Shown here: one piece after another, positions 1-64,000 of the stretch
Layout: the number at the start of each line of letters is the position of its first letter
Position numbering within the stretch: the stretch's first letter is position 1
NCBI RefSeq assembly: GCF_039545795.1
Contig: NZ_CP154260.1
Coordinates: 2,485,001-2,549,000, forward strand
Direction of reading: 5' to 3'
Source: Chitinophaga niabensis
GTDB lineage: Bacteria; Bacteroidota; Bacteroidia; Chitinophagales; Chitinophagaceae
DNA length: 64,000 nt
Notes under the pieces: model-generated
Database searches by the model: none
What the model was told of the DNA's origin: nothing
The model's input: the letters and a program-made list of their open reading frames with translations, nothing else
Translations under genes and position numbers: made by a program

Positions 1-2
1 GC

Positions 3-707
3 AAACTGGTGGAAACATTTTCCGGGTTCAGGATTCCTGTTAATAAACCGGTAGTGGGAGAGAACGTGTTCACGCAAACGGCGGGTATTCATGCAGACGG
101 TGATAAAAAGAACAAACTATATTTCAGTGACCTGATCCCTGAACGTTTTGGCCGCACACGTAAATACGCTTTGGGCAAAACCAGCGGAAAAGCGAACATT
201 GAGAATAACCTGCAGCAACTGGGCCTGCAACTCTCTGATCCTGATCTGAAAAAGGTAACACAACGGATCATTGAACTGGGCGATAAAAAGGAAGTGGTAA
301 CACAGGCAGACCTGCCTTACATTATTTCCGATGTGCTGGACAGTAATACTATTGAAGAAAAGGTAACGGTGCTGGATTATGTGCTCACGCATTCTAAAAC
401 CCTCAAACCTTCTGTAACCCTGCGGATCGCTATATCAGATGAGATCTTTGAAGAACATTCCCAGGGAGACGGGCAGTATGATGCGTTCATGAATGCACTA
501 AAGAAAGTATATAAGAAGCTGAAGAAGGACCTGCCTTTGCTTACGGACTATACTGTACGTATTCCTCCCGGTGGTAAAAGTGATGCACTCTGCGAAACTA
601 TCATTACCTGGCGGCATAATATCAAAGAGTTTAAAACACGCGGACTGGATAGTGATCAGACGGTGTCTGCCATCAAGGCCACGCAAAAAATGCTGAACTT
701 AATTTAA
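3..707 (+). CDS. leuA: 2-isopropylmalate synthase family protein, C-terminal part (5' truncated)
   Basis: Only the last 234 codons are in the window. The frame is open to the left edge, so the GTG at 9 is an internal Val codon, not a start. The fragment begins at the end of the catalytic barrel, with the TAGIHADG motif typical of the LeuA/homocitrate synthase family. It continues through the linker into a C-terminal domain of about 130 residues resembling the LeuA allosteric/dimerisation domain. LeuA condenses acetyl-CoA with 2-oxoisovalerate in the first step of leucine synthesis, and leuB lies 2.2 kb downstream on the same strand, which supports that role. A citramalate synthase-like or other LeuA-paralogue activity cannot be excluded without the catalytic half. 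Confidence 0.85.
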   Translation, partial: KLVETFSGFRIPVNKPVVGENVFTQTAGIHADGDKKNKLYFSDLIPERFGRTRKYALGKTSGKANIENNLQQLGLQLSDPDLKKVTQRIIELGDKKEVVTQADLPYIISDVLDSNTIEEKVTVLDYVLTHSKTLKPSVTLRIAISDEIFEEHSQGDGQYDAFMNALKKVYKKLKKDLPLLTDYTVRIPPGGKSDALCETIITWRHNIKEFKTRGLDSDQTVSAIKATQKMLNLI

Positions 708-724
708 GGAATAAACTCTCCTGT

Positions 725-761
725 AAAAAACCTGAACAGATATTTTCTGTTCAGGTTTTTT
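725..761 (+). terminator. Rho-independent terminator after leuA
   Basis: A perfect 16-bp inverted repeat (arms 725-740 and 746-761, core CCTGAACAGA, 5-nt loop) begins in A residues and ends in a T run. It lies 18 bp after the leuA stop and separates leuA from the next gene. Confidence 0.9.
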
Positions 762-844
762 ATTTAATTTAATACTACAATTAGCGAGGCAAGAGTACTA
801 AAGCTCCAACATCTATTTATTCTAATTACCCTAAACCCTTTCAA

Positions 845-2224
845 ATGAAGAAAGCCCTTCTTAACCCATGGCTCCGAACGCTGTTTTCGGTTAGCTCCCT
901 CATTATCCTGCTTACAATAGGCTGTCAGAAAAACAAAGAGGATACAAAGACGCCTGTTGACACTTCAGTTGCTGCATACCTGTCCCTTCCCGATGGTGCA
1001 GACGAAAGATTACCATTGCTGCTGAAGCATATTAAAGCAGAGGAAACCCGTACCCCTTTCTTAGCAGGCATTGTGAAGAAATATGGCAAACCGGTATGGG
1101 ATAAAGGTATTATCGACAAACGTGGTGAAACCACACTGTACGCCATTCCCCTGAAACCGGAAGGTAAAAGTCTTACCGGTGCCATCGTGTTTGAACTGGA
1201 TGCGCAAATGCGGTTCAAAGTGTATGAAAACCACAATTTCATCCGTTACGGCTCCAGCAATAAAAATGGCGCAGTGAACGGTAGAAAAGTGCGTAACCTG
1301 ATGATGGCGCTAAACTTCAGGCTTCCACCTGATGATCCCGGCGAAGGATTTGATCCCGTTCCTCCTGAAGATTGTGTAAACAGCATAAGGGAAGCTGAAA
1401 TGCTGGCAGCAGCCAGGGCAGCTAATCCTGGCAAAGAAATGCATTTGCAGTACAGGATGCTGGAAGTTACAACCTGTTATTCCTGGACAACATGTGCCGG
1501 TGATGGCAATGGTAATTGCGTTGGCGAGATCTATTATCACCAGGAATGCTTCACAGAAACTTTCTGGCTGCCGGATTACGGAAGTGGAAGTGGCGGCGGA
1601 GGAGGAGATGGTGGTGATATCGGAGGCGGCGGAGGCGGAGGAAGTAGTGGCGGTGGTAGCAATCCTGCCCCGGACCCTGATCCCTGCCATGTTGAAGATC
1701 CTCCGCCCGGCGCCCCTGTTCCTGTAGCTGAAGAAGATAAGCTGGCACCTCCATGTGCTTCTTCCTTTAACATGGTAAGGCAGGACAGCTGGCAATCCGC
1801 TGTAGTGACCGGTTATCGCTTTGGATTGTTCAACCGCTCAGGCAATGGGCTGGATTACTATATAGAAATAGGTACCATGGAAGTAGGCTTACCTTACATT
1901 GCTTACAATGGCAACATCATTCATCATAGTACGGCCCAGGCCATGATCACGCAAGCGGCTACATTGGCTGAAGCAGAAGTGCTTGCGGTATTGAACGCAA
2001 GCCTGATTCTCAATCCCCGAACGCTGCCCGGCCAGATCGACAACGGTCACTATAAACGATTGTTTAAAGAAGCATTGAAAGTGAACCTGGACCGTTTCCT
2101 GCAAGTTGATTATTACGATGGGCAAAATGTTAAGCCCAGCCGGGTTGGCTATGATTCGGCCAGTTTCGGATTAAAAGATGCCACAAAGTACAGGCCACTT
2201 CAATATAAAGGAAGAGATTGCTGA
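845..2224 (+). CDS. Lipoprotein of unknown function with glycine-rich linker
   Basis: 459 residues, not recognised. The N-terminus is a lipoprotein signal: MKK, a hydrophobic stretch, then LTIGC with Cys27 as the likely acylated residue, so the protein should be anchored in a cell-envelope membrane. Residues about 40-240 form an alpha/beta-looking domain with several Cys in its second half. A Gly/Ser-rich stretch of about 30 residues follows, then a Pro/Asp-rich hinge and a compact C-terminal domain of about 150 residues. That last domain ends in a Tyr-rich segment and a terminal Cys. The layout (lipobox, domain, flexible linker, separate C-terminal domain) suggests a surface-displayed C-terminal domain. 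A secreted effector-like role is possible but unsupported. It is flanked by terminators and is probably transcribed alone. Confidence 0.8.
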   Translation: MKKALLNPWLRTLFSVSSLIILLTIGCQKNKEDTKTPVDTSVAAYLSLPDGADERLPLLLKHIKAEETRTPFLAGIVKKYGKPVWDKGIIDKRGETTLYAIPLKPEGKSLTGAIVFELDAQMRFKVYENHNFIRYGSSNKNGAVNGRKVRNLMMALNFRLPPDDPGEGFDPVPPEDCVNSIREAEMLAAARAANPGKEMHLQYRMLEVTTCYSWTTCAGDGNGNCVGEIYYHQECFTETFWLPDYGSGSGGGGGDGGDIGGGGGGGSSGGGSNPAPDPDPCHVEDPPPGAPVPVAEEDKLAPPCASSFNMVRQDSWQSAVVTGYRFGLFNRSGNGLDYYIEIGTMEVGLPYIAYNGNIIHHSTAQAMITQAATLAEAEVLAVLNASLILNPRTLPGQIDNGHYKRLFKEALKVNLDRFLQVDYYDGQNVKPSRVGYDSASFGLKDATKYRPLQYKGRDC

Positions 2225-2234
2225 TCATTAAACG

Positions 2235-2260
2235 AGCAGGCACCTCCGGGTGTCTGCTTT
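2235..2260 (+). terminator. Hairpin terminator after the Gly-rich lipoprotein gene
   Basis: A 10-bp stem (2235-2244 and 2249-2258, one G-T pair) with a TCCG loop is followed by a short T run. A GTG codon at 2250 that could extend the next gene lies inside this hairpin, which argues for the downstream ATG as the true start. Confidence 0.7.
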
Positions 2261-2267
2261 TACTGTT

Positions 2268-2858
2268 ATGATGCGAATTTGCCGGTCTATCCTATATTCT
2301 TTAATTTGTATAATCATCCCGGTAACACTTACCGGCCAAAAGACAACTATGCTCCATGATCACGGCATTGGAGAGATCCACCTAGGCAAAAAGATAACAG
2401 ACCAGAAAGATGTGATCCCGTTCCGGGATTTTAAGCAGGCCGGGGATTACGTTGTAAGCCCTGCTGCTTCCTCTTTCTACTATTTCACCGGGGATATCCT
2501 CAAAGCCACAGACAGCATTGAACTCCTGCTGGCGATTGAGCATATCTTCATTGGCGTGGATAAAAACGACAGGATTAATATCATCATCGTTCATTTCTTC
2601 AGCAAACAGGAGCAGGATGTACCTGCTGTGCTTACTAAAAATTACGGCCAGCCCAGCTCTTTATCTGATATACAGGTAGAAGGTATGCCCGTACGGCAGC
2701 ATATTTTCTGGAATACGGCAGACCGGGAGATGCAGATCGGGTATTCCAGTGCCACAGCCGGAGATGATACCACCTATCCCATGATGGTTTATACCCGCAC
2801 GCGCGAACTCTCCCTGCTGCGTGACTATGCCATTGTAAAACGGACCTGGCAGTTCTGA
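2268..2858 (+). CDS. Secreted protein of unknown function
   Basis: About 196 residues. I place the start at ATG 2268 (a second ATG follows at 2271), not the GTG at 2250, because the GTG is buried in a terminator hairpin and the ATG gives a clean Sec signal: positive residues, a hydrophobic core, then cleavage near LTGQ. The mature part begins with an HGIG-containing strand and reads as a mixed alpha/beta domain. No Cys pairs, lipobox or catalytic motif are visible. It lies directly upstream of leuB on the same strand but has no recognisable link to leucine synthesis. The family is not recognised. Confidence 0.7.
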   Translation: MMRICRSILYSLICIIIPVTLTGQKTTMLHDHGIGEIHLGKKITDQKDVIPFRDFKQAGDYVVSPAASSFYYFTGDILKATDSIELLLAIEHIFIGVDKNDRINIIIVHFFSKQEQDVPAVLTKNYGQPSSLSDIQVEGMPVRQHIFWNTADREMQIGYSSATAGDDTTYPMMVYTRTRELSLLRDYAIVKRTWQF

Positions 2859-2925
2859 TTTTATTCCTATTAAAATACAGATCTACTGCGTATCTTGGGC
2901 CGGAATTTTTGTTCAAAACAATAGC

Positions 2926-3999
2926 ATGGCAACTAAACATATTTTAATTGTTCCGGGCGATGGCATCGGGCAGGAAGTTACCGCAGTCGGTAAAAAGGTT
3001 TTAGATAAAGTAGCGGCTAAGTTTGGCCATACTTTTACTTATGATGAAGCACTGATAGGCCACGTGGCTATTGAAGCCACAGGTAATCCTTTACCGGATG
3101 AATCCCTGGAAAAGATGCGTAAGTCTGATGCTGTATTATTCGGCGCGGTAGGGCATCCTAAATATGATAATGATCCTTCTGCTAAAGTAAGACCGGAACA
3201 AGGCCTGCTGAAAATGCGGAAAGAACTGGGTTTGTATGCGAATCTCCGCCCCATTAAATTATTTGATGAGCTGTTAGGGGCTTCCAGCATTAAACCGGAA
3301 ATATTAAAAGGTGCAGATATCCTGTTCTTTCGTGAACTCACCGGCGATATTTACTTTGGTGAAAAAGGCCGGAAGAATAATGGCGATACTGCCTATGATA
3401 TTGCAGAATACAGTCGCTTTGAAGTAGAGCGTATTGCCCGTAAAGCTTTTGATGCTGCACGTACCCGCCGCAAGAAACTCTGCTCTGTAGATAAAGCAAA
3501 TGTGATTGAAACATCCCGTCTCTGGAGAGAAGTGGTACAAAAGATCGCTTTGGAATATCCTGATGTGGAAGTAGAGCATCAGTTTGTGGATGCTACCGCC
3601 ATGTTGCTGATCAAAGATCCTAAACGTTTTGACGTGGTGGTAACGGCTAACCTGTTTGGCGATATCCTCACAGATGAAGCTTCACAGATAGCAGGTTCCA
3701 TGGGTATGCTGGCTTCCGCGTCTATTGGAGACGGTACCGGCGTTTATGAACCTATTCACGGTTCTGCACATGATATTACCGGTAAGGGTGTGGCCAATCC
3801 GTTGGCGTCTATCCTGTCTGCCGCCTTATTGCTGGATATTTCCTTTGGCATGAAAGCAGAATCCGAGCTGGTGATCAGTGCGGTAGATAAAGTATTAAAA
3901 GAAGGTTTCCGCACCAGGGATATTGCAGACAGCACTACACCTGCGGATAAAATATTAGGTACGGAAGCAATGGGAGCCGAAGTACTGAAGTTCCTCTAA
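2926..3999 (+). CDS. leuB: 3-isopropylmalate dehydrogenase
   Basis: 357 residues, normal length for LeuB. It oxidatively decarboxylates 3-isopropylmalate with NAD+, the third step of leucine synthesis, in the cytoplasm. Visible hallmarks are the N-terminal LIVPGDGIGQEV, a substrate loop with FRELTGDIYFGEKG, a Lys/Asn segment around DKANVIETSRLWREV, the metal-site block ANLFGDILTDEASQIAGSMG, and the NAD-site motif YEPIHGSAHDITGKGVANP. Together these distinguish it from isocitrate dehydrogenase. A terminator follows. It shares strand and pathway with the leuA fragment, although two unrelated secreted-protein genes lie between them. Confidence 0.97.
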   Translation: MATKHILIVPGDGIGQEVTAVGKKVLDKVAAKFGHTFTYDEALIGHVAIEATGNPLPDESLEKMRKSDAVLFGAVGHPKYDNDPSAKVRPEQGLLKMRKELGLYANLRPIKLFDELLGASSIKPEILKGADILFFRELTGDIYFGEKGRKNNGDTAYDIAEYSRFEVERIARKAFDAARTRRKKLCSVDKANVIETSRLWREVVQKIALEYPDVEVEHQFVDATAMLLIKDPKRFDVVVTANLFGDILTDEASQIAGSMGMLASASIGDGTGVYEPIHGSAHDITGKGVANPLASILSAALLLDISFGMKAESELVISAVDKVLKEGFRTRDIADSTTPADKILGTEAMGAEVLKFL

Positions 4000-4018
4000 T
4001 CGTTTTGTAAAGAGAAAG

Positions 4019-4047
4019 CCCGGATAACGATGTTGTCCGGGTTTTTT
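4019..4047 (+). terminator. Terminator after leuB
   Basis: A 10-bp stem (4019-4028 and 4032-4041, one G-T pair) with a 3-nt loop is followed by six T residues. The next gene, on the opposite strand, ends at 4046, inside the T run. Confidence 0.85.
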
Positions 4048-4501
4048 ATTTATTCTTTAGCTGCGCCCAGGGAGTTCTGATCCCCAGTAACTTTCCAAGG
4101 AAGAGTGCCAAAGGTATCAATTCATACCTGAAGATCCCCGGCGCGGCAGACATGGCATAGGAACAGAGTGTAATGCCAATCAGCGCATCTACGATGGCGA
4201 TATCAATAGCCCAGTCATTTTCAGTCAGCAGCGCGTAGGCTGTAAATGCATTGAAGAGGATAACGCTGGCTAAGATGATGCCGGCAGGAGAGAAAACATC
4301 TCTTGCAGTGATGCCATATGCATCAAAGTACACATTGTCGCTACCCGTCAGCGTCATAATAAATGCAATGGGAACAGTAATGATACCAAGCATAAAGAGC
4401 CAGTTGCAGTACCTGATCCACCATGGAAGAAGGTCGGTTCTGTTTGGTTCTATATCATGCTCCAGGTTGGGTTCTATATCATGCTCAAATGCGGCGGCCA
4501 T
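4046..4501 (-). CDS. Small multi-pass membrane protein of unknown function
   Basis: 151 residues. The N-terminal 20 residues carry a tandem octapeptide repeat (EHDIEPNL then EHDIEPNR), encoded by a 24-bp direct repeat. Three or four hydrophobic segments follow: about 33-52 (LFMLGIITVPIAFIMTL), 72-92, 96-115, and possibly 124-140. The C-terminus is short and basic. No signal peptide, enzyme motif or named domain is recognised. It is divergent from the NamZ gene (78 bp between starts) and convergent with leuB. Possibly an integral inner-membrane protein of a Bacteroidota-specific family. Confidence 0.7.
   Translation of the reverse strand: MAAAFEHDIEPNLEHDIEPNRTDLLPWWIRYCNWLFMLGIITVPIAFIMTLTGSDNVYFDAYGITARDVFSPAGIILASVILFNAFTAYALLTENDWAIDIAIVDALIGITLCSYAMSAAPGIFRYELIPLALFLGKLLGIRTPWAQLKNK
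4446..4486. repeat. 24-bp tandem duplication coding for EHDIEPN
   Basis: The 17-bp segment GGTTCTATATCATGCTC occurs at 4446-4462 and again at 4470-4486, a period of 24 bp. It duplicates eight residues at the N-terminus of the membrane protein without breaking the frame, and looks like a recent slippage duplication. Confidence 0.85.
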
Positions 4502-4579
4502 AAGCAGGGAGATTTGTTACATTAAGTTACGAAATGTTTCAATAATTTATATCTTTATCAGATCATCAACCAGATTCCC

Positions 4580-5761
4580 ATGCGTCTACGTTTTGCGCTA
4601 TTGCTCATAGCCCTTCCTTTTGTCAGTTTAGCAAAAGACCCCATCCTTACGGGGGCTGACCAGTTATCCGCTTACCTGCCTTCCCTGAAAGGGAAAAAGG
4701 TGGGCATGTTAGTGAACCAGACATCCCTGATCGGCGGTAAGTCCATCGTGGACAGCCTGCTCGCTTTAGGCGTGAACATTAAAATGATCTTTGGCCCGGA
4801 ACATGGTTTTCGTGCAAATGCCAGTAACGGCGCAAAGGTGGCGGATGAAATAGATGCCAAAACGGGCATTCCCATTATCTCTTTATACGGCGCCCGCAAG
4901 AAACCAACTAAAAAGGAACTGGATGCGCTGGACATCATGATCTTTGATATCCAGGACGTAGGCTGCCGTTTCTACACAAATATCAATACCCTGAGGGACA
5001 TCATGGAAGCCTGTGCTGAAAACGGCAAGGAACTGATCATCCTGGACAGGCCTAACCCCAATGCCTATGTGGATGGGCCTATATTGGATATGAAGTATAA
5101 ATCCGGCATCGGGCAGTTTCCCATTCCTATCACGCATGGCATGACGGTTGGGGAATTTGCGCAGATGGTGAACGGAGAAGGATGGATGGCCGGTAAAGTA
5201 AAATGTAAGATTAAGATCATCAAGGTAAAGAACTGGACGCACAACATGGATTACACTTTGCCTGTAGGTCCTTCGCCTAACCTGAATACACAGCAGTCGG
5301 TATTACTTTATCCCTCCCTGTGTTTATTTGAAGGTACCATCATCAGCCAGGGACGTGGTACACATATGCCTTTTACGGTTTTGGGTGCACCTTTATTAAA
5401 AGGGATCTATCCCTTTACTTTTACCCCTGTGAGCATCCCCGGTAAATCTGAAACACCATTACACCAGGATAAGGCCTGTTACGGGCTGGACCTGAGGAAT
5501 TATAATACTGCAGCGATCCGTAAAGCGGGTAAGGTGCATATTGCCTGGATGATAGAAATGTACAAAGCTTATCCTGATAAGGCGAAGTTTTTTGACAGAT
5601 CACAGAGCAAACAAATGGGTAATATCGATTTTCTGGCAGGGGTTGCTCAATTTAAAGAACAGATCATAGCGGGGAAAAGTGAGGAAGAAATTCGCCAAAG
5701 TTGGGAACCGGGATTGAGCAATTATAAGAAGATGCGTAAAAAGTATCTTTTATACCCCTGA
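4580..5761 (+). CDS. namZ: Exo-beta-N-acetylmuramidase NamZ-like (DUF1343) protein
   Basis: 393 residues, the usual length for the DUF1343 family, whose characterised member NamZ removes terminal MurNAc from peptidoglycan fragments. A Sec signal peptide (FALLLIALPFVSLA) directs export, so the protein should work in the periplasm in cell-wall turnover. Family hallmarks are VGMLVNQTSL (41-50), the catalytic-site motif FGPEHGFR (71-78), MIFDIQDVGCRFYT, LDRPNPNAYVDGP and the TVGEFAQMVNGE block. The start is the ATG preceding the signal peptide. It is monocistronic, between a divergent membrane-protein gene and a terminator. The gene symbol rests on the family; substrate specificity is not visible from sequence. 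Confidence 0.88.
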   Translation: MRLRFALLLIALPFVSLAKDPILTGADQLSAYLPSLKGKKVGMLVNQTSLIGGKSIVDSLLALGVNIKMIFGPEHGFRANASNGAKVADEIDAKTGIPIISLYGARKKPTKKELDALDIMIFDIQDVGCRFYTNINTLRDIMEACAENGKELIILDRPNPNAYVDGPILDMKYKSGIGQFPIPITHGMTVGEFAQMVNGEGWMAGKVKCKIKIIKVKNWTHNMDYTLPVGPSPNLNTQQSVLLYPSLCLFEGTIISQGRGTHMPFTVLGAPLLKGIYPFTFTPVSIPGKSETPLHQDKACYGLDLRNYNTAAIRKAGKVHIAWMIEMYKAYPDKAKFFDRSQSKQMGNIDFLAGVAQFKEQIIAGKSEEEIRQSWEPGLSNYKKMRKKYLLYP

Positions 5762-5787
5762 TAAACAGCTGTTTATAAGATATTGGA

Positions 5788-5819
5788 AAAACCTGCGCTT
5801 GCCGCAGGTTTTCTTTTTT
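5788..5819 (+). terminator. Terminator after namZ
   Basis: A perfect 10-bp stem (5788-5797 AAAACCTGCG, 5803-5812) with a 5-nt loop is followed by CTTTTTT. Confidence 0.9.
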
Positions 5820-5871
5820 ATAATAAGGCATAGGAATTGTAAAACAGCAGTAGTAGGACAAAAACATTTTC

Positions 5872-7584
5872 ATGGCAGTAAGGAAAAAGAACACCAGATC
5901 TATATTACCGAAAACGCCCACAGGTATAACCGGGCTGGACGAAATAACAATGGGCGGTTTGCCCAAAGGGCGCCCAACCCTTATTTGTGGCGGTGCAGGA
6001 GCAGGAAAAACATTATTTGCTATAGAATTTATTGTGCGGGGTGCTACAGATTATGGTGAGCCAGGTGTGATCGTAACCTTTGAAGAAAAGGCGGAAGATC
6101 TGCAGCAGAACGTATCATCATTGGGATACGACCTGAAGAAGATGCAAAAGGACGGCCTGCTTAGAATGGACTTTGTACATATTGACCGCAGTGAAATAGA
6201 AGAAACAGGGGAATATGACCTGAGCGGCCTGTTCATCCGTTTGAACCATGCCATTGACAGTATTGGTGCAAAACGGGTAGTGCTGGATACCATTGAGAAC
6301 CTTTTTGGTGGTTTAACGAATGAAGGTATCCTGCGGGCAGAACTCCGCAGGCTCTTTGCCTGGTTGAAGGATAAAGATGTAACAGCTGTGATCACCGCGG
6401 AGAAAGGAGATGGTACTTTAACCCGCCACGGGCTGGAAGAATATGTATCTGACTGCGTGATCCTGCTGGATCACAGGGTGATTGAGCAGATCTCTACCCG
6501 CCGTTTAAGAGTCGTAAAATACCGTGGCTCAGAACATGGTACCAATGAATATCCTTTCCTGATAGAGGAAGATGGCATTTCCGTATTACCCATCACCTCT
6601 TTGAAACTGGATAACAAGGTTTCCTCCCAAAGAGTATCTTCCGGCATTACGGGAATGGATCAGATGATGGATGGCAAAGGGTTTTTCCGTGGCAGTTCTA
6701 TACTGATATCCGGAACAGCAGGAACAGGTAAAACAAGTATTGCTGCTAATTTTGTAGATGCTGCGTGTAAAAGGAAAGAGCGCTGTCTTTATTTTGCCTT
6801 CGAAGAATCGCCCGCACAGATCATCCGAAATATGGGATCCATAGGCCTTAACCTGCAAAAACATGTGGATGCAGGACTGCTGCATTTTCATGCTTCCCGG
6901 CCAACTTTGTACGGACTGGAAATGCACCTGGTGACGATCCATAAAAAGATAGAAGAGTTAAAACCCCGCATTGTTGTGCTGGATCCCATCACTAACCTGA
7001 TCACTGCAGGTCTGATGCCGGAAGTGAAATCCATCCTGATCCGGCTGATCGATTACCTGCAGGTTAACCAGATCACGGTAATGTTTACGGCACTTAATTT
7101 GAACACCGCTGTAAGTGAGCAGACGGATGAGGGAGTATCCTCACTGGTGGATGCCTGGATCATGATCAGGTATATTGAAACCAATGCAGAACGTAACCGG
7201 GGATTACATATCATGAAATCCCGCGGTATGAAGCATTCCAATAAGGTACGTGAATTTATGATCAGTGACGAAGGGCTTGACCTGATGGATGTATATAATG
7301 GCCCGCATGGCGAAATCCTTACAGGCTCTGCCCGGGAGGCACAGCAATTGGTAGAAGTCACCGGTGCTGAAATGCGCAGTTATACCTTAGGCAGGAAAGA
7401 CAAACAGATAGACCGTAAGCGCAAAGTGCTGGAAGCCAAAGTAGCCTCACTGCAGGAAGAATTTGCTACTATTCAGGAAGAACTGTACCAGTCGTATGTG
7501 GAAGAGGATCTTCGCAAGGAGATCATGGAAAAGAACCGTAATCAGTTATCTAAAAAGCGTAGCAATGGCAAAAGAAAAGATTAA
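5872..7584 (+). CDS. kaiC: KaiC-like two-domain ATPase/autokinase
   Basis: 570 residues with two tandem RecA-like KaiC domains. Domain CI (about 15-245) has Walker A GGAGAGKT (40-47), the catalytic Glu pair E71-E72 in VTFEE, and a Walker B-like RVVLDT (135-140). Domain CII (about 255-490) has Walker A GTAGTGKT (281-288), E311-E312 in FEES, and IVVLDP (366-371). Aligned by eye with cyanobacterial KaiC, the phosphosite segment [10 protein letters not shown] gives T418, S423 and S424 where cyanobacteria have T426, S431 and T432, so the second phospho-acceptor is Ser. Instead of the short cyanobacterial A-loop tail there is a charged, probably coiled-coil extension (about 505-565). It is first in a packed cluster with two kaiB genes, a kinase and a receiver; no kaiA is present. 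A stress or signalling hub is as likely as a true clock. Confidence 0.93.
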
Positions 7585-7876
7585 ACAGGCAAAAGCAGAG
7601 AAATGGGAATTGCGTTTATACATTGCCGGCAATACGCCGAAATCTATGACGGCACTCGCCAATCTGAAAAGATATTGTGAACAACATTTGCAAGATAAAT
7701 ACACCCTTGAAATAATCGATCTCCTGGTGCAGCCGCAACTTGCTGCGGGTGATCAGATCTTTGCGATCCCCACATTGGTACGCAAAGTTCCGGTACCCAT
7801 CCGCAAGATTATAGGCGACTTGTCCAACGAAGAAAAAGTATTGGTTGGACTCAACATCAGACCCATAAAAAAATAA
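7565..7876 (+). CDS. kaiB: KaiB-like protein 1 (canonical type)
   Basis: 103 residues, typical for KaiB. I chose ATG 7565 because the KaiB fold begins shortly after it ([13 protein letters not shown]); the longer upstream reading is KaiC sequence in another frame. KaiB is a thioredoxin-like, fold-switching protein that binds phosphorylated KaiC. Conserved features are YIAGNTP (19-25), [20 protein letters not shown] with its Pro-rich turn, and the near-invariant [16 protein letters not shown] (81-96). The gene overlaps the kaiC 3' end by 20 bp, indicating translational coupling, and is followed one base later by the second kaiB. Confidence 0.92.
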
Positions 7877-7877
7877 G

Positions 7878-8201
7878 ATGCGAAAAAAAGAAGAACAGCA
7901 GTTGAACATCAATCCATCGGCCCCGGAAGCTGAGTTTGTTCTTCGCCTATTTGTAACAGGTGCCTCACCTAATTCTGTACGGGCTATTTCAAACCTGAAA
8001 GAGCTTTGTGAAGAGTATTTGAAGGGGAAGTATTCCCTGGAAGTGATAGACGTGTACCAGGAGACTGCTATAGCACAGCAGGAACAGATTGTGGCACTTC
8101 CCTTGCTGATAAAAAAATATCCATTTCCGGAAAGGCGGATGATCGGAGACTTATCTGATACTGACAAAGTATTAAAAGGCCTTGGTTTAAAAGCTCACTG
8201 A
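7878..8201 (+). CDS. kaiB: KaiB-like protein 2 (divergent paralogue)
   Basis: 107 residues. It shares the KaiB core: LFVTGASPNSVRAISNLKEL, LEVIDVYQ and MIGDLSDTDKVLKGL near the C-terminus. It differs from its neighbour where canonical KaiB has a PTL turn: here it reads ALPLLIKKYPFPERR. It also carries an N-terminal extension of about 18 polar residues. The pair therefore looks like an old duplication with division of labour rather than a recent copy. Its stop overlaps the kinase start (ATGA-type overlap, 8199-8203). It probably binds KaiC or the adjacent kinase; cyanobacterial SasA carries a KaiB-like domain on the kinase itself. Confidence 0.88.
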   Translation: MRKKEEQQLNINPSAPEAEFVLRLFVTGASPNSVRAISNLKELCEEYLKGKYSLEVIDVYQETAIAQQEQIVALPLLIKKYPFPERRMIGDLSDTDKVLKGLGLKAH

Positions 8202-9532
8202 TGGAAGAACAGCAAAACATAACAGCGCTGCAGGCTGAGCTGGAAGAACTACGGCATCAGCTATGGGAAGCGCAGGAAACGATAGAAGCTATCCGCACAG
8301 GGCAGATAGATGCCATTGTAGTGAATGGCAAAAATGGTCATGAACTGTATACGCTGAAAACAGCGGATTACAGTTATCGTGTATTCATTGAAAAGATGAC
8401 GGAAGGCGCTGTGTCGCTTAACTACGAAGGAATTATCCTCTACTGTAATTCACAGTTTGCCTCTTTGCTGAACATGCCCATTTCCAAAGTGATAGGTATG
8501 CCTTTCCAGGATTTTGTGCCGGAAGAAAGCAAGCGCAACCTCCGGCGCCTGTTTGAAAACAGCTGGTCCAAAGACTGTAAGGAAGAAGTATTACTACGTA
8601 CCTGCGACCTGGAGATACCGGTGCTGCTTTCACTTACAGCCCTGGAGTTTAATGAGAACATGGCGCTGAGTATAATTGTTACAGACCTCACGGCACAAAA
8701 GAAAACCCAGCAGGAACTGGAAAGAAAAAATGCACAGCTGGCCAGGATGAACCATGAGCTGGGATTGAGCAATCATGACCTGCAGCAATTTGCTTCCGTG
8801 GCTTCGCATGATCTGCAGGAACCGCTTCGTAAGATCCAGATATTTTCCAACCTCCTGAAAGATCATAACAGGAAAACGCTTTCCGCTGAATCCAAAAGAT
8901 TCCTGGACAAAATAATGAGTTCTGCTAAGCGGATGAAAACCCTGATCCTGGATATACTCAGCTATTCCAGGTTATCTGCGGCCAATAATATATTTGAACC
9001 CGTTGATCTGAATGAGATCGTAAAGGACCTGCTGGAAGATTTTGAACTGATCATCCAGGAGAAAAATGCAGATATCCGGGTAGGGGACCTGCCGCAGATT
9101 GAAGCCAACAGGGGGCAGATCAGGCAGGTGTTCCAGAACATGGTGTCCAACGCCCTGAAATTTTCAAAGGCAGAGGAGGCACCTGTTATTGAGATTAGTG
9201 GTGCTTACCTGGAGGAAAAATCATTTGCAGCTCCGCAGCAGTCTGAAGGGCCTTATTGTTTGATCCGGATAAAAGATAATGGAATAGGATTTGACCAGAA
9301 GTATCAGAACCATATCTTTGCACTGTTTGAACGGCTACATTCAAAAGATAGTTATGAAGGTAGTGGGATAGGCCTGTCCATCACCAAAAAGATCATAGAA
9401 AAACATGATGGCTTGGTACAGGCCTGGGGGATACCTGGAGAAGGGGCCGAATTTTTACTGTTATTACCCGTCTTCCAGGAGAAAAATACACAACATGTAT
9501 CTACGCAAGAAGATCTTATTGGCCGAGGATGA
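8201..9532 (+). CDS. Soluble PAS-domain sensor histidine kinase of the Kai cluster
   Basis: 443 residues with no transmembrane segment or signal peptide, so cytoplasmic. Order of parts: an N-terminal coiled coil (about 1-30), a PAS domain (about 58-165), a second coiled coil (165-192), a HisKA dimerisation/phosphoacceptor domain with H203 in ASHDLQEPLRK, and an HATPase_c domain with N-box NMVSNALKFSK, G1 IKDNGIGFD and G2 GSGIGLSI. It autophosphorylates on His and should pass phosphate to the receiver encoded immediately after it. It starts inside the kaiB2 stop and overlaps the receiver gene by 38 bp. Its role relative to KaiC probably parallels SasA or CikA, although it has no KaiB-like domain of its own. 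Confidence 0.93.
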   Translation: MEEQQNITALQAELEELRHQLWEAQETIEAIRTGQIDAIVVNGKNGHELYTLKTADYSYRVFIEKMTEGAVSLNYEGIILYCNSQFASLLNMPISKVIGMPFQDFVPEESKRNLRRLFENSWSKDCKEEVLLRTCDLEIPVLLSLTALEFNENMALSIIVTDLTAQKKTQQELERKNAQLARMNHELGLSNHDLQQFASVASHDLQEPLRKIQIFSNLLKDHNRKTLSAESKRFLDKIMSSAKRMKTLILDILSYSRLSAANNIFEPVDLNEIVKDLLEDFELIIQEKNADIRVGDLPQIEANRGQIRQVFQNMVSNALKFSKAEEAPVIEISGAYLEEKSFAAPQQSEGPYCLIRIKDNGIGFDQKYQNHIFALFERLHSKDSYEGSGIGLSITKKIIEKHDGLVQAWGIPGEGAEFLLLLPVFQEKNTQHVSTQEDLIGRG

Positions 9533-9884
9533 TAAAGATGATCAGGACTTCTTCCACGACTTCCTGCATGAGAGAGAGGATATACATTTACTACCCATTG
9601 CCAGCAATGGAGAAGAATTGCTGGAATACCTGCATAACACAACGGAACTGCCAGACGCCATTATACTGGACCAGAACATGCCCAAACTCAATGGCCTGCA
9701 AACCTTACAGCAACTAAAGATCACCAGCCGCTATTCAGATATTGCGGTGATGGTGTATTCCACCTCCACAGACGATAACCTTATCAAAGAAAGCAATATG
9801 CTTGGCGCAACCCTGGTAGTGAGCAAACCCAGCAGTTACAAAGGTTATCAGCGCATGATAGATGAGCTGATCAGCCATCTGTAA
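9495..9884 (+). CDS. Single-domain response regulator (receiver only)
   Basis: 129 residues forming one CheY-like receiver with no output domain. Visible residues are the acidic cluster E11-D12-D13, phosphoacceptor D59 in AIILDQNMP, the Ser/Thr switch after VMVYST, and K111 in VSKPSS. I start at ATG 9495 because the receiver begins right there (KKILLAEDD) and the extra upstream residues overlap the kinase out of frame. The length and the pairing with a PAS kinase resemble Rcp1-type receivers of phytochrome kinases. Without an output domain it must act by protein contact or in a phosphorelay. Confidence 0.92.
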   Translation: MYLRKKILLAEDDKDDQDFFHDFLHEREDIHLLPIASNGEELLEYLHNTTELPDAIILDQNMPKLNGLQTLQQLKITSRYSDIAVMVYSTSTDDNLIKESNMLGATLVVSKPSSYKGYQRMIDELISHL

Positions 9885-9956
9885 GCTGAAGCGAGTGACA
9901 CAACGGCGGCTGAAGAGTGAACAATCGCCGGCTACATAAATCTTTTATTCTATCCG

Positions 9957-11060
9957 ATGGACTATACAAGTTTAGCCAGGAGGTTCACGTCTCGTTTTCC
10001 ATTGCTCAGTTACCTGGGTACACAGATCAATTTCTGGATCATTGCCAATATTTTCCTGGGAAGCATCATGCATTTGCAGGCTTTATCCATTGAAGAAACC
10101 ACCCACATTAAAACCCTGGTAAGTTATGGACAGATAGCACGCGTGGCTGTCATGCTGGGCTTTTTATATGGTATTGCATTGGGGTTAACAGACTGGTACC
10201 TGGACAAGCGCCGTTTTTATAAACGGCTTTCCATGGGTAAGGTCATCCTCTTTAAAACAGCCGTTTCCGTTAGCCTGATCTTCGTGATCCTGATACTGAT
10301 CAGGGGGGCGTTCTGGCGTTTAAGCATCAGCCATAAGGCATGGTCATACCTGTTTTACATTATGCTTATCTATTACCTGGCCATGACCATGATCATCAAC
10401 TTCATTAACCAGGTGAATAAAAAATACGGCCCGGGCGTGCTGGTGCCTTTGTTACTGGGTAAATACAGGAACCCCAGAGAAGAAGAACGCATTTTTATGT
10501 TCATGGACCTGCAATCTTCCACAGCCATTGCAGAGCAATTGGGCCATCTGAAATACAGCGCATTCATCCGCGATAGTTTTATGGACATTAACCAGGTGCT
10601 GTTACCTTTTAATGCAGAAGTGTATCAATATGTAGGAGATGAAATTGTAGTAACCTGGCGGATCGATGAAGGGCTTAAAGACCTTTCCTGTGTACGGTTT
10701 TTCTTTGGTTGTGAATACCGTTTCTTTGAGCGTATGGATTATTATTTGTCCCATTACGGTGTGCAGCCCCGTTTTAAAGCAGCCCTGCATATGGGGAAAG
10801 TAATGGCGGTGGAAATAGGAGAGGTGAAGCGGGATATTGCTTATCATGGAGATACGCTGAATACAGCATCGAGGATACAAAGCGTTTGCAACGATTATAA
10901 TAAGCTGCTGCTTATTTCCACCTATATGCTGGAGGCGATGGGAGAACAACATGCCCGGCTCCGTACCACGCCATTGGGTATGATCCGTTTAAAAGGGAAG
11001 GCTTCGAAAGTGGGTATTGCCAGTATAGAAGGATTGGATAATCAGACTTCTCCCGTATAA
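9957..11060 (+). CDS. Membrane-anchored class III adenylate/guanylate cyclase
   Basis: 367 residues. Four transmembrane segments (about 23-43, 60-80, 97-117, 131-152) precede a class III cyclase catalytic domain (about 175-350). Metal-binding aspartates are D184 in FMDLQSST and D228 in YQYVGDEIVV. The transition-state Asn and Arg lie in HGDTLNTASRIQ. The product is probably cAMP or cGMP; substrate choice cannot be settled by eye. It begins 72 bp after the receiver gene on the same strand, so it may be the output end of the Kai/two-component cluster or an independent unit. Its end overlaps a convergent methyltransferase gene by 19 bp. Confidence 0.9.
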   Translation: MDYTSLARRFTSRFPLLSYLGTQINFWIIANIFLGSIMHLQALSIEETTHIKTLVSYGQIARVAVMLGFLYGIALGLTDWYLDKRRFYKRLSMGKVILFKTAVSVSLIFVILILIRGAFWRLSISHKAWSYLFYIMLIYYLAMTMIINFINQVNKKYGPGVLVPLLLGKYRNPREEERIFMFMDLQSSTAIAEQLGHLKYSAFIRDSFMDINQVLLPFNAEVYQYVGDEIVVTWRIDEGLKDLSCVRFFFGCEYRFFERMDYYLSHYGVQPRFKAALHMGKVMAVEIGEVKRDIAYHGDTLNTASRIQSVCNDYNKLLLISTYMLEAMGEQHARLRTTPLGMIRLKGKASKVGIASIEGLDNQTSPV

Positions 11061-11794
11061 ACTTCCGTATCGTAATGGAACTTCACCATGCCATTTACCT
11101 GGTGGCGTTGGAAAATATCCTTCAGTAACTGCTGGAAAACTGCGTCTGCCGAGGGTACATAGGAAGAGGAGTTAGCTCTTCCCAGGAAACCGGCTTCGTC
11201 AAATTCCTGGTAGCTCGGGAAGATCATCTTTTCATATTTCCCTTCTTTAAAGAATGCTTTAAAATCATCCGGGGATAATTTCTGGTGGTTCACTTCATTG
11301 TAGTCTGCTGTTTTTTCGCGTAATAACTGATCGTAGTCCTTTGAGAAATTATCTGTGTTCACCTGGCGGTTGTTCCAGATCAGGGTAGCCTGTGCTTTCG
11401 GTTTAAGTATTCTCTGGAATTCTGCCCGGGCCTCCTGTGTGTTGAACCAGTGGAAGGCCTGTGCGCAGACGATGAGATCTATGCTATGATCTTTTAAGGT
11501 AGTATTGTTTGCAGGCGCATTGATGGAAATGTAGTTGGGGTATGCCTTCTTTAGCATGGTATCTGCTGCTTCCCGCATTTCCGTGTTGGGTTCTATGGCA
11601 TAAACCTTGCATCCCAGGTTGAGCAGGTGTCTTGTGAAGATCCCTGTGCCTGCGCCAATATCCGCTACTGTGGATGTTTCGGATAAGCCTGTTTTTTTAC
11701 AGAGATAGGTAAGCACTTCCGGCGGGTAGTCAGGTCTGTATTTGATATAGTCCTGCACCTTGTTGGAGAATCGTTGGGTGGAGTCTTTAGTCAT
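11042..11794 (-). CDS. Class I SAM-dependent methyltransferase
   Basis: 250 residues. It has a Rossmann-type SAM-binding motif VADIGAGTGIFTRHLL (about 38-53), motif II with acidic residue YAIEPN, and the downstream DLIVCAQAFHWF segment of the ubiE/methyltransf_11 group. The C-terminal third probably covers the substrate. Substrate unknown. It is convergent with the cyclase gene (19-bp overlap). An 11-bp tandem repeat lies 40-60 bp upstream of the ATG. Confidence 0.88.
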   Translation of the reverse strand: MTKDSTQRFSNKVQDYIKYRPDYPPEVLTYLCKKTGLSETSTVADIGAGTGIFTRHLLNLGCKVYAIEPNTEMREAADTMLKKAYPNYISINAPANNTTLKDHSIDLIVCAQAFHWFNTQEARAEFQRILKPKAQATLIWNNRQVNTDNFSKDYDQLLREKTADYNEVNHQKLSPDDFKAFFKEGKYEKMIFPSYQEFDEAGFLGRANSSSYVPSADAVFQQLLKDIFQRHQVNGMVKFHYDTEVYTGEV

Positions 11795-11835
11795 AGGGTA
11801 AAGATAAGGATTCCAGATGGAATGCCCTATCTTGA

Positions 11836-11857
11836 GCCTATGTCAAGCCTATGTTAA
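11836..11857. repeat. 11-bp tandem repeat upstream of the methyltransferase gene
   Basis: GCCTATGTCAA (11836-11846) is directly followed by GCCTATGTTAA (11847-11857). A weaker third copy, GCCCTATCTTGA, precedes them. The array sits in the promoter region of the minus-strand methyltransferase gene and could be a protein-binding array. Confidence 0.5.
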
Positions 11858-11899
11858 TAAACCAGATACAATGGTTTTAACTATGCAGTAGTAAGCAGT

Positions 11900-11930
11900 A
11901 AAGAGGCAGTGTACACACACTGCCTCTTTT
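11900..11930. terminator. Terminator at the end of the SnoaL-like gene
   Basis: A perfect 13-bp stem (11900-11912 and 11917-11929, core AAGAGGCAGTGT) with an ACAC loop has A/T on both flanks, so it can act in either direction. The minus-strand stop codon lies at its edge. Confidence 0.8.
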
Positions 11931-12411
11931 AAATCTCCTTAGGCAATATACCCAGTTGCTGCAGAAAGCTCAGCCGGTCTGTGTATATCTGTGTGGCGAT
12001 CACTTTACCATCTTTCAACTGATAAATCCCCAGCCCATCATTGTTAACTGCTTTACCAGTGGGTGCGTATGTGGCGAACTGACCGGTATGTGTGCCCTGG
12101 AATTTCCATCTTACCATTACTTTATCACCCTCCGCGATGTATTCCTGTACATCCCAATGTGCATCTGCAAATCCTTTAAGGATGCCATTGATCGTTGTTT
12201 CAAATCCGGCGGGGCCTTTTACACCCTGAATGGCGGTGTATTCAGGAGATACCAGGTCCTGTAATAAATGCAGGTTACGTTTGTTCAATGTTTCTTCATA
12301 CAATTTCCGTACTACTTCTTTGTTCTTTTCCATGGTTTCATTTTTAATAGTCTGTGCATGCGTGAGGCCTGCGGTGTGCAGCACCAGCAATAACATATAA
12401 ATTGGTTTCAT
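11929..12411 (-). CDS. Secreted SnoaL-like (ester cyclase family) protein
   Basis: About 160 residues. I start at the ATG giving MKPIYMLLLVLHTAGLTHAQ, a clear Sec signal ending in HAQ; an upstream ATG would add 11 odd residues. The mature part is a SnoaL/NTF2-like fold: KEVVRKLYEETLNKRNLHLLQ, the EYTAIQGVKG loop, then WDVQEYIAEGDKVMVRWKFQGTHTG and a DGKVIATQIYTD strand near the end. Such proteins are predicted polyketide-cyclase-like or small-ligand-binding proteins; most have no proven reaction. It lies 70 bp downstream of an AraC-type gene on the same strand and may be co-transcribed. Confidence 0.85.
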   Translation of the reverse strand: MKPIYMLLLVLHTAGLTHAQTIKNETMEKNKEVVRKLYEETLNKRNLHLLQDLVSPEYTAIQGVKGPAGFETTINGILKGFADAHWDVQEYIAEGDKVMVRWKFQGTHTGQFATYAPTGKAVNNDGLGIYQLKDGKVIATQIYTDRLSFLQQLGILPKEI

Positions 12412-12481
12412 TGTGATGGTTTGATGCAACAAAACTATCAACAAGTGAAATCCCGGCCTTGTAAAAAATCATTGATCTGGT

Positions 12482-13249
12482 TTACCAGAGGGGAGGGGTC
12501 TTGATAAAATCGGTGGGTGTTTTACCAGTGAAGAGTTTGAAGTCTTTGTTAAAGTGGGGCTGATCAAAATAACCGGCATTGAATGCTACCTCCGTAAGTG
12601 TTTCTTTGGTGAAGCCATTGCTCACAATGGATTTCATACGGATGATGTTGGAGAACTGTTTGGGGGACACTCCTACAACGCGCCTGAAGCGTTTTTCGAA
12701 GGCATCCTGGCTGATATAAAGGGACTGGGCGAGTTCCTTTATTTTAATAACGCCTTTGGCAGCGTGGATCTTTTCCAGTGCAGCCAATACCAGTTTATCC
12801 GGTTCGCCGGGGTAGAGTTTGGATTGAAGGTATTGTTCTATGAGCGCTATTCTTGCTGTATTACTTTGTGCTTCAGCCAACTGGTCTTCGATGGCGGATA
12901 CGTCCTTATAGATATTGTCCAGCGAAATACTGCTGTCGTATAACTCATAGAGGGGTGCTTTGATGAAGGCATTGGCACCCGCTTCGTTGAATACCACCAT
13001 CAGGTTGGCGGAGTGCCGGGCATAGTTTACGAGTTTGCCGGATTTTCTCAGACCGGAGATCATGGAGGCCGGAAGGTGGTTTTTGGCGTTGTTCTCCAGG
13101 AAGCTCACCTGCCCTTTAAAGCGGAAAACCATTACCAGGGAAGTATCCGGCATGATGTGGTTTACCTGTTCATCCTGCATTTCAACGATGAGGTAATGCT
13201 TGATGAAAGGGCTTAAAGTGGCCGATGGTATGTATTTTTCTACATTCAC
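12482..13249 (-). CDS. AraC-family transcriptional regulator
   Basis: 255 residues. The N-terminal part (about 1-140) has the YIPSATLSPFIKHYLIVE opening and a HIMPDTS...VMVF strand, as in the DUF6597 sensor domains of Bacteroidota AraC proteins. The C-terminal part (about 150-255) has two helix-turn-helix motifs: IKELAQSLYISQDAFEKRFRR, and LTEVAFNAGYFDQPHFNKDF, ending in the FTGKTPTDF signature. It is divergent from tetR (72 bp between starts) and upstream of the SnoaL-like gene. It is one of two AraC regulators here that could read the paired direct-repeat motifs at 17.6 and 46.9 kb; that link is inference. Confidence 0.92.
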   Translation of the reverse strand: MNVEKYIPSATLSPFIKHYLIVEMQDEQVNHIMPDTSLVMVFRFKGQVSFLENNAKNHLPASMISGLRKSGKLVNYARHSANLMVVFNEAGANAFIKAPLYELYDSSISLDNIYKDVSAIEDQLAEAQSNTARIALIEQYLQSKLYPGEPDKLVLAALEKIHAAKGVIKIKELAQSLYISQDAFEKRFRRVVGVSPKQFSNIIRMKSIVSNGFTKETLTEVAFNAGYFDQPHFNKDFKLFTGKTPTDFIKTPPLW

Positions 13250-13282
13250 TTAAGAATAAAGGTAAGGTTATTGAAGAAATAT

Positions 13283-13313
13283 TTGGTGATAAGACCGATC
13301 GGTCTTATCTTTG
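13283..13313 (+). promoter_or_regulatory. tetR promoter with embedded perfect palindromic operator
   Basis: A Bacteroidota-type promoter, TTG (13283-13285), a 20-nt spacer and TATCTTTG (13306-13313), matches the TTG-N19-TAnnTTTG consensus apart from one extra spacer base. The spacer holds a perfect 22-bp palindrome (13288-13309) with core AGACCGATCGGTCT, so a bound repressor would block polymerase. The core resembles the TetR/NemR-type box (AGACC-N4-GGTCT). The -7 element ends only 8 nt before the ATG at 13322, implying a near-leaderless transcript. Confidence 0.85.
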
Positions 13314-13321
13314 TTCCCGTT

Positions 13322-13906
13322 ATGGCAACAGCAGAAAAAACAAGGCAGTTCATTATAGAAAAGGCTGCTTCTATCATAAATCAGAAGGGTATGGCGGGAA
13401 CGTCTATCTCTGATATTATGGCTGCTACCAAACTGGCAAAGGGTGGGATCTACGGGAATTTTGAGAACAAGGATGAGATCTGCCGGGAGGTGTTTACTTA
13501 CCTGATGAAGAATTTAAATGAAGGTATAACCAGGGTGTTGCAGGGGAAAACATCTTATAAAGAGAAACTGCTGGCCTTATTAGACCATTACAAGGAACTG
13601 GCAGTGAATGATGTGGGTGGTTGCCCTATGCAGAATTTTGGCGCAGAGAGCGATGATACTGACCCCGCTATTCAAAGTATGGTGGCAGATGCAGTAAGGT
13701 TCACACAGAACAGGCTTAGCCAGTTAATTAAAGATGGCATTCAGGCGGGTGAATTTAAAGATACAGTGAACGCAAAAGAATTGAGTATTAAGATCTTTGC
13801 CCTGGTAGAGGGCGGGATCCTTACCAGCAGGATATTTGGAAACAATCAGCAAATGAAATTGATCATCAGTATGCTAAAATCAGAAATAGCAGCATTCAGT
13901 GTTTGA
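13322..13906 (+). CDS. TetR/AcrR-family repressor
   Basis: 194 residues. I start at ATG 13322 (MATAEKTRQFIIEKA), just downstream of the predicted promoter; a longer frame would translate the operator itself. The N-terminal HTH reads IIEKAASIINQKGMAGTSISDIMAATKLAKGGIYGNFENKDEI, an excellent TetR match. The C-terminal ligand domain contains GGCPMQNFGAESDDTDP and resembles the TetR_C group seen with NemR/YcdC-like regulators, including a Cys that could sense electrophiles. A palindrome overlaps its own promoter and a 14-bp copy lies before the following SDR gene, so it probably represses both. The inducer is unknown. Confidence 0.93.
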   Translation: MATAEKTRQFIIEKAASIINQKGMAGTSISDIMAATKLAKGGIYGNFENKDEICREVFTYLMKNLNEGITRVLQGKTSYKEKLLALLDHYKELAVNDVGGCPMQNFGAESDDTDPAIQSMVADAVRFTQNRLSQLIKDGIQAGEFKDTVNAKELSIKIFALVEGGILTSRIFGNNQQMKLIISMLKSEIAAFSV

Positions 13907-13924
13907 TTTTTTTTGCCTATTAAA

Positions 13925-13938
13925 AGACCGATCGGTCT
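13925..13938 (+). promoter_or_regulatory. Second TetR operator, upstream of the SDR gene
   Basis: A perfect 14-bp palindrome AGACCGATCGGTCT, identical to the core of the operator at the tetR promoter, lies 22 bp before the SDR start and 18 bp after the tetR stop. The repetition of the identical core implies one regulator at both sites. Confidence 0.85.
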
Positions 13939-13960
13939 AATATACATAAATACTAAAAAA

Positions 13961-14689
13961 ATGAACATTCAGGGTAAAACAGCACTTATTACAGGCGGTG
14001 GCCGGGGTATCGGTTTACATATCGCTAAATTATTTTCTGCCAAAGGCGCCAAAGTGATCCTCACCGGCAGGAATGAAGCCAGCTTAAAACAGGCAGTGGC
14101 TTCCATCAGCAATGCTTCTTATATCGTGAGCGATATTACGAATGAGCAGGATGTAGAGAACCTGGTACAAAAAGCCGGTCAGATTGATATACTGGTGAAC
14201 AATGCCGGTGTATTACATGGTGCTTCAGTAGACGGTGGAGCTAACTTCCTGGCTACGGCAAAAGATGAAATGAACCTCAATTACTTTGCGGTGTTGCAGT
14301 TAACAGAACTGTTCCTGCCGGTGCTGAAGAAAAGCGGGGATGCTGCGATCATTAATATCCAGTCCATTTTATCTTACCTGCCGCTTACCATGGCTTTAAC
14401 TTATAGTGCATCCAAAGCAGCGCTGCATTCTTATTCGCAGGGCCTGCGTTTGGTATTACAGCAGAAAGGCGCTGCGGTGAAAGTGTTTGAAGTATTCCCT
14501 CCATATATAGACACGGATATGACGAAAGGTGTGGAAGTAGACAAAATGAAACCGGAAGACCTGGCAGCAGACATCCTGGAAGGCGTGGAGAATGATCAGT
14601 TTGCGATTAGAAGTGGTTTAACGAGAGATGTGTACCAGATGTGGCACCAGGCGCCGGATACTACGGTGGCTAAGATCAATGGATTGTAA
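13961..14689 (+). CDS. Short-chain dehydrogenase/reductase (SDR)
   Basis: 242 residues, a classical SDR. I start at ATG 13961 (MNIQGKTALITGG), because upstream codons lie in the operator. Hallmarks are the NAD(P)-binding TGGGRGIG, the NNAG motif in DILVNNAGVLHG, the catalytic Ser region NIQSILSYLP, the YSASKAALH catalytic Tyr/Lys pair, and a PPYIDTDMTKG segment after it. The TGGGRGIG region and TGRN turn suggest NADP(H). It resembles the DltE-like/YdfG-type oxidoreductases often paired with TetR repressors in aldehyde or quinone detoxification; the substrate is inferred only from the regulator. Confidence 0.93.
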   Translation: MNIQGKTALITGGGRGIGLHIAKLFSAKGAKVILTGRNEASLKQAVASISNASYIVSDITNEQDVENLVQKAGQIDILVNNAGVLHGASVDGGANFLATAKDEMNLNYFAVLQLTELFLPVLKKSGDAAIINIQSILSYLPLTMALTYSASKAALHSYSQGLRLVLQQKGAAVKVFEVFPPYIDTDMTKGVEVDKMKPEDLAADILEGVENDQFAIRSGLTRDVYQMWHQAPDTTVAKINGL

Positions 14690-14708
14690 TCTTCAGAGAG
14701 GAAGGGTT

Positions 14709-14746
14709 GCGCTATGAAGGGAAACTTTCATAGCGCTTTATTTTTT
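14709..14746. terminator. Terminator between SDR and thioredoxin-like genes
   Basis: A perfect 10-bp stem (14709-14718 GCGCTATGAA, 14727-14736) with an 8-nt loop is followed by TTTATTTTTT. It sits between convergent genes. Confidence 0.85.
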
Positions 14747-16154
14747 ACAGGAAGCGGGCAATCTGTTTGTACAATGCATCCTGGTCGCTGGGGCGTTTGG
14801 CATTGTTGAGTACCATTTTCCCGTCTTTGATAATGGCATAACGGGGAATGGCCAGGCCCCGGTTCTCCCCGAAAATATTGCGGATGTCATTCAACAGTTT
14901 TTCGGATGCGCGGATATGATAACCCTGCAGGTCATAATACTTGATCATGTCTTTCCACTTCTGATCCACGGCATCTTTATCGATGGAAATATACAAGGCC
15001 TGCATATTGTTCTTTTTCAGGAACTGTTTAAGCCCCTCGTTATAGGCAAACTCTTCTTTACAGGGGCCGCACCAGGTAGCCCATAGATCTACATATACCG
15101 TTTGCCCTTTAAACTTTGCAGCCAGCTGATCAAAGCTATTAACAGTATCTTCTATGAAATGCTGTGTAAGGGAGAAATCGTTCTTCGTTTTTTTCTGGTA
15201 CTCTCTGATGGTATTGATCCCGTTTGTTAAATAAGCGGTATAAATGCTGCGGGGATAGAGGGTCTGGAATTCATTGTACCAGTCCAGCGCAAAAGGCTGG
15301 AAGCCGCCTTCCATAGTAATAGCATAGATCCATTGGGCCGTCAGGTATTCTTTCAATGGTTCTTTGTAATCAGATTGGATAACAGCGTATTTCCGGGTCC
15401 AGTATTCATCATCCAGTACCTGGCGTTTATACGTTCCCTTTGAGCCCGGAAGGAAATAAGCAAGGTACCAGGTATTGTAGAAGTTCGCATAATCGAAATA
15501 GGTGTTCACGGCCATGCAGGCGGGATCCTGCGGATCAGCAATGGCGAATACATCTTTCCAGTACCCGGCGATCTCTTTTATCTGCGCCTGGTCTTTATTG
15601 AAATCCAGTTTCATCATAGGCTGAATGAACGTGCAGGCCAGCATATTGGCGTAATAGACCTTTACCAGCTTTTCAACGTACTGATGAAATCCTTTATCTA
15701 TGTTTAAAGTATGGAAGGGTCGCAGCTGTTGCTCCATTTCTGCCAGCACCCTTATTTTGTTATGGGCAAATACCGTGTCTTCTTTATAGTATTTCATAGC
15801 CACCGCCTGGTAAAAAGGTAAGGAAAGGCGGTTCAATGCCAGTTGTCCTTCTTCATCCTCAGCCTGGATCTTTATTTCATCCTTGTTGAGTGTAAGTACA
15901 TAGGTTTTGCCGGGCCGCACATATAACCTGTATGTTTTCTGTTTGTAGATGAATTCGTTGGTGCCGGGCTGGTTGGGAAGCACCAGTTCTCCATTGTTGT
16001 TGAGGGTATCATTTTTCCAGGCGGCGATGTGGTAATTTCCCTTCAGGGGTTGCATTACACGAACGGGTTCACGGTTTGCACCTTCCACTTTGAAGGTGAT
16101 CTGGGCCAGTAGCGTAAATGGGCATAACAGCAGGTAACACAGCAAATATCTCAT
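14745..16154 (-). CDS. Secreted TlpA-like thioredoxin-fold protein
   Basis: About 469 residues. I use the ATG giving MRYLLCYLLLCPFTLLAQ as signal peptide (three residues shorter than the longest frame). The N-terminal two thirds (about 20-320) have no named domain beyond resemblance to the helical/beta N-terminal regions of Bacteroidota TlpA-like proteins. The C-terminal part is a thioredoxin fold with WATWCGPCKEEF (active-site CGPC near residue 365) and the cis-Pro motif AIPRYAIIKDG. It probably reduces disulfides in the periplasm or on the cell surface. It is flanked by terminators and apparently monocistronic. Confidence 0.88.
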   Translation of the reverse strand: MRYLLCYLLLCPFTLLAQITFKVEGANREPVRVMQPLKGNYHIAAWKNDTLNNNGELVLPNQPGTNEFIYKQKTYRLYVRPGKTYVLTLNKDEIKIQAEDEEGQLALNRLSLPFYQAVAMKYYKEDTVFAHNKIRVLAEMEQQLRPFHTLNIDKGFHQYVEKLVKVYYANMLACTFIQPMMKLDFNKDQAQIKEIAGYWKDVFAIADPQDPACMAVNTYFDYANFYNTWYLAYFLPGSKGTYKRQVLDDEYWTRKYAVIQSDYKEPLKEYLTAQWIYAITMEGGFQPFALDWYNEFQTLYPRSIYTAYLTNGINTIREYQKKTKNDFSLTQHFIEDTVNSFDQLAAKFKGQTVYVDLWATWCGPCKEEFAYNEGLKQFLKKNNMQALYISIDKDAVDQKWKDMIKYYDLQGYHIRASEKLLNDIRNIFGENRGLAIPRYAIIKDGKMVLNNAKRPSDQDALYKQIARFL

Positions 16155-16200
16155 GCTGATCAAAATACAAAAATCATTTTATATTTGACCTATGTTGTTC

Positions 16201-16236
16201 AAACAAGAGGGTATACTGCAGCATACCCTCTTGTTT
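16201..16236. terminator. Bidirectional hairpin terminator
   Basis: A perfect 14-bp stem (16201-16214 and 16223-16236) with an 8-nt loop is followed by T residues. It lies between the unknown secreted protein gene and the thioredoxin-like gene, both on the minus strand. Confidence 0.9.
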
Positions 16237-16239
16237 TTG

Positions 16240-16737
16240 CTAGAGCGGTTGAGGAATGTAATCTCCTGACTCCAGGTGATAATCTCTGTAACGCATCACA
16301 CCATTTTCCTGGTAATCATTTTCTACATTCGATGCCAGCACAACATAATCGCCATTGGCCCATGCAGAACTGGTGAAGTCGTAGGGGGCAGAACCATCAT
16401 ACCCTATTACCCTGTAATTCACCTGGAGGTTGCTTACATAGGCAGGGATGGTGTTAGCCGCATCTTCATAAAAGCGCACATACACATCAATCATCCGGGC
16501 AACGCCTATGAAATAAACGTTTTCATGGCTGATCCTTGCGTAAACAGGCGTGAGGTAATTGTTGCTGCCAACTCTTGCCATCACTTTGAATACGCCGGGC
16601 GTGGTGGTGTAACTTTCTGCAATAACGCTTACAGGGTTCCAGCTAAGGGTTTGTGGGATTACGTTTGCAGGTGCTGCCTGGGAGTTGTGTAATACGAGCA
16701 TGCATAACATGCACACAAGGATAAGGGTCTTTTTCAT
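16240..16737 (-). CDS. Small secreted protein of unknown function
   Basis: 165 residues with a Sec signal (MKKTLILVCMLCMLVLHNSQA, cleavage near AAP). The mature part is rich in beta-prone segments and Tyr (VYARISHENVYFIGV, VNYRVIGYDG, DYVVLASN) and has no Cys, suggesting an all-beta periplasmic or surface domain. No lipobox, sorting domain or named family is recognised. It stands alone between terminators. Confidence 0.75.
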   Translation of the reverse strand: MKKTLILVCMLCMLVLHNSQAAPANVIPQTLSWNPVSVIAESYTTTPGVFKVMARVGSNNYLTPVYARISHENVYFIGVARMIDVYVRFYEDAANTIPAYVSNLQVNYRVIGYDGSAPYDFTSSAWANGDYVVLASNVENDYQENGVMRYRDYHLESGDYIPQPL

Positions 16738-16847
16738 ACGTGAAATTTTAAGGGTTGTGAATATTTGGGTTCTGGTAATACGGGTTATGGAATCGTTTGC
16801 ATTAAGGTAGAGAGAAATATTTATAAATGCAAGTTCCGTAGAAAAGA

Positions 16848-16876
16848 AAAAAGCCGCTTATCATCAGCGGCTTTTT
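16848..16876. terminator. Terminator after the DHFR-like gene
   Basis: Stem AAAAGCCGCT/AGCGGCTTTT (7 GC-rich bp extended by A-T pairs) with a 7-nt loop. The minus-strand DHFR-like gene ends 4 bp to its right. Confidence 0.85.
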
Positions 16877-16879
16877 CTT

Positions 16880-17539
16880 TTATAATGAAGCGATCTGTTT
16901 TCTTCTGGCTAGTTCTGCTTCGGATACCTCCCCGGTTATGAAGGTTCCTATCTTGATCTCTCCTGCAGGTTCATAAGTGGCCAGGATAACACCTTTGCCG
17001 GAGGTCTTGATGTCCTGCAGTTTCCATTCAGCTGCCGGCGTACTTTCTCCGAATAAACGTTTACCAGGTCCGGTGGTTACGGGGTACGTCCAGATATGAA
17101 GCCTATCGGCAAGACCATTGGCCAGTAATGTTTGAATGAGTTTACTGCTACCATGTACCAACAGATCAGGACCATCCTGTTTTTTAAGTTCTTTCAGGCC
17201 TTTTACCACGTCTCCCGTGATCAGGTGAGACCCGGACCAGCTCAGGTCTATTTGTTTGCTGGAAACAACAAACTTTTGAAGTTTGTTGAACTTATCCGCA
17301 ATGGGATGGTCCTTAATATATGGCCAGTATGCCGCAAAGATATCGTACGTAAAGCGGCCTAACAAAAGGTCAAAAGGCTGGTCCATAATGCTGCCAATGG
17401 CCTGGTTCGTTATTTCGTCTCCGTAAGAGGCAGTCCAGCCGCCCCATTTAAAACCTCCGGTAGGATCTTCTGTGGGACCTCCGGGTGCCTGAAGCACACC
17501 ATCCATTGTAACAAATGAAGTGATAATTATCTTTCTCAT
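16880..17539 (-). CDS. Dihydrofolate reductase-like (RibD C-terminal family) protein
   Basis: 219 residues. The opening RKIIITSFVTMDGVLQAPGG and the LLGRFTYDIFAAYWP and LLVHGSSKLIQTLL blocks are typical of the YyaP/RibD_C group. This is a DHFR-fold NADP(H) reductase family distinct from true FolA. The exact substrate is unknown. Upstream (17599-17627) lies a pair of CGAC-type direct repeats 22 bp apart. Nearly the same arrangement occurs before the alpha/beta hydrolase at 46.9 kb, suggesting shared control, possibly by an AraC regulator. Confidence 0.88.
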   Translation of the reverse strand: MRKIIITSFVTMDGVLQAPGGPTEDPTGGFKWGGWTASYGDEITNQAIGSIMDQPFDLLLGRFTYDIFAAYWPYIKDHPIADKFNKLQKFVVSSKQIDLSWSGSHLITGDVVKGLKELKKQDGPDLLVHGSSKLIQTLLANGLADRLHIWTYPVTTGPGKRLFGESTPAAEWKLQDIKTSGKGVILATYEPAGEIKIGTFITGEVSEAELARRKQIASL

Positions 17540-17590
17540 AGTTTCCTGTTTTTATATCAAATTTACACGTTGCAGAGGTAGCAGGAGATG

Positions 17591-17628
17591 TGTAAACACG
17601 ACTTAATACAGGGTAGAATGCGACAATC
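17591..17628 (-). promoter_or_regulatory. Paired direct-repeat motif upstream of the DHFR-like gene
   Basis: On the minus strand, two half-sites of the form GTCGYRTTY start 22 bp apart (GTCGCATTCTACCCT, then GTCGTGTTTACACA). They lie 60-90 bp before the ATG. The match to the motif at 46911-46946 covers both halves and the distance to the start codon. Two-turn direct repeats are typical of AraC-family binding. The 18303 gene on the other side reads away from the motif, so it is not a candidate target. Confidence 0.6.
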
Positions 17629-18303
17629 TTATTCACCATTCGGATCTGTAGACAACACATCACTCATATAATCAAAAAAGGGGCGCATGGCCTGAAAGGT
17701 GAGATCGGCTTCTTTGAGAAAGGTATCGCTCAATGCTTCTTTATCTGTGAACCTTTTAATGAGCAGGAACTGTTTATAGCGCAGCAGATCAATGCCTTCA
17801 TGACCAGCATCAAAACCTTTGGGTGTGGTTTTCAGTTGTTCTCCTTCCAGTGTACCAAAGTGGGACATAAATGATTTGCTTTTGAGTATTTTCCTCAGTG
17901 GTGCGGGATCAAAAGCAATATCGTCCCTGATCTTTTTCAGGTCTTCCGGGCTGGGTCCCCAGAAGCCACCTGCAATAAAAGTATTGCCGGGTTCCAGCTG
18001 GAAGTAATAACCACCTCTGCGCTGTTTGGTAGCACGCCTGAAGGCTCCGCTCCAGTTTGTTTTATAAGGTGTTTTATCGTTTGAAAAACGGGTATCCCTA
18101 TAAATGCGGAACAGGCTTTTTTTGCCTGAAGGGGTTTCTATCAGATCATGTTTGCTGAGTTTTCCCAGTAATTCTTCCGCAAAGGTTTCCACGAATTGCT
18201 GTTCTGCCTGGAATTCCGTTTTATGGGCGTTGAACCACTCCCTGTTATTGTTCTCTTTTAGCTTTTTCAGGAATTTGAAACTTGTCTGTAACTGCACTGC
18301 CAT
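17629..18303 (-). CDS. DUF2461 (TIGR02453) family protein
   Basis: 224 residues. Family signatures are FKFLKKLKENNNREWFNAHK at the N-terminus, FRIYRDTRFSNDKTPYKTN, and GGYYFQLEPGNTFIAGGFWGP. The family is widespread in Bacteroidota and Actinobacteria; its biochemical function is not established. No signal peptide, so cytoplasmic. It is the nearest upstream gene, on the same strand, to the DHFR-like gene, but an operator-like motif lies between them. Confidence 0.88.
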   Translation of the reverse strand: MAVQLQTSFKFLKKLKENNNREWFNAHKTEFQAEQQFVETFAEELLGKLSKHDLIETPSGKKSLFRIYRDTRFSNDKTPYKTNWSGAFRRATKQRRGGYYFQLEPGNTFIAGGFWGPSPEDLKKIRDDIAFDPAPLRKILKSKSFMSHFGTLEGEQLKTTPKGFDAGHEGIDLLRYKQFLLIKRFTDKEALSDTFLKEADLTFQAMRPFFDYMSDVLSTDPNGE

Positions 18304-18375
18304 AAAATATTGTATTAAACAGCAGCAAATATACTTTACTCCGGTATATTATACTTCCAGGTACCGTTGGTAACC

Positions 18376-19638
18376 CTACCCCGCATTCCAGGAGTTCTGG
18401 CCGCTCAGCCGTTCAATTTCCTTCATCAGGGTTTTCTTCTCTGCTTTTGACTTTGTAAGGCTGAGGGCTTTACTATAATGCACTATCGCCTTTTGCTCAT
18501 CTACCCCCGCATATAAATAACCCAGCAAAGAATGATAAGCCGTATGCTCCACCAGCTTCAGCTTCTCAGCCTCCTCAATAGCCAGCTCATGCCCATGTAC
18601 CTTTGCAAAAGCGAATGTTCTGTTCAGGGCCGTCATGGGAGAATACTCTATGAGGATAAGCTGGTTGTAAAGCTGCAAGATATGTTCCCATTTATTGTGA
18701 TCGGTAGGTGTAGTATGCCAGTAAGCAATTCCGGCCTCCAGGTGATATTTGGATACATAATTCCCTGAGCAGGCATTCACCAGGTAGTAATTCCCTTTTT
18801 CGATCAGCTCCGTGCTCCAGCGGCTTTTATCCTGCTGCTCAAAAAGAATGGATTCCCCGGTTTCATCTGCCCGGGCATCCAGCCTTGAGCTTTGAAAGCA
18901 CATCAATGCCAGCAGGGCATTGGCATGCGTAGTGTTGGTGAGCGGGTTCTCAATAAGCATAAGTGCCAGGCGGATCGCTTCAGAACAAAGGTCTTTCCGG
19001 ATCAGGTGGTTATTGCTGCGGGAAAAATATCCTTCATTGAATAAGAGGTAGATGGTCCTGAGCACCACATCCAGCCTTGATTGTATGGTGGCTTCCTGTA
19101 ATTGCCTGATCTGGAAATTATCCTTGCGGAGATTCGCTCTTGCCCTGAGCAGCCTCTTTTTGATAGTTTCTGTTTTGGAGAGAAAGGCATTGGCAATTTC
19201 TTCCACACTGAACCCGCAGAGGATCTGTAAAGCAAGGCAGATCTGTGCTTCCGCCGAATTAGCCGGGTTACAAACCGCAAAGATCATCGCGAGCTGGCTG
19301 TCTGTAATGGTTTGCGGTGTAAAGTCAGGATCTTCTTCTGCCTGTAATTCATCCGGCCGGATGGCATCTTTTACCTGTGTTTCAAAAACACGGAGGTGTT
19401 TCAGGTGATCTTTCGTTTTGTTTTTAGCAACGGTATACAGCCAGGCCGTGGGATTTTCAGGAATGCCGTGTAGTGCCCAGGCCTCTGTTGCTTTCAGGAA
19501 TGTTTCGCTGGTGATGTCTTCAGCTGTTTCAATATGCTGCAGGCCAAAGTGACGGCACAGTACGGCAGTCATTTTAGTATACTCCAGCCTGAAGAGGTGT
19601 GGGAGCAGTTCTTTCCAGGATGTATCCTTTTCGTTCAT
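18376..19638 (-). CDS. ECF42-type RNA polymerase sigma factor with C-terminal TPR-like extension
   Basis: 420 residues, far longer than an ordinary ECF sigma factor. Residues about 10-185 hold sigma region 2 (ETAEDITSETFLKATEAW, NPTAWLYTVAKNKTKDHLK) and region 4 (ICGFSVEEIANAFLSKTETIKKRLLRARANLR). The rest, after LLFNEGYFS, is the helical DUF6596/TPR-like extension typical of the ECF42 group. In that group the partner is usually a DGPF/YCII-domain protein rather than an anti-sigma factor, and such a gene lies immediately upstream with a 4-bp overlap. The C-terminal extension is thought to control activity. Confidence 0.92.
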   Translation of the reverse strand: MNEKDTSWKELLPHLFRLEYTKMTAVLCRHFGLQHIETAEDITSETFLKATEAWALHGIPENPTAWLYTVAKNKTKDHLKHLRVFETQVKDAIRPDELQAEEDPDFTPQTITDSQLAMIFAVCNPANSAEAQICLALQILCGFSVEEIANAFLSKTETIKKRLLRARANLRKDNFQIRQLQEATIQSRLDVVLRTIYLLFNEGYFSRSNNHLIRKDLCSEAIRLALMLIENPLTNTTHANALLALMCFQSSRLDARADETGESILFEQQDKSRWSTELIEKGNYYLVNACSGNYVSKYHLEAGIAYWHTTPTDHNKWEHILQLYNQLILIEYSPMTALNRTFAFAKVHGHELAIEEAEKLKLVEHTAYHSLLGYLYAGVDEQKAIVHYSKALSLTKSKAEKKTLMKEIERLSGQNSWNAG

Positions 19639-19970
19639 TCACTTTTATTGATCGCCCTTACTTCTATATTCCCGCCATCTTTAAGGCTGGGATTTGCTTT
19701 TGCTATGGCTATGGCTTCTTCTATGGTTTCCGCTCTCAGGATCATATAACCGCTGATGAATTCCTTGATCTCCGTGTAAGGGCCATCCGTTACAACATCT
19801 TCCGGCCGTACAGTTTTTGCCTGTTCAACAGAAAGGCTGTTCCCTTTGTCCACCAGTTTGTTTTGTGCAATGATGTTCCCCAGCCAGTTCATCCTTTCCT
19901 GTAATTGTTCAGGAGAGGGATGCTCATGCGGGTTATAAGTGTTTCTGAAAATCAGCAGGAACTCTTTCAT
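19635..19970 (-). CDS. YCII-related (DGPF domain) protein
   Basis: 111 residues. The motif VVTDGPYTEIKEFISGYMIL contains the DGP[FY] signature of the YCII family. The opening KEFLLIFRNTY and the RAETIEEAIAIAKANP segment agree. These small cytoplasmic proteins have an unproven catalytic or ligand role. Its stop overlaps the ECF42 sigma factor start by 4 bp, reproducing the genomic pairing described for ECF42 systems. Confidence 0.9.
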   Translation of the reverse strand: MKEFLLIFRNTYNPHEHPSPEQLQERMNWLGNIIAQNKLVDKGNSLSVEQAKTVRPEDVVTDGPYTEIKEFISGYMILRAETIEEAIAIAKANPSLKDGGNIEVRAINKSE

Positions 19971-20066
19971 ACTTTATAACGATTGAAGATCAGCAATGGG
20001 GACAACAAATATACCATGCTTAATTTTAAAGGAACTTAGATTATATTTAAGGATAAAATTTCATCT

Positions 20067-21302
20067 ATGAACAGGTTCCTGAACCCTTATTTTTTGACGA
20101 TCGGCGTGCTGGCTTTAGCCGCTTGCGGTCAGACTACCTCTAAATCAGTCGAAAACACAGAAACTAAAGACAGTGTTGCTTCTGTAGAAACCAAGCCGGC
20201 CAATACGGATTACAAACCTGCATTTGAAGGCCAGACCAGGATAGCCAGCGTTCAAACTATCGCTGCATATGACTACAAAGTACTGGATAGCAGCCTTAAA
20301 TCCCCCTGGGGCATCACCTCCTTACCAGACGGACGTTTTATCATTACAGAAAAGAAAGGCACCATGCGCATCGCTACCCTGGAAGGGAAAGTGACTGAGC
20401 CCATTACCGGCATCCCAAAGGTAAGTTCCGATGGGCAGGGTGGTTTGCTGGGTATCCGTGTAGATCCGGACTTTGCCAGCAACAGGATGGTATACTGGGT
20501 GTTCTCTGAACCATTACCGGAAGGTAACCTCACCGCTGTAGCCAAAGGCAAATTATCTGCCGATGAGAAAACTATAGAAGGTGCTACCGTTATATATCGT
20601 GCTACGCCTGCCTATAATGGCACTTTACATTATGGCGGAAGGATCCTGTTTGACAAAAGCGGCAATATTGTGATCAGCACCGGCGAACGTTCTGACCTGG
20701 AAACAAGGCCCCAGGCGCAGGACACCAAATCCGGACTGGGTAAGATAATCCGCATCACTAAAGAAGGTAAACCTGCTGCAGGAAATCCCTTTGAAGGCAA
20801 AGCGGATGCAAGACCGGAATTGTATTCCTATGGCCACCGCAATGTACAGGGGCTTGCATTCCATCCTGAAACCGGTGATCTCTGGGAAACAGAATTCGGT
20901 CCAAGAGGCGGAGATGAACTGAACAGGGTAGAAGCCGGTAAAAACTATGGCTGGCCTATTATCACTTACGGCCTTGAATACAGCGGCAAAAAAATAGGCG
21001 ACAGTATACAACAGAAAGCAGGACTGGAACAACCCGTTTATTACTGGGACCCTGTGCTTTCTCCGAGTGGTATTACCTTCTACAGCGGAGCAGGTATTCC
21101 TGAATGGAAGAACAACCTCTTCATTGCCGGCCTGAGCAGTACGCATATTGCCCGGCTGGTAATTGAGAACAACAAAGTGACCGGCGAGGAAAGATTACTT
21201 TCCAATGAAGGGCAACGTTTCCGTGACATCACGGAAGGGAAGGACGGTGCATTATATGCTATCACTGATCAGGGCAGACTATACCGGATCGGTAAGAAAT
21301 AA
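20067..21302 (+). CDS. PQQ-dependent sugar dehydrogenase-type lipoprotein
   Basis: 411 residues. A lipoprotein signal (FLTIGVLALAACG, acylated Cys about 20) and a Ser/Thr-rich linker precede a six-bladed beta-propeller of the soluble glucose/aldose sugar dehydrogenase family. Motifs are SPWGITSLPDGRFIITEK, GLLGIRVDPDFA, LHYGGRILFDKSGN (His of the PQQ site), YSYGHRNVQGLAFHPETGDLW and EFGPRGGDELN. It would oxidise aldose sugars on the outer face of a membrane using PQQ and Ca2+. No PQQ synthesis genes are in the window. Monocistronic, followed by a terminator. Confidence 0.9.
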   Translation: MNRFLNPYFLTIGVLALAACGQTTSKSVENTETKDSVASVETKPANTDYKPAFEGQTRIASVQTIAAYDYKVLDSSLKSPWGITSLPDGRFIITEKKGTMRIATLEGKVTEPITGIPKVSSDGQGGLLGIRVDPDFASNRMVYWVFSEPLPEGNLTAVAKGKLSADEKTIEGATVIYRATPAYNGTLHYGGRILFDKSGNIVISTGERSDLETRPQAQDTKSGLGKIIRITKEGKPAAGNPFEGKADARPELYSYGHRNVQGLAFHPETGDLWETEFGPRGGDELNRVEAGKNYGWPIITYGLEYSGKKIGDSIQQKAGLEQPVYYWDPVLSPSGITFYSGAGIPEWKNNLFIAGLSSTHIARLVIENNKVTGEERLLSNEGQRFRDITEGKDGALYAITDQGRLYRIGKK

Positions 21303-21304
21303 AG

Positions 21305-21344
21305 AGAAGGGATACATTGGTAACAGTGTATCCCTTCTGCCTTT
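21305..21344 (+). terminator. Terminator after the sugar dehydrogenase gene
   Basis: A perfect 12-bp stem (21305-21316 AGAAGGGATACA, 21327-21338) with a 10-nt loop is followed by GCCTTTT. Confidence 0.8.
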
Positions 21345-21405
21345 TAAAGGTTAAGAAATTGTTATTTCCCTCAAATTAAAATAGCCTTAATATTTTATTA
21401 AGCGG

Positions 21406-21435
21406 TTGCCCCGGTATCAAATTTTACTATTTTTG
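21406..21435 (+). promoter_or_regulatory. Consensus Bacteroidota promoter
   Basis: TTG (21406-21408), a 19-nt spacer, then TATTTTTG (21428-21435): a perfect match to TTG-N19-TAnnTTTG. The ATG of the next gene follows 8 nt after the -7 element, so the transcript should start within a few bases of the start codon. Confidence 0.85.
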
Positions 21436-21443
21436 CCCCCCAA

Positions 21444-21818
21444 ATGAGAGTAGCTGTTTTTTTTGCATTACTGGGGTTTCTCCTCTTAAGAGGGGCAAAC
21501 AGCCTGTATATTGCTACGCATCATCATCACGTTAAAAGCTTCCACTACGCCCCCGGATACAACAACAAAGAGAACTTCGCCGAATTCAAAGAAACCCACC
21601 AGGAGCAAGAAACTGAATACTTCATCGCCGAGGATATAGAGGATGATGAGGTCAATCACCTCCTTGTCAGAAAATACAAACTGCTGGCCAGATCTTATTC
21701 AGGCTCGCCAGATGACCCATTGTTAGCAGAGAACCTCAACAAATATTTAAAAGCCCCGCCACCCAACCTGGGGCATCTTTCCTGTAAATACATAGCCCAA
21801 AGAACGTTAAGAATCTGA
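21444..21818 (+). CDS. Short exported protein of unknown function, His-rich N-terminus
   Basis: 124 residues. An N-terminal hydrophobic segment (VAVFFALLGFLLLRGANS) acts as signal peptide or anchor. A histidine cluster (ATHHHH) follows, then an acidic stretch (EDIEDDEV), and a Pro/Asn-rich tail. No family is recognised. A perfect consensus promoter lies immediately upstream, which supports a real, transcribed gene. The RND operon begins 98 bp downstream on the same strand; a shared transcript is possible but not required. Confidence 0.65.
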   Translation: MRVAVFFALLGFLLLRGANSLYIATHHHHVKSFHYAPGYNNKENFAEFKETHQEQETEYFIAEDIEDDEVNHLLVRKYKLLARSYSGSPDDPLLAENLNKYLKAPPPNLGHLSCKYIAQRTLRI

Positions 21819-21916
21819 TCTACATCATTCCAGAGATGCTGAAGGCATAACCATGCATGCCTCCGGGCATTGCTCTGTCACCGAATTTCCCATCGCTCTA
21901 ATACCCATTTATTATC

Positions 21917-23002
21917 ATGAAAAGTTTAGTCATGTTCGCTGGCTTGTTGGCATTATTCTGCCAAACAGGCTGTAAATCTTCCGAAGGAAAAGAAAAGGAA
22001 GAAGCCGCTAAGTATGCTGTAACCAGTCCTGTTAGGATGGACACTTCTTTTACCAGGGAATATGTTTCACAGATACGTTCTGTCCGGAACATTGAGATCA
22101 GGGCACAGGAAAAAGGCTTTCTGCAGAACATCTATGTAGATGAAGGGCAGAATGTAAAAGCCGGTCAGCTGTTGTTCAGGATCATGCCCAAAATTTATGA
22201 AGCAGAACTATTAAAAGCAGAGGCGGAAGCCAAAGCCGCAGAGATAGAACTGCAGAACGCCAAAACGCTGGTAGACAAAAATGTGATTTCCAAAAATGAG
22301 CAGGCCATGGCCCAGGCCAAACTGGACCAGGCGAGAGCAGAGATCGCACTGGCTAAAGTGCATCTCTCTTTTACAGAGATCCGCGCGCCGTTTGATGGTG
22401 TGATCGACCGTATTCCCCTGAAACTGGGCAGTCTCGTTGATGAAGGGGAACTAATGACCAGCCTTTCAGACAACAGCCAGATGTTCGCTTATTTCAATGT
22501 ATCTGAACCGGAATACCTGGACTATGCTTCCAATAAAAAAGCAAAAGGAAACACCAGGGTAAACCTGCTGCTGGCTAACAGTCGCCTCCTCCCATACGCA
22601 GGAGAAGTAGAAACCATTGAAGGGGAGTTCGACAATGAAACCGGGAACATTGCTTTCAGGGCAAGGTTCCCGAATCCGGACAAACTTTTGAAACACGGAG
22701 AAACAGGTAAAGTGATGATGACGCTGCCGGTTAGCCGTGCGCTCATCATTCCGCAAAAAGCCACTTACGAGATCCAGGATAAACGTTATGTTTTTGTAGT
22801 GGATAAAAGCAATGTGGTGAAGTCCAGGCACATTACCATCAGTGGCCAATTGCCCGATCTGTATGTGATCGAAAGCGGTCTTGAAGAAACGGACAGGATC
22901 CTGCTGGACGGTGTGCAGAAAGTAAAAGAGGATGATAAGATCAATGCTGAATACCAGAAACCAGAGGAGGTGATCTCCCATCTGCGGTTGAAAGCGGAAT
23001 AA
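21917..23002 (+). CDS. RND efflux periplasmic adaptor (membrane fusion protein)
   Basis: 361 residues. A lipoprotein signal ends in QTGC (Cys about 19), giving a lipid anchor typical of AcrA-like adaptors. Order of parts: a barrel-sandwich half (IRSVRNIEIRAQEKGFLQNIYVDEGQNVKAGQLLF), an alpha-helical hairpin rich in Ala/Glu/Lys (about 90-150), the second lipoyl half (FTEIRAPFDGVIDRI), a beta-barrel and a membrane-proximal domain. It links the inner-membrane pump to the outer-membrane channel. First gene of the operon adaptor-pump-channel; 27 bp to the pump gene. Confidence 0.95.
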   Translation: MKSLVMFAGLLALFCQTGCKSSEGKEKEEAAKYAVTSPVRMDTSFTREYVSQIRSVRNIEIRAQEKGFLQNIYVDEGQNVKAGQLLFRIMPKIYEAELLKAEAEAKAAEIELQNAKTLVDKNVISKNEQAMAQAKLDQARAEIALAKVHLSFTEIRAPFDGVIDRIPLKLGSLVDEGELMTSLSDNSQMFAYFNVSEPEYLDYASNKKAKGNTRVNLLLANSRLLPYAGEVETIEGEFDNETGNIAFRARFPNPDKLLKHGETGKVMMTLPVSRALIIPQKATYEIQDKRYVFVVDKSNVVKSRHITISGQLPDLYVIESGLEETDRILLDGVQKVKEDDKINAEYQKPEEVISHLRLKAE

Positions 23003-23029
23003 TAGTTTTCTAACTAATAGTGTAGCGCA

Positions 23030-26000
23030 ATGTTTAATAAGTTTATACAGCGACCCGTACTGTCTATTGTGATATCGCTTATCATCGTGTTCCTCGGGGT
23101 GCTGGCTATTACCCAGTTACCGGTTACACAGTTTCCTTCCATCTCACCGCCTAAGGTGAATGTTACGGCGGAATATCCCGGAGCGAATGGTGAATTAATG
23201 ATCAAATCTGTGATCATTCCCCTGGAAAGAGCCATCAACGGTATTCCGGGAATGAAATACATGGCTTCGGATGCAGGTAATGACGGAGAGGCTACCATCC
23301 AGGTGGTTTTCAACCTGGGTACCGATCCTAACCAGGCATCGCTGAACGTGCAGAACAGGGTGGCATCGGTTGTGAACAAGTTGCCGCCGCTGGTAGTGCG
23401 TGAAGGAGTGAAGATCACCCGCGAGGAATCCAACATGCTTATGTACATCAACCTGTACAGCGATGATCCTCATACAGACCAGAAATTCCTTTTCAACTTT
23501 GCCGATATCAATATCCTGCCCGAATTAAAAAGGGTAGATGGCGTAGGTGTGGCGGACATTCTTGGTAACAGGGAATATGCCATGCGCATCTGGCTGAAGC
23601 CGGACAGGATGCTGGCCTATAAGATCTCTGCGGATGAAGTGATGAAAGCGCTGGCAGATCAGAGCCTGGAAGCTTCACCGGGAAAAACCGGGGAAAGTTC
23701 CGGTAAAAGATCGCAGGCATTTGAATATGTATTGAAGTACTCCGGCCGGTTCACTACCAAAGAAGGATATGAAAATGTGGTGCTGCGGGCCAGCCCGGAC
23801 GGAGAATTACTTCGCCTGAAAGATGTGGCCAGCGTAGAGTTCGGCAGTTCCATGTACGATATTTATTCCAACCTGAACGGTAAACCTTCTGCTGCGATTG
23901 TATTAAAACAATCCTATGGCAGTAATGCCAGCCAGGTGATCAAGGCCGTGAAGGAGAGGATGAAAGAGATCAAAGCCCAGTCTTTCCCTAAAGGAATGAA
24001 CTATGAGATCAGCTATGACGTTTCCAAATTCCTGGATGCATCCATGGAAAAGGTAATTCACACCTTAGTGGAAGCCTTTATCCTGGTGGGGCTGGTGGTA
24101 TTCCTGTTCCTGGGAGACTGGCGTTCAACGCTCATCCCGGCCATGGCAGTACCTGTATCGCTGGTAGGTACCTTCTTCTTCATGCAATTCTTTGGTATCA
24201 CACTTAACCTCATCACGCTCTTTGCATTGGTGCTGGCCATTGGTGTGGTGGTGGATGATGCGATTGTGGTGATTGAGGCCGTGCATGCTAAAATGGAAGA
24301 AGAACATCTTTCGCCGTTTAAGGCTACCAAAAAAGCTTTGCATGAGATCAGCGGCGCTATCATAGCCATTACTTTTTTGATGGCAGCGGTATTTATACCG
24401 GTGGCATTTATGTCCGGCCCCGTGGGGATCTTCTACCGGCAGTTCTCCATCACCATGGCTACGGCGATCATTTTATCAGGTATAGTGGCGCTTACACTTA
24501 CACCTGCGCTTTGCGCCATGATCCTGAAGAATAATCACGGAAAGCCGAAGAAGAAAACCATCATGGATAAATTCCTGGGTGGGTTTAACAGGGGCTTTGA
24601 TGCTACTTCCGGGAAATATCAAAAGGTGCTGGGCCGCATCGTTAACAGGAGAGCAATTACCTTTTTGATGCTCGGCGCTTTCTGTGCGGGAACATGGTAC
24701 CTGAATGGTAAAGTGCCTTCCGGTTTTATTCCCAACGAAGACCAGGGCATGTTCTATGCCATCATTCAAACACCTCCCGGTTCATCCCTGGAAAGAACGA
24801 ATGAAATATCAGAGAAACTGCAGAAGGTAGCAGAAGATGTAGAAGGCGTACAATCTGTGTCTTCCCTCGCAGGTTATGAGATCTTAACAGAAGGTACAGG
24901 CGCCAACTCAGGAACCTGCCTCATCAACCTGAAAGACTGGACGGAAAGGAAACATTCCGTGCAGGAGATCATTGAGGAACTGGAAGAGAAGTCGAAAGAC
25001 ATCACAGGTGCCAACATTGAATTCTTTCTGCCACCCGCTGTACCAGGATATGGAGCTGCAGGCGGTTTCGAGCTGCGTTTGCTGGACAAAGCAGGCTCCG
25101 GCGATTACAGGAAAATGGAAACGGTGAGTAAGGATTTTGCACGGGAACTGGAAAAACGGAAGGAGCTTACTTCCATCTTCAGCTTCTACAGTGCCAGCTT
25201 CCCGCAATATATGCTCCAGGTGGATAATGATATTGCACAACAGAAAGGCGTGAGTATAGAAAATGCCATGAACACCATGTCCACACTGGTAGGGAGTAAC
25301 TATGAGATCAGCTTTATCAAATTCGGCCGCCAGTACAAAGTAATGGTGCAGGCAGCTCCTGAATACAGGGCATTGCCGGAGGATATCCTGCAACTGTATG
25401 TGAAGAATGATAAGGATGAAATGGTGCCCTTTTCTGCTTTCATGAAACTGGAAAAAGTGTATGGCCTTTCTGAGATCACGCGGCATAATATGTACAACGC
25501 TTCAGAGATCAGTGGTTCTGCCGCACCCGGTTACAGTAGTGGTGAAGCTATCAAAGTGATCAACGAAGTGGCGGCGAAAACTTTGCCCAGAGGTTTTGGT
25601 ATCGACTGGGCCGGTATCTCCAAAGATGAGGTGGCGCAGGGCAACCAGGCTATTTACATCTTCCTGATCTGCCTTGGTTTCGTATACCTTATCCTGGCTG
25701 CACAGTATGAAAGTTTCATCCTGCCCTTTGCCGTGATCCTCTCTCTGCCGGCAGGTATTTTCGGCGCCTTCTTTTTGCTGAAAGTATTGGGATTGGAAAA
25801 CAATATCTATGCACAGGTAGCCATGGTAATGCTCATTGGGCTGCTGGGTAAGAATGCCGTACTGATCGTAGAGTTTGCCGTACAAAAACATCGTTCCGGC
25901 GCAACAGTGCTGCAGGCTGCCATGGAAGGTTCCAGGGTAAGGTTCCGTCCCATCCTGATGACCTCTTTTGCATTCATTGCAGGATTGATCCCATTGGTGT

Positions 26001-26197
26001 TTGCTACAGGCCCCGGTGCGCTTGGTAACAGAACCATTGGTACTGCAGCAGCAGGAGGGATGTTATTCGGAACCGTGTTCGGTGTGCTGATCATTCCCGG
26101 ATTGTATTACATATTCGGCAAGATCGCAGAAAGACACTCCTTTGTGAAAGACGAAGAAGAGAATCCATTAACCGAAGAAATTGATCATAATGTATAA
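23030..26197 (+). CDS. RND multidrug efflux transporter (HAE1/AcrB-like)
   Basis: 1055 residues, normal for an AcrB-type proton-driven pump. It opens with FNKFIQRPVLSIVISLIIVFLGVLAI (TM1) and has the FPSISPPKVNVTAEYPGA porter-domain start. The TM4 motif AIGVVVDDAIVVIEA holds the paired Asp residues of the proton relay, and the second half has the matching RFRPILMTSFAFIAG segment. Twelve TM segments and two large periplasmic loops are expected. It should export hydrophobic or amphipathic compounds with the flanking adaptor and channel; the substrate cannot be named. It overlaps the channel gene by 8 bp. Confidence 0.97.
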   Translation: MFNKFIQRPVLSIVISLIIVFLGVLAITQLPVTQFPSISPPKVNVTAEYPGANGELMIKSVIIPLERAINGIPGMKYMASDAGNDGEATIQVVFNLGTDPNQASLNVQNRVASVVNKLPPLVVREGVKITREESNMLMYINLYSDDPHTDQKFLFNFADINILPELKRVDGVGVADILGNREYAMRIWLKPDRMLAYKISADEVMKALADQSLEASPGKTGESSGKRSQAFEYVLKYSGRFTTKEGYENVVLRASPDGELLRLKDVASVEFGSSMYDIYSNLNGKPSAAIVLKQSYGSNASQVIKAVKERMKEIKAQSFPKGMNYEISYDVSKFLDASMEKVIHTLVEAFILVGLVVFLFLGDWRSTLIPAMAVPVSLVGTFFFMQFFGITLNLITLFALVLAIGVVVDDAIVVIEAVHAKMEEEHLSPFKATKKALHEISGAIIAITFLMAAVFIPVAFMSGPVGIFYRQFSITMATAIILSGIVALTLTPALCAMILKNNHGKPKKKTIMDKFLGGFNRGFDATSGKYQKVLGRIVNRRAITFLMLGAFCAGTWYLNGKVPSGFIPNEDQGMFYAIIQTPPGSSLERTNEISEKLQKVAEDVEGVQSVSSLAGYEILTEGTGANSGTCLINLKDWTERKHSVQEIIEELEEKSKDITGANIEFFLPPAVPGYGAAGGFELRLLDKAGSGDYRKMETVSKDFARELEKRKELTSIFSFYSASFPQYMLQVDNDIAQQKGVSIENAMNTMSTLVGSNYEISFIKFGRQYKVMVQAAPEYRALPEDILQLYVKNDKDEMVPFSAFMKLEKVYGLSEITRHNMYNASEISGSAAPGYSSGEAIKVINEVAAKTLPRGFGIDWAGISKDEVAQGNQAIYIFLICLGFVYLILAAQYESFILPFAVILSLPAGIFGAFFLLKVLGLENNIYAQVAMVMLIGLLGKNAVLIVEFAVQKHRSGATVLQAAMEGSRVRFRPILMTSFAFIAGLIPLVFATGPGALGNRTIGTAAAGGMLFGTVFGVLIIPGLYYIFGKIAERHSFVKDEEENPLTEEIDHNV

Positions 26198-27626
26198 ATT
26201 CAGGATACAGCAGTGCGTTATTGTGCTGAGCATTTGCCTGGCTGTAGCAGGTTGTAAAGTTCCGGCCATCACGGCGGCCAATGAAAACAGGTCGGTTCCG
26301 GATTCCTTCGGTTACAGCAGTTCGGATACTACCAATATGTCCGCCATTCAATGGCACGACTTCTTCACAGATCCTTACCTGGTAACGCTGATCGATTCAG
26401 CAATGAAACATAACCAGGAACTGATGATCACTTTGCAGGAAGTAGAAATTGCCAGGAATGAGATCCGTTTCAAACAGGCCCCTTTAATTCCATCCGTGAC
26501 AGCAGGTGTGGGTGCCGGTATTGAAAAAGTAGGACGTTATACCAGCCAGGGTGCAGGAGATGCGTCTACAGAGATAGAACCCGGTAAAGAAATGCCAGAT
26601 CCGCTGGCAGATTTTTCGCTGGCTGTTCGTGCAAACTGGGAAATAGATATCTGGAAGAAACTGCGCAATGCCAGGAAGGCTGCGGTGACCAGGTACCTGT
26701 CCACCGTAGAAGGGAAAAACTTTGTGATCACCAACCTGATCGCTGAAGTGGCCAATTCTTATTATGAATTACTGGCCCTTGATAATCAGCTGGAAATCGT
26801 TAAACAAAATATTGAACTGCAGAAGAATGCACTGGAGATCCTGAAAGTGCAGAAAGAAGCCGCCAGAGCAACAGAACTTGCGGTGCAGAAATTCCAGGCG
26901 GAAGTACTGAAGTCCCAAAGCCTGGAGTTCGATATCCGGCAGAAGATAAAAGGAACAGAGAACAGGATCAACTTTCTCTTAGGCCGTTTCCCGCAGGAAA
27001 TAGCCAGGGATAAAAGCAGTTTCCTGAACACTTTGCCCGCTGCCGTACGCATGGGTATTCCTTCTCAATTACTGGCTAACCGCCCGGATATTAAACAGGC
27101 GGAACAGCAGTTGATGGCGGCGAAGCTGGATGTGAAAGTAGCCCGCGCGGAATTTTATCCTTCCTTTGGTATTTCGGCTGCGCTTGGTTTCCAGGCCTTT
27201 AAACCCTCTTACTTAGTGAAGTTCCCTGAGTCTGTATTGTACTCACTCGCAGGAGATCTGGTAGGCCCATTGATCAACCGGCAGGCTATCAAAGCGGAGT
27301 TCTTCAATGCCAACGCCAGACAATTACAGGCGATGTATAATTATGAACGTACCATCCTGAATGCTTACCTGGAAGTGGCTACACAGCTCTCCAATATCAG
27401 CAACCTGGGGAGTAGTTATGACCTGAAGCAGAAACAGGTGGATGCGTTAACCCGCTCTATCGATATTTCCAATGATCTTTTCAAGTCCGCCAGGGCGGAT
27501 TATCTTGAAGTGTTGATGACACAACGCGATGCGCTGGAAGCAAAGCTTGAACTGATAGAAACGAAACAACAACAGATGAATGCAGTAGTGAATGTGTATA
27601 GGGAGTTAGGAGGGGGCTGGAAGTAA
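26190..27626 (+). CDS. Outer-membrane efflux channel (NodT/OprM-like lipoprotein)
   Basis: 478 residues from ATG 26190, which overlaps the pump stop; a TTG nine bases earlier would add three residues. The lipobox AVAGC precedes a TolC-type channel: WHDFFTDPYLVTLIDSAMKHNQEL, RANWEIDIWKKLRNARKAA, and in the second half the duplicated LLANRPDIKQAEQQLMAAKLDVKVARAEFYPS. It forms the outer-membrane exit of the tripartite pump. The operon ends just before a long inverted-repeat element. Confidence 0.95.
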   Translation: MYKFRIQQCVIVLSICLAVAGCKVPAITAANENRSVPDSFGYSSSDTTNMSAIQWHDFFTDPYLVTLIDSAMKHNQELMITLQEVEIARNEIRFKQAPLIPSVTAGVGAGIEKVGRYTSQGAGDASTEIEPGKEMPDPLADFSLAVRANWEIDIWKKLRNARKAAVTRYLSTVEGKNFVITNLIAEVANSYYELLALDNQLEIVKQNIELQKNALEILKVQKEAARATELAVQKFQAEVLKSQSLEFDIRQKIKGTENRINFLLGRFPQEIARDKSSFLNTLPAAVRMGIPSQLLANRPDIKQAEQQLMAAKLDVKVARAEFYPSFGISAALGFQAFKPSYLVKFPESVLYSLAGDLVGPLINRQAIKAEFFNANARQLQAMYNYERTILNAYLEVATQLSNISNLGSSYDLKQKQVDALTRSIDISNDLFKSARADYLEVLMTQRDALEAKLELIETKQQQMNAVVNVYRELGGGWK

Positions 27627-27641
27627 GGAGCTTAGCGTTAT

Positions 27642-27752
27642 AAGGGGGCGTCTCAAAAGTAATTTGATGAGCTTGAGAATCGCGTAAACGAAAATTCTCT
27701 CCATCAGGTACCGGGTAAAATCAGGTTAAAATTACTTTTGAGACACCCCCTT
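27642..27752. repeat. MITE-like or terminator-like 24-bp inverted-repeat element
   Basis: Arms 27642-27665 and 27729-27752 are 24 bp with a single mismatch (both arms contain GTCTCAAAAGTAATTT or its complement). Between them are 63 bp holding a smaller hairpin (GAGAAT/ATTCTC, 27675-27680 and 27694-27699) nested in TGATG/CATCA. The right arm ends at the stop codon of the minus-strand gene. There is no coding capacity. It could be a non-autonomous transposable element or a long bidirectional terminator between convergent genes; arm length and loop size favour the first. Confidence 0.7.
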
Positions 27753-28964
27753 TTATTTTTTCAGGCAGGGTTTTGCTTCCCGCACATAAAGTATACCGTC
27801 ATAAAACTTCTTCCATGGTAATTCGGATGCAGTGTTGATATAAGTTTTCATATAATAAAGATCCTCTTCCTGCTGAAAAGTAAGATCAGTAAAGGCATAT
27901 GGATATCCCATGCTGTGGATCCAGGACTCTATACTTTTCTTGTGAGGTTTAGTCACCTTTTCAGTAACATCACTGATCGTTAAGCCACCGGTCCCTTCGT
28001 AACAGGTTAAGCCTATGGTATAGGTTTGTGCAGCCAGCTGCGGATCCTGGCTAAAATAATAGCCCATGCTATTATAACTCCGGTGGGTTACGTTCTCCAG
28101 TGGCCCTTTTTCAACATGTGAATTATGGGCCCAGATGATGATCTTTTCATTGGCGAATTTATCTGATGCCAGCCATTTTAAATTTTCCGCCATCTGAAAG
28201 TCGTGTTGTGGGTGATCTTTTCGTTCCTTATTATATCGGTAATGTAAAGCCAGGGTATAATTGATCAATAAGCCTTTTAATACATGCAGATAAAAAGGAT
28301 CGGATACCTGTTCTATTACAATGGGCATTAATTTCAACAGACTATCCAGCGCCTCTCTGTTATTACCGTTCAGGATCCAAGGCGTTCTGCCAATTGCTGT
28401 AATAAAAGTATTGTAAGAAGGGTGTGTGGTAAACGATACCTGTTGTTCCCTCAGGAACCCGTCTATACTCCTTTTGAGATGCCGCATGCCATATCCGCTG
28501 ATCCCTCTGTTATCAAATCCTGTGATCCTTAGTTTGCCGGCATTATTGTTAATATACTGAAACAGATCATTGGCCTGCATGCATTGGGTCCATACCGGAA
28601 ACACAGAGAGATACAACAAGCTGTCCAGCGATATCTTATTCTTTTTAAAGGCTTCCCATCCGTGGTTGAGTGAGAAGAAATCACTTTCAAATGCGATAAC
28701 GTTAAACCCCATGTGTTCATGCAGGTACCTGACAAGCCTTGATTTTAGCCTCAACTCCTCTCCATCGCCATGATACAGTTCCCCCAGCATCACGATCCGT
28801 TTATTGCCGATTGCTTTTTCAATGGGTAAAAGGTCGGCATCATTTGTGGTATTAAAATCAGCTTCCCTGACCGGTGTGGTATGCTTGATAATGTACTCCT
28901 TTACCTGGCTGAAGCCAGGTTGAAATAGAAACATTGCAAGGAGGGTATATATGATATTTTTCAT
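27753..28964 (-). CDS. Secreted erythromycin-esterase family protein
   Basis: 403 residues with a Sec signal (IIYTLLAMFLFQPGFSQ). Family motifs are RIVMLGELYHGDGEE, FNVIAFESDFFSLNHGWEAF, the RITGFDNRGISGYG block and IIIWAHNSHVEKG, covering the conserved Glu and His residues of the Ere-like superfamily. Characterised members hydrolyse macrolide lactones, but many Bacteroidota homologues have other, unproven substrates, so resistance should not be assumed. Its reading frame ends at the edge of the inverted-repeat element. It is divergent from the EcsC gene (41 bp). Confidence 0.87.
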   Translation of the reverse strand: MKNIIYTLLAMFLFQPGFSQVKEYIIKHTTPVREADFNTTNDADLLPIEKAIGNKRIVMLGELYHGDGEELRLKSRLVRYLHEHMGFNVIAFESDFFSLNHGWEAFKKNKISLDSLLYLSVFPVWTQCMQANDLFQYINNNAGKLRITGFDNRGISGYGMRHLKRSIDGFLREQQVSFTTHPSYNTFITAIGRTPWILNGNNREALDSLLKLMPIVIEQVSDPFYLHVLKGLLINYTLALHYRYNKERKDHPQHDFQMAENLKWLASDKFANEKIIIWAHNSHVEKGPLENVTHRSYNSMGYYFSQDPQLAAQTYTIGLTCYEGTGGLTISDVTEKVTKPHKKSIESWIHSMGYPYAFTDLTFQQEEDLYYMKTYINTASELPWKKFYDGILYVREAKPCLKK

Positions 28965-29005
28965 TCGGACTAAAATAGAATAAATTTAGCTATCTTAAAT
29001 CCGCT

Positions 29006-29716
29006 ATGTTATACGAACAGCGGATCAGGGTAGAAATGGAAGCCTGGCAGCACAAGATGCAGCGCCGGCCATCCATGTTTGACAAAATGTCCAAATCCGT
29101 GCAGTCCCGCATTAACCGCGTTATTCCCCAAAAGGTACATGATGCCATTACCGTTACCATCAAACAAATGGTACGTGGGGTATTATTCGGCGCTACCTAT
29201 ACAGTACCTGGTCAGCAGGATTTTGCTTCGTTATATGATATGGAAGAAGCCGTGCTCCGCAGGGTGGACTTTTACCGTAAAACTGCTGCTGCAGAAGGTG
29301 GTATAACCGGCGCAGGCGGTATCTTATTAGGCCTCGCGGATTTCCCGATCCTGCTCAGCATGAAGTTGAAACTGCTTTTTGATATCGCTACCTTTTACGG
29401 TTTTGACGTAAAGGATTATAAAGAACGGCTCTACCTGCTCTATATTTTCCAACTGGCTTTCAGCAGCCAGGAGCATCGCAGGAATGTATATGAAAAGATA
29501 ACAGACTGGAAAGAAAAAAGCAGCCAGTTGCCGGATGATATTCATGGTTTCGACTGGCAGAGTTTTCAGATAGAGTACCGCGATCATATAGACCTGGCCA
29601 AGCTCGGCCAGTTGTTGCCTGTTGTAGGAGCAGCAGTAGGCGTAGTGGTGAATTACCGGCTGATCACCAAACTGGGCGATACAGCCATGAATGCTTACAG
29701 AATGCGGATCCTATGA
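29006..29716 (+). CDS. EcsC-family protein
   Basis: 236 residues. The pattern AAAEGGITGAGGILLGLADFPILLSMKLKLLFDIATFYG (hydrophobic, Gly-rich, about 95-133) and a C-terminal hydrophobic segment (LLPVVGAAVGVVVNYRLI) are diagnostic of EcsC. EcsC is linked in Bacillus to an ABC exporter, but its function is unclear elsewhere. No signal peptide; probably membrane-associated. Its stop overlaps the start of the following AraC gene by 4 bp, so the two are coupled. Confidence 0.87.
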   Translation: MLYEQRIRVEMEAWQHKMQRRPSMFDKMSKSVQSRINRVIPQKVHDAITVTIKQMVRGVLFGATYTVPGQQDFASLYDMEEAVLRRVDFYRKTAAAEGGITGAGGILLGLADFPILLSMKLKLLFDIATFYGFDVKDYKERLYLLYIFQLAFSSQEHRRNVYEKITDWKEKSSQLPDDIHGFDWQSFQIEYRDHIDLAKLGQLLPVVGAAVGVVVNYRLITKLGDTAMNAYRMRIL

Positions 29717-30561
29717 AAATAGAAACTTTCTATCCGAGACATGCTATCCTCAGGGAGCACATTGAATATTACTATTTCCTCAGGACCTATGCCCGGGATT
29801 TTAAGACCGCTTACTATTCCTTCCCCAATACTTTACAATCCTTCAATATCCATAAGAATGCCAGTTGTGAGATCGGTAATAATTCCACCCACGTATACGG
29901 TGTGCCGGAAAAGAAGTACCTGATGATTGCACAGGGAAAATATGAATCACCGCTGCAGGTATTGCTGGAAGGTAAACTGGATAAAGTGACCATCAATTTC
30001 AAACCACTCGGCCTCAATCATTTTATCAGGAGGCCCCTTGCTGCTGTAACGCCTGAACACTCTCAATCTTTCCATGAATGGGATCAATATGCGGAAACAC
30101 CGGCATTCCTGCAGGCATTCTTCCATGCCAATGATAATGAAACCAGGGTGGACCTGCTGGAAGACTATCTGCTTAGGTATTACCAACCATTAGATAATGA
30201 GGCACTGCTTCTAAAAGCTATCCATAGTTTAATGGATTTTAGCACAGAACTACCCGTGCAGGAAATCGCGGAAAGCCTTTCTGTGAGCGTTCGTTCATTC
30301 AACCGGCTATTCTATAATAACATGAGTATCACACCAGTGTCTTTCAGGAAGATTGCGCGTTTCCGGCATTCTTTAAAAAACCGCCTGTTCAACGAGCAAT
30401 TTAAGAACCTGACAGATATCGGCTACGAGAGCAACTTCTACGATCAGGCTTATTTTGTGAAGATGTACAAGAAAATTACAGGCTCCAATCCCGGTAAATT
30501 CTTTAAGTCGGTAGAAAAGCTGGCGGATGATCACCTGATCTTTCAATTCCTGAAAGAATAG
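29713..30561 (+). CDS. AraC-family transcriptional regulator
   Basis: 282 residues. The N-terminal sensor half begins with RHAILREHIEYYYFL and has no named ligand motif. The C-terminal half has two HTH motifs (VQEIAESLSVSVRSFNRLFYN, and LTDIGYESNFYDQAYFVKMYKK) followed by TGSNPGKFFKS. It is translationally coupled to the EcsC gene, and an esterase gene follows 66 bp downstream on the same strand, so these may form one unit. Together with the AraC protein at 12.5-13.2 kb it is a candidate reader of the paired direct-repeat motifs. Confidence 0.92.
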   Translation: MKIETFYPRHAILREHIEYYYFLRTYARDFKTAYYSFPNTLQSFNIHKNASCEIGNNSTHVYGVPEKKYLMIAQGKYESPLQVLLEGKLDKVTINFKPLGLNHFIRRPLAAVTPEHSQSFHEWDQYAETPAFLQAFFHANDNETRVDLLEDYLLRYYQPLDNEALLLKAIHSLMDFSTELPVQEIAESLSVSVRSFNRLFYNNMSITPVSFRKIARFRHSLKNRLFNEQFKNLTDIGYESNFYDQAYFVKMYKKITGSNPGKFFKSVEKLADDHLIFQFLKE

Positions 30562-30627
30562 TTATTGGCCAAAAAGTACAATTTTAGGGCAGCGGAAAAC
30601 AGTCTATTTGTTTAAAAATGCACCGCC

Positions 30628-31767
30628 ATGCAAAAAACAATACTGACCATGCTGTTACTGTTATCCTGTGTTGTTCTCTTCGCACAGGAATTACATATTT
30701 CCCGGACCATTCCTTCCCGATATTTTGGAACAGACCGGAAGCTCCTGATCTCGCTGCCGGAAGGTTATTATGATTCCAGCAGTTTAAAAAAGCGATACCA
30801 GGTAGCCTATGTATTCGATGCACAAAATGATTATTTCTTCCGCTATGCGGCCTCGCTGATACAAAATTTAAATTTCTCCGGCAGTTTTGAACCGACCATT
30901 ATTGTTGGCATCCGGTCAACAAACAGGCGTTTTGAATTCACGCCCAAACTACTTTCAGACGGGCCTTATAAAAGCTGGACGAAGACCGGAGGAGCAGACT
31001 CCCTGTTACCGCATCTTGAATCAGAGGTGTTCCCATATATAACACAACAATTCAGAACATCACCCGTAAGGATAGGACTGGGGCATTCCCTGGGAGCCAC
31101 TTTCCTCACCTGGTGCCTGACGAGTGGCAGGAGAATGTTTGATGCACATATAATGATCTCCCCGAATTACGAATACGACAATGAACAGCTGATAAGCAGG
31201 ATTAAAGGAACGCCTGCCAGCCATAACACCTTTGTATATCTTGCCAGGGGGAAAGACGATAGTTATGAAACACGTTTTGCGCCGGGTATTGAAAAAGCAG
31301 TTCCCTTATACCGTGAAAAACTGGAGCTGCAGTATGAAGTGCTGGATGTAAACAATCATGGGAATACTTACCTCACCGGGTTCATCAACGGACTGACTGC
31401 TTATCATCGTTCTATTTACGGGAAGGCAGAGAACACCATCAAACGTTTTACCGCGCTCGCAGAAAATTACGGGTATAAGCTGAATGCAGACCAGATCAAC
31501 ATGATATCCTATAACTATTTTATGCGGCCGGGCACCTGGCAGGAAGCTGTGAAGATCTTTGACTGGGGTTTAAAGTGGTATCCTGAGGATATAAACCTGT
31601 ATGATAGTATGAGTGAAGCATATGAAAATGCAGGAAACAAAGCGGAAGCGATAAAGTATTGCCAGAAGGGGCTGCAGCAACTGGAAGAGCAGAAGGTTAA
31701 AACCGGCCAGGCTAATGAAGGGCAGAAGAAATATATAGAAGGAAGACTGGCTAAACTTAAAGGTTAG
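30628..31767 (+). CDS. Secreted alpha/beta-hydrolase (esterase D/Fes-like) with C-terminal TPR
   Basis: 379 residues with a Sec signal (ILTMLLLLSCVVLFAQ). Residues about 20-275 match the putative-esterase family: ILISLPEGYY-type opening (LLISLPEGYYD), YQVAYVFDAQNDYFF, IIVGIRSTNRRFEFTP, the nucleophile elbow GLGHSLGATFLTW, and a His near VNNHGNTY. The last about 90 residues contain one or two TPR-like helices (YDSMSEAYENAGNKAEAIKY). Characterised relatives cleave siderophore or carbohydrate esters; the substrate here is unknown. The 3' end overlaps a convergent VOC gene by 11 bp. Confidence 0.87.
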   Translation: MQKTILTMLLLLSCVVLFAQELHISRTIPSRYFGTDRKLLISLPEGYYDSSSLKKRYQVAYVFDAQNDYFFRYAASLIQNLNFSGSFEPTIIVGIRSTNRRFEFTPKLLSDGPYKSWTKTGGADSLLPHLESEVFPYITQQFRTSPVRIGLGHSLGATFLTWCLTSGRRMFDAHIMISPNYEYDNEQLISRIKGTPASHNTFVYLARGKDDSYETRFAPGIEKAVPLYREKLELQYEVLDVNNHGNTYLTGFINGLTAYHRSIYGKAENTIKRFTALAENYGYKLNADQINMISYNYFMRPGTWQEAVKIFDWGLKWYPEDINLYDSMSEAYENAGNKAEAIKYCQKGLQQLEEQKVKTGQANEGQKKYIEGRLAKLKG

Positions 31768-32146
31768 GTTTTCCGAAAAATAAAACATACCCGTTGGTAT
31801 CTGTTACTTCAAAACCCAGTATACCATCATCATTAACTTTAAGGGGCTGACGGAATGTTACACCTCTTGAACGGAATTCTTCATACAACTGATCCGGGTC
31901 TGATGTATTGATATATGCATCCCAGTTTGCCCATGGATGATGACCTGAGTTGGGGATAGGTGCTGCATCAGGACCTATCTCCTTCATCATAATAGAAATA
32001 TTCTCCCGTCCGATCATGGCAAAAAAAGGCGCCTCTTCCGGCACTAAGTGCCATACTTCAAACCCCAGCTTCTCTACATAAAATGATACCGATTCCTGTA
32101 GATTGGAAACGATGAAATTAGGTGATATGAAGTTTAAAAGACCCAT
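31757..32146 (-). CDS. VOC-superfamily (glyoxalase/bleomycin-resistance-like) protein
   Basis: 129 residues. It has two beta-alpha-beta-beta-beta halves: ISPNFIVSNLQESVSFYVEKLGFEV at the start, and the second half NWDAYINTSDPDQLYEEFRSRGVTFRQPL ending with FEVTDTNGYVLFFG. It may be a metal-dependent dioxygenase or isomerase, or a drug-sequestering protein; the family does not allow a choice. Cytoplasmic. Confidence 0.88.
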   Translation of the reverse strand: MGLLNFISPNFIVSNLQESVSFYVEKLGFEVWHLVPEEAPFFAMIGRENISIMMKEIGPDAAPIPNSGHHPWANWDAYINTSDPDQLYEEFRSRGVTFRQPLKVNDDGILGFEVTDTNGYVLFFGKPNL

Positions 32147-32280
32147 GGCTCATTAAAGTTCCGGAATAATTTAACTTAACCCCACAATTATTTTAACTTG
32201 CCGTACAATTTCGAAAGTTAAATACGGGATGCACCTTTTAACAACCAGAATCTATCTGATTTATTATTAATATCACTTTA

Positions 32281-32862
32281 TTGAACGACGGACATTTTAT
32301 AGATGGCCCCGATCTTTATAAACGGGTTGCAGCTGGTGATGAATCTGCATTCAGGGGCCTTTTCGAGATCTATGCACCACGCCTGCTGGCCATGGCAGCA
32401 CGTATTACAGGATCTGCAGCAGTGGCAGATGACCTGGTACAGGATACCTTTCTTAAAATATGGATAGCACGCGACCAGCTGACGGAAGTTACACAACCTG
32501 GCGCCTGGATTAAAAAGATCTGCTTTTTTCAGGCAGTAAATTATGTCCGCCGTCAGAACATCCACGATAAAGTGATGGATGCAGTGGGGCAGGAAGAAAA
32601 CTACCTGGGAGAAATGGTAGAATTCCGGCAACTGCTGGACCTCGTAAACCAGGCCGTGCAGCAATTACCTGAAAAGCAACAACAGATCTACCGTTTAAGC
32701 CGTGAACAGGGGCTTAGCATCAATGAAATCGCAGCACATATGGGGCTGGCCATCAGTACGGTAAAGAACCTGCTGGTCATGGCATTGAAAAACATCCGCA
32801 CCTCTCTGCAAAAGGCTGATTACCTGCCATTCCTCGCCATTTTGATAGATATATTCATCTGA
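32281..32862 (+). CDS. FecI-type ECF sigma factor
   Basis: 193 residues from a TTG start at 32281. An in-frame TGA lies at 32257 and no ATG occurs between, so TTG is the only supported start. Region 2 reads DESAFRGLFEIYAPRLLAMAARITG and DDLVQDTFLKIW; region 4 reads LPEKQQQIYRLSREQGLSINEIAAHMGLAISTVKNLLVMALKNIR. It is followed by fecR, susC (with an STN signalling domain) and susD. It therefore probably directs transcription of this uptake locus when the outer-membrane receptor is loaded. Confidence 0.92.
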   Translation: MNDGHFIDGPDLYKRVAAGDESAFRGLFEIYAPRLLAMAARITGSAAVADDLVQDTFLKIWIARDQLTEVTQPGAWIKKICFFQAVNYVRRQNIHDKVMDAVGQEENYLGEMVEFRQLLDLVNQAVQQLPEKQQQIYRLSREQGLSINEIAAHMGLAISTVKNLLVMALKNIRTSLQKADYLPFLAILIDIFI

Positions 32863-32890
32863 ACCGAAAAAAAACTTCTTTTTTTTCGGT
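32863..32890. terminator. Perfect A/T-rich hairpin between sigma and anti-sigma genes
   Basis: A perfect 12-bp inverted repeat (32863-32874 and 32879-32890; ACCG plus eight A, mirrored) with a CTTC loop starts at the sigma stop codon. It can act as an attenuator or terminator before fecR, or as an RNA-stability element. Confidence 0.75.
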
Positions 32891-32945
32891 ACCAATCTCC
32901 CGCTCAGTTGTCTGGTATAGATGAGGGGCATAAACCACACCTTAC

Positions 32946-34145
32946 ATGGAACAAAACCACCGATTAGCCTATTTACTGGAGCGCCTGGCAGCACATACTG
33001 CTACTAAGGAAGAACTGGATGAACTAACAAGTTTAGTTGACCAGGACGAATCCGGCATTTCCATGGATGCCGTGGAGAGCTGGCTGGAAGTAAACCAGCC
33101 GCAGGCACGGCCTGCTTTCGACCGGCAACACTGGATGCAGGTGGCGGATCAGATCCTGCAATCGGATAAGTTATCCGGTGATCCGCTTGCCAAACCGGCA
33201 ACCCGTATTCATCACCTGCACAGATGGGGATGGGCGGCTGCAGTGGTAGTTTTATTTGGCCTGGGCGCCTGGTTTTTCAGCCAAAATCATCCCGCAAAAC
33301 CGGATGCCGTTATCACCGGGAATGCACCACTGGATGTTGATCCCGGGAAAAACGGGGCCATCCTTACATTAGCCGATGGTTCTGAAATGGTACTGGACAG
33401 TGCCGGCAATGGGATCATCACCCGCCAGAACGGAACCACTGTGGTATTAAAAAGTGACGGATTACAATACGCACCCGGAGAACGTAGTACCGGAGAAATA
33501 GCATACAATACAATAAGTACCTCCAAAGGACGGCAATTCAAAGTGGTCCTGCCAGACGGCAGCAAAGTATGGCTTAACGCCGCGAGTACGCTGAAATTCC
33601 CCGTTGCTTTCGAAGGAAAGGAAAGGGGAGTGGAGCTCTCCGGCGAAGCCTATTTTGAAGTGGCAAAAAATGCAGAACAGCCATTTAAGGTAAAGGTGCC
33701 GGGAAAAATAGATATAGAAGTACTGGGTACAGCCTTCAACGTAAATGCCTATACAAATGAAAAGCATAGCTATACCACACTGGTAGCAGGGTCTGTAAGC
33801 GTATCCCATACCAGCAAAACCGCTGGCCGAATTGTATTAAAACCAGGAGATCAGCTGCAGGCAGGAGACGCAGGCATGGCATTAGTGCAACAGGCAAATG
33901 TAGACAAGGCTGTTGCCTGGAAAAACGGGCTTTTCAATTTCGAAGGGGTAGGCCTGAGAGAAATGATGCGCCAGCTGGAACGCTGGTACAACCTGGAAGT
34001 TGTATATGAAGGAAATGTACCGGATGTGGTGTTCTTTGGGGAGATGAGCAGAACGCTGAAACTCTCTGATGTATTATCAGGGCTGGAACGCGCTGACGTG
34101 CATTTCCGCCTGGAAGAAGGGCACAAACTCATAGTAATGCCTTAA
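32946..34145 (+). CDS. FecR-type anti-sigma factor
   Basis: 399 residues. A cytoplasmic N-terminal region (about 1-95) is followed by one TM helix (WGWAAAVVVLFGLGAWFF, about 97-115). The periplasmic FecR domain follows: FKVVLPDGSKVWLNAASTLKFP, VELSGEAYFEVAKN and VLGTAFNVNAY. The DUF4974 C-terminal domain ends the protein (GLREMMRQLERWYNLEVVYEG). It holds the upstream ECF sigma factor inactive until signalled by the receptor's STN domain. The gene lies 83 bp after the sigma gene and 142 bp before susC. Confidence 0.94.
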   Translation: MEQNHRLAYLLERLAAHTATKEELDELTSLVDQDESGISMDAVESWLEVNQPQARPAFDRQHWMQVADQILQSDKLSGDPLAKPATRIHHLHRWGWAAAVVVLFGLGAWFFSQNHPAKPDAVITGNAPLDVDPGKNGAILTLADGSEMVLDSAGNGIITRQNGTTVVLKSDGLQYAPGERSTGEIAYNTISTSKGRQFKVVLPDGSKVWLNAASTLKFPVAFEGKERGVELSGEAYFEVAKNAEQPFKVKVPGKIDIEVLGTAFNVNAYTNEKHSYTTLVAGSVSVSHTSKTAGRIVLKPGDQLQAGDAGMALVQQANVDKAVAWKNGLFNFEGVGLREMMRQLERWYNLEVVYEGNVPDVVFFGEMSRTLKLSDVLSGLERADVHFRLEEGHKLIVMP

Positions 34146-34181
34146 TCTGAAACATAGACATGAATTAAATAAAAGGACCAG

Positions 34182-34230
34182 CCGGCATAAAAAAACCGAA
34201 AGTGCTACTAACACTTCCGGTGGTTGCCGG
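34182..34230 (+). promoter_or_regulatory. Nested hairpin in the fecR-susC intergenic leader
   Basis: An outer stem CCGGCA/TGCCGG (34182-34187, 34225-34230) encloses an inner 10-bp stem with one mismatch (34195-34204, 34212-34221). It lies 57 bp before the susC ATG. It has no clear T run, so a leader RNA structure is more likely than a terminator. Confidence 0.45.
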
Positions 34231-34287
34231 TTGATTCAAATCGGGTTTCGAGGCCCTCCATTTTTAACAACCAAACGTTGCAAATCT

Positions 34288-37200
34288 ATGCAAAAAACTG
34301 CTTATTGGAGCCGTTGGAACTTGCCATGCCGGCTCCCAACCAAAATGCTCAGGATCATGAGATTTACCAGTGTTCTCCTTCTCGCCATTTGTTTACATGT
34401 TTCAGCTAACACTTTTTCGCAATCCGTTACTTTTTCCGGTAAGGCCGTTCCCATGGAAAAGGTTTTTGCGGCTATTAAAAAGCAAACGGGTTTTGTGGTA
34501 TGGGGGAAATCGGACCTCCTGAAACAGGCAGGTGCGGTATCCGCTTCAGTACAAAATATGCCGCTGACCAGCTTCCTTGAACTGATCCTGAAAGATCAGC
34601 CGCTTAATTATAAAATAGCGGACAAAACCATTATGCTGTATAGCAAACCCGGGGGTACTGTAACAACACCTGTGGCAGAACCTGTAAGAGGGCATGTGTC
34701 TGACAGTGCAGGCGTTTCCCTGATAGGCGCTTCGGTATATGTTATGGGCAGCAATCAGTCAGTTGCTACAGATACAGAAGGAAACTTTACCCTGAATGTA
34801 AACGCAGGAGATAAACTTCGTATCAGCTTTTTAGGATATAGAACAAAAGAAGTAGTGGTGACCACTGCCATGCTTAGAAGCGGCAGCATTGGTAACCTTA
34901 CATTGTCCGTTATCTCTTCTACCTTAACAGAATTAAATGTAACTGCTAACACAGGATATCAGTCCCTTCCAAAGGAACGGGCAACAGGATCGTTCAGCGT
35001 AATTACGGAAAAAACACTCGGCGCCAGGATGGAAACCAGCCTTATGGATCGCCTTGAAGGTACAGTGCCCGGCCTCTTTATACAGAATGGCAATGCAACC
35101 ATCCGTGGGCTTTCCACACTTTATGGTAACCAGGCACCGCTGTATGTAGTAGATGGTTTCCCTTACGAAGGAGACCTGAATTACATTAACCCTGCGGATG
35201 TGGTGAATGTAACAGTGATGAAAGATGCGGCTGCAGCCTCTATTTATGGTACCAGGGCAGCGAATGGTGTGATCTCTATTACCACCCGTTATGGCAGCAG
35301 CAGGAAACTGACGGTGAACTTCAGCAGTACGATGTTTTACACTGCCAAACCTGATATGGGTTACATGAAATATCTCAATTCAGCCGAGATGGTGGACCTC
35401 CAGAAGGAACTTTTCAATACCTGGCACCGCTCTTACAATGATCTTCTCAGGCGCGAAGGTAAAAACCCGGTATTGGAAGCGCTTTATGAGCATGAGCAGG
35501 GCCGGCTCACGCAAACCGAACTGGACAATACACTCAATAATTTAAGGAATGCAGACGGCTATGGTCAGATTAAAGACCTGTTCATGCGTGATGAGATCAG
35601 GCAGCGCCACAGCTTTTCTGCCAGCGGCGGTAACGAGATCCATCAGTATAACATCTTCATGAACTATACTGGTAACAGAACGTATGCCTTACGCACCAGT
35701 AATGAAAATATTAACGTGGGCATGAGAGATAAAGTGAAAGTGTTTGACTGGCTGGATGCTGAAATAGGAGTTAGTACCAATGTGAGTACCGGGAAATTCC
35801 TTCGAGAAAGCCCTGAAAGTTTTCTCAAAAGAAGAATGCCCTATGAAACACTGAAAAACCCCGATGGCAGCCTTACATCATTCACCATGCTAAAATCACC
35901 TTATGAGATAGAGCGCCTGAAGAGCCTTGGTCTGCTGGATGAAACATTTAATCCCCTGGAAGACATGAATAATTCTGATCTTTCCTACAATTCAAATTAC
36001 TTCAGACTACAGGGAGGTTTCACCATTAAAATACTCAAAGGCCTTACGCTGGACCTGAAACTTCAGACAGAGCGCCGTAACACCTACAACAAAGAATATT
36101 ACAATCCGAATTCCTACTACGCGAAGACGATGATCAATGATGCTACGGAGTATTACCGTCCTGATTCAATCGTGAAAAATGTACCGGATGGCGGACAGAT
36201 CTTTGAAGTAAGGGGTAACTCTAAATCCTATACAGCCCGTGCGCAGCTTAACTTCGACAGGCAGATCCATGGCGTACATCACATCTCTGCATTAGCCGGT
36301 ATGGAACGCAGAGCAGTAGCCTATTCGTCTACTTCCGTGTTTAAAATGGGATACAACGATAATAACCTTCAATATACACCGGTAGATGAAATCGCTCTCG
36401 GTAATCTGAAAGGAACGGAAGCGCTGGGCAGCACTTTCTCCCTGAGATTTAATAACTATAACTATTTCACTTACGGAGAGGACAGGTATATTTCAGCATA
36501 TGGTAATGTTGGTTATACCTATAAAGGAAAATATAATCTTACAGGAAGTGTACGTGTAGACAACTCTAACCTCTTTGGTACCGATCCCCGTTACCGGTAT
36601 CTGCCCTTATGGTCAGTTGGCGCCAGCTGGAGAGTATCCGAAGAAGATTTCATCAAGGATGTTAGCTGGATAGATAACCTGAGTGTGCGCGCTACTTATG
36701 GGCTCGGCGGAAACGTGGCCAGAACAGTAGGGCCATACCTGCAGGCAACTTCTACTTTCTTCTCAGAAGCCAATGCTCCCGCTACCAGCATTCTTTATCC
36801 GCCTAATAAATCATTGAGGTGGGAGAAAACGGCCACTACCAATATCGGTGTGGACTTTGTGGTGCTGAACAACAGGATCTCCGGATCAATAGATTATTAT
36901 ATCCGTAAGTCCACCGACTTGTTAGGTGAAAAAGCTGTTGACCCTACGAATGCATTTCCTGTTGCGTTAATCAATTACGGCAGCTTAAATAACAAGGGTA
37001 TTGAGCTGGCGCTTAACACGGTGAATGTTAGTAAGAAAAACTTCTCCTGGGGTACCACACTGGTGTTAAGTTTCAATAAGAACAAGATGACGGAGATAAA
37101 TACCCGGGACCTGAATATTTATGGTCTTACAGGTGGTTATGGTGTAAACCGCATAGGTTATCCTATGGATGCAGTATTCAGTTTCAGGTCCGCAGGGCTT

Positions 37201-37839
37201 GATCCCACCAACGGTTCTATGATGGTATATGATGCAGATGGGAAAGTAGTAAAGAACTATGATCAGACCGGTGCCATTGTAGCTAATATGACAGATATTA
37301 ATGGCCTGGTATATAGCGGCACACTGCGCCCTAAATATACGATGGGGCTGACCAATAGTTTTACCTACCGCCAGTTCACCCTCAATATTATGCTCATCGG
37401 AAATGGGGGCCATGTGATCAGAGATGTGGTGCCGTCTGTAGGTTATCTTTTCCCCTATACAAATACAGACAGAAGAGTGTTGAACTACTGGCGTAAACCG
37501 GGAGATGAAAAGATCCCGGGAATGTTGCCGGCACCAGATCTGAAAGGTACCGGAAGCAACTATTATACACTCACATGGTATGCATCAGATCAGAATGTGC
37601 TCAAGGCGGATTATATCAAAGTAAGGGATATCTCCCTGGCTTATAATTTAACGCCTGCATTGGCCCGTTTTAAAAAGTTCTCAGCAGTTAAATTAACGTT
37701 GCAGGTGCAGAATCCTTTCCACTGGTATGCCAACTCTGCCGGAATTGATCCGGAAGCTTATGAGTTCGCCAGCCAGTATGCTAACAGAACTTTACCGGTA
37801 ATGGCTACTTATATGGCGGGACTTGATATCACTTTTTAA
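34288..37839 (+). CDS. susC: SusC/RagA-type TonB-linked outer-membrane receptor with STN domain
   Basis: 1183 residues from ATG 34288; the extra 19 codons upstream lie in the structured leader. The long N-terminus ends in a signal peptide (LLLAICLHVSANTFSQ). Then come an STN domain (about 45-110; signalling to FecR), a CarboxypepD_reg-like domain (VRGHVSDSAGVSLIGASVYV), a TonB plug (NATIRGLSTLYGNQAPLYVVDG and DVVNVTVMKDAAAASIYGTRA), and a large beta-barrel. With the downstream SusD lipoprotein it imports a specific nutrient in a TonB-dependent way. No glycoside hydrolase or peptidase gene accompanies it, so the ligand is unknown. Confidence 0.95.
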   Translation: MQKTAYWSRWNLPCRLPTKMLRIMRFTSVLLLAICLHVSANTFSQSVTFSGKAVPMEKVFAAIKKQTGFVVWGKSDLLKQAGAVSASVQNMPLTSFLELILKDQPLNYKIADKTIMLYSKPGGTVTTPVAEPVRGHVSDSAGVSLIGASVYVMGSNQSVATDTEGNFTLNVNAGDKLRISFLGYRTKEVVVTTAMLRSGSIGNLTLSVISSTLTELNVTANTGYQSLPKERATGSFSVITEKTLGARMETSLMDRLEGTVPGLFIQNGNATIRGLSTLYGNQAPLYVVDGFPYEGDLNYINPADVVNVTVMKDAAAASIYGTRAANGVISITTRYGSSRKLTVNFSSTMFYTAKPDMGYMKYLNSAEMVDLQKELFNTWHRSYNDLLRREGKNPVLEALYEHEQGRLTQTELDNTLNNLRNADGYGQIKDLFMRDEIRQRHSFSASGGNEIHQYNIFMNYTGNRTYALRTSNENINVGMRDKVKVFDWLDAEIGVSTNVSTGKFLRESPESFLKRRMPYETLKNPDGSLTSFTMLKSPYEIERLKSLGLLDETFNPLEDMNNSDLSYNSNYFRLQGGFTIKILKGLTLDLKLQTERRNTYNKEYYNPNSYYAKTMINDATEYYRPDSIVKNVPDGGQIFEVRGNSKSYTARAQLNFDRQIHGVHHISALAGMERRAVAYSSTSVFKMGYNDNNLQYTPVDEIALGNLKGTEALGSTFSLRFNNYNYFTYGEDRYISAYGNVGYTYKGKYNLTGSVRVDNSNLFGTDPRYRYLPLWSVGASWRVSEEDFIKDVSWIDNLSVRATYGLGGNVARTVGPYLQATSTFFSEANAPATSILYPPNKSLRWEKTATTNIGVDFVVLNNRISGSIDYYIRKSTDLLGEKAVDPTNAFPVALINYGSLNNKGIELALNTVNVSKKNFSWGTTLVLSFNKNKMTEINTRDLNIYGLTGGYGVNRIGYPMDAVFSFRSAGLDPTNGSMMVYDADGKVVKNYDQTGAIVANMTDINGLVYSGTLRPKYTMGLTNSFTYRQFTLNIMLIGNGGHVIRDVVPSVGYLFPYTNTDRRVLNYWRKPGDEKIPGMLPAPDLKGTGSNYYTLTWYASDQNVLKADYIKVRDISLAYNLTPALARFKKFSAVKLTLQVQNPFHWYANSAGIDPEAYEFASQYANRTLPVMATYMAGLDITF

Positions 37840-37850
37840 ATCCAGGAAAC

Positions 37851-39287
37851 ATGAAAAAATTATCACTGTATATCATCACCAGCGCATTGATATTATCCGG
37901 TTGCACAAAGTTCCTGGATATTAAACCAAAAGATAAATTCATCCCTATTACAGTAACGGACTTTGAGAACATGCTCAATTCCGGTACTATCGTGAACTTC
38001 GGTGATCAATACTGGGATCTCTTGTCTGACGATGCATTCCTGCCGGAAGGTGAGCCAGGCAACCTGTATACCAAGCAACAATTATGGGGCAGGAAGATCT
38101 ATACCTTCAATACTTCTCCTTACGAACAGGGAGCCAATGATTATTTATGGAGCGAAGGGTATAAAAGGATCTTCTATTTCAATACTATCATCAACAATAT
38201 CATGGACGCAACGGAAGGCTCAGAAGCCACTAAGAAAAGCGTTCGTGCAGAAGCCTACCTGGGGCGTGCTATGGAACACCTGCAACTGGTGAATGTATAT
38301 GCGCATCATTATGATGCTGCTACCGCTGCCACACAACCCGGCGTACCCATTGCATTGATTGCGGATATCAATGCAAAGTTTGTGAGGAATACCGTAAAAG
38401 AAGTATACGATCAGATCCTGAGCGATGCCAATGCCGCAATTGCTGATCTGCCGGTAAAAAATAAACTCACAAAGTTCAGGGCAAGTAAAGCAGGCGGATA
38501 TGCATTGCTGGCCAGGGTGTATCTCTTTATGGGAGACTATGCCAATGCCCGCAAAAATGCAGACCTCGCACTCTCCCTGCAAAGTGAACTGGTGAACATG
38601 AATGGATATAAGATCACTAAACCAGGTCCATTCCCTAATGTACCAGGAGCACCGGTAGGCTGGACGGATATTCCTGACGGACAGCTCAATAAAGAAACCA
38701 TCGTGGCCCGGCATTTCCTCCGGCCCTTCGGACTCGGACAGGATGTATGCGCTTCACCGGAACTGACAGCACTCTTTTCAGACAATGATAAACGCTGGAC
38801 CTTGTATTATGCCAACGGATGGCCTCCTGCGCCTCCGTTCAATTATATGACCAGGTACCAGGTGAAGATCTACCTGCGTGGAGATTTTTACAGCAACTTC
38901 CTCAACGTACCTGAATTGTACCTGATCCGCGCAGAATGCCTGGCCAGGGAAAATAACATGACGGATGCACTCGCGGATATCAATAAGTTAAGATCGAACA
39001 GGATTGTACCTGCAGCTTATGTAGCGTTTTCACCTGCAGACTTTGGTAATGATGCTGAAAGAGTATTGCGCTTTGTACTGGAAGAAAGAAGGAGGGAACT
39101 GGCATTCACCGGTATGCGTGTAATAGATCTGAAACGCCTGAACAAAGAAACCCGCTTCCAGAAAACAATCAAACATACAGCCGAAGGCAAAGTGTATGAA
39201 TTACTGCCTGGCAGCAATAGTTATTTACGCCAGTTGTGGCCCAATGCCACGGTGTTTAATCCAGACTGGCCACTGAATCCATCATAA
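37851..39287 (+). CDS. susD: SusD/RagB-type surface lipoprotein
   Basis: 478 residues. The lipobox ILSGC (Cys about 21) is followed by TKFLDIKPKDKFIP, the usual SusD opening. TPR-like helices include SVRAEAYLGRAMEHLQLVNVYAHHYDAA and ASKAGGYALLARVYLFMGDYANARKNADLAL. The C-terminal RagB/SusD block is VPELYLIRAECLARENNMTDALADINKLR with LRFVLEERRRELAFTGMRVIDLKR. It sits 11 bp after susC and forms the lid of the receptor. A strong GC hairpin follows. Confidence 0.95.
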   Translation: MKKLSLYIITSALILSGCTKFLDIKPKDKFIPITVTDFENMLNSGTIVNFGDQYWDLLSDDAFLPEGEPGNLYTKQQLWGRKIYTFNTSPYEQGANDYLWSEGYKRIFYFNTIINNIMDATEGSEATKKSVRAEAYLGRAMEHLQLVNVYAHHYDAATAATQPGVPIALIADINAKFVRNTVKEVYDQILSDANAAIADLPVKNKLTKFRASKAGGYALLARVYLFMGDYANARKNADLALSLQSELVNMNGYKITKPGPFPNVPGAPVGWTDIPDGQLNKETIVARHFLRPFGLGQDVCASPELTALFSDNDKRWTLYYANGWPPAPPFNYMTRYQVKIYLRGDFYSNFLNVPELYLIRAECLARENNMTDALADINKLRSNRIVPAAYVAFSPADFGNDAERVLRFVLEERRRELAFTGMRVIDLKRLNKETRFQKTIKHTAEGKVYELLPGSNSYLRQLWPNATVFNPDWPLNPS

Positions 39288-39315
39288 GCCTTTCCTATAA
39301 CCATGCCTTATTGAA

Positions 39316-39338
39316 GGCGCCGGTATTTAACCGGCGCC
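39316..39338. terminator. GC-rich hairpin after susD
   Basis: A perfect 9-bp stem GGCGCCGGT/ACCGGCGCC (39316-39324, 39330-39338) with a 5-nt loop. The T run after it is weak, so termination may be partial and leave some read-through into the ABC genes. Confidence 0.65.
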
Positions 39339-39369
39339 ATTATCATCCTTTTGAAAATTAATTTACACC

Positions 39370-40311
39370 ATGCAAGACAACATCGTTAGAATTGAAGGCC
39401 TGTCGCACCGCTACAGCAAAGACTGGGCGGTGAAAGATGTGAGCTTCGAGATCAATAAAAAAGGTATTCTGGGGTTGCTGGGTTCCAATGGCGCAGGCAA
39501 ATCTACCACCATGAACATCCTTTGCGGGGTATTAAGTCAAACCCAGGGCAAAGTGCTGATAGAGGGTATTGATATGAGGGCTAACCCGGAAGAGGCCAAG
39601 AAAAGGATCGGTTTTCTGCCACAGAATGCTCCACTCTACCTGGAACAAACGGTGGATGAATACCTCACTTTTTGTGCGCATCTCCGGCTGATAGATAAAC
39701 GCAAAGTAAAAGAAGCAGTAGATACGGTGAAGGAAAAATGTGGTGTAGCACATTTCAGTAACAGGCTCATCAGCAATCTTTCCGGTGGTTATCGCCAAAG
39801 GGTAGGGATTGCACAGGCACTTATTCATAAGCCGCTGCTGGTAGTACTGGATGAACCCACCAACGGCCTTGATCCCAACCAGATCCTGGAAGTACGCAAC
39901 CTTATCAAAGAAATAGCAGCTGATCGTGCCGTGATCTTTTCTTCGCACATCCTTTCTGAAATACAGGCTACCTGCCAGGATATCATCATGATCGAAGATG
40001 GTAAGATTGTGTTCAAAGACACCATGGATGCTTTCAACAATTACATTGAACCGGACAGTCTCATTGCTACCCTGGGAGATCCACCGGCAGAAGCTGAACT
40101 AAGGGCTATCAATGGTATCAAAGATGTGGAATTCCTAACGGAGAAAACCATCCGTGTAAGATTTGAACCTGCGGCAGATATCGCTGAAAACATCGTAGAG
40201 CTGAGTGTTCTCAGGAAATGGCGTTTAAAGGAGATCACGCTGGAGAAGAGTTCACTCGATGCCATTTTTGCACAGTTATCCAATAAAAAATCTAAACCTG
40301 CCATACAGTGA
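39370..40311 (+). CDS. gldA: ABC transporter ATPase, GldA-like
   Basis: 313 residues. Walker A LLGSNGAGKST (about 37-47), Q-loop region IGFLPQNAPLYLEQTVDEYL, signature NLSGGYRQRVG, Walker B LLVVLDEPTNGLDPNQ and the H-loop IIFSSHILSEI type (VIFSSHILSEI). The C-terminal about 85 residues form the accessory domain seen in GldA. Its stop overlaps the GTG start of the next gene. In Flavobacterium GldA-GldF-GldG is needed for gliding; in this locus the role is unproven and may relate to the neighbouring SusCD genes. Confidence 0.9.
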   Translation: MQDNIVRIEGLSHRYSKDWAVKDVSFEINKKGILGLLGSNGAGKSTTMNILCGVLSQTQGKVLIEGIDMRANPEEAKKRIGFLPQNAPLYLEQTVDEYLTFCAHLRLIDKRKVKEAVDTVKEKCGVAHFSNRLISNLSGGYRQRVGIAQALIHKPLLVVLDEPTNGLDPNQILEVRNLIKEIAADRAVIFSSHILSEIQATCQDIIMIEDGKIVFKDTMDAFNNYIEPDSLIATLGDPPAEAELRAINGIKDVEFLTEKTIRVRFEPAADIAENIVELSVLRKWRLKEITLEKSSLDAIFAQLSNKKSKPAIQ

Positions 40312-42518
40312 AAATAATATTCAGAATAGCCCGCCAGGAACTGAGCCTCCTGTTCCATTCGCCTGTTGCCTGGCTCATTTTAATTGTGTTTCCCGTACAG
40401 ATAGGGATGGATTTTATTCATTACATCCAGATGATAGGCAGAGCGCAGCGGATGGGCAACCACTTTTCGAACGTTACAGCCATGATCTTTGCCAGCCCGC
40501 AGCAGGGTTTTTATCCTGGCGTTAAAGGCACATTATATCTTTATATTCCACTCTTAACAATGGGCCTTATCAGCCGGGAAACACACAGTGGTTCCATTAA
40601 ATTGTTATTGTCTTCTCCCATTAAAGTAAGAGATATTGTACTGGGGAAATATGTAGCCATGATGGGATATGGCGCACTGCTGCTGCTCATCATTTGTTTA
40701 TACAGCATCTCCGGCGCGTTTTTCATTGAAAACATAGACTGGACCCTGCTGGCTTCCGGTTCAATGGGTTTATACCTGCTGATCTGTGCCTACGCTGCCA
40801 TAGGGCTTTTCATGTCCTCCCTTACCAGTTACCAGGTAGTGGCAGCTATCAGCACATTGGCAGTATTAGCCGGCCTGAACTTTATCGGCGGCCTCTTTCA
40901 GGGTAATGATGCTGTAAGAGGTATCACCCATTTCATGTCCATTTCCGGAAGAACGGAACAGTTCATTTTTGGATTGATCAGTACAGAAGATGCCTTTTAC
41001 TTCTTCCTGGTGATTGCTTTTTTCCTGGCCATTACAGGCATGCGCCTACAGGACCAGCGGGAAGCAAGACCTGCTATTATAAGAACAGCAAGGTATATCG
41101 GGTTAATCGCATTATGTTTCCTCACAGGTTACATCAGTTCCCGCCCGATCTTTACCGGTTATGTTGATATGACGGCTACCAGAATGCATACACTCGGGCC
41201 TCAAAGCCGTGAGTTGATCGCTGGGATGAACAAGCCACTTAAGATCACCACTTATGTAAACATCCTGGATAATAACTATTACCTGGGTGCACCGGAGAAA
41301 AAAAATGAAGACGAAAGAGTACTCACTCCTTACCGCAGGTTTATGCCAGATCTGAAAATGGAGTATGTGTATTACTATGATTTCTCCAACAACAAAAATC
41401 TCTACAAAAATTATCCCGGTGAAAGTGATGCCGCCATTGCTAAAAAAGTAGCAGACATCCAGAGCCTTGATTATAAAAAAGTATTACCGCCTGATCAGAT
41501 CCGTAAAACAGTAGATCTGGGCCCGGAAGAAAACCGCCTGGTAAGGTTGCTGCAATATGGTAAGGAAAAAACCTTCCTCCGGTATTACAACGACCTTATG
41601 ATCTATCCCGGTGAACAGGAGTTTACGGCAGCACTGAGGCGTATTGTAACACCTGCTGAAATACCTGTTATCACCTTCCTTACCGGCAATGGTGAAAGAA
41701 GTATTACAAAAGAAGGGGATGCTGCTTTGAAGAAGTTCGTGAACGAGCTGTCCTTCAGGCATGCACTGATCAACCAGGGCTTTAATGTAGATACGGTTAA
41801 CCTCAGCCATGAGGAAATTCCCGCAGCCACTTCCGTGCTGGTAATAGCAGATCCTAAAATGGCTATTCCGCCTATAGCACAGGCAAAGCTGGACCAATAT
41901 ATTTCCAGTGGCGGTAACCTGTTTGTGATCGCAGAACCGGGATCGCAGGAAATACTGAAACCCATCCTGCAGCAGCTGGATGTACAGCTGGGTGATGCTC
42001 CCATACTGGAAGAAAGCAGGGATTACGCACCGGATTTTATCCTGGCCTCATTTTCCAATAAAGCAGGGGAGATCACCCCCAAACTCGCAGGATACCAGGC
42101 TGATAGCGGGGTAGTATCCATGGTAGGCGCTGTAAACCTTCAATATGGCCAACAGTTTGGTTTTCATACCATTCCGTTACTGACGGCTAAAAACGGTCAG
42201 GCACTGGCCATTGCGGCGGAAAGAAAAATAAAGGACAAAACACAGCGGATCATCGTTACCGGGGACGCTGATTTTATGAGCACAGGAGAACTGGGACGGC
42301 GCAAACCGGATACCTGGAACCAGCTGCTGATCACGGAATCATTCCGCTGGTTCACCTATGGCAGGTTCCCGGTAAATACCGGTGCCGTAAGATCAAAGGA
42401 TGTAATTGACAGTGATGACAATGGGATCCTCAGCATGCGGGTATTCTTCTTTGGCGTGATACCGGTATCCCTCCTGATCTTTGCAACCGTGCTGTTGCTC
42501 TACAGGAAGAGACGATAG
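40308..42518 (+). CDS. Fused ABC permease GldF and GldG-type auxiliary protein
   Basis: 736 residues from a GTG start that overlaps the gldA stop. Residues about 1-245 form an ABC-2-type permease with six TM helices (GldF-like). They include HSPVAWLILIVFPVQ at the start and a SSLTSYQVVAAISTLAVLAG segment. After about 260 comes a GldG-like part: a TM helix (IGLIALCFLTGYIS), then the large periplasmic auxiliary domain (YVDMTATRMHTLGPQSRELIAGMNKPLKITTYV, VITFLTGNGERS, SGGNLFVIAEPG), and a C-terminal TM helix (VSLLIFATVLLLY). Two proteins normally encoded separately are here one chain. Confidence 0.9.
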   Translation: MKIIFRIARQELSLLFHSPVAWLILIVFPVQIGMDFIHYIQMIGRAQRMGNHFSNVTAMIFASPQQGFYPGVKGTLYLYIPLLTMGLISRETHSGSIKLLLSSPIKVRDIVLGKYVAMMGYGALLLLIICLYSISGAFFIENIDWTLLASGSMGLYLLICAYAAIGLFMSSLTSYQVVAAISTLAVLAGLNFIGGLFQGNDAVRGITHFMSISGRTEQFIFGLISTEDAFYFFLVIAFFLAITGMRLQDQREARPAIIRTARYIGLIALCFLTGYISSRPIFTGYVDMTATRMHTLGPQSRELIAGMNKPLKITTYVNILDNNYYLGAPEKKNEDERVLTPYRRFMPDLKMEYVYYYDFSNNKNLYKNYPGESDAAIAKKVADIQSLDYKKVLPPDQIRKTVDLGPEENRLVRLLQYGKEKTFLRYYNDLMIYPGEQEFTAALRRIVTPAEIPVITFLTGNGERSITKEGDAALKKFVNELSFRHALINQGFNVDTVNLSHEEIPAATSVLVIADPKMAIPPIAQAKLDQYISSGGNLFVIAEPGSQEILKPILQQLDVQLGDAPILEESRDYAPDFILASFSNKAGEITPKLAGYQADSGVVSMVGAVNLQYGQQFGFHTIPLLTAKNGQALAIAAERKIKDKTQRIIVTGDADFMSTGELGRRKPDTWNQLLITESFRWFTYGRFPVNTGAVRSKDVIDSDDNGILSMRVFFFGVIPVSLLIFATVLLLYRKRR

Positions 42519-42547
42519 TTAAAACCAGCCATACTAATAGAGCGAAG

Positions 42548-42576
42548 AGGCCGTACCTTAAATGGGCGGCCTTTTC
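42548..42576 (+). terminator. Terminator after the GldF-GldG fusion gene
   Basis: A 6-bp GC-rich stem AGGCCG/CGGCCT (42548-42553, 42567-42572) with a 13-nt loop is followed by TTTT. Confidence 0.6.
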
Positions 42577-42649
42577 CTGTTAATAAGGATTTACCTGAAA
42601 CTTTTTCCGAATAGGATCGTCTTAGCTTTAAACACAAAAACTTAATAAA

Positions 42650-43210
42650 ATGAAGTCTATCCTTATCCTTTTATTCTTCTCAGTATGCACCATTTCAGCT
42701 TACGGACAAGACAAGAATAATTATGTTTACTTCAACAAGCTGATAGAACTCAGTGGTTCTGACTATGTTATTGCCACCATTGAAAATGTAGGGAAAATGT
42801 TTACTGTAAAAAGTAAATATCTTTTGTTCATCAACGCCAGGAGCGGCCAGTCAAAAAAGGTTGAATTTTCCAGCGATGCTTCCATAGGAAAGGTTGAGCA
42901 GATCAGGATAGATAGCCTGCAGATCAACAAGGTGCTGGTGGCAGGCCGTACGGTGAACTTAGACGAGAACAAACATATTGATTGGAATGATCCCACACAG
43001 ATCATTATTGTTTCAGTAGACGGGCAGGAGAAGGTACAGTTAACAGAAGATAAATTCTTTGTGAGTACCTGGGTAGTTAATAATCAAACCGGGACTATTG
43101 TTATTACCGGGCATTATGATAGCAATAGTAACGGCAAATATGATAAGACAGATAAAAGTGAAATATTGCTTTACGACTTAAAGACATTAAAACTGATCTC
43201 TAAAATATAA
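42650..43210 (+). CDS. Small secreted protein of unknown function
   Basis: 186 residues with a Sec signal (ILILLFFSVCTISAYGQ). The mature part has repeated beta-strand segments (YVIATIENVGKMFTVKSKYLLFINA, IIIVSVDGQEKVQLTEDKF) and an Asp/Asn-rich loop GHYDSNSNGKYDKTDKSE that resembles a single Ca2+-binding loop. The family is not recognised. Monocistronic, closed by a terminator. Confidence 0.75.
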   Translation: MKSILILLFFSVCTISAYGQDKNNYVYFNKLIELSGSDYVIATIENVGKMFTVKSKYLLFINARSGQSKKVEFSSDASIGKVEQIRIDSLQINKVLVAGRTVNLDENKHIDWNDPTQIIIVSVDGQEKVQLTEDKFFVSTWVVNNQTGTIVITGHYDSNSNGKYDKTDKSEILLYDLKTLKLISKI

Positions 43211-43240
43211 AAAGACCCGCGCTAAGCGCAGGTCTTTTTT
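43209..43240. terminator. Terminator after the small secreted protein gene
   Basis: A 14-bp stem with one mismatch (43209-43222, 43226-43239) and a TAA loop is followed by T residues. It also serves the convergent methyltransferase gene. Confidence 0.85.
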
Positions 43241-43246
43241 AAATCG

Positions 43247-44062
43247 CTATCTGCGATTCACCGTCACTTTTAAAAAGGTTGCCGGAATAAGTGTGCTATC
43301 GCTGCTGCCACTTTTATTTTGATTGTTAAACAAGGTCTCCAGTTCCTGCTTTAACTCCGCTGCCTTTCCGTTCTTTTCAGCGGCTTCGAATGCATTCATG
43401 GTAGGACCGTAGTAGGTTTTGAACCTGTCTAAGAATTCAGATGGTGGGGATGCAACAGCAAAATTGAAAGTATCCCTTTCAAAGGAGATGTCTTCTTTAG
43501 CCACACCTGCGTTAGCAAAACGTTCTATAACCTGGTCTTCCACTCCCCACAGCATAGGGCTGATAAAGCCCTCTGGCGGTGGTGGTGTATAAGCGGAACT
43601 GATCTTAAGGATCTGGGCTACCAGTGTTGGATCTCCGGGGATCCAGTTGCCCATCACAATTCTTCCTCCGGGGCGGGTAACACGCACCATTTCCTTCGCC
43701 ACATCCAATGGTTTTGGTGCAAACATGGCACCAAAGATACTTACTACAAGGTCAAAGCTTTCATCTTCGAGTTCATGCAGATCAGTGGCATCGCCTTCCT
43801 GGAAGGTAATATTGGTAAGTCCTTCAGCCTTTACGCGTTTGTTTCCTGCTTCCACGAGATTGCTGGCAATGTCTACACCTAAAACATCTGCTCCGAGTTT
43901 TGCGGAGGGGATGGCGGTAGTTCCATCACCACAACCAAGGTCCAGTACTTTGAGACCTTTAGTGATACCTAACTTAGAAACGAGTGCTGCGCCGCTTTCA
44001 CGCATAGTTTCAGCGAGCCTGGTAAAGTCGCCCTTCTCCCATAATGCTTTGTTTGGATTCAT
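43247..44062 (-). CDS. Class I SAM-dependent methyltransferase
   Basis: 271 residues. The SAM motif VLDLGCGDGTTAIPSAKLGADVLGVD (residues about 38-63), the acidic EGDATDLHEL and the motif FDLVVSIFGAMFAPKPL are clear. The GGRIVMGNWIPGDP stretch and helical C-terminal region fit the UbiE/Methyltransf_25 group. Substrate unknown. A possible minus-strand promoter lies about 100 bp upstream (TTG-N19-TACTTTCG, 44168-44197). Confidence 0.9.
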   Translation of the reverse strand: MNPNKALWEKGDFTRLAETMRESGAALVSKLGITKGLKVLDLGCGDGTTAIPSAKLGADVLGVDIASNLVEAGNKRVKAEGLTNITFQEGDATDLHELEDESFDLVVSIFGAMFAPKPLDVAKEMVRVTRPGGRIVMGNWIPGDPTLVAQILKISSAYTPPPPEGFISPMLWGVEDQVIERFANAGVAKEDISFERDTFNFAVASPPSEFLDRFKTYYGPTMNAFEAAEKNGKAAELKQELETLFNNQNKSGSSDSTLIPATFLKVTVNRR

Positions 44063-44167
44063 TATGATTAAAACTTTTTAATAAATATTGCCCATGCCTG
44101 TTGGCATTTATGCAGACTGTTTTGGGATCAACCTGGGGCAATTGGGTTATGAAATAAATTACAACAG

Positions 44168-44197
44168 CGAAAGTAGGGGTTGTCAGCTATTTCCCAA
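44168..44197 (-). promoter_or_regulatory. Candidate promoter for the methyltransferase gene
   Basis: Read on the minus strand: TTG (44195-44197), a 19-nt spacer and TACTTTCG (44168-44175), one mismatch from TAnnTTTG. It would give a leader of about 100 nt. Confidence 0.45.
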
Positions 44198-44281
44198 CAC
44201 ACGGGTTTATTTTAGGGGACTTTTTCTATTTAACCGGTGGGAAATTGCTTTTATATGGTTTATCCGCACCTTTATAAAATG

Positions 44282-44923
44282 TTAAAACCTTTTCTCTGCC
44301 CAGATATAACCTCGCCTGCTTTGATACTCTACGTCCTCGTTTGGACGCCGTTCTATAGCATCGATTATCTTGAAGCCTGTTTCATGAAGTAATGTGATAA
44401 TATCATCAGTTTTAAAAAAAATCAGATCAACATCCACTTCCTTTTCATGCGCTTTATCAAAATGAACAACCTCTTCTCCCACATGGAATGAAAATAGAAA
44501 GGCACCTTTGGCTTTTAATACCCTGTTAATTTCTCTGAAACACTTCCTGATCTGCTCATTATTAAAATGCACGATCGCATAGAATGCCAGTACACTTCCA
44601 AGAGCGCCAGATGGATAGGCGATATTCAATAGATCCCCGGTTTCAAATTTAATCTGCGGAGAAAGCTTTTGGGCAACATTCACCATCGCTGGTGCCAGAT
44701 CTATGCCAACGAGATCTTTTAGACCATTGTCGTACAGGAATTTTGTTGTTTGCCCGGGACCGCAGCCAAAGTCCGCACACAGCCCTTTGCCTTTATTCTC
44801 AGCCGCAAATTCCTTCAATAACATCCTGTCGAAATGTTTATGGGAGAGTTCATCCCAACGATCAGCTGCATAATCATCAGCTACCTGGTTGTAGCAATGC
44901 AAAACTTTCTCCTGTGAATTCAT
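44282..44923 (-). CDS. Class I SAM-dependent methyltransferase
   Basis: 213 residues. The opening KVLHCYNQVADDYAADRWDEL, the SAM-binding LCADFGCGPGQTTKFL (about 47-62), GIDLAPAMVNVA, and the FYAIVHFNNEQI block identify a Methyltransf_25/11 enzyme. It starts at the base where the upstream alcohol dehydrogenase gene ends, so it belongs to the hydrolase-dehydrogenase-methyltransferase unit (46856 to 44282). Substrate unknown. Confidence 0.9.
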   Translation of the reverse strand: MNSQEKVLHCYNQVADDYAADRWDELSHKHFDRMLLKEFAAENKGKGLCADFGCGPGQTTKFLYDNGLKDLVGIDLAPAMVNVAQKLSPQIKFETGDLLNIAYPSGALGSVLAFYAIVHFNNEQIRKCFREINRVLKAKGAFLFSFHVGEEVVHFDKAHEKEVDVDLIFFKTDDIITLLHETGFKIIDAIERRPNEDVEYQSRRGYIWAEKRF

Positions 44924-45918
44924 TATTTATCGTTTTCTATTATTAACCGGATCTTTACTTTTCCTGATCTTACGCTTTCTATTGCTTCATTCACTTTTGA
45001 TAGCGGCATAACGGCTACCTCGCTGCCAATGTTATGTTTTGCTGAGAAGGCAAGCATCTCCGTCATACTTTTCCGGCTTCCTACATAATTTCCATAGATA
45101 GTTCGCTGCGCATAATCATAGAGCAAGCCAAGACTAATGGGCTGCTTTTCCAAAGGGGATGCTACCAGGCAAAATTTTCCCTGCGGTTTAAGGATCTTCA
45201 GAAAAGCATTCAGGTCGTACGGGGCGTTTAATGTGGAGATGATAAAATCGAATTGTTTACTGGTATTGAGGTTTGAGCTAAGTATAAATTCAGCGCCCAG
45301 CTGGTTGATCATCTCTTTCTTTTCCAAAGAATGAGAAAATGCATATACCTCATGTCCCATTTTATGCAGGAACCGGATGGCCAGCTGCCCGAGGCCACCA
45401 GCACCCAGCACGCCCACAACGGAATTAGCGGGCAACTGTGCCCGCATAATTCCTGAATATACTGTAATGCCCGATGACATCAAAGGGACCGAATTAACCG
45501 ATTGAAGTGCCGGCGGAAGTTTGAAGGCAAACCTGTTATCAACGATAATATGATCTGCCAAACCACCATAACAATGCACACCAATTACTTTCTGCTGCGT
45601 ACAAAACTGTTCGTTACCTTCTCTGCAAAACGCACATTCAAAACAGGCTTCCTGCTGATAACCAACACCTACGTGGTCGCCAGCTTTTAAAGTAGTTACA
45701 TTGGCACCCGTTTCTTCCACAATCCCTATAATTTCATGTCCGGGAACAAGTGGAAATTTTGTATCGCCCCAGTCATCACTGATGAATTGTACATCACCTC
45801 TTGCAATAGAGCAATAAATAATCTTCACGCTTACTTCGTTGTCACCAACATTCCTTTCATAATAGAAAGGCTCAGCGATGCCGTTTTTATCTTTAATTCC
45901 GTATGCTTTTATTTTCAT
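44923..45918 (-). CDS. Medium-chain (zinc-type) alcohol dehydrogenase homologue lacking catalytic zinc ligands
   Basis: 331 residues of the cinnamyl-alcohol-dehydrogenase-like MDR family. The GroES-like half keeps GHE (60-62) and the four structural-zinc Cys (C92, C95, C98, C106). The Rossmann half has VLGAGGLGQLAIRFL (170-184). Two catalytic-zinc positions are changed: the usual C-G-I-C-H-S-D reads C-S-I-A-R-G-D (A39, R40), and the usual L-C-A-G-I-T reads M-S-S-G-I-T (S148). It should therefore lack the active-site zinc and may have a different reaction or none. It is coupled to the methyltransferase downstream and lies 2 bp after the hydrolase. Confidence 0.88.
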   Translation of the reverse strand: MKIKAYGIKDKNGIAEPFYYERNVGDNEVSVKIIYCSIARGDVQFISDDWGDTKFPLVPGHEIIGIVEETGANVTTLKAGDHVGVGYQQEACFECAFCREGNEQFCTQQKVIGVHCYGGLADHIIVDNRFAFKLPPALQSVNSVPLMSSGITVYSGIMRAQLPANSVVGVLGAGGLGQLAIRFLHKMGHEVYAFSHSLEKKEMINQLGAEFILSSNLNTSKQFDFIISTLNAPYDLNAFLKILKPQGKFCLVASPLEKQPISLGLLYDYAQRTIYGNYVGSRKSMTEMLAFSAKHNIGSEVAVMPLSKVNEAIESVRSGKVKIRLIIENDK

Positions 45919-45920
45919 AA

Positions 45921-46856
45921 CTAGAAGGTTGGGGGAGGAGCATTCAGATCTGAATCCAGGAAATCATTGATCATGGGTATCATCCAATCCATATGCAGCA
46001 TCATACCTATGTGCGTAGTACCTGGTATAATAGCCAGCCGGGATGTAGGCAGCCCGTGTATATCTCCCATTTTTCCACCACCTTTGGCGCGGAAGAGTTC
46101 CAGTGCATGTTCATATCGTACGCCATCTGCATCTCCAATAGCCATGAATATCGGCGCCTTGATGTTTTTTACTTCCTTAGACCAATCGTATGGCTTCAGG
46201 TCTATGCTCATCACCTTTTTTATAAATTCCGGGAAATGAGCCGAATCGTTACCATAACTGAGGTATTGTTGTTCTATCGGTGAGCCTTTAAACATATCTG
46301 CATTTATGGTACCATACATTGCTTCTACATCAGGCCACCATCCATCATGCTTATAGGTACCTGATAATACCACCAGCCGGCGTAACTGCTCAGGATGGCG
46401 TACTGCGAACTGGAAAGCCACACCACCTCCCATGCTGTATCCCAATACATCTGCACTGTCTACCTTGAGGTGTTTGAGCAGCCCGGATACATCGTCTGCC
46501 ATGCTTTCATAACTAAACTCCCTGGGTATATCCTTTGTGCGGCCGTGAGCCTGCATTTCTGCAACTATTACTTTCCTGTTTTTAGCAAACTGGGGGATGA
46601 TCTGCGCCCAATTCATGGGAATATTCATGAAGGAGCCGTGGAGCAAAACTATTGGTTTGCCTGCTCCATATACTTCATAATAGAGCTTTAAGCCGTTTAC
46701 ATCAGCATAACCGCTATCAGTGGGTTTGAGCTGCTGTGTGCTGAGTGAATCTTTGGGTTCTGTTTTTGGTGTTTCCTTTGTACCTGGCTGCTGGCAGGAT
46801 GCGATCACTGCCATAACAACTGCAATTGAGATACTGGCTATAACATGCTTATTCAT
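45921..46856 (-). CDS. Lipid-anchored alpha/beta-hydrolase
   Basis: 311 residues. A lipobox VIASC (Cys about 20) is followed by a Thr/Ser/Lys-rich linker. The alpha/beta-hydrolase fold has the oxyanion motif IVLLHGSFMN, the nucleophile elbow VLGYSMGGGVAF, an Asp in AIGDADGVRYEH and a His in IIPGTTHIGMM. First gene of a likely three-gene unit with the dehydrogenase and methyltransferase. About 63-84 bp upstream is a paired CGAC direct-repeat motif matching the one before the DHFR-like gene at 17.5 kb. Substrate unknown. Confidence 0.9.
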   Translation of the reverse strand: MNKHVIASISIAVVMAVIASCQQPGTKETPKTEPKDSLSTQQLKPTDSGYADVNGLKLYYEVYGAGKPIVLLHGSFMNIPMNWAQIIPQFAKNRKVIVAEMQAHGRTKDIPREFSYESMADDVSGLLKHLKVDSADVLGYSMGGGVAFQFAVRHPEQLRRLVVLSGTYKHDGWWPDVEAMYGTINADMFKGSPIEQQYLSYGNDSAHFPEFIKKVMSIDLKPYDWSKEVKNIKAPIFMAIGDADGVRYEHALELFRAKGGGKMGDIHGLPTSRLAIIPGTTHIGMMLHMDWMIPMINDFLDSDLNAPPPTF

Positions 46857-46910
46857 ATAGTAGGTTTTTTGTTAGGGCAAATCTCGTAAACAATAGTATG
46901 CCGCCCGGTG

Positions 46911-46946
46911 TGTGAATGCGACAATGATAGGGTTAAATACGACAAC
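46911..46946 (-). promoter_or_regulatory. Paired direct-repeat motif upstream of the alpha/beta-hydrolase gene
   Basis: On the minus strand, two half-sites GTCGTATTTAACCCT and GTCGCATTCACACA are 21 bp apart, 60-90 bp before the ATG at 46856. The sequence, half-site order and distance to the start match the site at 17591-17628, apart from one base in spacing. Confidence 0.6.
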
Positions 46947-46954
46947 CTGAGGGT

Positions 46955-47500
46955 TTACAGGCTTTTGATATCCGTTGATACGGGGGTAAGGTTATTATCC
47001 AACTGATGTCCGCCGCTTTCAATTTCGCGAAAGGTGGCCCATGGCATTTGCTGTTTGTAGGTTGCAAATTGATCCTGAGGCACTACTTCATCGTCGAGGC
47101 AGTAATAAACGAAGATCGGGAATGCTTTTGGAAGATTTTCCGCAAAGTCTTTCTGAAGTTTCAAACCCTGCTTCCATTCCTCTTTACCATGCCAGAATGG
47201 GGGAGCTATCAGGAAGATACCGGCTGCTTTTTTCTGTACTTTATTTTCGGAGAGGTATTTTAGCAGCATGGACGCCCCTAATGAATGCCCCACCCAAAAT
47301 GCACCGTCTTTGAGACGGCTGATCTCTTCCTCAATTTGCTTCAGCCAGCCAAAATCAGGAGAATCGTCAATAGAGGGCATCTGAGGGTAGGTGATCTCAT
47401 AATCATCTCCTAATTCCTTTTGTAGTGATGCTGCCAGCTTTGCGTCTTCGCCGTAACCATCATCGCCTCCGCCGTGGATAAAAAGCACCTGTTTTTTCAT
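46955..47500 (-). CDS. Small alpha/beta-hydrolase (RBBP9/YdeN-like)
   Basis: 181 residues. It opens with VLFIHGGGDDGYGEDAK, has the nucleophile elbow FWVGHSLGASMLLKYL, an Asp in YYCLDDEVVPQDQ and a His in IESGGHQLD, giving a full Ser-Asp-His triad in an RBBP9-like short hydrolase. No signal peptide, so cytoplasmic. It is divergent from the terpene synthase gene (93 bp). Substrate unknown. Confidence 0.88.
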   Translation of the reverse strand: MKKQVLFIHGGGDDGYGEDAKLAASLQKELGDDYEITYPQMPSIDDSPDFGWLKQIEEEISRLKDGAFWVGHSLGASMLLKYLSENKVQKKAAGIFLIAPPFWHGKEEWKQGLKLQKDFAENLPKAFPIFVYYCLDDEVVPQDQFATYKQQMPWATFREIESGGHQLDNNLTPVSTDIKSL

Positions 47501-47593
47501 ATTAATAATTAGATTAGTTACTGCAGTATGATTTCAATAAAAACGGCTACTTTCACACTATACCCTCATGTTTAACCCAGGAAAATTTTAACC

Positions 47594-48610
47594 ATGTCAA
47601 AGACAATTTCAGACGAAGAATTTTATGCAGGATTACTTGACCTCCCTAAGCCAGCATATCCTTTTCCCGATTTTATACACCCGGATTTTCAACAACAGCG
47701 GGAAGAATACTATGATTGGATTGACAGGGAGTATACTTTACATAGCAAAGAAGCCCGCGAGAAACATAAGTTACATAATTTGACGGATATAGCCGCGCGT
47801 GGCTGTCCTTTTTTAAATTCACTCGCAGAATTAAGGCCTCTTGCCAATTACGCAGCCAACGGCGCCATGATGGATGATTATTTGGATCGTTGTTCGAGAA
47901 ATGAGATGAATGAGATCGGAAAACGCATAATGGCCCTGTTATCCGGAGAAGATGCTGATGAACCAACTGATAATGGAATATTCCACCAGTTCTGGATACT
48001 CAGGCAGGATGCTATTAAATGCGGAATGCCGGAACGTTTGTATAAAAATTTTGTAGCTGCCATACGCAGGGTATTTGTTGGTTATGCAGAGGAGAAAGTA
48101 TATTACAAGGCTAATGTTCCTCCGCCGCTTGCTGTTTACCTGATCATCAGGGAAGATACAAGCGGAGCCCTTCCGTTCTGTAAATACATAGCTATGCAGA
48201 AGGATTACCGCCGGTTGCCGGATGATATATTGGAGCACCCGCACATTTTACGGCTCCACACGCTTTGCGCTTGGCTGATAGGCATACATAACGACTTTAT
48301 TTCCCTTCCCAAAGAGCTGCACAGGGAGGGAGATACCATGAACCTCATAAAAGTAGTACAGCATGAATATAAAGTATCCATCAGGGAAGCCTATATGATG
48401 GCGCTGGAGATGCATGATAACTACCTAAAGGAATTTATGCTGCTGCATGAACATCTGCCTCCGTTTGGAGAATGGCGGGATATGGTTTATGATTATGTGC
48501 AGGACCTGGGTATATCAGTTGCCGGTGTTTATGCCTGGCATACGAACGACAGGTTCCGTTATAACAAGGGGGGCTATGTAGATGGCGAATTTGTGAGCCG
48601 TGAACAGTGA
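47594..48610 (+). CDS. Class I terpene synthase (cyclase)
   Basis: 338 residues, the usual size for bacterial sesquiterpene-type cyclases. The aspartate-rich motif DDYLD (94-98, DDxxD) and the NSE triad NDFISLPKE (N233, S237, E241) are both intact. A candidate pyrophosphate-sensor Arg is R186, and an RFRY pair lies near the C-terminus. These bind the Mg2+ trinuclear cluster and the diphosphate of FPP, GPP or GGPP. The product cannot be read from sequence. No prenyltransferase, P450 or methyltransferase is coupled to it; the nearest genes are a divergent hydrolase and an unknown protein. Cytoplasmic. Confidence 0.9.
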   Translation: MSKTISDEEFYAGLLDLPKPAYPFPDFIHPDFQQQREEYYDWIDREYTLHSKEAREKHKLHNLTDIAARGCPFLNSLAELRPLANYAANGAMMDDYLDRCSRNEMNEIGKRIMALLSGEDADEPTDNGIFHQFWILRQDAIKCGMPERLYKNFVAAIRRVFVGYAEEKVYYKANVPPPLAVYLIIREDTSGALPFCKYIAMQKDYRRLPDDILEHPHILRLHTLCAWLIGIHNDFISLPKELHREGDTMNLIKVVQHEYKVSIREAYMMALEMHDNYLKEFMLLHEHLPPFGEWRDMVYDYVQDLGISVAGVYAWHTNDRFRYNKGGYVDGEFVSREQ

Positions 48611-48944
48611 AGAAGGCTTATGGTGCTGTGTTTAGGGTGTGCTATGGGGGTGATATCCTTGTCTGCTATGAGGTTCCTATGAGAAAGACGGGAGCAATGT
48701 GGACTGGATGTGGAGAGGATGTGTACCGGATATGGAGGGGAGGTGAAGCGGAGGTTAAGCGGGTATTTCGGTGTTATAGGGGGAGATGGTGACCCTTTTG
48801 GGTGCTTTTAGTGGATACATTATCTGAAAACAAGCTTTCATTTTACAAATTTAAAGCAAAAAATGTGCTGATTTTACTTTAGGGACATAGTTTTTCCTGC
48901 GGAAGAAACTTCACGTCAATTTTTGTCACCCGCCTCGCCCTGGT
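48611..48944. other. Gene-free stretch with G-rich degenerate repeats
   Basis: About 334 bp without a supported gene. The first 180 bp are strongly G/A-rich on the plus strand and contain degenerate short repeats, for example GATGTGGAGAG and GATATGGAGG, and a tandem pair GGAGGTGAAGC and GGAGGTTAAGC (48739-48749, 48750-48760). The rest is ordinary AT-rich spacer. A 61-codon reading frame starting at GTG 48607 covers the G-rich part, but its Trp/Arg/Gly-rich composition looks like translation of the repeat rather than a protein. Confidence 0.6.
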
Positions 48945-49766
48945 TTATTCTCTTTGCGGTGCGGCGTAAGTGTGATCTCCATGTAGCCGGAAGAGTGGAT
49001 GCCTGCCTGATTGATCATGGTGTATGATGTTAGTTACTTCATCTTCCTGTGGCAGTGATGGTATCACGTCAATAATATCCGCAGCAAAGTATTTGCGGTT
49101 ATCTACCTTGTACAGCTTTCCATTCAATTCATGGTATGCAGTAACCTGTAACACCACAATCGTTTCGTCTTCACCTGCTTTGAAAGGAAGTACTAATTCC
49201 TTTGCTTCTGCTGGTTTTCTGAAATCGATCATTACTTTATCTGTTGCAGCATCCTGGTATTCACCCTGGTTGAAATTCACGTTTACGGCAATCGCTTTTA
49301 TTTCGACATGAGAAGTGTTCTTTGAGTGGTGAATATCCTCAGCCGTTAGTGCAGGCAGGGCTATGCGGAGGCTTTTTTTATCCTGCACAACCTTAGGTTG
49401 AAAGTCCAGCAGCTGGCTTAGTTCTGTGTTCATATTGAACCTGAAGCCTGCTAATGCCGGCAGGTTATCCCGCCTAAAACTTCTGCTGCCCCTTTTTTCG
49501 CTGCTGCCATAAAGGACGTTCAGCAGTGCTGCATTCAGGCGATTGGTGAGATTGTTGTCCGTGCGGATGTTCAGCCCCTGGCGTACTGCCCGGCGGATCA
49601 GTTTACCTGCTTTGCTGGCGGTGCCAAAGTCGGTAGCGGCTTCTTTGGTGGGTTCGCTTCTTCTGACGTTTTTAGCTTGCTTACGGAAGCAGAGTTTTTT
49701 ACCACGCCTGTACCCGACATCGTCGCCGAGCTTGCCTGTTCCCCTGATAACACTGGTTTGTATCAT
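48945..49766 (-). CDS. Protein of unknown function
   Basis: 273 residues, not recognised. The N-terminal 60 residues are Gly/Lys/Arg-rich (GTGKLGDDVGYRRGKKLCFRKQ) and resemble the basic N-termini of other Bacteroidota hypothetical proteins. A central segment has several amphipathic beta strands (VEIKAIAVNVNFNQGEYQDAA). A C-terminal acidic stretch (LPQEDEVTNIIHHDQSG) ends the protein. No signal peptide, TM segment or named domain is visible. It is separated from the T9SS operon by a terminator and from the terpene synthase by the G-rich stretch. Confidence 0.7.
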   Translation of the reverse strand: MIQTSVIRGTGKLGDDVGYRRGKKLCFRKQAKNVRRSEPTKEAATDFGTASKAGKLIRRAVRQGLNIRTDNNLTNRLNAALLNVLYGSSEKRGSRSFRRDNLPALAGFRFNMNTELSQLLDFQPKVVQDKKSLRIALPALTAEDIHHSKNTSHVEIKAIAVNVNFNQGEYQDAATDKVMIDFRKPAEAKELVLPFKAGEDETIVVLQVTAYHELNGKLYKVDNRKYFAADIIDVIPSLPQEDEVTNIIHHDQSGRHPLFRLHGDHTYAAPQRE

Positions 49767-49854
49767 AAGATTACGTTTTGGTGAACCGGCAATGTACTGA
49801 AAATAGGCTACCGTCGGTTTGTCAAATGATAAGAAATGACGAATGCCATAAAAT

Positions 49855-49885
49855 AAAAAAGGCCACCTTAACGGCAGCCTTTTTT
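49855..49885. terminator. Terminator at the end of the T9SS adhesin operon
   Basis: Stem AAAAAAGGC/GCCTTTTTT (49855-49863, 49877-49885) with an imperfect inner stem. It lies 18 bp beyond the OmpA-family gene end, serving minus-strand transcripts. Confidence 0.75.
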
Positions 49886-49903
49886 ATTCATTTTTATCAT
49901 TTT

Positions 49904-51661
49904 TTACCACATAACCTGTAGTTCTGAGCGCCTGTTCTGCTGGTATTCTTCCTCCTTACAAGGAACGCCATCCTTACACTTATTTACAGGTGCGCTTTCT
50001 CCTTTGTTCGCATAATAGCACCGTTTCAGATCAATGCCTTTATTTACGAGGTATTCAATGGCAGCGTAGCAGCGCCGTGCAGAGAGGTCAAGGTTATATT
50101 GATCTGCACCACGGCTGTCTGCAAACGATAATACCACGAGCTTCCAATCGGGGTTGCGGGCCATTATTTCTGCAACCTTATCGAGCACTCGCTGAGATTC
50201 CGGTAACAGGCGGGTGCTGTTGTAGTCATATAAGAACTTCAGCTGTTCCAGACTGCGTTTATCAGCTTCTTCGGCGGCGGTAAGCTGTTTTTGGCCGCCT
50301 GTTAGGGTACCTGTTCCGGTACCGGTACTGCTTGTGCCCTGAGGCTGGTTGTTATGCGTGATAACATCTGTTGCTTTAATGCCATTGAGCCTGTTGAGAA
50401 GATCAGGATCTGTAAAGTGATAGATATCATCACTGCCTGCGCCGCCCTGTTTGTTGGAAGACAGGTAGGCTTCTGTTCGGTTATCTTTTAGCACAAAACC
50501 GATATCGTCGGCACCAGAGTTGAAAGGTGCTTTTATATTCTCAGCTGTTGCCCAGTTTGCTTTTTCCCCTTTCGCACGGAAGATATCATATCCGCCGAAA
50601 CCAGTATGCCCTTTACTGGAGAAGTAGAGTACGCCTTCTTCATTGATGGTAGGGAATGTTTCTGACGCAACGGTATTGATCTTATCCCCGCAATTAACAG
50701 GTGCACTCCAGGTGCCATCAGCCTGTTTTTCACAATACCAGATATCCGATTGTCCCAGGCCGCCCGGGCGGTCTGATACGAAGTAGAGGATATTGCCTGC
50801 TGTATTCAGTACAGCATGACTGGAGGAGTACCCTGCTAAGTTAATGCCTGATAACAATGCCAGCCCGCTCCATTTACCATCAATTTTAACAGATTGCCAG
50901 AGCTGTAGCTCACGGGTACTGTTCTGTACATTTTTCCCCTGGATATTGATCGTTGCATAGAGGGTATCTTCCGCCTTGCTCAGAGATACAGGCCCAATAT
51001 GATAATCATATTTTGAAAATACTTCCGGCAGTAACTCTTCCAGGTATTGCTGGTAAACGTAGGCTTTATAAAAAGGCTGCTGGGTACGCTTGTCCGTTTC
51101 CGAAATACCGCTGGAAAATAACTTGCGGTACCCGTTGGACATTATCACCAGCCGTTGACCCGCTATACTGCTCACCAGATCAGACCCGCTTGTGTTCAGC
51201 GTTTTCACAGGTTGCAGCAGGAGAGGAGCGGGCGTTTTAATCCAGATCATGGCGCTATCGCAACTGCGTAGTGCTATTTCTTTCAGTTTGATGCTATCCG
51301 CATTTCCGGAAGAGAACAGTGCATATTGCTGCTTTGCAGCATCGTATTGTTCCAGTTGCCGCAATATTTCACCGTAGGCAAAAGAAGCTGCAGCAGGATG
51401 ATCTGGTTTTGCAATGATCTGCTGGTAGTAACCGGCAGCTTCCTGGAAACGGCCGATCTCCTGGTAGCTATGTGCTATCTTCATGAGCAGCGCTACCGGT
51501 GTTTTTTTATTGGCCTGCCGTTGGTACAGGGCACTGGCCAGTGCATATTCTTCCCGCGCATATGCTTCATCGGCCAGCCTGAGCACACTTTTCTGCTCCT
51601 GTGCATACAGGCTGCCAGCCAGCGTTATGGTTGCGATAAAAGTTAAACTACGTCGTATCAT
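49904..51661 (-). CDS. OmpA-family protein with TPR and PD40 propeller (T9SS-associated)
   Basis: 585 residues with a signal peptide (FIATITLAGSLYAQ). TPR-like helices span about 20-150 (RLADEAYAREEYALASALYQ, KIAHSYQEIGRFQEAAGYYQ). A beta-propeller of PD40/WD40-like repeats follows (AVLNTAGNILYFVSDRPGGLGQSDIWYCE; ETFPTINEEGVLYFSSKGHTGFGGYDIF). The OmpA-like peptidoglycan-binding domain is at the C-terminus (about 480-585; LSFADSRGADQYNLDLSARRCYAAIEYL, QQNRRSELQVMW). This TPR-PD40-OmpA layout is that of PorE-type proteins next to PorP/SprF. It lies 18 bp after the porP/sprF gene in the adhesin operon. Confidence 0.93.
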   Translation of the reverse strand: MIRRSLTFIATITLAGSLYAQEQKSVLRLADEAYAREEYALASALYQRQANKKTPVALLMKIAHSYQEIGRFQEAAGYYQQIIAKPDHPAAASFAYGEILRQLEQYDAAKQQYALFSSGNADSIKLKEIALRSCDSAMIWIKTPAPLLLQPVKTLNTSGSDLVSSIAGQRLVIMSNGYRKLFSSGISETDKRTQQPFYKAYVYQQYLEELLPEVFSKYDYHIGPVSLSKAEDTLYATINIQGKNVQNSTRELQLWQSVKIDGKWSGLALLSGINLAGYSSSHAVLNTAGNILYFVSDRPGGLGQSDIWYCEKQADGTWSAPVNCGDKINTVASETFPTINEEGVLYFSSKGHTGFGGYDIFRAKGEKANWATAENIKAPFNSGADDIGFVLKDNRTEAYLSSNKQGGAGSDDIYHFTDPDLLNRLNGIKATDVITHNNQPQGTSSTGTGTGTLTGGQKQLTAAEEADKRSLEQLKFLYDYNSTRLLPESQRVLDKVAEIMARNPDWKLVVLSFADSRGADQYNLDLSARRCYAAIEYLVNKGIDLKRCYYANKGESAPVNKCKDGVPCKEEEYQQNRRSELQVMW

Positions 51662-51679
51662 ACTTCGTGAGTAATGGGT

Positions 51680-52681
51680 TTAAAAATACCTTGGATTCTG
51701 TACCGTGAATTTTTTGGAAGGGATCAGGTATCCGATAGACATTTCATGTGAACCGCCCTGGTAACCTGCCATTTTGTTTACGTTCAGATCATAGGAATAA
51801 CCGATGCGCAGTTGCGGGGTAGCGTAGAATTCAATCATGGCGCTGGCTGCGTTCTGTTCCTGGAGGTCGCGTTGTAAAGCTGTCTTTTTCCAGATGTTCA
51901 CATTCGTGCGGTAAGAACCACCTATCCACAGTTTTTCGCCGATCAGCAGGAAAGCATTGAGGTCTACGCTGGTGGGCCCTTTGAAATCTTCTTTCAAAAG
52001 AAAGGAAGGTTTCAGCTGAAGACCTTCACCGAGCGGGAACACAGTACCTGCTGTAAGATACATGTGTTGCGTTTTGCGGATGGTGGAGTAGTTATTCCCT
52101 TTCCAGTTATACCGCGAAGCATCTGAATAAAGGGAGAACAGGTCCATTACAGAAACACCTGCATAGAATTTCGAAGTATAGTAATAGATGCCAAAGCGCG
52201 CATCGGGTACCCAGGTGCTGGTTTTGCCTGTAGGGATGGCCTGGTCATCGTTATCCACGTACTGTAATGCAGAACCATCAATGGAATACTGGGTTACACC
52301 TGCGCCAATACCAAAGCAGATGCGGCGCGTGTTTTCCGCATCCAGCGGAATGCGATAGGAATAGGAACCATAGAATGCAATTGATTCCTGTGGCCCGAGT
52401 TTATCGAACAGTACCTGTCCGCCCAGGCCAACCCTGCCCTCGCTGGCAGGCGTTACACCATCCAGGGATATGCCCCCGGTGCGTGGTGCACCAGGGAAAC
52501 CCGCCCATTGATGACGGTAGGTGGCATTCAGGTAGAGGTCTTCCTTATAACCTGCATAAGCAGGGTTAACACTGAGCCCGTTGAAAACATACTGACTGAA
52601 CTGTATGTTCTGCTGCGCTGTTGCGCAGGCTCCCGGGATGAGGAGCAAAGCTGTTATCACTGCCTTGAGTATTTTTTGCAT
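51680..52681 (-). CDS. PorP/SprF-family type IX secretion membrane protein
   Basis: 333 residues. I start at the ATG giving MQKILKAVITALLLIPGACATAQ, a clean signal peptide; an upstream ATG would start inside the adhesin gene. Family motifs are QQNIQFSQYVFNGLSVNPAYAGYKE, the ATYRHQWAGFPGAP block and RIGYSYDLNVNKMAGYQGGSHEMSIGY at the end. PorP/SprF proteins are outer-membrane beta-barrels that attach type-B T9SS substrates to the surface and are typically encoded just downstream of their large adhesin partner, as here (38 bp after the giant gene). Confidence 0.95.
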   Translation of the reverse strand: MQKILKAVITALLLIPGACATAQQNIQFSQYVFNGLSVNPAYAGYKEDLYLNATYRHQWAGFPGAPRTGGISLDGVTPASEGRVGLGGQVLFDKLGPQESIAFYGSYSYRIPLDAENTRRICFGIGAGVTQYSIDGSALQYVDNDDQAIPTGKTSTWVPDARFGIYYYTSKFYAGVSVMDLFSLYSDASRYNWKGNNYSTIRKTQHMYLTAGTVFPLGEGLQLKPSFLLKEDFKGPTSVDLNAFLLIGEKLWIGGSYRTNVNIWKKTALQRDLQEQNAASAMIEFYATPQLRIGYSYDLNVNKMAGYQGGSHEMSIGYLIPSKKFTVQNPRYF

Positions 52682-52719
52682 CTTTTTATTTTTAAGATCA
52701 GCAGAGCATTTTTTCATCA

Positions 52720-55700
52720 TTACCGCACGATAAATACCCATCCTTTATAAGATTTCATGCCATCCGGTTTATTCACTTCCAGGATATAGAAATAAGTGCC
52801 TTCGTTGAGATCGGAACCGTTCCAGTCGTTACGGTAATCGTTAGACCGGTAGACCTGGCTGCCCCAGCGGTTGAACACCTGCAGTTTTGCACCAGGGTAT
52901 TTTTCAATACCGCCGATAATGAACTTCTCGTTCTTACCGTCACCGTTAGGACTGAATACATTCGGGAAGTTCAGGTCCTGGCCCTCTATCTGTAACCTGA
53001 AGGAGGCCTTGTTATTCGTCATGTCGGGATCGATTGAGCCGGAGCCGACTTCAGAACCTGCCACCAGTTCACCGCCTTCAATGATCCTCACGCGTATTTC
53101 AAGTTGTACTGACTCACCAGGTATTACGTCACCAATGGTCCAGTTAACTATCCTGTTCGCTGCCACACTCACTGTACCTCTTCCGGTAGTTGTGCTGGTT
53201 GGCAGGCCGAGTTGCAGGGCCAGTGTATCTGTAACCACCACACCGTTGGCGATGCCGTTTCCGATATTGCTGACAGTGATCCGGTAAGTGAGCTCCTGTC
53301 CGATGCGGTAAGGGCCTGCTGCAGGAGCTACCAGTTCTTTGGTGATGGTGAGATCTCCCGCAGGAATATCTTCACTCACGATCGTTACCGTTGCCTGGCT
53401 GGCAGCACCAGCTGTATAAGTAAAGCTGGTGGATTGACCGCCGGAGATAGTCAAAATCACTGTTTCAGCATCTTCTACCAGCAGATCATTGATCACCTGT
53501 ACCGGAACCGTGATGCTGTTTGCATTGGCTGGTATGGTGATGGTGCCTGTAATTGACTGGTAGTCTGCGTTAGACGTAGCAGTTCCGCCGATGGTGTATT
53601 GAACGGTAACAGGTTCAACTGTGCGTTTACCATTTGCTATGGTGATGGTGAATTCACCATGGTTGCCAACTTCATCAGCATTTGGTTTGCTGGCTGTAAC
53701 TTCCAGTACCAGGTTACCGGTAGCATCGTTGTCTGTGATATTTATGGTAGCTGTATTTGGAGCCCCAACTGTATAAGTAAGACCAGTAGAAGAGCCGCCG
53801 TCAATAGTCATGATCACGGTTTCTGTTGGCTCTATCAGTTCATCTTCCAGTACAGTTAAATCAACATCCACGCTGGTGCTGCCTGCAGGGATCACTGCAG
53901 TGCCGCTGAGCTGGGTGTAATCTGTTACTGTGGTGGCGGTACCCGTGATGGTATATCTTACAGTAACGTCCCTTGCTGGCGCTTTGCCACCGGCCAGGCT
54001 GATAGTGAATTTACCAGCCGTGGATGGTTCAGCAACAGTTGGTGTTGCGCTTACCACAATGTCCAGGTTGTTATCATCGTCTATCAGATTTATTGTAGCA
54101 GTGCTGCTGGTGCCTGGTGTCACAACGATGCCTGTTGTAGTAGCGCCATTGCCGATAGTCAGCACAATGGTTTCATTGCCTTCTATTATCTGGTCATCGT
54201 TACCGGTTATCTGAATGGCAACGCTATTGTCACCTGTAGGTATTACTGCAGTACCGGTCAGGGTGGCGTAGTCGGTACCATTGATGGCGGTACCTGTTAC
54301 TGTATAGGTAACGGTAAGATCCGTTGCCGTTTTGATATTGCCAGGCAATTTGATGATAAAGCCTGCGCCTGATCCAGCTTCCGATACATCGCCATTAGCA
54401 GCTACATTCAGTACCAGATTGGCGGGTGTGTTTTCATCATCCGTAATATTCACAGTGGCATTGCCTGTACCGGTATACGTGATACCTGCTCCGGTGCCGC
54501 CGTTGAGTGTGAGTATAACGGTTTCTGTTGCTTCCAGCAGATCATCGTTCTGAGCAGTAACCGGAACGCTTACGCCTGCATCCCCTGCACGGATCACCGC
54601 AGTGCCGCTAACGAGAGTATGGTCTGTTCCCGGTGTTGCTGTACCAGTGATGATGTAATTCACCGTGATATCATTTGCTGCGCGTACAGTGCCCGGCAGG
54701 CTGATCATATAGCTGCCATCTGCGCCACCCTCTGTTGCATCGCTGACTTTGGTGACAGTCAGCCCGAGGTTGGCAGGTATGGTGCTTTCATCGTCTGTTA
54801 TATTCACGGTGGCGCTGTTGGTGCCGGTGAATGTGAGGTTTGTACTGCTGCCACCTGTGAGTGTTGCTATCACTGTTTCTCTTGGTTCTATGAGGTCATC
54901 GTTCAGTACATCTACTGATAATGGTATGCTGTTATTATTGGCAGGAATGATTATAGTACCGGAGAGGGGCGTGTAATCGGAACCAGGCGTAGCAGTACCA
55001 CCGATAGTATACTTCACAGTGATATCTTCTGAAGAAGTTACACCGAAAGGCAGGCTGATGATAAATCTGCCGTTGGTACCAGGTTCCGAGCCGTCTGCGT
55101 CCGGAGCGATATTCAGTACCAGGTTGGCCGGGTCCTGATCATCATCTATAATATCCAGTGAGGCTGTTTTATCCGGACCCGGAACAAAGGTGATGCCGCC
55201 GTTCTGGGAGCCACCTGTAATTTCCAGGGTAACGGTTTCTGTACCTTCTATCACCAGGTCGTTGACAGCGGTAACAGGTACGTTTGCAGTACTGTTTCCG
55301 GCAGTGATAACAACCGACCCAATGAGAGCACTATAGTCGTCAGTAGCTGTTGCAGTTCCACTTATGATATAGCTCACCGTGATATTTTCTGTGGATGTTA
55401 CACCATCAGGCAATGAAACGATGAAATTACCTGGTGTACCCTGCTCTGTGGCATCTGTGTCTTTGATCACTTTCAGCAACAGGTTGTCTGGTGTATTGTC
55501 ATTGTCTTCAATGTTCACCGTTACATTGCCTGCGCCTGTATAGGTAAGGCCGCCGCCGTTACCGCCGTTGAGGGTGATGATCACTGTTTCCAGTGGTTCT
55601 ATCACCTGGTCCTCTATTACGGAAACAGGTATCGTTACACCGTCGTCACCGGCTTTGATGACAGCAGTACCGGAGAGTGCGGGGTAATCCACATCTGATG

Positions 55701-58700
55701 TTGCTGTACCGCCGCTCACTGTATAGTTCACCGTGATATCCTGTGCGGCTACAATGTTTGCTGGCAGTGAGAATTTCACTCTGCCTGGATTGGAGCCTTC
55801 TTTAGCATCGTTTTCTTTGCTGATGCTGAGGATCAGGTTTGCAGGCGTGTTGTCTGCATCTGTGATATCTACGGTGGCGCTGTTTGCTGCGGCAGGAGTG
55901 AAGGTGAAGCTGGTTGATTGACCACCTGTGATTGTAAGGATCACTGTTTCTAGACCTTCTAAGATCTGATCGGTGGCGGCGGTTACATCTACATCTACAC
56001 TGTGGCTATTGGCAGGGATCAGCACTGTACCGGTTAAGTTAGTATAATCTGTACCATTGACAGCGGTACCGGTTATTGTATAATTCACCGTGATATCCTC
56101 TGTGGAGGTGGTTGTTGTACCGGGCAGGCTGATGGTGAATTTGCCAACAGCGCCGGATTCAACTGCATCGGCGGTTTTGGTCACAGAAAGCTCAAGGTTG
56201 GCCGGCGCATTATCGTTATCTAAGATCAGGGCCGTAGCGGCAGGGCCAAAGGTATAAGTGAAGTTTGGCGAAGTAACGCTGGTGATTGTAATCACCACGT
56301 CTTCTGTGCCTTCTATGATATCATCATCTACCACAGTACCTACAGAAGCCGTGCCTCCCGAACCTGTTGGAGAAAGTTGAGCAGTTCCGCTAAATTGAGA
56401 TGCCGTAGGGGTGCCGATAAAGTCCGTGCCTAATACGGCAGTACCAGTTACGGTGTAACTAATTGTTACGTTTTCTGAAGGTATAATTCCCGTTGGCAAA
56501 CTGAAATTGAACCTTATGCGGCCAAGTTGCCCGGCACCGCCTTCAGTGCCTTCATAGGCCATGGTCACGTTCACATGACGGTTAGCGGGGGTGTTGTCAT
56601 CATCCAGGATATTCACCGTAACGGCCCCGGATGGGAATGTCCAGATAGGACCACCCACAAGACCAGCTGTGTTTGTACCGTTAGGGAGCAGTACAACCGT
56701 TTCAGTTTGTTCAATTCTGCTATCATCGATCACTTTTACCGGTATATCCACATAGTTACTGCCTGCCGGAATAATAATATTGAGCAGGCCGGTATAGTCC
56801 GCATTTGCTGTTGGTGTTGCTATTGCCGTACTTGCGCCAATGAAGAAATTCACCGTGACGGGAACCTGACAAGTGATGCCCGGCGGCAAGCTGATGCGGA
56901 AATTGCCGTTCGTAGCTGGTTCTGCTGCGTCAGCAGTTTTTGTAAGGATCAACTGCTTGTTAGCAGCGATATTGTCATCATCCGTGATATTCAGGCTTGT
57001 GGTACGGGAAGTTGCAGTGGCAGAAGGAGTGAAAGTATAACTCGCAGAAGTACCGCCTGTAATCGTCAGTGTTACTACTTCCGTTATGGATTCTATCATC
57101 TGATCGTCCTTCACCAGTATAGCTACAGGTACGCCGTTGTTTCCTGCCGGCAACACTACACTGCCGCTTAAGGTATTATAGTCTGTTCCATTGGTGGCAG
57201 CAGTTGCACCGGTAGCAATGGTATAGTTTACGGTAATATCTTCCGCTGATGTAATACCGGCGCCTGCCTCAAACTCAATTCGGAACCCACCGTTGGTAGC
57301 CGGTTCTGCAGCATGCGCTGTTCTGACAATCCTTAGTATCTTATTGGCTGCGATATCATCATTATCAGCAATATTCAGGGATGCAGTTGCACTGCCGGTA
57401 GCAGGGGTAAAGGTATTTGTACCGTCTGTACCGCTGGTGATAGTCAGCGTCACTGTTTCTGTTTGTTCGATCACATTATCATCTGTTGGGGGTACATCCA
57501 CAACTACCTGGCCACTGCCTGCAGGAATGGTTGCTGTTCCTGTCAATGCAGGATAATCAGCAGGACTTGCAGCACTGCCACCAATTGCATAGTTGACAGT
57601 GATGGCAGTGGAAGTGGTAATCCCGGCTGGCAGTTTGATGGTGAACCTGCCGGGTGTTGCGTTACCCTCTGCTGCATGGGTGGTGGTGACTACACTCAGT
57701 TTCCGGTTATCGGCAGTGTTATCATCATCTGTGATATCCAGGTTAGCTGTATTTGAAGCAGGATCAGCGGTATAGGTGAAAAAGTTACCGTCTGTACCTC
57801 CCACGAGGTTAAGGGTAGCTGTTTCGGTACCCTCAATTATCTTATCGTCAATCACGGAAACCGGAAGGGATACGCTGTTCTGGTTGGCTGGAAGCGTTAT
57901 CGTAAATATCGAATAATCTGTATTACGGGTAGCGCTGCCGGTCATGCTATAACTGAGCGTAGTGTTAGCACTGGAAGTATAACCAGGAGGCAGGCTTACT
58001 TTAAAACTACCTGGTGTACCAGGTTCTGCCGCATCGTTTACTTTTTCCACCTTCAATACCTGGTTGGCGGCAGTGGCATCATTATCCGCAATGGTTATGA
58101 CTATGTTTTCGTTCACCGGGTCCGGAGGGAAGATGAAGGCATTTCCTCCGCCATCGGTCGCGCTACCGGAAAGGAGGGTGAAGGTCAGGGGTTCTGTTGG
58201 TTCAATAATGTTATCGTCCTTAACATTCAGGGTAACAGTAACGCTACCTGGCATGCCTGGACTTGGCGCACCCGGAGGTATCACAATCGTTCCAAAACTT
58301 TCATAGTCCAGGCCGGATGTAGCGCCGGGGGAGCCTGCGGTTGGATTGGAAACCTTGTAGGCAACGGTTATCGGCCATGCAGAAGTTGCAACGCCGGCCA
58401 GCCTAATTGTGAACGTAGCATTGGTACCAGGTTCTGCCGCATTTGTGCCGGCGATCACCTGCAACGGTGTGGTGCTGGCAGCATTGGCGTCTACGATAGA
58501 AACAGCCGCGCCATTTCCTGCCGGATCTATCGTATACGAACGGGATAAAGATGCAGCATTTGTGAGGGTCAGTATCACTGTTTCAGGGCCTTCGATCAAA
58601 CCATCATTACCCGCATCTACATCAACGAATACTTCATTGACACCTGCGGGGATCACGATAACGCTGCCTGAATGCCCGAGCAGTGAATAATCAAAGATAT

Positions 58701-61700
58701 CGGCAGTGCCTGTGGTGGTAAAGTCGATTACTATATTTTCTGAACTGGTTACGCCCGGAGGTAACGATATCCGGTATTGACCGTTTATGCCACCTTCTAT
58801 AGCATCAGAGATCTTTGTAAGCAACACAACCGTGGTGTTACCGGGAACAGCATCATTATCCGTAATATCAACGGTTGCGCTGTTAACAGCTGCCGCGGTA
58901 TAACTGAGATTTGCGGATGTACCACCTGATACATTTAAGATCACCGTTTCAGTGGGTTCAATAACCGTGTTGTCGATCACCTTCACGGGAACATCTACAC
59001 TGTTATTATTGGCAGGGATGATGATTGATCCGGTTATTGCGGTGTAATCAGTTCCCGGGTTAGCTGTACCTGCTCCTATCGCATAGGTAACTGTTATATC
59101 CTCTGAAGCACGTACACCCGGCGGCAGGCTTACCCTGAAGGCGCCTGTAGTGGAAGGTTCCGCGGCATTGCTCTGCGCAGTAACCGTTATTGTTTTATTG
59201 GCGGGAGTATTATCCTCATCAGTGATATTAATGGTTGCATTGGGCGTTGCCGGATCAGGCGTAAGCGTAAATACCGCGCTTGCACCCTGCGTGGCTACAC
59301 CACTAACGATAGTCAGTATAATTGTTTCAGTTGGTTCTATCAGATCATCGTTCACAACGCTGACAGGAACGTTTACACTGTTCGCATTAGCAGGCAGTGT
59401 GATGGTGGTAGCAGGCCCGCTATAGTCAGCGCTATGCGTGGCAGTACCTGTGAGCGTGTAGGTAACAGTGATAGGCAGGGAGCTTTGATAGCTGCCTGGC
59501 AGTTTGATTGTAAAGCCACCGCTGGAAGTTGGTTCGCTGAGGTTGCCATTGCTGGTCACAGCAAGCAGTCTTGTAGCTGCAGTATAATCGTTGTCTGCCT
59601 GGTAAAGTGTAGCGTTAAAATTAACGGCATCCACCCCAAAGTTTCCGGCAGTGGGCGTTGTACCACCAGAGATGGTCATGATGATGTCTTCGGTCTGTTC
59701 AATAAGCTGGTCATCTATTCCGGTTACATTAACCACTATACTGTTCTGACCTGCAGGAATGATAGCAGTTGTGGACAGCGCCTGATAATCAACACCATTA
59801 GTAGAAGTTCCGCTCATGGCGTAGGTAACCGTAATGTTTTCCGGTGCCAGTACGCCTGAAGGCAGTGCGATCGTGAAGGTACCTGTATTGGCAGGTTCGT
59901 TCACGTTGAGCTGAGCAGTTACACTCAACAGGCGGTTAGCAGGCACATCATCGTCATCTGCGATCTGCACGGTAGCATTGCCTGCCGCGCCATCAACGGT
60001 GTAAGTATAATTTGCGGACGTACCGGGTTGTAAGGTGAGGATAACTGTTTCCGTAGTTTCAATCTGTGCATCGTTCACAATGCTAACAGGGATGGATACA
60101 CTATTATTACCTGCAGTGATCACTGCGGTACCGCTCAATGCGGTGTAATCAGCGGTGGGAGAGGCGGTGCCGCTAATGGTGTAAGGGATAGTGATATTTT
60201 CTGCCGCCAGTACACCGGCAGGCAGGTGGATGGAGAATCCGCCATCGGTTACCGGTTCCTGTGCATCTGCGGTTTTGGTAACTGACAGGATACGTTTGGC
60301 GGGTGTGAATCCATCTACTATAACAGTCACAGTCTTCGCAGAATCGCAACCTTGCGGGCTGGTAACGGTATAAGTGATATTGGCCGTACCGGGTGTTAAG
60401 CCGGATACAACACCCGTGTTGCTCACTGTAGCGACAGCCGTGTTGCTGCTGCTCCATATGCCGCCGGGCGTGGTGTTGCTCAGGGAAGTGGTGCTGCCCT
60501 GGAATAGGGTAAGGTTACCGGTGATACCGTCTACCCCGGGTATTGCGTTTACGGTCACTGTGGCGGTCTGGCTGGCGCTGCAACCATCGCTGTTGGTAAC
60601 GGCATAGGTGATAGTTGCGCTGCCGGGAGCAATTCCCGTAACCACGCCACCCGCATTAACCGTGGCAATGGCCGCATTGCTGGTGCTCCAGGTACCGCCT
60701 GCCGTGGCACTGGTGAGTATAGTAGTATTCCTCTCGCATACGGCGGTGGCGCCTGTTATAGGGGCTACGGTAACCGTACTTTTTGTGATCGTGATAGTAT
60801 CGGCGATCGTACAGCCGTCAGGGTATTGCACGGCAACCCTGTAGGCGCCGCCATCGGTAACAGACAATGTTTTGTCAGTGCTGCCGCCGGTCCATAAGTA
60901 GGTGGCGGAAGGACCGGCAAAGAACCCGTCTGTATTCAGCACAATGGGAAACGCATCGGCGCAGACAGTACGATTTGGGCCCAAACCGGTGATAGTAGCG
61001 GAGTTGTCATAAGGTAATATAACCCAGTTCACATTGCCGCCAAGGTCTATCGAATGCTCTCTCGCCGTAAAGGGTGTAACACCTGCGGCGGTAATACGGT
61101 TAAGACGGATATAATCAAAGTCAACCGTGCCGCTCGTTTTTGTAACGGTGGCGTTTGCCGTGGTTGATGAACTGACGATCTGTGTTGGGTTACAGGGGGA
61201 GCCGCTGCCATACCATTCTTTTGTAATCGTGTTGTTGGTACCGCTCAGGAAGGTATACACCTTACCGGGAGAAAAGATCAGAGTGTCAATTGTGTTACCC
61301 GTTCCGTAGATGTAGCCCTTGCCCTTGAATTCCAGCTTACCGATGGTGTTGCCGCCATTAATTAAGGCGCCTGAGGTAGTAGCCGGATTAGTGAAAATAA
61401 ATTCTTTCGCGGATATTGAATTTACCAGTATATAGTTTCCGTTGGTGGCTGCAGTGCTCACTATGTTGTAAGCTGCGTTATTTGCTTTAAAGTATGCAGG
61501 AGCGTTTATGATAGATCCGCTGGCCTGCAGCGACTTGCTCCCTCCCGTGTATTCCCAGTCTGCATTAATAGTGGCATTGGTGATGTTTAGGGTGGTGGGA
61601 GTGTTTTGGTTCCCATCGCTTATCGCGTTCACTGTTATCGTGCGGCCGCTTAGATCGAGACCTCCTAGCCTGAAGTCTATCCTGGCTTGCGGATTGGAAA

Positions 61701-64000
61701 AATTATCCGTAAAGCTGACTGTATGCCCCCCTGATTTACCAGCATACAGATCCAGGTTGCCCGATGTGTTACCATTGGAAGTAAAGGTGCTGTTCGCTGT
61801 TCCCACTAAATATAGTTGTGCATTGATGGCTACTGTATTGTTCAGGGTAAGGTTGCCCCATACTTCCAATATCAGGGAGTTGCTGGCTTTGTTGAAAACC
61901 GGTGCAAATGTGGCACCAGTCCAATCCATATTCCGGCAATAAGCATTCCCCTGCGAAACGGTGACCGTGCTGTTACCACTGGTAAAACTGCCTGCGTCGA
62001 AATACACGTCGTTAGCCACAGTTGGTACGCAGGCACCGCCAGGGCCGCCACTGGTAGTACTCCAGTGTGCGGATTCATTCCAGTCGCCCGAGCCGCCTAC
62101 CCAGTAACGAGGTCCGCCGGCAGAAGGATTTATATTGAAACCGGTATTGCCACCGGCATCGGCGCCCGCAATTGAAATAGGCACTCCTTTCCCGGTAGCG
62201 GTCATGTTTTCCAGATAAACATTATTGAAATCAAGGCTCGAAGCCGGACCAAAGTTGAGAGTAGCATTGGTGGTGGCGATCCCTCTCAGCTCACCCAGAC
62301 CGTCGCATCCGGGGTTGTTATATCGGAAAAGACCATTGATGGTTTGCGTATTGCGGATATAATAGTTGCGGGAAGGGGCCAGCAAAAGGTTATTGATGGT
62401 ATTATTGCCGCGAATTTCGGCGGCTCCTTTAAGCTCCAATGTACCAATCGTATTGCCGCCGCCCAGTGCAACATAAGGTGAAACCAGGCTTGTGCTGGTG
62501 AACAACAAGTCCCCGATAGTCGTATTCGTGATGTTTATCTCATTCAGGGTTGTATTACATTGGACCTTTGGATAAGTAAGGCCGTTTGTTGTGAAACCCC
62601 GGTTCGCTGTAATAAAAGAACCTGCGGCATTGTTTAACCAGTTAACGTTTGTTGCTCCGAGATTCCAGTAGTTTAACGTAATCGTTGAATTACTAATGTC
62701 AATAATCCTGCTGTTGCTTGTGGCGGCGCTGTTAAAAAGTTGGATATTCATGGTACGGCCTGCCATATACATATGCCCTTTTGAAAGGATCACGTCAAGT
62801 CCCGGGAAATTTACGTTATCCATAAAGGTTACCCCGCCGGCTGTACTTTCCTTGGCGATTGTGATACTCAGGGTGCCGGTGCCGCATCCGTTCGTGGTGA
62901 TAGTGGATGCTTCCGTTCCTCTCAATACCAGGTTGCCGTTCGTAAATGCCAGCGTTGGATGGAGGACAATGGAGCCCCAAACATCTATGGTACTACCCGG
63001 GGTTTGGTTCAGTACCGGCGCTGCTGCAACATTCGTCCAGGTCATGTTATGGCACCAGGCAAGATTACTGACGGATACGGCATTATTACCCCCTGCAAAT
63101 CCGCTATTCGCATCAAACACCACGTCATCTCCCGTAAACGGTACACATGCGCCGCCAATGCCGCCGCTGGAAGCAGCCCAATGCGCCTTGTCGTTCCAGT
63201 CCCCTGCGCCACCTACCCAATACAGTGTAGTGCCCGTTGCGCGAGGTTGAAAATCCCATCCGGTATTTCCGCCGCCGTCCGCTCCTGTTACTGGAATTGG
63301 CAGCGTAACACTTCCGGCTGCGGCCAGGTTGGTCATTAACACATTTCGTATGTCCACTACCGCACCGGGCCCGAAAGTAACGGTAGCGCCGGCACCATAG
63401 CCAAGTATCTGCGATAGGGCATTACAATCCGGAGTATTGGCATGCAGGGCTCCTGTGATTGAGTTATTGCCAACAAATGAAAATCCGGGATTACTGGCCG
63501 CGATATAAAGGTCTTTGATCACGTTTCCGCCAGCGGCAATTGCACCACCGCCTTTGTATTCGAGCCGGTCAACCGTATTGCCGCCGCCAATGCGTACGGT
63601 CTGAGAGGCTGATGCCGGGTTGGTGAACGTAAGCTCGCCAAAAGTGGTATTATTAATTCCCATATTAGGATTACTCGCCACGGTAATATCCACTTTTGGA
63701 AAGCTAAAGCGGTCCGAATGGAAGATTGACGCAGTGATATAGGAATTCGTGGTATTAATGGTATTGTTGGTGCCCCGGTAATCCCATATACCGGTAAGCG
63801 TTAACGTAGCGTTGCTGATATCCAGGCTCCGGGTATTACTACCGCCACCGCTGAAATTTCCAAAACTGTGCGTTAAATCCGACATATCCAGGGTACCAGC
63901 GGTGAGGGCGAGCGTGGTTACACCCAATACTGCGGGAATACCATCCAGCAAAGTAAGCGAACCACCCGGCTTATTGACCGCAATGGGATTGAACCAACTC
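52720..64000 (-). CDS. Giant Calx-beta repeat surface adhesin, T9SS type-B substrate (5' end outside window)
   Basis: At least 3759 residues; the frame stays open to the window edge, so the TTG at 63951 is internal and the N-terminus and signal peptide lie outside. From N to C: three modules of about 373 residues with [15 protein letters not shown] and GGACVP signatures (one partial), an Ig/PKD-like segment, two BIG2-like Ig repeats, 19 Calx-beta-like repeats of about 122 residues, and a DUF11-type domain. The last 82 residues form a gliding-motility-associated domain ([44 protein letters not shown]). That domain is the type-B T9SS sorting signal, so the protein should be displayed as a long fibre. 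PorP/SprF and OmpA-family genes follow in the same operon. Confidence 0.93.
   Translation of the reverse strand, partial: [3759 protein letters not shown]
53360..60310 (-). repeat. Array of 19 Calx-beta-like repeats in the giant adhesin
   Basis: Each unit is about 365 bp (122 residues). It runs from [9 protein letters not shown]-type, through EPxTxGxFxISLP, ITVxYTISGTATxxxDYxxLSGT, IPAGxxSVxVPV and [15 protein letters not shown], to [10 protein letters not shown]. The acidic DD...IE...ET positions match Ca2+-coordinating residues of Calx-beta folds. I counted 19 consecutive units by eye. Units 6 and 11 are the most divergent; unit 5 has a changed linker. Confidence 0.88.
60311..60775 (-). 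repeat. Two BIG2/Ig-like repeats in the giant adhesin
   Basis: Two tandem units share [20 protein letters not shown], with [14 protein letters not shown], and [20 protein letters not shown], with [14 protein letters not shown], the typical Big_2 pattern. They form a hinge between the N-terminal modules and the Calx-beta array. Confidence 0.85.
61050..64000 (-). repeat. N-terminal 373-residue modules of the giant adhesin
   Basis: The signature YWVGGxGDWN, then AHW, SGGxGGACVP and DVxFDA occurs at about 63225 and again at about 62105, a period near 1120 bp. Part of a further module runs to the window edge. The modules are rich in Asn/Thr/Gly and short beta repeats ([17 protein letters not shown]), suggesting a beta-helical stalk. 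Confidence 0.8.

Follow-up and report, generated by a model that had tools for sequence, protein, structure and literature searches.

Background

In cyanobacteria the state of KaiC is read by SasA, a protein in which a KaiB-like thioredoxin-fold domain is joined to a histidine kinase. Outside cyanobacteria, a read-out of the SasA type was judged unlikely in the portion of a survey used here (PMC5520375), and several kai clusters have been described: kaiC-kaiB followed by a histidine kinase gene was noted in 2011 (PMC3164672) and 2016 (PMC4794148), KaiB2/KaiC2 of Bacteroidetes in 2017 (same portion of PMC5520375), and a "kaiCBB" arrangement beside a diguanylate cyclase gene in 2018 (extract of PMC5944118). 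We analysed a window, that is, the entire stretch of 64,000 nucleotides from Chitinophaga niabensis, in which a preliminary description had drawn attention to six genes encoding KaiC, two KaiBs (here KaiB-a and KaiB-b, by position), a kinase, a receiver and a nucleotide cyclase.

As in KaiBC systems of the R. sphaeroides type, KaiC has two domains and a double-serine site, a KaiB gene lies beside it, and no KaiA was found. With the R. sphaeroides KaiBC hourglass itself (kaiC-kaiB-HWE kinase, plasmid pB) the locus has in common the KaiC type, the two phosphoserines, the C-terminal extension, and, downstream of kaiB, a PAS kinase that shares the N-terminal motif; however, R. sphaeroides has one KaiB rather than two, an HWE rather than a HisKA kinase, and no receiver gene annotated beside it. 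The R. palustris kaiC-kaiB-PAS histidine kinase operon, compared by description rather than sequence, has the same gene order and a predicted single promoter, with one KaiB and no receiver named in the available part of PMC4794148. Thiodictyon syntrophicum kaiCBB, likewise compared by description, also combines kaiC with two kaiB genes and an adjoining signalling protein, but this is a diguanylate cyclase in place of a kinase (PMC5944118, in extract). The KaiB2/KaiC2 proteins come from the same phylum and the double serine agrees with the description of KaiC2, whereas a two-KaiB arrangement is not mentioned in the relevant portion of PMC5520375. The pathway had been called unexplored, which is partly wrong because the reports of 2011, 2016, 2017 and 2018 already cover kaiC-kaiB-kinase, KaiB2/KaiC2 and kaiCBB; the unit is a variant of a known system, and what looks new is the N-terminal module of the kinase, for which no existing name was found, and its linkage to KaiB.

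Results and discussion

All six genes of the preliminary description are present on one strand with correct coordinates (Table 1), and five of them do overlap or nearly touch: kaiC and kaiB-a overlap by 20 bp, a 1 bp gap separates the two kaiB genes, kaiB-b and the kinase gene overlap by 1 bp, and the kinase and receiver genes by 38 bp, followed by a 72 bp gap to the cyclase gene. The five genes of 5872-9884 would form a compact clock-like operon, which may be read as one transcript. The terminator-like hairpin separates kaiC from the gene upstream of it, in a region where 7 such sites were observed and 6.0 expected; the pattern scan found none in the gap between receiver and cyclase. The promoter consensus of Bacteroidota is TTTG-N17-23-TANNTTTG, which matches the window 3 times (2.4 expected) and in no case before kaiC. 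The claimed absence of KaiA was borne out by a genome search that gave no match and was positive in the S. elongatus control, and no KaiB beyond KaiB-a and KaiB-b was found in the genome.

Table 1. Features of the kai locus and its borders (positions in the window)
Feature	Position	Strand	Description
Terminator-like hairpin, just upstream of unit	5788..5812	+	stem of 10 pairs followed by a T tail; identified by pattern matching only
KaiC	5872..7584	+	570 aa; PF06745 in two stretches, 369.5 bits; two ATPase domains; Ser423/Ser424; C-terminal extension
KaiB-a (first-position KaiB)	7565..7876	+	103 aa; PF07689, 91.2 bits; R. sphaeroides KaiB 8fwj, 98.8 bits; clade in KaiB tree
KaiB-b (second-position KaiB)	7878..8201	+	107 aa; PF07689, 81.8 bits; predicted thioredoxin-like / fold-switched
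PAS + HisKA + HATPase_c kinase, whole gene	8201..9532	+	443 aa
Kinase N-terminal "reader" module (putative)	8201..8716	+	helix, conserved hairpin motif (AIRTGQIDAIVV...YTL..AD), PAS
Kinase catalytic part, HisKA + HATPase_c	8717..9532	+	His203
Lone receiver	9495..9884	+	129 aa; PF00072; Asp59
Class III nucleotide cyclase, four-helix membrane	9957..11060	+	367 aa; PF00211, 34.3 bits; apparent neighbour, not member

KaiC is complete as claimed, with Walker A motifs at residues 40-47 and 281-289 and catalytic Glu pairs at 71/72 and 311/312, and has no strong membrane segment. Its closest solved relative is R. sphaeroides KaiC (8dba, 623.6 bits, compared with about 338 for S. elongatus); the alignment between them runs to residue 564, the C-terminal extension may form the coiled coil by which two hexamers are joined in the R. 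sphaeroides type, and several other relatives have only 474-524 residues. Ser423 and Ser424 align with S413/S414 of the R. sphaeroides protein and with the E/E of its phosphomimetic chain, so that both phosphoserines are kept and KaiC probably belongs to the hourglass-like R. sphaeroides KaiBC type. A unit of this kind could be an ATP/ADP gauge or a scaffold that uses clock proteins rather than a timer. We regard this as possible if somewhat short of probable: it suits the lack of a KaiA match and the account of the R. sphaeroides system as an hourglass that follows the ratio of ATP to ADP (PMC10076222, in the part used), whereas retention of both phosphosites and the Glu pairs in 15/15 aligned KaiCs is expected of a phosphorylation timer, though it does not decide the point.

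The unit recurs far beyond Chitinophagaceae. Among the named KaiC loci surveyed (the best 80 of 565, with some contigs ending early), exactly two KaiB genes are present in 77/80, a PAS protein follows the KaiBs in 79/80, and a receiver gene is found in 20/80; the set of KaiC, two different KaiBs and a kinase with this clock-linked N-terminal part recurs in distant bacteria and archaea. As read from these loci, the recurrent unit is KaiC, KaiB-a, KaiB-b and the PAS histidine kinase, with the receiver a less constant member. The proposed KaiA-free KaiC-KaiB-KaiB-kinase unit therefore stands, the receiver in part, and only the cyclase falls away.

The cyclase is indeed a membrane nucleotide cyclase, with four hydrophobic segments, and alignment as a class III enzyme identifies D184 and D228, which we take to be the metal Asp pair, and N302 and R306, presumably the transition-state Asn/Arg; Q224 and A295, the presumed base-selecting positions, differ from those of the photoactivated cyclase. 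It is very unlikely, in our judgement, that all six genes form one pathway ending in cyclic-nucleotide signalling through this enzyme. The shared strand, the short gap lacking a terminator-like site and a gene order that the window genome shares with its two closest relatives would favour such a pathway, but in those three genomes the whole neighbourhood LeuB...NamZ-kai-cyclase-methyltransferase-AraC is collinear and the pairing consequently says little. Moreover, the gap widens to 133 bp in SYP-B3965, a cyclase gene adjoins kai in only 1/80 named loci and is not found at two other kai clusters of the genus, an orthologue (77% identity or more) occurs in 3/60 genus genomes, and the 17 further genomes of the genus in which a cyclase matched gave no KaiC match. 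On this poor conservation we reject the cyclase as the output and do not count it as a member; it looks like a mere neighbour. NamZ is present in all 60 genus genomes, and in nine NamZ regions that have no kai genes the neighbours seen in the window were not recognised beside NamZ, so a clean insertion site cannot be read from them. The sole exception in these regions is one weak match of AraC type, lying a few genes from NamZ.

The kinase appears to be soluble as predicted, its one weak hydrophobic stretch lying inside PAS, and the receiver has no output domain. His203 and the N/G boxes of the kinase and Asp59 of the receiver were found, which we take to be two-component phospho-transfer motifs around the phospho-accepting His and Asp. 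The kinase matched PAS, HisKA and HATPase_c families only; unlike SasA, with its fused KaiB-like domain, the locus thus encodes KaiB-b and the kinase as distinct proteins, the kinase bearing a PAS module. The module comprises the N-terminal ~170 residues. The matches listed include 70 full-length copies from 68 genomes, and every one of them has a KaiB no more than 552 bp away; one of the two phylum scans contributed 21 copies in 19 genomes. With at most 8 to 10 candidates scored per genome in both phyla, no full-length module matched in 9/37 Bacteroidota genomes whose KaiB exceeded the cut-off (in two of the nine, a KaiB fragment) or in 16/35 KaiB genomes of the second phylum, and weaker near-full-length matches with no listed KaiB occurred in G646 (E 9e-18) and G638 (E 5e-17). 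Over 80 proteins, conservation is 0.69 in the motif (21-62) and 0.42 in HisKA and HATPase_c, a contrast inflated because rows lacking kinase domains score as disagreement; the fair set is 50 proteins. In the kinase model the hairpin residues 38-51 have low confidence (block means 51-63), and the rows of its fold search were taken up by kinase domains and are uninformative about the module. The motif AIRxGxVDALVV might be expected in many proteobacterial kinases far from kai genes, but the genomes searched gave no sign of this. A plasmid search with one module returned its own record alone; since it overlooked the R. sphaeroides kinase, that search is too insensitive to count as evidence.

The module is joined to HisKA, HWE or HisKA_2 kinases, hybrid kinases, sigma-54 activators, HD-GYP or nothing, and would thus be a Kai-linked reader with swappable outputs. 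The PAS kinase might instead be an input device, sensing redox or oxygen in order to set KaiC/KaiB. This we consider improbable: it has in its favour the PAS domain and the proposal of such a role for R. sphaeroides (in the relevant parts of PMC5520375 and PMC10931921), but the module is also fused to effectors, namely HD-GYP domains and sigma-54 activators carrying a Fis-type HTH, and in L084 and L242 the module protein ends with no recognised enzyme. A second signal may enter through PAS alongside the reader role.

KaiB-b appears to be an older lineage separate from KaiB-a, according to a quick-method tree of 109 columns in which 15/55 second-position KaiBs fall outside the main b clade. By sequence it is a KaiB, and the SasA N-domain matches it no better than at E 0.083. 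The matches include 1wwj, 1vgl, 2qke, 1r5p and 4kso, which we take to be ground-state KaiB structures; they are not among the best 50 rows of the fold comparison, an absence that proves nothing. In that comparison the KaiB-b model resembles the N-domain of SasA, the KaiC-reading protein described in PMC5520375 (portion used), and KaiB-b is accordingly predicted to adopt a thioredoxin-like, fold-switched state, although AlphaFold may prefer this state in any KaiB, KaiB-b being the only one modelled.

KaiB-b is the likely partner of the module, and would bind it. The two genes are at most 15 bp apart in 68/79 named loci, their divergence runs in parallel, they are duplicated together in L349, and L271 has a KaiB-module pair with no KaiC in 2.4 kb upstream, in a genome (G120, 78% complete) that gave no KaiC match, so the pair may work in the absence of KaiC. 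Against this evidence stands the reading, plausible though rather less than even in our estimate, that KaiB-b is no adaptor but a second KaiC regulator (such as one that shapes dephosphorylation by competition), the module binding KaiC or KaiB-a directly. The module is kept with no recognisable KaiB-b in L085/L086, and there is a single KaiB in R. sphaeroides, in the HD-GYP group and in 11/122 loci with a module protein; KaiB-b is therefore not obligatory. An apparent KaiB-module fusion ("Rosetta stone") in an 813-aa frame of G856 was rejected, since the L348 DNA has 44 N between KaiB and module and so cannot speak for a fusion; the frame lengths listed show no further case of KaiB and module in one reading frame.

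Conclusions

From the observed gene content, conservation, module-KaiB linkage and key residues, we lean slightly towards a reading in which 5872-9884 specifies a KaiC/KaiB timer or energy gauge that belongs to the R. sphaeroides type, works without KaiA and has an output arm of its own; the binding events, the direction of the signal, the role of the receiver as target and timing of any kind are proposals read from sequence. KaiC would autophosphorylate at Ser423/Ser424, and KaiB-a, like the KaiB of R. sphaeroides, would bind the phosphorylated form and reset it. KaiB-b and the module would dock jointly on the complex of KaiC and KaiB and relay the state of that complex to the kinase; the kinase in turn would phosphorylate the lone receiver. 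The task of SasA would thus be split between KaiB-b and the PAS kinase, with a reader module that can carry other outputs.

The 2017 survey concluded, in the part used, that possible clocks outside cyanobacteria must use an output route other than SasA/RpaA (PMC5520375). A module tied to kaiB and joined to swappable effectors is a concrete candidate for that read-out and a sequence tag for finding it, and the small protein set (KaiC, two KaiBs, kinase and receiver) could be reconstituted in vitro. More tentatively, and with less than even confidence, we suggest that outside cyanobacteria the helix-hairpin-PAS module may read KaiC rings and plug the Kai state into swappable outputs, while in most systems a second, permanently fold-switched KaiB may serve as adaptor, a two-part SasA that would predate or parallel the fused cyanobacterial one.

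The kai unit and its KaiC

The kai unit is a KaiBC operon without KaiA that combines two KaiB lineages with a PAS kinase whose N-terminal ~170 residues form a proposed Kai-linked reader module. Searches of the whole window genome (7.2 Mb, one contig) gave no match to KaiA and no KaiB besides those in first and second position behind KaiC, referred to as KaiB-a and KaiB-b. The latter is 93% and 89% identical to its closest named relatives, from Chitinophaga niabensis and Chitinophaga sp. SYP-B3965, respectively. The unit is preceded by a NamZ-type muramidase gene and, closer to kaiC, a terminator-like hairpin; downstream, a methyltransferase gene is convergent to the cyclase gene.

Features of the kai region in window coordinates
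Feature	Position	Strand	Location	Basis
Orf151, small ORF	4046-4501	-		without Pfam match
Terminator-like hairpin	5788-5812		between NamZ-type muramidase gene and kaiC	pattern match
KaiC	5872-7584	+		translation of window
KaiB-a	7565-7876	+		translation of window
KaiB-b	7878-8201	+		translation of window
PAS-HisKA-HATPase kinase	8201-9532	+		translation of window
Lone receiver	9495-9884	+		translation of window
Membrane class III cyclase	9957-11060	+		translation of window

The closest solved chain to the window KaiC is that of R. sphaeroides (8dba, 623.6 bits; S. elongatus, ~338 bits), and Ser423 and Ser424 align with the two Glu of the phosphomimetic chain 8fwi. The protein matches NCBIfam PRK09302 (730 bits, cut-off 408) and stays below the cut-off of the circ_KaiC model (355.8 vs 546). 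For the R. sphaeroides KaiBC pair, an hourglass linked to the ATP-to-ADP ratio has been described (PMC10076222); by homology to this system, KaiC of the kai unit would be phosphorylated and KaiB-a would bind it.

Distribution and gene order of kai loci

KaiC (E <= 1e-60) occurs in 13 of 147 family and 5 of 60 genus genomes, and KaiB exceeds the Pfam cut-off in 37 of 395 phylum genomes. Because the distribution is patchy and the neighbours differ within the genus, transfer or loss of kai is suggested.

At least 565 stretches in the genome collection encode KaiC relatives, and the best 80 of these were examined for gene order. The order KaiC-KaiB-KaiB-PAS protein recurs among them: exactly two KaiB genes follow KaiC in 77/80 (three in 2 and one in 1, where the first KaiB may be masked by a spurious ORF), and a protein with a PAS front end lies behind the KaiBs in 79/80, the contig of the 80th ending first. 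The gap between the last KaiB and the PAS protein is at most 15 bp in 68 of these 79. A receiver comes next in 20 loci and the cyclase in one, the SYP-B3965 record, both counts being lower bounds since several contigs end early.

Pooling all loci with KaiC above 500 bits (n = 126; 122 once identical loci were removed) gave two KaiBs with a PAS protein in 103, three KaiBs in 2, one KaiB with a PAS protein in 11, one KaiB alone in 5, and two KaiBs without a PAS protein in 1. The best-80 set is biased to relatives of the window KaiC; a less biased, KaiB-based draw found two adjacent KaiBs in 20 of 28 module-bearing genomes and one in 8.

Several loci depart from this order. Two genomes of one genus have no recognisable KaiB-b, its place being occupied by an 82-aa ORF without KaiB match (L085, L086). 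Locus L349 (G790:C178) reads KaiC-KaiB-KaiB-module (393 aa)-KaiB (78 aa)-module (660 aa), a tandem duplication of the KaiB and module pair. In L352, a 127-aa ORF (4586-4969) that resembles four-helix-bundle S23 proteins separates the second KaiB from the module gene. A different KaiB context is seen at three Bacteroidota loci (L061, L063, L093), where a lone KaiB adjoins large proteins, kinase-like in two, with no KaiC within the fetched stretch.

The proposed reader module

Pfam recognises only the PAS fold in the kinase front end, from about residue 60. The most conserved stretch of the aligned module is residues 21-62 (L...L.EA...I.AIR.G..DA.VV....G...YTL..AD..YR), with a mean column agreement of 0.77 vs 0.62 for HisKA and HATPase_c in the 50 relatives having both. 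We ran a module profile (A3, 174 positions) on whole genomes irrespective of their kai content, with no more than 8 to 10 candidates scored in each. Among 395 Bacteroidota genomes, 31 had a match at E <= 1e-15; 28 of these carry one full-length module each (E <= 2.4e-47), all within 262 bp of a KaiB, and the other three matches (E ~1e-17) cover the PAS part only, in genomes without KaiB match. In a second phylum, that of the L232 genome (titled Proteobacteria; 345 genomes), 112 genomes had a match at E <= 1e-12, with 21 full-length modules in 19 genomes (E <= 8.9e-49), 21/21 within 552 bp of a KaiB; the remaining matches (E >= 9.5e-28) are mostly PAS part only among the matches listed. Eleven kai-carrying genomes outside Bacteroidota, chosen for kai, have exactly one module each, at kai. 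With double counts removed, all 70 full-length copies, in 68 genomes, adjoin KaiB.

With the window's own module as query, 13 of 147 family genomes gave a match, and 11 of these 13 also carry KaiC. In the remaining two, the module sits right behind KaiB on a short contig (L270, L271), that of L270 beginning just ahead of its two KaiBs. L271 (G120:C483) has a KaiB and module pair at 2462-4596; KaiC was found neither in the 2.4 kb ahead of this KaiB nor by the search of its genome, which is 78% complete.

Two weaker, nearly full-length matches speak against exclusivity, as neither of their genomes (G646, G638) has a KaiB among those listed; a further such match (G829:C250, E 3e-14) adjoins KaiB. 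Conversely, a full-length module is missing in 9 of 37 Bacteroidota genomes with KaiB over the cut-off (two have KaiB fragments only) and in 16 of 35 of the second phylum. Taken across genomes, the association strongly argues that the module is a Kai-linked reader.

Outputs attached to the module

Domain scans of 80 module proteins (79 named loci and the window, a few cut at contig ends) found HisKA in 71, HATPase_c in 71, HisKA_2 in 1, a fused receiver in 4, and a sigma-54 activator with Fis-type HTH in 3. The module proteins of L084 and L242 have no recognised domain after PAS. HD-GYP-type HD domains occur in L068 and L069, a possible Kai link to cyclic-di-GMP turnover. These are two of six similar Bacteroidota loci (also L070, L071, L074, L083) with KaiC and one KaiB, whose module proteins are 383-392 aa long. 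Effectors such as the sigma-54 activators and HD-GYP enzymes point to an output rather than an input. The R. sphaeroides kai kinase has a motif in common with the window module and differs in being an HWE kinase; on Pararhizobium plasmid p3, kaiC-kaiB-kaiB is followed by a hybrid kinase.

In the kai unit, adjacency and key residues suggest that the kinase would transfer phosphate to the receiver. KaiB-b may plausibly serve as an adaptor in this read-out, which we propose with moderate confidence.

The cyclase as a neighbour

The preliminary description had placed the cyclase in a six-gene unit with kai. Five of these genes hold together, the receiver less constantly, but the cyclase does not belong with them: it is rare among the named loci, and C. 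niabensis and SYP-B3965 share the entire block LeuB-Orf151-NamZ-kai-cyclase-methyltransferase-NTF2-AraC in unchanged order. With this block collinear, the co-location of cyclase and kai carries no special weight. (Orf151 has three tandem relatives at the equivalent place in SYP-B3965.) Elsewhere in the genus, the kai carriers G564 and G576 have other neighbours and no cyclase beside kai. The cyclase has a match in 20 of 60 genus genomes, with orthologues (77% or more) in 3; the copies in the 17 others are 33-42% identical, in genomes without KaiC match, and none of the 12 inspected of the 19 other copies lies beside kai.

In the alignment, the cyclase has the metal and transition-state residues. 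Its base-selecting positions are unusual, with Gln224 and Ala295 in place of the Lys and Thr of the photoactivated cyclase, so that these residues do not point to a particular product.

Relation to known kai operons

Earlier work reports a histidine kinase or GGDEF/EAL protein after clustered kaiC-kaiB and a receiver often behind other kaiC genes (2011 survey, PMC3164672), a kaiC-kaiB-PAS kinase operon in R. palustris (PMC4794148), kinases in R. rubrum and R. sphaeroides proposed to act as oxygen or redox inputs (PMC10931921), and a 'kaiCBB' adjoining a diguanylate cyclase (PMC5944118). Our survey of module outputs extends these observations. We found no description of the reader module or of a two-KaiB division of labour in the open-licence papers searched, which is not proof of absence. 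What looks new within the known KaiBC operons is the combination of two KaiB lineages with the Kai-linked reader module of the kinase.
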